Assembly (NCBI GenBank): GCA_013416795.1
Contig: RQSC01000020.1
Span: forward strand, 205,074 to 231,658
Source of the DNA: Prasinococcaceae sp. CCMP 1430
Taxonomy: Eukaryota; Prasinodermophyta; Palmophyllophyceae; Prasinococcales; Prasinococcaceae
Length of the DNA: 26,585 nt
Direction of reading: 5' to 3'
Shown: positions 1-26,585 of the stretch, piece by piece
Layout of the letters: every line of letters starts with the position of its first letter
How positions within the stretch are numbered: the first letter of the stretch is position 1
Position numbers and translations under genes: made by a program
Notes under the pieces: model-generated
What the model saw: the letters and a program-made list of their open reading frames with translations, nothing else
Told to the model about the DNA's origin: nothing
The model's database searches: none

Positions 1-93
<93 letters not shown>
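1..93. repeat. Poly-G run at window start
   Basis: The first 93 bases are all G, followed abruptly by mixed sequence. No other G run in the window comes close to this length. The simplest explanation is a sequencing or assembly artefact at a contig end, since dark-cycle poly-G reads are common on two-colour sequencers. A real G homopolymer cannot be excluded from the sequence alone. Confidence 0.9.
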
Positions 94-94
<1 letters not shown>

Positions 95-263
95 CGAACG
101 CCAGCGCGCCGGCTCCGCCAGCGCGATGCCGCGGCGTCGGCGGCCGCCGAGCGCGCGCCGAGGCGAGCCCGCTCCCCCCTCACTGCGCACACCCCCCGCA
201 CCTCGGCGCCGCTTCTCGTTCTTTGCAAAAAATGGGTCGAGCCCGGGCGGCCGCGCGCCGCGC
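94..263. other. COX5B 3' flank, no gene seen
   Basis: GC-rich sequence lying 3' of the minus-strand COX5B gene. I see no convincing coding frame and no TGTAA motif in the minus orientation. The short AT-richer patch around 217-235 is the only compositional break. Confidence 0.5.
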
Positions 264-770
264 TCACTCGGCGATGCGCTGCAGCTGGAACCACTGGCCG
301 AAGAGCTCCTTCTTCTCGCCCTCCCTGATGACCATCCAGCGCACGTTGGAGTCGTCCATGGGGTCGGCCACGCCGATGATGCGCTCCGAGTACGCGGACG
401 GCACCATCACGGGGTCGTCCAGCGTGCCGAACGGCGCGTTCACCCAATCCTGCGAGAAGAGGTTCTCACCCTTGAGCGCCGCCTCGAGCTCGACGCGCTC
501 AAGGCCGGTCGTCTTAATGAGGTCGTCCTCCGTGATGTTGCCGGCCGAGCCGCCGTGCACCGGGTCGTACTTGGGCGCGTCAGGGTCCACGGGCGCCATG
601 TCCTGCGGCTCCGAGCCCGCAGCGGGTGCAGTGGTGTGCATCCAGCTGCGCGCGGTCGCCGCCGGCGCGCGCGCGGCCTCCGCCGCGGCCGTTACGCGCC
701 GGGAGAGCCGCTTCGGCCGCCCGCGCGCGTGCCTCCGGGGGAACGCGGGCGGGTCCCATGCATGCAACAT
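264..770 (-). CDS. COX5B: Cytochrome c oxidase subunit 5b-like protein lacking zinc cysteines
   Basis: Nuclear-encoded subunit of mitochondrial complex IV, 168 aa from the ATG at 770. Residues 1-45 are rich in Arg and Ala and look like a mitochondrial presequence. From about residue 88 the protein follows the COX5B family: a TGLER segment, FGTLDDPVMVPS (residues 114-125), SERIIG (128-133) and a C-terminal GEKKELFGQWFQL strand. Family members bind zinc through four cysteines, one pair after the RIVG strand and a CPxC pair near the end. Here those positions are Val and other residues, and the whole protein contains no cysteine. An in-frame ATG at 827 would add 19 residues, but that stretch is telomere-like repeat sequence, so 770 is preferred. 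A spliced first exon is also possible, because an acceptor-like GCGCAG precedes codon 43. The family assignment is strong; the exact start is uncertain. Confidence 0.8.
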   Translation of the reverse strand: MLHAWDPPAFPRRHARGRPKRLSRRVTAAAEAARAPAATARSWMHTTAPAAGSEPQDMAPVDPDAPKYDPVHGGSAGNITEDDLIKTTGLERVELEAALKGENLFSQDWVNAPFGTLDDPVMVPSAYSERIIGVADPMDDSNVRWMVIREGEKKELFGQWFQLQRIAE

Positions 771-962
771 GTGAAACTTGAACCCTGACTTAACCCTATT
801 GACAACCTCAACCTCAGGGTGTCGCATGGCGGGAAAACGCGGCGAGAAGCGGCAAATCTGCTGGGCGGCCGGCGGGCACTGCCGGCCGCCCACTGCCACA
901 GTGCGCCGCTGGGAGGTGGCTGCGCGCGTGGGCCGGCGGCCCCTCGAGGAGAAAGGCGGTTC
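771..962. repeat. COX5B upstream region with telomere-like block (780-822)
   Basis: On the minus strand, 780-822 contains degenerate GGGTTA-like units: AGGGTTCA, AGGGTTAA and a doubled GAGGTT. Similar blocks occur at 1104-1162, 15878-15917 and 20541-20556. The rest of the stretch is GC-rich and shows no gene. Confidence 0.5.
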
Positions 963-1082
963 TTATGGCAAGGTCCGCTCGCACACGCAGAAGGTGCTGA
1001 GCTGCGCGAGCAGCGCCTCCTTGATCTCCTTCTGCTGCTCCTTGCCGCGCCCGCGCGCGCCCCCGCCGCCGCCTCCGCGCAT
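963..1082 (-). CDS. Possible 39-aa small protein or terminal exon
   Basis: A minus-strand ATG at 1082 opens a 40-codon frame ending in TAA at 963-965. It encodes a Gly/Arg-rich start (residues 1-13) followed by a segment with protein-like composition, KEQQKEIKEALLAQL, and then STFCVCERTLP. The helical Glu/Lys/Leu pattern is unlike the Arg/Pro-rich translations of non-coding GC-rich DNA around it. AT-richer sequence with an AGGGTTC element lies just upstream, where a 5' untranslated region would be. I do not recognise the family. It could be a free-standing small gene, or an exon with a donor at the GTGTGC inside the Cys codons. The evidence is composition only. Confidence 0.3.
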   Translation of the reverse strand: MRGGGGGGARGRGKEQQKEIKEALLAQLSTFCVCERTLP

Positions 1083-1648
1083 GCGTTTTGACAATTAAAA
1101 AGAACCCTACGCACGAGAGTTCGGGGAATAAACCTCAAACACCCAACCTCAACCAAAAATCGCGCTGCGCAAATCTCGGTCGGGCGCGCGCGTGGAGAGG
1201 AGGGGACTGGCAGGCCGGGAACTGCCCAGGCCTCTACGAAATTGGGTGTACGCCCGGGGTTCAGGCCAACAAGGAGATGCCTCTCCGGCGCCAGAAAACC
1301 CGGCGCTGGATCCGAAAACGTGCACCACTCGAACGGGTGCGGAGGCGCACAAATCATCATCCTGGCCGGTTCCCCCGTTGCCCCGACCGAAACGGCGACA
1401 CGCTTGCAGCAGCGCACCGCCGCCTCGCCGCGGGGCGCCGCACGCGTGGCGCTGGAGGGGGGCGGGAGAGGGGGCGAGGGGGTCATGCATGAGGGGGTTA
1501 CGATGGGTGTGGGGTTGGAGAGGCGAAGGGAGGAGGGATGGGGTGGTGCGCGCAAGGATTGAGGAGCGCCACACGCCCCGCAGGGAAGCGGCGGGGCGAG
1601 GGCGGGGGAGGGGGGGGAGACGGAGGCGCGTACTGGGCGAAGGGCGTC
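1083..1648. other. Intergenic region with telomere-like block (1104-1162)
   Basis: This stretch separates the small minus-strand ORF from the plus-strand coiled-coil gene. Positions 1104-1162 read, on the minus strand, as GGTTGAGGTTGGG and TAGGGTTC units like those at 780-822. Positions 1440-1620 are purine-rich on the plus strand (GGGAG/GGAGG runs). All frames are open for long stretches, but none shows family similarity, so I annotate no gene. Confidence 0.4.
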
Positions 1649-3114
1649 ATGACCGGCCAGGTGCGCGGGCGGGCGGCCTGCCCCCTCGGCGGCGCGGCAG
1701 CGTATGTGGGTGGGAGGGGTGGAGCGAGCGAAGCGGCGTCCGGAGCAGAGCGCAGCGCGGCGCGGATCTGGCTGACGCGCGCGAGCGCTGCCGCCCCCGC
1801 CGCACCCGCCCGCGGCGCTCGTCGCGCGCTCACCCCGGCGTACAGGAGGTGCTCGAAAACGCCGCCGCGGCAGCAGCAGCAGCAGCAGCCGAGGGCGCCG
1901 CCGCCGCCGCGGAAGGCGCGATGGGCGCAGGCGCGAGTGCTGCGCCCGACGCGCCCAAGCCACTCGTCCCCGCCGGCGAAGGCGTGGCCGAGCCAGGCTG
2001 GGGTGACGCCGCAGCGGTGGGCGACTTCCTGCGCATATTGGAGGAGCATAGGCAAGCGTGCGAGCGGAGCGGGCAGTACATGGAGGCGGAGGTCGCCGCT
2101 CGCCGCCTGAAGGAGCTGCGCGCGCACGAGGAGGCGAGGAGGCGCGATGTGCTCAAGGTGCGCGCGCCGGTCGCTCATGCGGCCCACCGCGCGCCGCGCC
2201 GCTGCCGTCGCGCGGAACCTCTGCTCACCGTGCCCGCTCGGGGACGAGGCGCGAGGCGCTGCGATGATCCATGGCGCGCGAGCGAGCTGCGCTCCTGACA
2301 CGGCGCCGACGCGCCATGCTTGCAATTCATGGCACTGCACGGTGCTCGCGCGCTCGGATCGCTGGCGGTCGCGCATCACGCTACTCCGCCCTGTCCGCCC
2401 ACGCAGGCGGAGCAAACCGCGGCGCGGCTCGGACTGGAGGAGGCCCACCTGGCCGAGTTCAGCCGCTTTAACGTCGCGTGGGACGCTCGTCTCGCCGAGC
2501 ACGAGTCACGCGCGGCGCACCTCGTGGACGACATGCAGGCTCGGCACGCGAGCGAGCTGGAGTCATACCGCGCAAAGGCGGCGTCCAAAACCGAGCAGAA
2601 GCCCAAGTTCTCCAAGGACTTGCTCAATCTGCGCGCGATCCAGGCGACCCTCGCCAAGCAGCAGGAGTACGCCGAGGCGCACAAAGTCAAGCAGAAGGCC
2701 GACGCGCTGGAACGGCGCGAGCTTGGTCGTATGGCAGAGGAGCGAGCGCTGGCGAGGGAAGCACTCGAGGCGAAGTTTGTTGCCAAGCAGCGGTTGGAGC
2801 AGCGCGTGCTCGTCAAGCGCGCCGAGACGGGCCGCGGCGAGCAGAAAAGGCAACGGCAGGCGGACATGGAGCGGCTGCTGCAGCGCTATGCCAACGCTAA
2901 ACACGCGCTCGAGAAGGCGCAGCAGGCGGCCCGCGCAAGGCTCGAGCGCGAGCTCAAGATGACGTCGTGGGCGTCCAAGAAAGCCGGCGGCGGCTCGAGG
3001 GGCGCGTCGTCGCCGGTGGGGCGCAAGCAGTCGACGCGCCAGCCGACTGCGGGCAAGACAATGTCGAAGCTGGGCTCCCAGGTTAAGCCCGGGCTGGCGG
3101 CCGGTCGGTCGTAG
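1649..3114 (+). CDS. Coiled-coil protein of unknown function, three exons
   Basis: Proposed exons are 1649-1660, 1846-2157 and 2407-3114, giving 343 aa. The second intron (2158-2406, GTGCGC...CGCAG) is well supported: it joins RRRDVLK to AEQTAARLGL in frame within a continuous helix. The first exon (MTGQ) is inferred, because its CAG/GT donor and the TACAG acceptor at 1845 keep the frame. The ATG at 1921 is the fallback start. After an Ala-rich stretch (CAG/GCC repeats, 1858-1920), nearly the whole protein is a charged coiled coil. Conserved-looking segments are FLRILEEHRQACERSGQYMEAEVA, FSRFNVAWD, KFSKDLLNLRAIQATLAKQQ and ERLLQRYANAKHALE. I recall similar long helical proteins from ciliates, oomycetes and trypanosomatids, but no assigned function. 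The C-terminal 60 residues are basic and Ser/Gly-rich. Confidence 0.75.
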
Positions 3115-3246
3115 GACCGCGTGGCGCGTCCGGGGGCCTCTTGCCGAACGCTTGCGCGGGCGACAATGGGCGCGTGCCCATAATGTACAAACATTTTTAC
3201 ATGCTTGCGCGTCGTGCCTCGCGGGCGTCGAGACAGCTGGCGCAGC
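3115..3246. terminator. Convergent 3' ends with TGTAA (minus) at 3197-3201
   Basis: A short, relatively AT-rich spacer between the coiled-coil gene (+) and the acetyltransferase (-). The minus strand carries TGTAAAAATG about 45 nt after the acetyltransferase stop, a likely poly(A) signal. The plus strand has TGTAC at 3184-3188 but no TGTAA. Confidence 0.4.
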
Positions 3247-4075
3247 TCACGTCGCCTCCCAGCGCAAGACCACGAGCTCGTCGTCCGCGACAGCCCTTGC
3301 GACGACGGCGCCGATGGCCGCTTCCGCACGCAGCGCCAGTGGCACAGCGTCGCTGCCGCGCGCGACAGTCTGGCGGCGCACCTGGCGCGTCAGCGCATGT
3401 CCCGCGCGCGCTCGGCTGCGCTCGCCATCGAAGCGTCAGCGCGCACCTCGAAGCCGAAGCGTTCCATGTACCACCCCGCGCTGCCGGCCAGGGTGAGCGC
3501 GAAGACGCGCGCCCCAGCGGGCACGTCGCCTAGCAGCCTCTGCACGATGCTCGTTCCAATGCCCCGCCCGCGTCGCTCGCGCGACACGACGACACTCGCG
3601 AGCTCCAGGCTGGCCGAGGCGCGCCGCGGCGCGCGTCAGCCCGATGTCGAGGCGCGCATGCCGCGGCGAGCGCGTGCGAGCGGTGCGAGGAACGGCACCT
3701 TTTCGCCTCGTCCCCGCACGGCTTCAGCTGCCCCGCGCCAACGACCTCGCCGCCCTCGTCCGCATAGATGACGAAGCGGTCGGGCGCCGTCAGCCCGAGC
3801 GGGTTCATGCCCTCGCTGAGCACCATCGCCGCAACCGCGGGCACGTCGCGCGCCTCCCCGCGCCGCAGCGCGGCCCGAGGGCGCGCAGCGCGGGGGGCGC
3901 CGCGGCGGCCGCGGCCGCCATCGGCGCTTTGGACGTCGGTGCTTCCCGCGCCCTGCGCCCCGCTGGGCGCAAGTGGCGCGGCGCAGCAGCGCCGCTCCGC
4001 TCCGCCGGGCAGCTGCTCCGCGTCTGACGATTTTTGCTGCGCGGAGCAGAGAAGCGCCCGAGTGCGCGCACCCAT
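3247..4075 (-). CDS. GNAT-family N-acetyltransferase, three exons
   Basis: Exons run 4075-3699, 3609-3447 and 3381-3247, giving 224 aa. Introns are 89 nt (3698-3610) and 65 nt (3446-3382). Exon 1 carries the acceptor-side start of the fold, ALRRGEARDVPAVAAMV, then NPLGLTAPDRFVIYAD and VVGAGQLKP. Exon 2 carries LELASVVVSRERRGRGIG, which includes the acetyl-CoA-binding RxxGxG/A loop, and the WYMERFGFE strand. Exon 3 encodes a strand and helix ending in AVADDELVVLRWEAT. Skipping the second splice would end the protein after RDMR, cutting off a segment that is clearly protein-like, so I prefer the spliced model. The first 75 residues are Arg/Ala/Ser-rich and could target an organelle. The architecture resembles plant and algal GNATs with an MNPLGL motif. 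The substrate is unknown. Confidence 0.7.
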
Positions 4076-4285
4076 TCATTTTGATATGCGTGTGGGTGGT
4101 GTCCAAAACGAGTGGGGGCATTCATCACTGCCAAGTGGGGCCGCAGGGGGATGGCCTCTGCCCGAAAAACTTGTCGGGACATGAACCTTTCTTTATGCAG
4201 CGCGAGTACTACTCCACTGCTGGTGTCTTAGTGCCAGTGCTGCGTGCGACCGCGGCTGGTCGTCACACCTACAGTGTGGTGTGCG

Positions 4286-5842
4286 CTACATGCCGTCGGA
4301 GTCATAGTTCCCTCCCAGGTCGGCGTCGGTATCGAGCCTCTTCGGCATGTTTTTGATCACCACCTGTGCGAACTCGGAGCACGAAACGAGCGTCGCGCCT
4401 GCGGGCATGAGGCGGTGGAAGTCGTAGGTCACCATCTTCGCCAGCAGTGCGCCCTCGACTCCCGCGATCACCTCGTCCGCGGCCTCGCCCCACCCGAGAT
4501 AGCGCAGGAGCATTTCGCCCGACAGAATCATGCTCGTGGGGTTCACCTTGTCGAGGTTGGCGTACTTGGGCGCCGTGCCGTGCGTAGCTTCAAAGATGGC
4601 GTGTCCGGTTTCCGGGTTCATGTTGCCGCCTGGGGCTATTCCAATGCCTCCGACCTGCGCCGCGAGCGCGTCGGACAGGTAGTCGCCGTTCAGATTCAGA
4701 GTGGCGACGACGTCGAAAGTCTCGGGGCGGGTGAGCACCTGCTGGAAAGAGATGTCCGCCAGCACGTCACGCACAAGCAGCTTGCTTCTGAACTTCCCCC
4801 AGCCATGGCTGCTGCCAATGGATTCAATGATGCCGCGCACCTCGGCCACAGCGTCCTCTTGTTGCTCGGGCGAGAAGCTGTCGAAGCCGGGGTGAATGGC
4901 GCGCGCGTTCTCTTCGAACGTGAGCGCAGAGTTCGCGTCGGCGTTCGCGAGCACGTGGCTTTCCCGCTCGGTCACGCACTGGCTTCGAAATTCCGGTGAC
5001 GTGGCCACTGCATAGCCCCATTTGACGAAAGCGCCCTCGGTGTGCTTCATTATGTTGCCCTTGGCGACCATGGTCACAGACTTGCGCCCGCTCTCTAACG
5101 CGTACTGCAGCGCAGCGCGCACGAGCCGCTGGCTCCCTTCCTTCGATACTGGCTTCACGCCGAACGCGGAAGTGTCGGGGAATCTCACCTTGCGGAAGCG
5201 ATTCGGGAAGAGCTCCTGGAGGGAACGCGCGAAGGCAGCGCACTCCGGCGTCCCCTGCTCCATTTCGATGCCGGCATAGATGTCTTCGGTGTTCTCTCTG
5301 AACACGACAACGTCGACGGCCTGCGGCTTGCGCACGGGAGAAGGCACGTTGGCAAAGTGGCGCACGGGGCGCTGACACACGTACAGATCGAGCTCCTGGC
5401 GGAGCGCGACGTTCAGGGAGCGGATACCGCTTCCCACGGGAGTGGTGAGGGGGCCCTTGATGCCCACAGAGTAATCGCGAAAAGCCTCCATAGTCCCTCG
5501 CGGCAGCCACTCGCCGGTGCGGTGGAAGGCCTTTTCGCCGGCGTACACCTCCATCCACTCAATGCGCCGGGCGTCGCCATAGGCGGCAGCGACCGCCGCG
5601 TCCAGCACGCGCCTCGCGGCCGCCCAGACGTCTGCGCCAACGCCATCGCCCTCGATGAATGGCACTATCGGCCTGCGAGGCACGACCAGGCGCATCTGGT
5701 CTCCATCTTTGTCGATCTCAATACGGTGCGGTGCCGACGGCAGCGCAGCGGCCGCCCCGAGCGTCCTCGACACGCACGCGCGCGCCGGTTGAAAGAGGGC
5801 GGGCGAGGCTGTGCCGCGACGGAGCAGCGCCGCAGCGAACAT
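4286..5842 (-). CDS. IDH: NADP-dependent isocitrate dehydrogenase, bacterial type, presequence-like N-terminus
   Basis: Oxidative decarboxylation of isocitrate to 2-oxoglutarate, 518 aa, single exon. Residues 1-45 ([10 protein letters not shown]..., Arg-rich, no acidic residues before residue 42) look like a mitochondrial presequence. The core follows the E. coli Icd lineage rather than the usual eukaryotic NADP or NAD enzymes: [10 protein letters not shown] (62-71), [21 protein letters not shown] (129-149), [13 protein letters not shown] (181-193), [25 protein letters not shown] (383-407) and [15 protein letters not shown] (421-435). The Ser of GIRSLN (S142) matches the serine phosphorylated in E. 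coli Icd. K426-Y427 match the Lys-Tyr pair that selects NADP; NAD-using homologues have Asp-Ile there. Residues about 285-345 form an insertion relative to E. coli. The gene is divergent from the oxygenase gene, with 463 bp between the ATGs. Confidence 0.93.
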
Positions 5843-6305
5843 CGTGGGGCGTTTCGCCGGCGCAGCGGCGCTCGAGCGGTTGTCACGAAGGCTGAGTCAG
5901 CAGCTCTCTCTGATAGCACGCAGGTGGCAGGTGCAGCCTGCCCCTGCCTACGCTACGTCTTCAAGTCCAAACGGGCGGTCGTGGGTCTCTGCCGCCGCCG
6001 CTGCGCACCGCTGCTCTCAGATGCGCCGCGGGGGCGGCAGCGCTGGTGTGGCACGCCGCGCTTGCGCGCAGCGCGGTGCGGCGCGGTACGCACGCGCACA
6101 ACCGCGCACGCACGTGGCGCGTTCGTTCGTTCGTGCGGGCAGCGCAGAAATGTCGCTGCGAGGGACGAAAAAATGCAGGCTTGGAAAGACGCCGGCGACG
6201 TGCGCCAACAGCCCGCCCGTGTCGCCGCCACATGGCGCGCGGCGCGCACCCTGGCTCCTCCCCAGGCCCCTCCCCCGCGCGCCCGCCAACGCCTCTGGGT
6301 TCGCA
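5843..6305. promoter_or_regulatory. Divergent intergenic region, IDH / oxygenase
   Basis: A 463-bp stretch between the IDH start (minus) and the preferred oxygenase start (plus), so it should hold both promoters. It contains a GTTCGTTCGTTCGTG run at 6121-6135 and several CACGTG-like or CGCACG words, but no TATA-like box that I trust. An in-frame ATG at 6150 would add 52 basic, Pro/Ser-rich residues to the oxygenase, possibly a targeting peptide. Confidence 0.4.
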
Positions 6306-7438
6306 ATGGCGCTCGGCGCGCTCGCGCGCGAGCTCGCGCGGCGCGGGACGGCACGTGTGGCGCGGCCAGACTGGCGCGAGCGCGACATGCTCGGCGCGGG
6401 GCGAGCGGGCGCGGCAGCTGCGGCCGAGGCGCTGCGCGGGCTCGCCGGTGCTGCGCGGAGACTTGGCGACGAGGCGACCGAGCGGCGCGCCACATCGCGC
6501 CTCGTGACGGCGCTGCAGTGGACCGGCGACTCGCGCGACGCCGCCGAGGCGGAGGCGGTCGCGCGCGCTGCCGAGGGCAGGTTGTGGGGCGATTGGCGGC
6601 AGCGGCCGCTGGACTACGTCCCAGCGCTGCCGCCGCGCGGCGGCTTCCCTGACCCAGACATTGCGGGCCTGTCCGCAGCGCTTGGCGCGCTGCGCGCACT
6701 CACTGCGCTGCGCGACGACGCGCTCGCTGCCGAGGCGTCGGCCTTCGTCGCGGCCGCAGGCGCGACGCAGCCCGAGGGATTGGTCGACGCGCGCGCCGCC
6801 GCGCTGGCGGGCGCGAGCTGGACGCACGTGCGGTTGGACGCGATGGCCGCCACAGCCGACGGCCGCGAGGCCATGCGCGAGCGGGCTCCTGCCGTCGCCA
6901 TGCTCGCGCACGCGCTTTGCGCCGCCGCGCAGGATGCGGGCGCACCCGTCCTCTCGTACCGCCTGAGTGCGCTCACGCTCGGCATGCCCGCCGAAGAGGG
7001 TGCACGCCGCCGACTGCACATCCGCCCGCACGTGGGACCGACGAACGCGCACTGGACGGTCCACGTGCCGCTCATCATGCCTTCGCGCGAGCTCGCAACG
7101 GCGAAGCTCACCGTCGGAGGCGAGCGCCGCGAGTGGCGTCTGGGCGAGCCGATTCTTTTTGACGACAGCTACGAGCACGAGGTCTGTGCCTTGCGCCCCG
7201 AAGCGCGCGCGCGCGCGAGTGCGCGAGCTCATGTGGACAGGCCAGGCGCGCCGCGCCTGCTGGCCCACGTACGCCCGCTGACCTTGCGCGGCACGAGCAG
7301 GTGACGTTTGAGGCGGCGACGGGAGCGGGCGAGGCGAGGCAGGAGGAACTCAAGCGCATTGTGTTCGACGCCACGCTCGCTCGGCCCGGCGCGGGCGCGG
7401 CAGCTGCGCCGCCGGCGGCCTCGCCGTTCGACATGTGA
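6306..7438 (+). CDS. Aspartyl/asparaginyl beta-hydroxylase-type 2OG oxygenase, two exons
   Basis: Exons 6306-7181 and 7301-7438 give 337 aa. The 119-nt intron (7182-7300) joins SYEHE to VTFEAATG, so the second metal His lies at the junction. The C-terminal half matches the Asp_Arg_Hydrox family: SALTLGMP, RPHVGPTNAHWTVHVPLIMP (240-259), LTVGGERREWRLGEPILFDDSYEHE (268-292). H242 and H291 are the expected iron ligands. G244 sits where other 2OG oxygenases have Asp or Glu, as is typical of the AspH subfamily, which uses only two His. The N-terminal 215 residues are helical and Ala-rich, with a KPLDYVP-like entry (RPLDYVP, 100-106). Reading through the intron gives a different C-terminus ending at 7304. 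The start could be 6150 instead. The substrate is unknown. Confidence 0.8.
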
Positions 7439-7743
7439 GCACGGCGGTGCCACGATGGCAGCTGGGAGCAGCTGGCAGCTGCCAAGCGCGCGCAAACGTC
7501 GAATGCGCAGCGCACTGCTCCCACGAGTGCCCACGCGAGGCGGTCTCGCTGCGCATTCCACATAATTACGAATCATGTTACATATCACATAAACTAACGG
7601 GCGAGTCGTGCGTGTGCGTGGCCGCGCGCCGACGAGATGAGTGCGCTGGGGGCGGGGGCGAGCCGCTGCCTGCCTCAGGCTGCGCGCCACACCGCCCGGT
7701 GCGTGTGCGTTGGGGGGCACACGCGCGATGCAGGCCTGGCGGC
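7439..7743. other. Intergenic, with CAGCTG cluster and AT-rich patch
   Basis: A 305-bp stretch between the oxygenase and the TPM gene, both on the plus strand. Three CAGCTG hexamers lie within 23 bp at 7459-7481. An AT-rich patch (7560-7600) contains repeated CATA/ACAT words. Promoter elements for the TPM gene are expected here. I see no further gene. Confidence 0.4.
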
Positions 7744-8724
7744 ATGGCGCGCGGGGCGCAGGGGGCGCGCTGGCGGGAGCTGGCGGAGGCCGCGCTCGGC
7801 TCGGTGCGCGGCGCGGCGACGGCGGCGGCTGCGGCCATCTTGCTTTCGTGCTCGCCCGCCGGTGGGGCGCTCGCCTCTGAGGCGCCCGTGCAGGCGCCGC
7901 TGCTTATTGACGGCGCGAAGGTCTTCCGTAACGCGCAGGCAGGCGCGCTGCTTGAGAGCCGCCTCGAGCAGCTGCGCGACGCGAGCGGCCACCGCGTCGT
8001 CGTCATCACCCGCACTGGGCGCGATCCGCTGACGGGTGCACAGATCCTTGCCGTTGATGAGCCCGAGGTGCGCGATGCGCTGCGCGAGATGGGCGCGGAG
8101 GATGTGTTGGTCGTCGTGAGCACGGCAGAGGGTAAGCGCGCGCGGCTCCTCGCCCTTGCCCGCGCGCCCACGGATGCTGCAGAGACCCCGCGCTGACGCG
8201 CCCAACACTTTCCTACTGCAGGCAACATTCTGCAGTTCCGCGCGGGCGACGGCGTGGCCACGCTGCTGCCCGATGCGTTCTTCGCCGAGGAGGCCAATCG
8301 GTTCGGCAACCTCATCTTCGTGAGGGAAGAGGGTGTGGCGGAGGCCACGCGGCAGGCGGTCACGGCAATCGCCACGTGCCTGGAGAAGCCGGGTGGCTGT
8401 GTCGTTGTGCCCGGCGTGACCGGAACGCTGTGGGGCTTCAGCGCGGCGGCTGCGGCTGTGGCGGGCGTCATCGCGGGCGCGGCGACTTCGTACGGCCGCG
8501 CCTCGGGTGAGGGCGCTGCCAAAGGACTGCTCTATGCGAGTCCGCTGTGGATCTTCGCGCTCGGTGGGGTGTCGCTCTTTCCGGTTCTCGCTCGCGGGGG
8601 CACGATGCAGGGCGCGGCCGACGTGGCACTCTTCGTGGCGGTGCTCGCGCTCTTCGCGCGCGCGCGCGATCCTGGCGGGGCGGTCGCAGGCGACGCGCGC
8701 AATACGGACGACGATGAGTGGTGA
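7744..8724 (+). CDS. TPM-domain (TLP18.3/Psb32-like) membrane protein, two exons
   Basis: Exons 7744-8131 and 8222-8724 give 296 aa. The 90-nt intron (GTAAGC...TGCAG) joins VVVSTAEG to NILQFRAG and restores the domain. Residues 20-47 contain a hydrophobic Ala/Leu stretch ending in ASEA, like a thylakoid-lumen or secretory signal. The TPM domain spans about 52-183: LIDGAKVFRNAQAGALLESRLEQLRD, HRVVVITR, EDVLVVVS, and GVAEATRQAVTAIATCL. After it come three hydrophobic segments (about 199-218, 232-252, 258-275) and an acidic tail, TDDDEW. In plants and algae TLP18.3/Psb32 proteins sit in the thylakoid membrane with the TPM domain in the lumen and act in photosystem II repair; that role is inferred here. 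Three C-terminal spans are more than the single one usual in plant TLP18.3. A TGTAA motif lies 147 nt after the stop. Confidence 0.75.
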
Positions 8725-9025
8725 CACAGCAGCGGGCCCATGCAGCGTCGTGAGCCTCAGGGTTCTCAGGAGTTTTCGTCGCTGCAACGAGAAAGGCGCC
8801 GCGCTTGGTACATCGCACAGAGTGCCCTCACTTACGTGTTATGTACTCTCTCTCTCTCTCCCTCTTCCCCTGTAAAGGAGACAGCGTTTGGTCGCGTTGC
8901 ACAGCCGTAGATGCGCTAGGACTGCAGGCGGTCTCCTGGGCAGAAAGCGCGCACTGGCGCGAGCTCGTGCCGTGCTGCAGTCGTCGCTGTCGCGCACACA
9001 CCACCCACACTTTCGCTCTGACCTC
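8725..9025. other. Convergent spacer with CT repeat and TGTAA (8871-8875)
   Basis: This spacer separates the 3' ends of the TPM gene (+) and the unrecognised gene (-). It contains a CT dinucleotide run at 8846-8860, a pyrimidine-rich continuation to 8870, and TGTAAAGG at 8871, a likely poly(A) signal for the TPM gene. No gene is visible. Confidence 0.5.
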
Positions 9026-9994
9026 TCAGAGCCCCGCGCTCGAGCCGAGGATAGCCGCTCGCAGCTCGACGGTGGAGTTCTCCTTGTCCTCTTCGAAGTG
9101 TACCGCTCGATCCGCCTTGCTCGCCACCCGCATGGCCTCGCACGTGCGCGGCGGGCTCGGCAGCGTGGGCGTGGCGGGCAGCGGGGAGGACGCCTCCACG
9201 TCGGCTGGGCGCAGACGCTTGCACGTCGTTGGCGGCGAGGCCATGCGTGCCGCCAGTGGCGTGCCGAGCGGCGAGCGGAATAGCGCGTCGGAGTCGACGC
9301 TGCCTGATCGCGGCAGCTTGAGGTCACTCCCGAATCCGCCGTCCGCCGCAGCCACGGAGGCGTCGCGCTCGAGGCGCGCCACGGTGGTCGGCGTCGCGAG
9401 CTGGGAGAGCGTCGGAGTCGGCGCGTCGAAGCACGCGCTCGAGCCACGGCTGACGTCGGAAGCGGACGACTCTCGCCGCCTGCGCCTTTCGTCATCTCCC
9501 GCTCCCTCGCTCGTCGCCTCATCCCCACCCTTTGCCATGAGCCCGCTCAGCGCCGCCGCGAGCGCCGCCGCCGCGCCCCCCTCGGGCGTGCGCTCGGCTG
9601 CGGCCTCCGCCTCCGCCTCGCGGAAAGCGCGGTCGTCGCTGTCCTCGCCAAGCCCACTCGCGCCGCAGCTCAGCTCTGCGTTGAGTGCAGCCGCAATAGC
9701 CGGCTCCCCACCGCCCGCCGCGCCGGCATCGTCGATCCTGGGCAGAGCCGCGAGCGTGGCTTCCCATGGCGCGAGCGCCTCCGCCGCGCGGCGCGCAGCG
9801 TCCGCCGCCGCTGCTCGCCAACACCCGCCGCGCAGAGACAACCCCGTATCAAATCGAACGTGCCCGCACTCGTCACATTCGCACTCGTCAAAACGAACGT
9901 ACAGTACTCGTACGTGAGAAATGCAGTGCAAGCGCTCGCCACTGGTCAAATCGCATCGAAATTGGAAATTGATTGCCTTCGAACTCCAACGCAT
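9026..9994 (-). CDS. Unrecognised Ser/Thr-Pro-rich acidic protein (5' end uncertain)
   Basis: An open minus-strand frame ends at 9026. The convincing part runs from about 9810 down. It starts with a helical Ala/Glu region (ADAARRAAEALAPWEATLAALPRIDD), then an acidic stretch (SGLGEDSDDRAFREAEAE), then a disordered tail with many Ser/Thr-Pro sites (APTPTLSQL, LATPTTV, FRSPLGTPLA, ARMASPP, SSPLPATPTLPSPP) and an acidic end with HFEEDKENS. The only nearby in-frame ATG upstream is at 9994, which would give 322 aa, but 9860-9994 is AT-rich and encodes a Cys-rich stretch of odd composition. An acceptor-like GAGCAG at about 9808-9813 suggests that exon 1 lies further up. I do not recognise the family. 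The plus-strand frame over the same region is Ser/Ala-rich and looks like the antisense shadow. Confidence 0.45.
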   Translation of the reverse strand: MRWSSKAINFQFRCDLTSGERLHCISHVRVLYVRFDECECDECGHVRFDTGLSLRGGCWRAAAADAARRAAEALAPWEATLAALPRIDDAGAAGGGEPAIAAALNAELSCGASGLGEDSDDRAFREAEAEAAAERTPEGGAAAALAAALSGLMAKGGDEATSEGAGDDERRRRRESSASDVSRGSSACFDAPTPTLSQLATPTTVARLERDASVAAADGGFGSDLKLPRSGSVDSDALFRSPLGTPLAARMASPPTTCKRLRPADVEASSPLPATPTLPSPPRTCEAMRVASKADRAVHFEEDKENSTVELRAAILGSSAGL

Positions 9995-10656
9995 GTAATC
10001 TAATGACGTGGACGGGACTGACTTTCGTACGGTACACACAAACCTTCCACGGCAGTGGGATATTTGCCCGACAGCCAACAGGGCGCCGCCACGCGCGCGA
10101 AGCGCTGCGCAGCGGCAGCGCTGCGCTGCGGCACTGCGGCGCTGGCGGTGCGCCCCACAGGGCGCGCAGGGGGCGCGCTGGCCGCTCTCTCCACCCCCTC
10201 CCATCCCCTCCCCACGCGCGCCGCCCGCCCTCCCTCTCCCAGTGACGTCGTGCCAAAAGAGTGCCGTCGCCTTTCCCTCGTCGCCGCCTGCCTGCGCGCG
10301 CGCGCGCGCCGCTCGCAGCAGGCCGGCGCTCGCGGCCAGCCGCAGGCGGCGGGCAGCCGACGGCAGGCCACGACGGCGACGACGAAAGCGAGGAGCTAGA
10401 GCGCGCCGCCCCACACCCCGCCGCAGCCATTGCGGGCGCGGCTGCCCCCCGGGAGGGGCGACGCGCGGACCAAGGCGGCAACGCGCCGAAGAGGAGGCGG
10501 CAGCGTTCGCCCCCGGCCGCCTCCGACCGCGCCGCCATTCCCCGCCCCGCCGACCCATCCACCACCAGCGCGCGCCCACCACACGCCGTCCCCAACACCG
10601 CCACCACCGCCACCAACACCAGCGCCACCACCAACACGCCACCACCGTCCCTTGCC
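9995..10656. promoter_or_regulatory. Kinase 5' region with ACC/CCA-rich repeats
   Basis: A 662-bp stretch upstream of the kinase. The kinase frame is open from about 10261 but has no ATG until 10657, so this is probably promoter and 5' untranslated sequence. From about 10585 it turns into imperfect CCACCG/CCAACAC repeats that continue into the coding region, giving the Thr/Ala-rich N-terminus. An AT-richer patch lies at 9950-10060. Exon 1 of the minus-strand gene may also sit here, but I cannot place it. Confidence 0.45.
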
Positions 10657-10760
10657 ATGGCGCCGGCCGCCGCGGCGAACACGCGCACGACGCACGCCAC
10701 CACCGCCACCGCCAGCACCAAGTGCACCCGCATCGCCACCAACGCACCAGCCAGCGCCAA
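10585..10760 (+). repeat. ACC/CCA-rich imperfect microsatellite across kinase start
   Basis: Imperfect CCACCG, CCAACAC and CCACGCA words run through the kinase 5' region and first 35 codons, giving a Thr/Ala/Ser-rich N-terminus. A CAG run (10760-10775) follows and encodes Gln. Length variation between strains would be expected here. Confidence 0.6.
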
Positions 10761-12825
10761 GCAGCAGCAGCAGGCCCACCAACAAACCAGGTGGCTCGTC
10801 AACCAGAAGGAGGAGTGGGACGTCCCGCACCGGTACGTGCTCGAGCGCGCTCTGGGCTCGGGCTCGTACGGGACGGTGGTGGTCGCGCGCGACTCGGCGC
10901 GCGACGACCTGCCGGTGGCCATCAAGCGCATCGAGGGCGTGCAGGCGACCGCGCTCAACGCCAAGCGCGCGCTGCGCGAGCTGAGCATCCTGCGGCGCCT
11001 GGGCGCCGACGCCGAGGGCGCCAAATCCGTCGCGCTCTACGGTGCCTTCACGAGGCCCTCGCCCAAGGGGCCGTACGGCATGGTGCAGGGCGTGTTCAAG
11101 AGCAAAGGCGTCGACCTGTACATGGTGACGGAGCTGGCGACCGGCGGCGACCTGCTGTCGCTGCCGGGCATGCTCACGCACGCGCGCGTGCGCGAGATCC
11201 TCTCGGACATCCTGCAGGCGCTGCGCCTGCTGCACTCGATGTCCGTGTGGCACAGGGACATCAAGTCGTCCAACGTGCTGGTGTCCGAGGGGCGCGTCAT
11301 GGTCGCCGACTTCGGCCTGGCGCGCTCCGCGCGCCACGCCGCCGCCGAGGGCGGAGAGCTGGGGGAAGAGCTGGACATCGCCGACTACGAGCGCTCGCTG
11401 GCGCAGAAGAAGGGGGGCAGCGGCGGCAGGGGCTCGCCGCCGCCCCCCGGCCCGCCGGCGGCGCGCCCCCACGCGCCCGGCCGCGCCGCCGAACGCGCGC
11501 TCGGGCCCAACCGCCACCAACACCACTTCACCTCGGCGGTCGCCACGCCGTGCTACCGCGCGCCCGAGTGCGTGCTCTCGGAGGGATATTACACGGGCGC
11601 GATGGACGTGTGGGGCGCGGGCTGCATCTTCGCCGAGCTGCTCTCGCGCACCGCCGAGCCCGGCGCGAAGCCGCTCTTCACGCTGCCCCTCGGCTCGGCC
11701 ATGCCGGGCAGCAGCGAGGAGTACGCCTTCGGCGCGACCAAGGCCGGCCGCCGCCACGCGGAGCTCGACGCCATCTTCGGCGCCATCGGCGTGCCGCCGT
11801 GGCGCCAGCTGGAGGCCATCCGCAGCGAGCGCTGGCGCAACTTCCTGCGGCGGACGCCGGGGCGGCCGGGCGACCTGCGCCAGCGCTTCGCGCACGCGGG
11901 CTACCTGGCGGTGGACCTGCTGGAGCGCATGCTGGCGTTCGATCCCAAGCAGCGCCCGAGCGCTGAGGAGGCGCTCTCGCACGCCTTCTTCAGCGACGCG
12001 GCGCCCTCGCACGACAAGCAGTCCTTCCTGCCGCCGCTGCCCGTGCTCATGGACGACTCGCTCTGGGGGCACGACATGGGCCGCCCCCCCGACCTGCCCG
12101 AACCTGCCGCGTCGAGCGAGGAGCCCGCACTCTCGCAGCGGCAAGTCTCGCAACGGCGGTCTGGGCCGGCAAGAGGCGCGCCGAGCGCCGCGGCCGCCAC
12201 GACGGACGGCGACTCCGACGAGGCCATCGCGAGGCGCATGTACACCATTCGAGATCCGGCCGAGTTCTTGGGCACGCTGGAAGACCTGCTCGAGGCGCGG
12301 AGCGGCGAGAAGAACGCGAGCGAGCTGGTGCTCACGCTCATCGAGGCGGAGTGCGAGGCGGTCAACTTCGAGCAGCGCGGCTTCTTCTTCGGCAGGAAGC
12401 CGCTGTGGTGGAGTCGCGTCAAGGAGCGCGAGCGCGCCAAGCTGCGGGACGCGCGCTCGATGCCACCGCCGAGCTCGCAGGGAGCGCAAGGCAACGCGCC
12501 CCCCGCGCCCGCGCGCTCCCCCGCCGCTGGCGCCTCTCGAAAGGCTCGCGCTGCCGGCGCCATCGGGCGCCGCCACTTGACCGATTGGTCGACAGGTGAC
12601 GCCGTCCCCGGCTCGAGCGAGGCGTGGCGACAGATGCTCAAGCGGCAAGGGTCGGAGCGCCTGGGCCACGTGCAGGGAGGCGACGCATGCGACGAAACGG
12701 GGCGCGACGGCGCAGACAACGGCGGCACAAACGCGTCGACGTCGGACTGGGTGGATGGCTGGCCGCGGCTGACGCTTTCCGAGGTCACCGGCGACAGCGG
12801 CCGGTCGCCGCAGCGCCACGCGTGA
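10657..12825 (+). CDS. CMGC (MAPK/CDK-like) protein kinase without TxY motif
   Basis: 722 aa, single exon; ATG 10657 is the first in frame and has a good context (GCCATGG). Residues 1-57 are Thr/Ala/Gln-rich. The kinase domain spans about 60-450. It has the Gly loop GSGSYG (67-72), VAIK (K90), the alpha-C Glu in LRELSIL, HRDIKSSN (200-206, catalytic D201), ADFG (D218), YRAPE (300-304), DVWGAGCIFAELL, and the late GMxxFDPKQRPSAEEAL-type motif (ERMLAFDPKQRPSAEEALSH). The activation loop carries an insert of about 65 residues (225-290), rich in Gly, Pro and His. The MAPK TxYVATRWYRAPE region reads FTSAVATPCYRAPE, so the phospho-Tyr is absent and RW is PC. The C-terminal tail contains a hydrophobic, conserved-looking segment (MYTIRDPAEFLGTLEDLL ... 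RGFFFGRKPLWWSRVKE) of unknown family. Substrate specificity is unknown. Confidence 0.85.
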   Translation: MAPAAAANTRTTHATTATASTKCTRIATNAPASAKQQQQAHQQTRWLVNQKEEWDVPHRYVLERALGSGSYGTVVVARDSARDDLPVAIKRIEGVQATALNAKRALRELSILRRLGADAEGAKSVALYGAFTRPSPKGPYGMVQGVFKSKGVDLYMVTELATGGDLLSLPGMLTHARVREILSDILQALRLLHSMSVWHRDIKSSNVLVSEGRVMVADFGLARSARHAAAEGGELGEELDIADYERSLAQKKGGSGGRGSPPPPGPPAARPHAPGRAAERALGPNRHQHHFTSAVATPCYRAPECVLSEGYYTGAMDVWGAGCIFAELLSRTAEPGAKPLFTLPLGSAMPGSSEEYAFGATKAGRRHAELDAIFGAIGVPPWRQLEAIRSERWRNFLRRTPGRPGDLRQRFAHAGYLAVDLLERMLAFDPKQRPSAEEALSHAFFSDAAPSHDKQSFLPPLPVLMDDSLWGHDMGRPPDLPEPAASSEEPALSQRQVSQRRSGPARGAPSAAAATTDGDSDEAIARRMYTIRDPAEFLGTLEDLLEARSGEKNASELVLTLIEAECEAVNFEQRGFFFGRKPLWWSRVKERERAKLRDARSMPPPSSQGAQGNAPPAPARSPAAGASRKARAAGAIGRRHLTDWSTGDAVPGSSEAWRQMLKRQGSERLGHVQGGDACDETGRDGADNGGTNASTSDWVDGWPRLTLSEVTGDSGRSPQRHA

Positions 12826-13079
12826 GCGACGAGCGCGCCATTTCTGACCGCGTCGCTTTCGCGCGTCGTCGCGTCCCCTTCCTCTAAAACTGTTGTCAGA
12901 CTTGTGTACCACAGTCATCACGCGCACTCCCTCCCATGCGCCGCGCTACAAGCGTCGCCGCCGCAGCTGCTGCAGCAAGCGCGCCGGCCGAGAAAACGCA
13001 TTATCCACATCATTATCAAAGTTCCTGCAGCAAGAGAGAGACGAAACCAGGGAGAGCCCACACACACCGCTCAAATGTC
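12826..13079. other. Convergent spacer between kinase and EXO1
   Basis: A 254-bp stretch between two stop codons. It is less GC-rich than the genes, for example around 12996-13030. No TGTAA is visible on either strand, and I see no gene. Confidence 0.5.
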
Positions 13080-15635
13080 TCAAGAGCTCCTGCGCGCCTT
13101 CTTCGCCTTGGCTTTCTTGCCCGGCATCTGCGACGCCGAGGGCGCGCGCAAGCGCAGCAGGCCCCCGCCGGCGCCGCGTCGCACGGCGGCTGCGCCGCCC
13201 GCGCTGGCCAGCACCGGTGGCGACGGCGCCCCTCCGCCCTTGTCTCCTGCTGCAGGCACGTCGGCCGTCGCGCCACCGGCCGCCACGGAGTCGCGCGGCG
13301 CAGCGTCGGGCAGCGGGACCCCGAGCGCGCGGAACTGCTGGATCTCGTAGTCGTTCAGGTCGCCAGAGGGGCGGCTGCCACGGCCGGCGACGGACGGCGC
13401 CGACCGCTTCGATGACGATACGCGCACGTCGCCGAAGACGCTGCCCCTGCTGCCGGCGTTGCCGTTCTTGGGCGAGAGGAACGAGAGCTTGCGCTGTCCC
13501 GCCTGGCGCGGCGCCTCCTGTTGCCAGGGCGTCCACACCCGCACTCGTTCGCCGCTCTCGGGGTTTATCGCGCCCCGAGCAATGTCGCGCCACCTTCCCG
13601 CGTCGTCGGCGGCATCCCCGCGCGCGATGCGCCGGTCGTCGTCCGCGACCGATATGCCGAGCGCCATGCGCCACTGTATGCCGTTGGCGCCCCCGCCACT
13701 CCCGCCAGACGGCTGGCTCTGCGCCTGCGCCTGCGGCTCGGGCCCTGTTCTGCGCTCCATGCGCGCGACCGACGCGAGGAAGCCCATCGGAGATGCCTCG
13801 GCGCTGGCGCCTCCACCGCCGCACTCCCCGCCGACGTCCCCTCCTCGGTGGCGCTGCTGCACGTGCGCGCGCTCCTGCTCGATTTTAGTCACGAGCTCCC
13901 GATCGAGGTCGGTCAGCGGCGCCACCCTCTCCTCGTGCGCCTTCCACACGTGCATGTGTGAAAACGCAGCGAAAGAGACGCGACACCGCTGCGCGAAGCC
14001 CGGCGGCAGCGCATGCTTCTTGCGCGCGGCCTCGGCGACCACCACCGCAAGCGCGCGGTCGAAGGATCGGTACTTCGCGAGCAGCGCGTGGGCCCTCTTG
14101 AGGCCCCACCCTGGTGCCGAATCCACGAAATCGCACCCCGACAGCACGCACATGCCGCGGAACATCTCCTCGGTCCATCCGAAGAAGGAGACCTCGGAGC
14201 CCTTGCCGCCACTGCCACCCCCGCGGCTGCCGGGCCTGCTCGGGTTGCCGGCGCGGCTGCCGGGCCTGCTCGGGTTGCCGGCGCGGCTGCCGGGCCTGCT
14301 CGTTGGCGCTGAGCCCCCACCAGTGCTGGGCAGCGACTGCGAGCTATACTGCGACGCTTGGCGCACCTGGGATCCTCCAGCCTGCTGCTCTTGCAGTTGC
14401 TGCTGCTGCTGCTGTTCCTGTTCCACTTCGTGTGCGCGCTGCTGCTGGGCCCGCTGCTGCATGCCGAGCAAGTGCTGGTTGCACGCGCGGAGCGTCGGGC
14501 GCTCGCCCCCCCGCGGATCGTCCCCATCGCGCGGCGCGGTGGCCCGGTGCAGCCGCTCGAGCTCATCGCACACTTGTTGGCCGTCCGCCAGCGCGCGAGC
14601 GCGCGCCTCGAGCACAATGGGCGACTCGGGCACGGCGGGGGGAGCTTGACCCGCCCGCGGCGCGCCCGCCCCGGCCGCCGCAGCCGCCGGCTCGGGCGGG
14701 GGCGTGCCGGCACCACCAGCGCCACCGCCGCCGCTGCCACCGCAGTTTGCTCGCGCTGCCCCCACCATGGCATTCGTGGCGCGTCCGTCGGCGACGTGCC
14801 ACGCCGGTGCCGCGGCGAGCACGTTGCGCACGTCCACTGCGAGCGCGTTGCCTGACTCGTCGAACTTGAAGAGCACGTCGCACGGCGCGCCGTACACCAG
14901 CAGGTCCGAGTCCTCCGTGATGATGGCATGCACGCCATCGGCGTGGCCTGCCGCGCCGCGCCGCGCGAGGTGCGCCAGCTGGGCGTCGGCCTCGTACGGC
15001 GCGACGACGAAGTCCACCGGCGCGCCGTCGCACAGGCCGGGCCCCTTGCCGCAGAGCTTCCCCCGGCGCAGGCACGCGATGAGCTCGTCGGTCATTTGGC
15101 GCCGACCGCGCACGGCGCGCTGCGCGAATTCCTCGGCGCGGCGCCGATCGCCGCGCGCGAGCGCCTCCTCGCACTCGCGCTCCGCCCTGCGCTTGGCCTC
15201 CTGGCGCTTCTCGCACGTGCCCTCCTTGAGCGCGTGCGCTCGTCCGTCGAACACGAACACCGGCTCGACTGCGCGCGCGCGTCAGCGCGTCAGCGAGTCA
15301 GCGCGGCGCCTGCGCGATCGCAGAGGTTGCGGCCCGCGCCTGGCGCCCGCGCTCGCGCCCGCGCCTGGCGCCCGCGCCTGGCGCCGCGCACCTCCGAAGT
15401 ACCTGAGCAGCGCCACGCGCTTCATGCAGTACGTGATGTATGGCGGCGGCCGCGCCCCGCGCTGCTCGTGCCAGAAGCGCATGCCCTTGCCCTCGAAGAG
15501 CTCGAGCGCGCACGAGTACGCGGCCTTGTACAGCCAGCAGGACGCGTCGATCGCCACGCGCCGCCCGCTGTACTCGCGCGCGTGCGCCCGCCGCGTGTCG
15601 GCCGACAGCAGCGGCAGCAGCCCCGAGATGCCCAT
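13080..15635 (-). CDS. EXO1: Exonuclease 1-like FEN/XPG-family nuclease, two exons
   Basis: Exons 15635-15392 and 15268-13080 give 810 aa. The 123-nt intron (GTGCGC...GCGCAG) joins RYFG to VEPVFVFDG. EXO1 is a 5'-3' exonuclease and flap endonuclease in mismatch repair and end resection. The start MGISGLLPLL keeps the invariant N-terminus. Metal ligands are visible: D30 (AIDASCWLY), D89 (VFDG), E174 and D176 (PYEADAQL), D201 and D203 (ITEDSDLL), D461 (SGCDF). The last is followed by the H3TH region (GWGLKRAHALLAKY). D203 and D461 are about 258 residues apart, against about 52 in human EXO1. The extra roughly 205 residues (about 236-441) are Gly/Ala/Pro-rich, with a Gln run and three RPGSRAGNPS-type repeats. 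The C-terminal tail is disordered and ends in a basic stretch (KKAKAKKARRSS) that could be a nuclear signal. Confidence 0.9.
14221..14302. repeat. 30-bp tandem repeat (2.7 copies) in EXO1
   Basis: Units at 14221-14250 and 14251-14280 differ at one position, and a partial third unit runs to 14302. The repeat is in frame and encodes SRPGSRAGNP on the minus strand, within the insert that separates the EXO1 catalytic motifs. A CAG-type run coding for Gln lies close by at 14396-14416. Confidence 0.9.
15269..15391 (-). other. EXO1 intron with internal repeats
   Basis: A 123-nt intron, donor GTGCGC and acceptor GCGCAG. It contains repeated GCGCCTGGCGCCCGC words at 15338-15383 and alternating GC at 15271-15280. 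The splice is supported by exact restoration of the EXO1 FGVEPVFVFDG segment. Confidence 0.75.
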
Positions 15636-16440
15636 GCTCTCGCTCTTGGCGCGCCCTTGGGGAGGCCCCGCCGGCCCGCGCGGCCCGCCGAGCGCCCGCC
15701 ATCGGCCCGCGGGGGTGGGGCGCCCCGCCCCGCCCCCCGGGGCCAGCGGCCCTGCGCGCGCGCGCGCTCTGTGGCGCTGCACCGCGCACCGAACGCACCC
15801 TTTTTCGAACTCGAACTGCGCAGCGCACACACGCATTCGTAGCGACTTCAGTACATACACGAGGAGAGAAGAAGTGTTAACCCTACATATTTACCCTAAA
15901 CACTGAACCCTAATGCGAGAGCGGGCTGTTGGCGCTGTGCGCAGGCACTGTGTGCCGCTGCTGCGCTGCCGGGTGGGGGGGTGAGGGGGGTGGGGGGGTG
16001 GGGGTGGGGGATGGGTGGAGTCACACCGCGCGCGCTCTGCGGGCGCGCGTCGCCCCTCGCTCCACTTCGTTCCACTTTTCCCTCTTCCCGACTCCCTCGC
16101 GCAGGTGCTCTCCCCCGGCAGCCCTCCTCGAAGCGGTCCTCGGCTCCTCCTCTGCTGGGACGGGGGGAGGGAGGGGGACAGGGGTGCCTGCGAGGCGCGA
16201 GGGCCGAGCGCCGCCGCGCGGCGCGGGAGCGCCGGGGGACGGCCTGCCGGCCGCGCCTTACGACAGGGGAGGGNGCCTGCTCGAGCGCAGAGACGCGCGC
16301 GCGCGCGCGCGTGTGCACGCATCTGCGGGCCATCGCTCTCTCTTTCGTGCGTGCGCATGCGAGCGCGTGCTTACGCACGCTCGCACGCCGCCACGCGCGC
16401 CCCCGCCCACCCTGTGCGCGCCCGCCCGCCCGCCGCGCAG
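15636..16440. promoter_or_regulatory. EXO1 / methyltransferase divergent region with G-run cluster and one N
   Basis: This region holds the EXO1 promoter and, presumably, the missing 5' exon(s) of the methyltransferase. Positions 15878-15917 carry three degenerate CCCTAA units. Positions 15971-16015 are a dense series of G runs on the plus strand, able to form a G-quadruplex. Position 16274 is an undetermined base. Positions 16293-16312 are alternating GC. I could not identify an exon matching the N-terminus of PrmA here. Confidence 0.5.
15971..16015 (+). repeat. G-run cluster, potential G-quadruplex
   Basis: Seven runs of three to seven G are separated by T, TGA or AT over 45 bp between the divergent EXO1 and methyltransferase genes. 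The motif satisfies the usual four-tract G-quadruplex pattern several times over. Whether it forms a structure or affects transcription is inference. Confidence 0.7.
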
Positions 16441-17045
16441 GCCGCGTGGTCATCAGCATCGACGAGGGCGACGCGTGGGGCACGAGCGAGCACCCGACGA
16501 CGCGGCTGGTCCTGCGCTACCTTGTGGATAATCTGTCGGGCGGCGAGAGCGTGCTGGATTTCGGCTGCGGCACGGGCGTGCTCGCCGTCGCGGCGGCGGC
16601 GCTCGGCGCGGACGTCGCCACCGGCGTGGACATCGTGTATGAGGCGGTCGTGGCGGCCAACGAGAACGCCGCCGCCAACGCGCTGCCGCCCGAGCGCGTG
16701 ATCGCGTGCTCCAACTCCGACCTTCCCTACCTGTCGGTCGTCAGGCCGGCCAAGTACGACGTCACCCTGTCCAACATGCTCTTCAACGAGCAGCGCAACC
16801 TGCTGGCGGAGCTCGCGGCGCTCACGCGCGAGGGGGGGCGCCTCTGCGTGAGCGGCCTCATCGAAGAGGACCTCGCGACCTGCGTCAGCGAGTACGGCGA
16901 GTTCTTCGACTTCGAACTCGACGAGCGCGGCGTGGCCGTGCACACGCGCGAGGAGGGCGCGCCCTGGGTGGCGCTGGTGGGCGTGCGCAACGCGCGCGAG
17001 GTCTCGGAGTGCGTGGAGGACCTCAGCGAGGCCGCCGTCAGCTAG
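16441..17045 (+). CDS. prmA: PrmA-like (ribosomal protein L11) methyltransferase, 3' exon
   Basis: The last exon encodes 200 aa after a CGCGCAG acceptor at 16440. It carries most of the SAM-dependent methyltransferase fold: EGDAWGTSEHPTTRLVLRYL (the PrmA AFGTGxHxTT element, here WGTSEHPTT), motif I VLDFGCGTGVLAVAAAALGA, an acidic end of strand 2 (TGVDI), SNMLFNEQRNLLAEL in place of PrmA ANILxxPLxxL, and EGGRLCVSGLIEED. PrmA trimethylates ribosomal protein L11. Eukaryotic homologues act on plastid or mitochondrial L11 or, in animals, on ETF-beta; the target here is not known. The N-terminal substrate-recognition part must lie in upstream exon(s), which I cannot place; an N at 16274 lies in that region. 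The stop is only 16 bases before the SEC10 exon. Confidence 0.75.
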
Positions 17046-17061
17046 CTAGGGCTCGGGGGCG

Positions 17062-19096
17062 GTGCAGGTGCGCAGCGCGCTGCGGTCGCTGGAGGCGTAT
17101 GTCGAGGCGCTGGAGAACCGCGTGGCCGCGCGCTTCGACGAGGCGCGCGAGCAGAACGATGTCGAGTCGATGCGCGTGGCTGCCGTCGCGGCGGCCGACT
17201 TCGGTGCGTGCGAGCGCCTCGCGCGCCGGTACGTCGCGAGCTGCCCCATGTTCATCGACGCCGCCGTGTTGGAGCAGGACATGAAGAGCGCCCGCGCAGG
17301 GCCAGGTGCGCAGGGTCTGCGGCCGACCTTCCGCGACATCATGGACACAGCCACCAAGGACGCGGTCACTATCGAGGCGGTGTTCCCCGACGCGGCGAGC
17401 GCGAAGGAGGCCTACCTCACGCGCGTGCTCGAGCAGCGGGTGGGCGGCTTGCTTGAGGTCCTGCTGCTCGACGCCCACGATGGCGCGCTGCCGATAGCGG
17501 CGGACGGAGCGACGTCAGGCAAGTTCGGCCGGATGTCAACGTTCGCGGCGCAGGTGAGCGATGCAGACAAGGTGCTGGCGGGAGGGGGCAGTGGCTCGGC
17601 GTACATCCGCACGCTGGCTTCGGCGCATGAGATGACGCTGGAGCTCGCCAAGCAGCTGGCCGAGTCTGGGGCCGCAGGCTCGCTCGATGCCGTCGGCCTT
17701 GCGGCGTCGCTCTTTCACGAACGCAGGGGAGGGTACGTGGACGACGAGATCTCGTCGCTGCTGCGGTTGAGTGCGGATGCACAGGCGGTCAGGGAGGACT
17801 CGGAGAGCGTCGGGCCTGCTGGCAATAGGGACCTCGTCGCGCGCGCCAAGCAGACCGTCGCGTGGCATCGCGATGCCTGCGCGCGCTGCGAGTCTGTATT
17901 GCGCTCGGAAGTTTCCGCCACGCGCGCCTCGGCGGGAATGCGCCTGCTCGAACTCTTCCTCGAACAGACGTGCGGCATCGCCACGCAGGTCGCCGGCGCT
18001 GCGGCCGAGCACGGCCGGGCGCAGTGCGAAGCCCTGGACAGGGCCGACAGGAGCGGCAGCTTTACGTGCGTTTGCGCGCCCTGCTGCTCACGCGGCGCGT
18101 TGGCTTAGACGCGGGCGCGCGCGTCCAGTGCGAGCGCCGGCGCGCCTTGCGCTGACCGATGCGCGCCCTTCTCTCTCCAACCATGCGCGGAAAACCTGGC
18201 GCTATCACCACAACGCGCGCAGTTCCAACGTCGCCGGTGCCAATGACTTCCCCCCTGGTGACCTGCGCGGCCTCGGGGCGCTGCTGAGTGTTGTAGAGGG
18301 CGCACAGGCGGTCGCCTCTGAGAGCGCGGCGCACGTTTCGACGGCATTACTGCCGCTCATACCGCAGCGCAGCGGAGAGGCCGGCGATGCCGAGAGCATG
18401 CTTGCGAGGGCGTCAAGCCAGCTGCAGACTGCATGCCTCGCGGTGCTGCAGCAGGCTACGTGCCTCGCGTGCGCCCACGCACGCGCTCTGCTCAAAAGCC
18501 TCCAAGAGCCGACGGACTTCTGCCCCGAAGGCGATGACGTGCTCGAGGCCAAGCCCACCGAGGCGTGCGAGTGCGTGGTGGCGGCTCTGCGAGAGGTCGC
18601 GGCCCTCGCCGCGGGTTCTCTCCGGGAGGACGGGGAGCGCAAGCAGCAGCGTTCGCAAGCGCAGCACCAGCACCAGCTGTCGCCGCTACAGCACTCGCAG
18701 CACGGACACGACGGCGACGCGCCCACCACAAACTTTGGCCGCTTCATGGCGGCCGTGGGAACGGGCATCGCTGCGGCGCTCGAGGAGCACATCTTTGGCG
18801 GGTCGCGTGGATCATTCTCGGCGCTGGGCGCCGTGCGTCTGCGTCGCGACCTCAACGAGTACGCGTGCGCCGCGCGTGACACCCACGCCCACGCTTTCGC
18901 CGCTACTGCGGACTCGCTCGGCGAGCGCGCCACTCTGCTGGTGGTATCGCCAGGCTCGGTGGCCGCACTTCTCAGGGGCGAACTTCGCGGGGTGGTCACG
19001 CCGGTCGAGGCGCAGAAGGTGCTCAAGCTGCGCGAGGACGCGCGCTCTACCAGCATGGCCGCTGCGCTACGTGAGATCGCGATGCTCGAGAGGTGA
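17062..19096 (+). CDS. SEC10: Exocyst subunit SEC10/EXOC5, 5' exons missing
   Basis: Exons 17062-18065 and 18223-19096 encode 625 residues; the 157-nt intron (GTGCGT...GCGCAG) joins GSFT to SNVAGAND in frame. The exocyst tethers secretory vesicles to the plasma membrane. The first exon opens directly after a GGTGCAG acceptor with no ATG, and its first residues (SLEAYVEALENRVAARFDEA) correspond to roughly residue 180 of the ~700-aa family. The C-terminal region is the most diagnostic: FMAAVGTGIAAALEEHIFG, RLRRDLNEYACAARD, LLVVSPGSVAALLRGEL and VLKLREDARS. A His/Gln-rich insert lies at about 18647-18710. The N-terminal coiled coil that binds SEC15 in other species is absent. The 16-base gap to the methyltransferase stop leaves no room for it. 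TGTAA begins 11 nt after the stop. Confidence 0.82.
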
Positions 19097-19404
19097 GTGC
19101 CGCGCATGTAACAAATGTACATCGATTACAACGTGGCGATCCCGCTGGCATTGACGCGAGGCGAAGCGGCTGCGGCGCGCCCGAGAGAGTCAGCGCGTCG
19201 CAGCACGCGCGTGCGCCGCAGAGCGATGCGGCGGCGCCGCCTCGGCATTGCAGAATGGCAAGTCGTCAGGGGGCGAGAACGCCCTTGGAAGAAATAAACG
19301 TAGTGAATGCCATGTCGTCAGGGGCAGCGCGCGCGCGGGGAGCGCCGAGCGCTTTGGCCGGCGGCTACCGCGCGCGCACGCACCCTCCTCGCCTCCGACC
19401 GCAT
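19097..19404. terminator. Convergent 3' ends with TGTAA on both strands
   Basis: This is the spacer between SEC10 (+) and LTO1 (-). TGTAA at 19107-19111 serves the plus strand 11 nt after the SEC10 stop. TGTAAT on the minus strand (19126-19130) lies 275 nt after the LTO1 stop. The patch 19104-19136 is AT-rich. No gene is visible. Confidence 0.5.
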
Positions 19405-19914
19405 TCAGAACGACGCGCGCTCCTCCGCGCCGCCGATTTCAGCGCGCACCGGCGGCTGCACCGCGTCGGCCTGCACGCCGAAGGCTGCGACGGCCTGCCG
19501 GAAGCGCCCGCGGCAGTCCGCCAGCCGGTCGTGCAGCGATGCGTCCGTCGCCTCCATCGGCAGCGCGCGCAGTGCAGCCTCCAGAGCGGCGAGCGCCGCC
19601 TTCTGCCGGGGTGGCTGGCGCGGGCGCTTGGGACTCGAGCTGCTGTCACCATTGGCATCGGCATCTGCCTTGGCGAGCAGCAGCTCCCTCCACACGCGCG
19701 CGCAGCCGGCATAGAACCCCACCTCGTGGCCGTACGCGAAGCCTGCCTCGGCACCCGCTCGCGCGCCCTCGGCGCGCGAGTCGGCCGCCGCCGCCGCCTC
19801 CCCCTCGGCGTAGCCGGCAGCCATCTCGGCATCCTCGAGGTCGAGCACAGCGTCGAGCGAACCGCTCGGCGCGTCCCCTGCGAGCGCGAGCTCGTCCACC
19901 TCGTCGAATGACAT
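19405..19914 (-). CDS. LTO1: LTO1 homologue (Yae1/LTO1 complex), 169 aa
   Basis: The diagnostic feature is the Yae1_N-type glycine ladder at residues 33-70, with Gly about every fourth residue: AGYAEGEA, RAEGARAGAEAGFAYGHEVGFYAGCARVW. With Yae1, LTO1 acts as an adaptor that loads an Fe-S cluster onto the ribosome-recycling ATPase ABCE1/Rli1 through the cytosolic iron-sulfur assembly targeting complex. The acidic start MSFDEVDEL and the ATG at 19914 suit the family. Many CIA clients and adaptors, including yeast LTO1, end in a Trp- or Phe-terminated tripeptide. This protein ends in ASF, which keeps the aromatic residue and the preceding Ser but has Ala where Leu/Ile/Met is usual. A disordered SSSSPKRPRQ linker separates the ladder from the C-terminal helix. 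Confidence 0.8.
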   Translation of the reverse strand: MSFDEVDELALAGDAPSGSLDAVLDLEDAEMAAGYAEGEAAAAADSRAEGARAGAEAGFAYGHEVGFYAGCARVWRELLLAKADADANGDSSSSPKRPRQPPRQKAALAALEAALRALPMEATDASLHDRLADCRGRFRQAVAAFGVQADAVQPPVRAEIGGAEERASF

Positions 19915-21096
19915 GTCGATCTCGTGGGCACCCACTGCTGCGGCGCGGCGCGCGCGCCCGTCAGCGGCGGCGCGCTCAGCCAGCGCGGCGCAGCTGCACC
20001 GCACGCGCCGCGCGGCGCGGTATGAATGTCGGACCGATAAGTGGCCCGCGGCGGCACGGGGCCCGAGGGCGTCCTCTCCGCCGCGGGATGGAAGTCGGGT
20101 TCCGTGACTATGTACGCGGGATGCATACCCGGCCAGCAGACGAGGGCCGCGAGGGCACCTCACCGAGGCCAGAACTAAAATCCCGCGGTCTGCACTCGCT
20201 AGGAGCGCAGCGGCGCCGCGCGAGGCCGAGCGGCGGCGAGCGGCGGCGAGCGGCGTGCCCCTCCCCGCCACCCACCCACCTGCCAGCCCTAATCGCGAGG
20301 TGCGTGCGAGCGCCGCCAGTGCCGCCAGCGGCGCGAGCGGCGCGAGCGGCGCGAGCGCGCATCGCACAGGCCCGCGCACCCACTCACCCACAGGCCCGCA
20401 CGCCACTCCCACGGCGGCGGAGCCACCTACAGCTTCCGCCGTCGCGGCCGCCGTTGTCGTCACCGTCCCCGCCGCCGCCGCCGCCCCGCAGCGGCGGCGG
20501 CGTGTGTGGCACCGCCGCCGGCGGCCGCCTCGTCTGCGTGCCCTAAACCTCAACATGAACCATCAAAATGCATTGTTTTGTATCAAAATACATCTGAAAC
20601 GCAGAAGTGCCGCTCAACAGCCCGTCAGCGGGCGCCACACACTCGGCCGCGCTGCCACACCGCGCTCCACGCGAGGCGAGACGCGCAGCCGTGCCATCTC
20701 GTCGGCCTCGATCGTGGCGGCAGTCACCGGCGCGCATCCGGGGCTGGGAGTCGTGTGCGCCTCCCCCGCTTCCCAGCAGCTTCCGCGCAAGAGCCGCGCG
20801 CGCGCCGTCGAGGGGCGCGGCGCGCATCCTCCCACCCGCACCCACCCCCTCGCTAGCTGCGCTCGCGTGAGCGAGGCGCCCAGCGCGTCGCGACAGTGGC
20901 TCCCGCGCACGAAGAGCAAGACGCCACCGCCTAGGGTCCTCTCGCGCCTGTCGTACGAGTGGACGCACCGGGCGGGTGGCGGCACGCTCTGCCGAACGCG
21001 GGGCACAGAGCCTCCACAGCTGGCTGGCAGCGCGCGCGGCCTCTTTTCTTGGTCTTTTCTGGCCAGCTGAACGGAGCGCAGAGGGGACTCCGCGCC
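19915..21096. other. Long divergent intergenic region, LTO1 / V-ATPase e
   Basis: 1,182 bp without a gene I can support. It contains short GC-rich tandem words (GAGCGGCGGC near 20226-20255, GCGGCGCGA near 20331-20360). A block at 20541-20606 is strikingly AT-rich for this window. That block holds CCCTAAACCTCAAC (telomere-like on the minus strand) and an 11/12 direct repeat ATCAAAATGCAT / ATCAAAATACAT at 20562-20573 and 20582-20593. Open frames across 20255-21070 (+) and 20543-21006 (-) have no family similarity. Confidence 0.45.
20562..20593. repeat. AT-rich 12-bp direct repeat
   Basis: ATCAAAATGCAT at 20562 and ATCAAAATACAT at 20582 match at 11 of 12 bases and sit 8 bp apart. They lie next to a CCCTAAACC telomere-like word. 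This is the most AT-rich patch in the long LTO1 / V-ATPase spacer. The function is unknown. Confidence 0.6.
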
Positions 21097-21475
21097 ATGT
21101 TCTGGCTCGGCACGTTCGCGTTCACAGCCCTATCTGGGGTGTCGCTCGCCGTGACGCGCTTCATCGGCGCGGGCGGGGGAGTGCAGAAGCTCAGGTGCGT
21201 GCATGTTAGCCGCGCGCCGGTCGCGCTATTCTGCCGTGTGCTCTGCAGCGCGCGCACCGGGATGCGTCCACGTGTCCCCCAATAATGCCGCGGCCGTGCA
21301 TGCGCGCGGGTAGGTGCGGGCACGTCCGAGTTGCTGACGCACGGTATGCTCGGCATCCCTCGCCAGGCTCAACTACCTGATCGTGGCGTCGGCGTGGTTC
21401 TGCATGTGGCTCATGTGGGCCATCATCTACCTCGCGCAGATCAACCCGCTCATCTCGCCTGACAGGGACCTGTAG
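21097..21475 (+). CDS. VMA9: V-type proton ATPase subunit e, two exons
   Basis: Exons 21097-21194 and 21367-21475 encode 68 aa, the usual size of this tiny Vo-sector subunit of the V-ATPase. The 172-nt intron (GTGCGT...GCCAG) splits an Arg codon (KL-R-LNYL). Two membrane helices are visible: FWLGTFAFTALSGVSLAV near the start, and LIVASAWFCMWLMWAIIYLAQINPL near the end. The latter carries the family signature LAQxNPLxxP (here LAQINPLISP). Without splicing the exons are in different contexts and neither would be recognised, so the spliced model is well supported. It is probably in the membrane of acidic compartments. Confidence 0.85.
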
Positions 21476-21852
21476 GCGCCGCGCTTCGCCACCAGGAGGC
21501 ATGCTTGCGACCTGCAAGCGCTTGCCTGGTGTGCATGCGACCAGATTGCGCTGCGATTCTATAGGGGGCGCATGCGCGAGCAAGAGGCCCGCGCGGGCGC
21601 TGCGCGAGCGAGCCAGCACCGAGCATAATGGCAGGGGATAATGATACCGCCCACGCACAGGTAGGCACGTGCAAGTGCGCCACGCGGCGCTGCGTACATA
21701 CGTACGTGCGCGCCCTCGCGGGCAACGTCCTGTCCTTTGGTTCAATTACAGTATGCACTTACGGATTGTCGCCAGCGCTGCATGCGCGTAGCCGTTGGGT
21801 GTCTTAACCAGGGCGAGCGATGCCGCGGACGCCTGCGTGCCCGTCCCCGCGG
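21476..21852. terminator. Convergent spacer with TGTAA (minus) at 21746-21750
   Basis: A 377-bp stretch between the stops of V-ATPase e (+) and the PC-esterase (-). The minus strand has CTGTAATTG about 103 nt after the esterase stop. Positions 21693-21711 contain overlapping TACATACGTACGTGCG words. I see no gene. Confidence 0.45.
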
Positions 21853-23619
21853 CTACTCCCCGCGCGCCTGGGCTCCCAGTTGAGAGGCGAGCGCTCTGGC
21901 GGTGTGCTCCTCGGTTTCGATCACGTCACGCAGCGTGGCGAAGACGTGTTCCCAGTGGGGGATGGTGTAGCAGAAGTGCGTGCAGTCGCAGCACTGCAGC
22001 GTCCGCTCGTTCGTGCAGAACACCTCGTGGTGGAGGTCGAAGCGCGGCAGCGTGAGCGAGAAGTAAGGCATCACCCGCAGATCTGGGAAGTTGCCGCTGG
22101 CCAGCAGCGTCCGCGTGTTCGTATGGCGCGGCGAGCGGTCCGAGACGGGCATGCAGAAGCACCTGCCCTTCGCGTCGGCCTTCTCCCACCCCTCGTACAT
22201 GCCACTGCCGTCCTCGGCGGGAAAGTGCTGCGCGGCCGTCTCCCACCAGATCGCCCTCTTGCCTTCCGCGGCAGACCTTTGCATGATTTCGAAGACTTGC
22301 GCGACGTCCTCTTTGTAGCCGTCCACCTGGCCGACCTCGTAATGCAGCGGGTAGTGCAGGCCGATGTTGATGTGCACCTCATCCGCCTGGGCGAACGCAT
22401 CTTCGACGATTTTCCGAGCGCGGTCCGCCGTGTGGGTGTGCAAGTCGGTGTACGTGCCTATGGTGACGTAGTGGACGCAGCTGTTGCCGATCGCGATCCC
22501 GCGCGCGTCCATATCCCCCAGATGCAGCGACTCACACCCCCGCTTCGGCGCATCCGGCGCGCCGAGCGCGCGAAGGGCCTCGCACTCAATGGCGTCGTGC
22601 GCCTGAAGCATGATGGAGTCGCCGAGCATCACGACCGTGCGCGCCTCCGCGAAGACCTCCGCTGCGGGCATGCGAGCCATGCCCTCGTCGACGTACGGAT
22701 CGTGCGTCACGAATGATGGAAGCGCCGGCCCGCGCTCAGTGCCAGCGCCTGGCTCGCAGGCTCGATGCATCGCCCCCAGCTGGCCCACCATGCAGCGCGT
22801 GTCCATGTCGGGCTGCCGCAGCGCCAAGAATGAGTCGCGCCGCGGCAGCCCAAGGCCGTATTCGCGCGCGGCGACCACGCGCCTCCCCAGCGGCACGTCC
22901 TTGATCCAGCCTGGCGGCGGGCGGGCCGCCACCTGCGCGGCGGCCGACTCGCGCTCCTCGCGCTCCTTGCGCGCCTCAGGGGACTCCTCGACCGTTTCGG
23001 TCGGGGCAGCGTCTGCACCGTCAGCGCCCGCATTGGCGCCCGCAGCCGCGGGCTCGGCCGCGGACTTTTCCCCCTGGCCCCCGGCCTCGGATTTGCTCTC
23101 GGCCTCGGCCTCGGGCGTGGTCTCGCCCCTCGGCTCTTCATCCCCGTGCGGCTGCTGCGTCTGCTGCTGGGCGTGGCCTCCCTCTCCCGCCGCTGCGTCC
23201 CCTCCCTGCCGCCGGCGCTCCCTCTCCTCGTCGCGTTCGTCCGCCTCCTTGTCGAAGGCGTCCTTGGCGCTCTGCAGCCGGCCCATCACCTCCACCTGTT
23301 CGGGCGTCATGCGCTCGGTCATCTGCACCACCGCGTCCGCGAGCGCGGCCTCGCGTCGTTTGCGCCTTCCGGCCACGGTGGAGAGGTCGAAGTCCTTCGC
23401 GGGCTGCTCGCTGACGTGGTCGGCCGCGTGCGGCTCCTCGCGGACCTCGACGGGGGCTCGGTCGCCGCGGGTGGCGCCTGCGCTTCCGGCGCCGGCGGCG
23501 CCCTTGCGTCCAAACTCGTTGGCGCCGACGGCGCCCACGCCGTCGTCGCCGACGCCGCGCCCCAGCCCGTCCCCGGTCGATCGCAGGGATCCGAGCACGT
23601 CGGCGGCGCCGCATGCCAT
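21853..23619 (-). CDS. PC-esterase/TBL-like SGNH acyl-esterase domain protein
   Basis: 588 aa from the ATG at 23619. The C-terminal half (about 320-570) has the two hallmarks of the GDSL/SGNH esterase-like family found in plant TBL/DUF231 proteins and fungal Cas1: a GDS motif in VVMLGDSIMLQAHD (S335), and a DxxH motif in CCDCTHFCYTIPHWEHVF (D545, H548). These enzymes add or remove acetyl groups on polysaccharides in the secretory pathway. Between the motifs lie NSCVHYVTIGTYTD and HINIGLHYP, plus several Cys. Residues 1-230 are disordered and highly charged (ERMTPEQVEVM, DERDEERERRRQGG, Gln/Glu/Ala-rich runs). No signal peptide or membrane anchor is visible at the N-terminus, which is unusual for the family and suggests a missing 5' exon or a non-secretory role. 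The substrate is unknown. Confidence 0.72.
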   Translation of the reverse strand: MACGAADVLGSLRSTGDGLGRGVGDDGVGAVGANEFGRKGAAGAGSAGATRGDRAPVEVREEPHAADHVSEQPAKDFDLSTVAGRRKRREAALADAVVQMTERMTPEQVEVMGRLQSAKDAFDKEADERDEERERRRQGGDAAAGEGGHAQQQTQQPHGDEEPRGETTPEAEAESKSEAGGQGEKSAAEPAAAGANAGADGADAAPTETVEESPEARKEREERESAAAQVAARPPPGWIKDVPLGRRVVAAREYGLGLPRRDSFLALRQPDMDTRCMVGQLGAMHRACEPGAGTERGPALPSFVTHDPYVDEGMARMPAAEVFAEARTVVMLGDSIMLQAHDAIECEALRALGAPDAPKRGCESLHLGDMDARGIAIGNSCVHYVTIGTYTDLHTHTADRARKIVEDAFAQADEVHINIGLHYPLHYEVGQVDGYKEDVAQVFEIMQRSAAEGKRAIWWETAAQHFPAEDGSGMYEGWEKADAKGRCFCMPVSDRSPRHTNTRTLLASGNFPDLRVMPYFSLTLPRFDLHHEVFCTNERTLQCCDCTHFCYTIPHWEHVFATLRDVIETEEHTARALASQLGAQARGE

Positions 23620-23749
23620 CTATCAACGGAACGGATGCCCAGCCGACCGTCTCCTCACGAACGGCCCCCCCTCTGCAACCCCACGCCGCGCGAGCTCCTC
23701 TGCCTGTGCCACCCTGTGCCCTCGCGGGCCGACAGCCCCGCGCACGATT

Positions 23750-23765
23750 AAAAAAAAAAAAAAAA
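23750..23765. repeat. A16 homopolymer
   Basis: Sixteen A on the plus strand (T16 on the minus), the only long A/T homopolymer in the window. It lies inside the proposed intron downstream of the ACC exon, 50 nt after its donor. It could be a retro-insertion scar or a polypyrimidine tract on the minus strand. Confidence 0.9.
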
Positions 23766-23814
23766 CAGCCCGCGCGAGCGTCTCGCGAGGCGCCGGGCGC
23801 GGCGCGCGACGCAC

Positions 23815-23902
23815 TGCCGTTGTTGGCCACCAGGACGGAGCGGATGACGCGCGTGGCGCCGTGCGCTCGGCAGTAGTCGCCGAAGGCGTCCGCCTCCGCC
23901 AT
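23815..23902 (-). CDS. ACC: Isolated first exon of eukaryotic-type acetyl-CoA carboxylase
   Basis: The minus-strand ATG at 23902 (context GCGATGG) opens 29 codons: a short acidic start, then FGDYCRAHGATRVIRSVLVANNG, followed by A and a GTGCGT donor. Eukaryotic multidomain ACC begins its biotin carboxylase domain with this pattern (xFCxxxGGxRxIxxVLxANNGxAAVK). ANNG separates it from the propionyl- and pyruvate-carboxylase ANRG. The phase-1 donor would let the next exon begin with the Ile-Ala-Ala codons. No following ACC exon is present: all three frames of the 195 bp before the PC-esterase stop or are unrelated, and nothing ACC-like follows on the minus strand in the rest of the window. It is either a detached duplicate, an assembly join, or the start of a gene with a very long intron. 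Confidence 0.55.
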
Positions 23903-24390
23903 CGCCCCCGCCACGCACGGGAGCGAACAGCGCCTCCCGCGAACCCACTCCTACCCCCAACCCCACCCCCCGCCCCCCGCGACGCACCCTCCCCACCCAC
24001 CCCCCGAGCGCGCGCCTGCTGCCGTGGGTGTGGCTGCGGCTGCGGCTGCGTCGATCGCGATTGCGCGCGGCCGGGGAACTCTCGTACTCGTTTCGCATTG
24101 ATGTGAAATAACATGCAAAAAGATGTTCGTGAAACCCACGGGAGCTGGGTCCCCGGCGCCCCGTCGAGGCGCGGTCGGCGCGCGGCGCCGCGCGGCGCCT
24201 ACGCGCGCCCCGCCCGGGCCGGTTCCGTGCTCCGCAGCCGCGGCACGGCGCAAGGTGTACAGTATGTAATTTACATGCAGTGGACGCGCGACGGCGAACG
24301 AGGCAACGAGAGCGACGACCAGCCAGCCAGTCCACTGCCCGCACGTGTGGCGAGGGCTCCCGGGCGTCCTCCTCCTCGCCGTCGTCGTCG
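23903..24390. other. Intergenic with C-rich tract and palindromic TGTAA
   Basis: This lies between the ACC exon and the BT1 transporter stop. Positions 23955-24006 are a C-run tract (G runs on the minus strand) just upstream of the ACC ATG. The sequence ATGTAATTTACAT (24264-24276) gives TGTAA on both strands; the minus copy is about 116 nt after the transporter stop. No gene is visible. Confidence 0.45.
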
Positions 24391-26585
24391 CTACGCCGCC
24401 GCGCCGGCGGCCGCCCCGGCGCGCTTCCAGCGCGCGCATGCCCGGGCGTGGGCGAACAGGAGCGGCACCAGCGCGAGCGTCGCGAGGCGACAGCCTGCTC
24501 CGATCCACAGCAACGCGGGCAGGCGGCTGTAGTCGTCCAGCGTGAGATCGAGCGCGCTCACGATGGGCGCCGTCAGCCAGCCGCCCACCGTGTCGCCCAG
24601 GTCCATCATCGCGAGCAGAGCGCCGTACACGGCGCCAGTGGGGGCCGCGTGGGCGCGCGGGCGCGAGGCAGCCCTGGCGCCGCCGCCCTCGCCGCGATCG
24701 CCCGCGGAGAGAGCGCCGCCCGCGCTCGCGGGGCTGCTGTCAGCGTCGTCGCCGGCAGCCGCCACGACGGCCACCGCGGCATCGAGCGCGAGGGAGGGCC
24801 TCGGCAAGAAGGCCACCTGCGACAGCAGGGTCTGCGCGACGTGGATGGCCGCCACCCACCCGAAGGTGCGCGTGGTTGCGCCCGACGGCGTCCCCGCGTA
24901 CTCATAAGCGAGCGGCAGCGGCAGAAGGGCGCCCGCTGTCGCCATGAGCGTCGAGACGGCCGCCAGCGTGGGCAGCGACCACCCGCGGCAGCCCGCGCCG
25001 ACTCCGAACACGAGCGCGGCCAGGAGGGACGCAACAGCGCTCAGGGTGCTCAGCGCCTGAATCTTGCAGGGCTCGGCGCCGAACATGGCGAACTCAAACG
25101 ACCCCCATTGCACGCTTGCCGACGGCGTGGCCGACGCAAGGAAGACGTACGCGCAAGACGGCAGCAGGAGTGTCGATGCCCCGGCGCCCGTGGAGCAACG
25201 CGAGCCCAGCGCGCGCCACGCGCGTTTGCAAAGGCCGCGCAGCCCTTCCGCGCCACGTCCGCGGCGCTCCGATGCGGCCGAGTCGTCCGCGGCACCGCGC
25301 GCGCCCCCGTCGCGGCGCCGCGTGCGCCGTCTGTGCGCCCATGCCGCCGCTGCCGCCGCCACGAGCACGAGCGTCGACGCGCACGACAGCACCACGGCGA
25401 CCAATGCCCACGCTGACACCTCCGTGCCGCCGGACGAGCGCGCGTCCGGTGCGCGCAGACGCACGTGGCCGTGAACCAGCGGCCGCATGCCCAACCAGAG
25501 AGCGTTGAGCTGCATGGCGCCCACGAAGAGCACCAGCGGCAGCGGAGCGCCCAGAGCGCGCGCGGGGCCCGAGGGCGCGCCAGAGAGGGATTGCGGCAGC
25601 TGCTTCGGGGACTCGCCGCTGCTGCCGTGGCTGCCGTCGCCCCTATTCCCTGGCCCCCCGGTGCGCTCCTGGTCCTGCTGCAGCAGTGGCTCGAGGAGGT
25701 GTTGGGACTCGGCGCCGTTCGCAGCGCTCGCGGCGTCCCACCGCCGCGCGGTCGCGCGGTCGCGCGCCATGCTCGCCGCCGCGACCGCCGCCGCGACCAT
25801 CATGAACGCGCCTGCGAGCGCGAGCACCGCGCGCGCGCTGAGCGGCTGCCGCGAGGCGTCGCACGGGAAGAGGGCGCTCGCGGCGCCTGTTGCGGCGAGG
25901 GTGCCGGCGTAGCGCGCGCCCGAGGTGGCGCTCTGCAGGCCCGCGGCGCTCACGCCCAGGCTCGCCCACGCCCCGCTCAGGCCGTCGAGTACGCTGCTGC
26001 CGCTCCCGGCACGGCTGGACCCGCTGCTGCTGGTGCTGCTCGAGCGGCGCAGCCGCATCGCTCCCGCGTAGTCTCCGCGCGCCACGTCGCTGTCGCGATC
26101 ACGGCCTTCGGCGGCATCGTCGTCGCCGGCGTCGTCAGCCCTCGCGTGAGCGCCGGTGCCGGCGCCTGCGGCGCGGCCGCCCTGGCCGCGCCCGTCGAGC
26201 ATCCAGTCGCACAGCGCTGCGCCGAGCGTAGTCTCGGCGGCCGCCTCAAAGATGTTGCGCGCGACGTAGGACGCGAACATCGCGCCGACGCTGCGGCTGA
26301 AGACGGCGCCCATGGCCGCGTAGAGCGCGGCCGCGATGAGCGCAAACGCCGCGAACTGCGCGCGCCGCGGGGCGCCGCGGGCGAGCAGCGCGTCGCTCGC
26401 CGCCCCCCACAGCGGCCGCATGCACCACGGCAGGAATCCCGTCGCCCAGAACGTCGACTGCGCCGCCAGGTCCATCCGCAGCTCCGCCTGCAGCAGCTGC
26501 GCGACCGCCGTGAGCGGCAGCGACTGCGCGAACGCCAGCAGCGCGTACAGCCACAGCAGCGCCGCGGGCGGGCCCGCCGCGCGCC
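24391..26585 (-). CDS. BT1 (folate-biopterin transporter)-family membrane protein, 5' end beyond window
   Basis: The frame is open to the right edge. An ATG at 26475 lies inside the first hydrophobic unit, and 36 further codons upstream (LLWLYALLAFAQSLPLTAVAQLL) look like transmembrane segment 1, so the true start lies outside. The diagnostic part is TFWATGFLPWCMRPLWGAASDALLARGAPRRAQF, the BT1-family PWxxKPxYGxxSDxxPxxGxRR pattern, followed by SYVARNIFEAAAETTLGAALCDWM. About twelve hydrophobic helices are spread over roughly 730 residues. Long low-complexity loops separate them, for example Gly/Ser/Asp-rich around 25940-26170 and Gly/Glu-rich around 25560-25740. C-terminal ALLAMMDLGDTVGGWLTAPIV fits the last helices. 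BT1 proteins carry folates or pterins in trypanosomatids and plastids, but many algal members have unknown substrates. Confidence 0.7.
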   Translation of the reverse strand, partial: RAAGPPAALLWLYALLAFAQSLPLTAVAQLLQAELRMDLAAQSTFWATGFLPWCMRPLWGAASDALLARGAPRRAQFAAFALIAAALYAAMGAVFSRSVGAMFASYVARNIFEAAAETTLGAALCDWMLDGRGQGGRAAGAGTGAHARADDAGDDDAAEGRDRDSDVARGDYAGAMRLRRSSSTSSSGSSRAGSGSSVLDGLSGAWASLGVSAAGLQSATSGARYAGTLAATGAASALFPCDASRQPLSARAVLALAGAFMMVAAAVAAASMARDRATARRWDAASAANGAESQHLLEPLLQQDQERTGGPGNRGDGSHGSSGESPKQLPQSLSGAPSGPARALGAPLPLVLFVGAMQLNALWLGMRPLVHGHVRLRAPDARSSGGTEVSAWALVAVVLSCASTLVLVAAAAAAWAHRRRTRRRDGGARGAADDSAASERRGRGAEGLRGLCKRAWRALGSRCSTGAGASTLLLPSCAYVFLASATPSASVQWGSFEFAMFGAEPCKIQALSTLSAVASLLAALVFGVGAGCRGWSLPTLAAVSTLMATAGALLPLPLAYEYAGTPSGATTRTFGWVAAIHVAQTLLSQVAFLPRPSLALDAAVAVVAAAGDDADSSPASAGGALSAGDRGEGGGARAASRPRAHAAPTGAVYGALLAMMDLGDTVGGWLTAPIVSALDLTLDDYSRLPALLWIGAGCRLATLALVPLLFAHARACARWKRAGAAAGAAA

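Follow-up and report, generated by a model that had tools for sequence, protein, structure and literature searches.

The window analysed here, a stretch of 26,585 nucleotides (C62:205074-231658; GC content 71%) from a 24.5 Mb assembly in 145 contigs, raises the question of why a gene for SEC10 should begin in the middle of its protein, directly behind the stop codon of a methyltransferase gene. The answer favored by the present analysis is that SEC10 is one ordinary, probably intact gene that was cut by a chimeric draft assembly, and that no new biology is involved. This artefact is considered very probable because other conserved genes have been cut in the same manner in the same assembly.

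The mid-protein start reported in the first-pass annotation is borne out by the profile matches. The window copy enters the helical bundle family Sec10_HB (PF07393) at profile position 25, directly after the stop codon of the PrmA-like methyltransferase, and residues 8-237 of its frame correspond to profile positions 25-241 (E 1.6e-18). The first exon in the window (17050..18065, plus strand; starting GSGAVQVRSALRSLEAYVEALENRV...) ends at a GTGCGT donor at 18066, and is followed by a 157-nt intron (18066..18222, plus strand) with a CTGAC branch-like motif and a GCGCAG acceptor. The last exon (18223..19096, plus strand) matches Sec10_HB positions ~411-634 (E 1.4e-22) and terminates in a TGA stop ending at 19096. 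After splicing, this C-terminal part of SEC10 comprises 629 residues and scores 145.2 bits with Sec10_HB (cut-off 26); a PDB search with the same part returned no match. At its left end, the open frame reaches back to 17050, 4 bases past the methyltransferase stop (with an in-frame TAG at 17047-17049), and the residues from 17050 read GSGAVQ, which is plausibly a linker. Because the frame remains open to this point, SEC10 needs no acceptor here. The acceptor previously placed at 17061 is absent, since 'cg' stands at 17060-17061; the AG, within GGTGCAG, lies six bases off, at 17066-17067, and an exon from such an acceptor would start at 17068, which is 22 bases past the stop rather than 16. The earliest in-frame ATG of the window copy occurs only at about 17170, within the first bundle helix.

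To the left of the SEC10 frame lies the last exon of the PrmA-like methyltransferase (16440..17045, plus strand; acceptor at 16439/16440), which matches PF06325 positions 126-280 (E 2.2e-34) and ends, as had been annotated, with a TAG at 17043-17045. This exon carries the C-terminal methyltransferase domain of PrmA, and its 92.1 bits, scored on the last exon alone, fall under the NCBIfam PrmA equivalog cut-off of 183.15. The 5' part of the gene, already described as missing, was not found. A possible duplicate of the methyltransferase piece was sought and discarded, as positions 16275-17300 occur only once in the genome. The single N noted at 16274 (16274..16274) is real and is located 776 bases left of the SEC10 frame start. 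Further to the left, an XPG N-terminal domain frame (EXO1-like; 15285..15890, minus strand) was recognized by its domain match. Between the EXO1-like and methyltransferase genes, positions 15876-15912 are AT-richer and contain AACCCTA, ACCCTAA, and AACCCTAA motifs, and these AACCCTA-type motifs resemble the plant telo-box promoter motif. A run of 1261 Ns, which may be a gap, lies directly left of the window (C62:203813-205073).

If the adjacent exons are taken at face value, the methyltransferase exon could be spliced from 17000/17001 to 17068, yielding a methyltransferase-SEC10 fusion protein. The donor proposed for this event (GAG/GTCTCGG) is indeed present at 17000/17001, and a GT...AG pair that would join in phase 0 exists, but the resulting 67-nt candidate intron (17001..17067, plus strand; GTCTCG...GCAG) is unsupported as an intron when set against the splice signals of the genome. 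These signals were read from a small sample of four introns with clear coding flanks (CCT2 on C66, HSP60 on C144, PrmA on C76, and SEC10), in which the donor is GTACGT three times and GTGCGT once, and in which a CTGAC branch-like motif and an AG acceptor are present in all four cases. The candidate intron is shorter than each of these four, and contains neither a CTGAC motif nor a pyrimidine tract. Its GTCTCG donor, the lack of CTGAC, and its purine-rich 3' end therefore make a methyltransferase-SEC10 chimera unlikely, as judged from the sequence of these four introns. The product would moreover lack the Sec10_N domain, which would be left unused on another contig (C98), and the fusion protein put forward in the first-pass annotation appears barely credible.

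The part of SEC10 that is missing from the window is present elsewhere in the genome, so that the suggested loss of the N-terminal third is not supported. A genome search for the N-terminal coiled coil (Sec10_N, PF20667) identified one match above the cut-off, at C98:124480-124677 on the minus strand (E 4.2e-7), and none on C62, so that in the assembly the N-terminal domain does not belong to the same gene as the bundle but lies on a different contig; the next-best matches in the genome, at E 0.06 or worse, do not reach the cut-off. The C98 domain scores 33-34 bits against a cut-off of 27.4 (E 1e-7 on the C98 frame) and sits in a 450-residue open frame on the minus strand (L017:4729-6078, L017 being a piece of C98). 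Homology to SEC10 on C98 ends with ...AVRLLSVAQMVAEQ + GGGGGGSDGGSG, and the window copy begins with GSGAVQVRSALRSLEAYVEALENRV; with the linkers included, the C98 homology reaches ...LPPLFTDDSRAAEAAQRAVRLLSVAQMVAEQ, beyond which a Gly/Ser linker leads into unrelated sequence, and the window opens with (GSGAVQ)VRSALRSLEAYVEALENRV. When the two halves are joined, Sec10_N precedes Sec10_HB, as is normal, and Sec10_HB scores 152.7 bits instead of 145.2, indicating that the tail of the C98 piece provides part of the beginning of the bundle. Both halves are single copy in the genome, non-overlapping, and complementary, as is characteristic of a cleaved gene.

The same data bear on the possibility that SEC10 was duplicated and the copies decayed to complementary halves, or that the C98 half is part of another tethering protein, both of which are extremely unlikely. 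The C98 frame does have a weak match to COG4_N (E 0.052), but Sec10_N matches this frame far better, and C52 carries a complete COG4 gene that has a COG4_N domain of its own. (The one Sec10_HB match outside C62, on C52, was evaluated as a second SEC10 and rejected, since it belongs to this COG4 gene, which carries its own three COG4 domains.) For decayed duplicates, a loss that is complementary, non-overlapping, and stop-free would have to be a coincidence, and the searches revealed neither a helical bundle downstream on C98 nor a full-length SEC10 elsewhere in the genome, which would have reduced the window copy to a fragment.

It is also very unlikely that SEC10 is truly split between two chromosomes by a translocation within the linker, with the transcripts trans-spliced or two polypeptides cooperating. 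Such a split would be consistent with two halves that are open, unique, and stop-free, with a break in a flexible linker, where splitting would be tolerable, and with the presence of another exocyst subunit, Sec15, in the genome, from which a working Sec10 is to be expected. However, the first start codon available to the C-terminal half is the ATG inside the first bundle helix, and the C98 half is not followed by a good donor of the GTACGT or GTGCGT type (a type defined by four introns only); the nearest candidate, GTGCGC, would not join in phase with the acceptor in the window. The window acceptor, in turn, has no CTGAC branch-like motif, and false joins are demonstrable in this assembly.

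The control families used to assess the assembly were Cpn60/TCP-1 (CCT) and RAD51. The eukaryotic CCT ring has eight subunits, of which six types were recognized in the assembly (assigned by eye, save eta); CCT4 and CCT5 were not found in the assembly, and, given a ring of eight, their true absence is implausible. The CCT7 gene on C112, for which the best PDB matches (phmmer) are all T-complex eta, ends at a single N after profile position 175, and its remainder is nowhere in the assembly. C66 carries a complete CCT2 gene, parts of which recur on other contigs: 824 bp of the gene and its neighbor on C2 (99.9% identity), and 203 bp on C76 (100% identity). Each of these pieces directly abuts a single N at one end, and its other end continues into unrelated DNA with no intervening N; as candidates for CCT7 they were rejected, being CCT2. 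RAD51 is represented by two complete, equally scoring copies (C71:195930-196655 and C89:423387-424112) and by a third (C98:110828-111349) that breaks off at a single N; the 300 bases preceding this N on its left are 100% identical to the C71 and C89 copies. Two more single-N flanks, on C136, have 100% identical copies elsewhere (C82 and C109), flush with the N. On the same contig, nuclear DNA with a GC of about 0.7 gives way, without a gap, to algal plastid DNA with a GC of about 0.3 at about 218 kb (L055 about 2047), and past an N run the contig holds a second, different plastid genome (region about 200-477 kb). The rbcL gene of the first plastid is of the green type and that of the second is more streptophyte-like, a combination that points to contamination or to a chimeric scaffold. 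The green-type rbcL, together with the high GC content of the window, marks the organism as a green alga. Other conserved genes or sequences are thus broken by the same assembly (CCT7, the CCT2 fragments, RAD51, and C136), and the CCT2, RAD51, and C136 controls therefore demonstrate false joins both with and without an N. Some scaffolders write a single N at unresolved overlaps; a search of the literature found no paper stating this. The misjoin that the first-pass annotation listed among its options consequently gains support from the complementary N-terminal piece on another contig as well as from the CCT7, RAD51, and CCT2 faults at single Ns.

From these controls in the same assembly, we infer a misjoin at the exact point in the window. 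The front of SEC10, from the Sec10_N coiled coil to the Gly-rich linker, would have been placed on C98, and the back, containing the helical bundle, on C62, where it would have been joined to the tail end of a methyltransferase gene unrelated to it. The probable false join on C62, between the methyltransferase end and the SEC10 linker, would lie at about 17046-17067, as indicated by the Sec10 matches and the assembly controls, and that on C98 would lie within the GGC-rich linker or immediately behind it, at about L017:4800-4910; the real gene would then read from the C98 piece into the C62 piece. The linker on C98 consists of a GGC repeat with further matches on C78 and C73, and the break points on C98 and C62 have no common exact match of at least 15 bases. 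The window shares its layout (the single N at 16274, then 771 bases belonging to the methyltransferase, and an N-free SEC10 junction at 17046-17067) with the pasted CCT2 pieces, in which an N is followed by a fragment 203 to about 824 bp long and by a direct join, although the methyltransferase piece, unlike those pieces, is not duplicated anywhere in the assembly. The window would thus appear to fit the pattern of a pasted fragment. The absence of an N at the junction itself, the nearest being the one at 16274, argues against a misjoin. As C98:119500-129400 likewise contains no N, both joins would be gapless chimeras.

SEC10 itself is ordinary, and the biological importance of the locus is probably nil. 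The locus does serve as a warning that losses, fusions, and odd neighbors near single Ns in this assembly are untrustworthy, and that some of its false joins are not accompanied by any N.

Compared with known systems, the methyltransferase shares its C-terminal domain with PrmA-like ribosomal protein L11 methyltransferases (PF06325), and the 5' part is absent here. Exocyst SEC10 (EXOC5) combines Sec10_N (PF20667) and Sec10_HB (PF07393), both of which are present here in the normal order when the pieces are joined, but, unlike in the usual SEC10, the domains are distributed over two contigs, C98 and C62. In draft assemblies, it is a common error for one gene to be cleaved onto several contigs (PMC4256071), and the cleaved genes described by Denton et al. 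(2014, PMC4256071) likewise consist of two non-overlapping single-copy fragments on different contigs. In contrast to those genes, the SEC10 fragments end inside long contigs, fused to unrelated DNA, and not at contig ends, so that a chimeric join is needed here in addition to cleavage.
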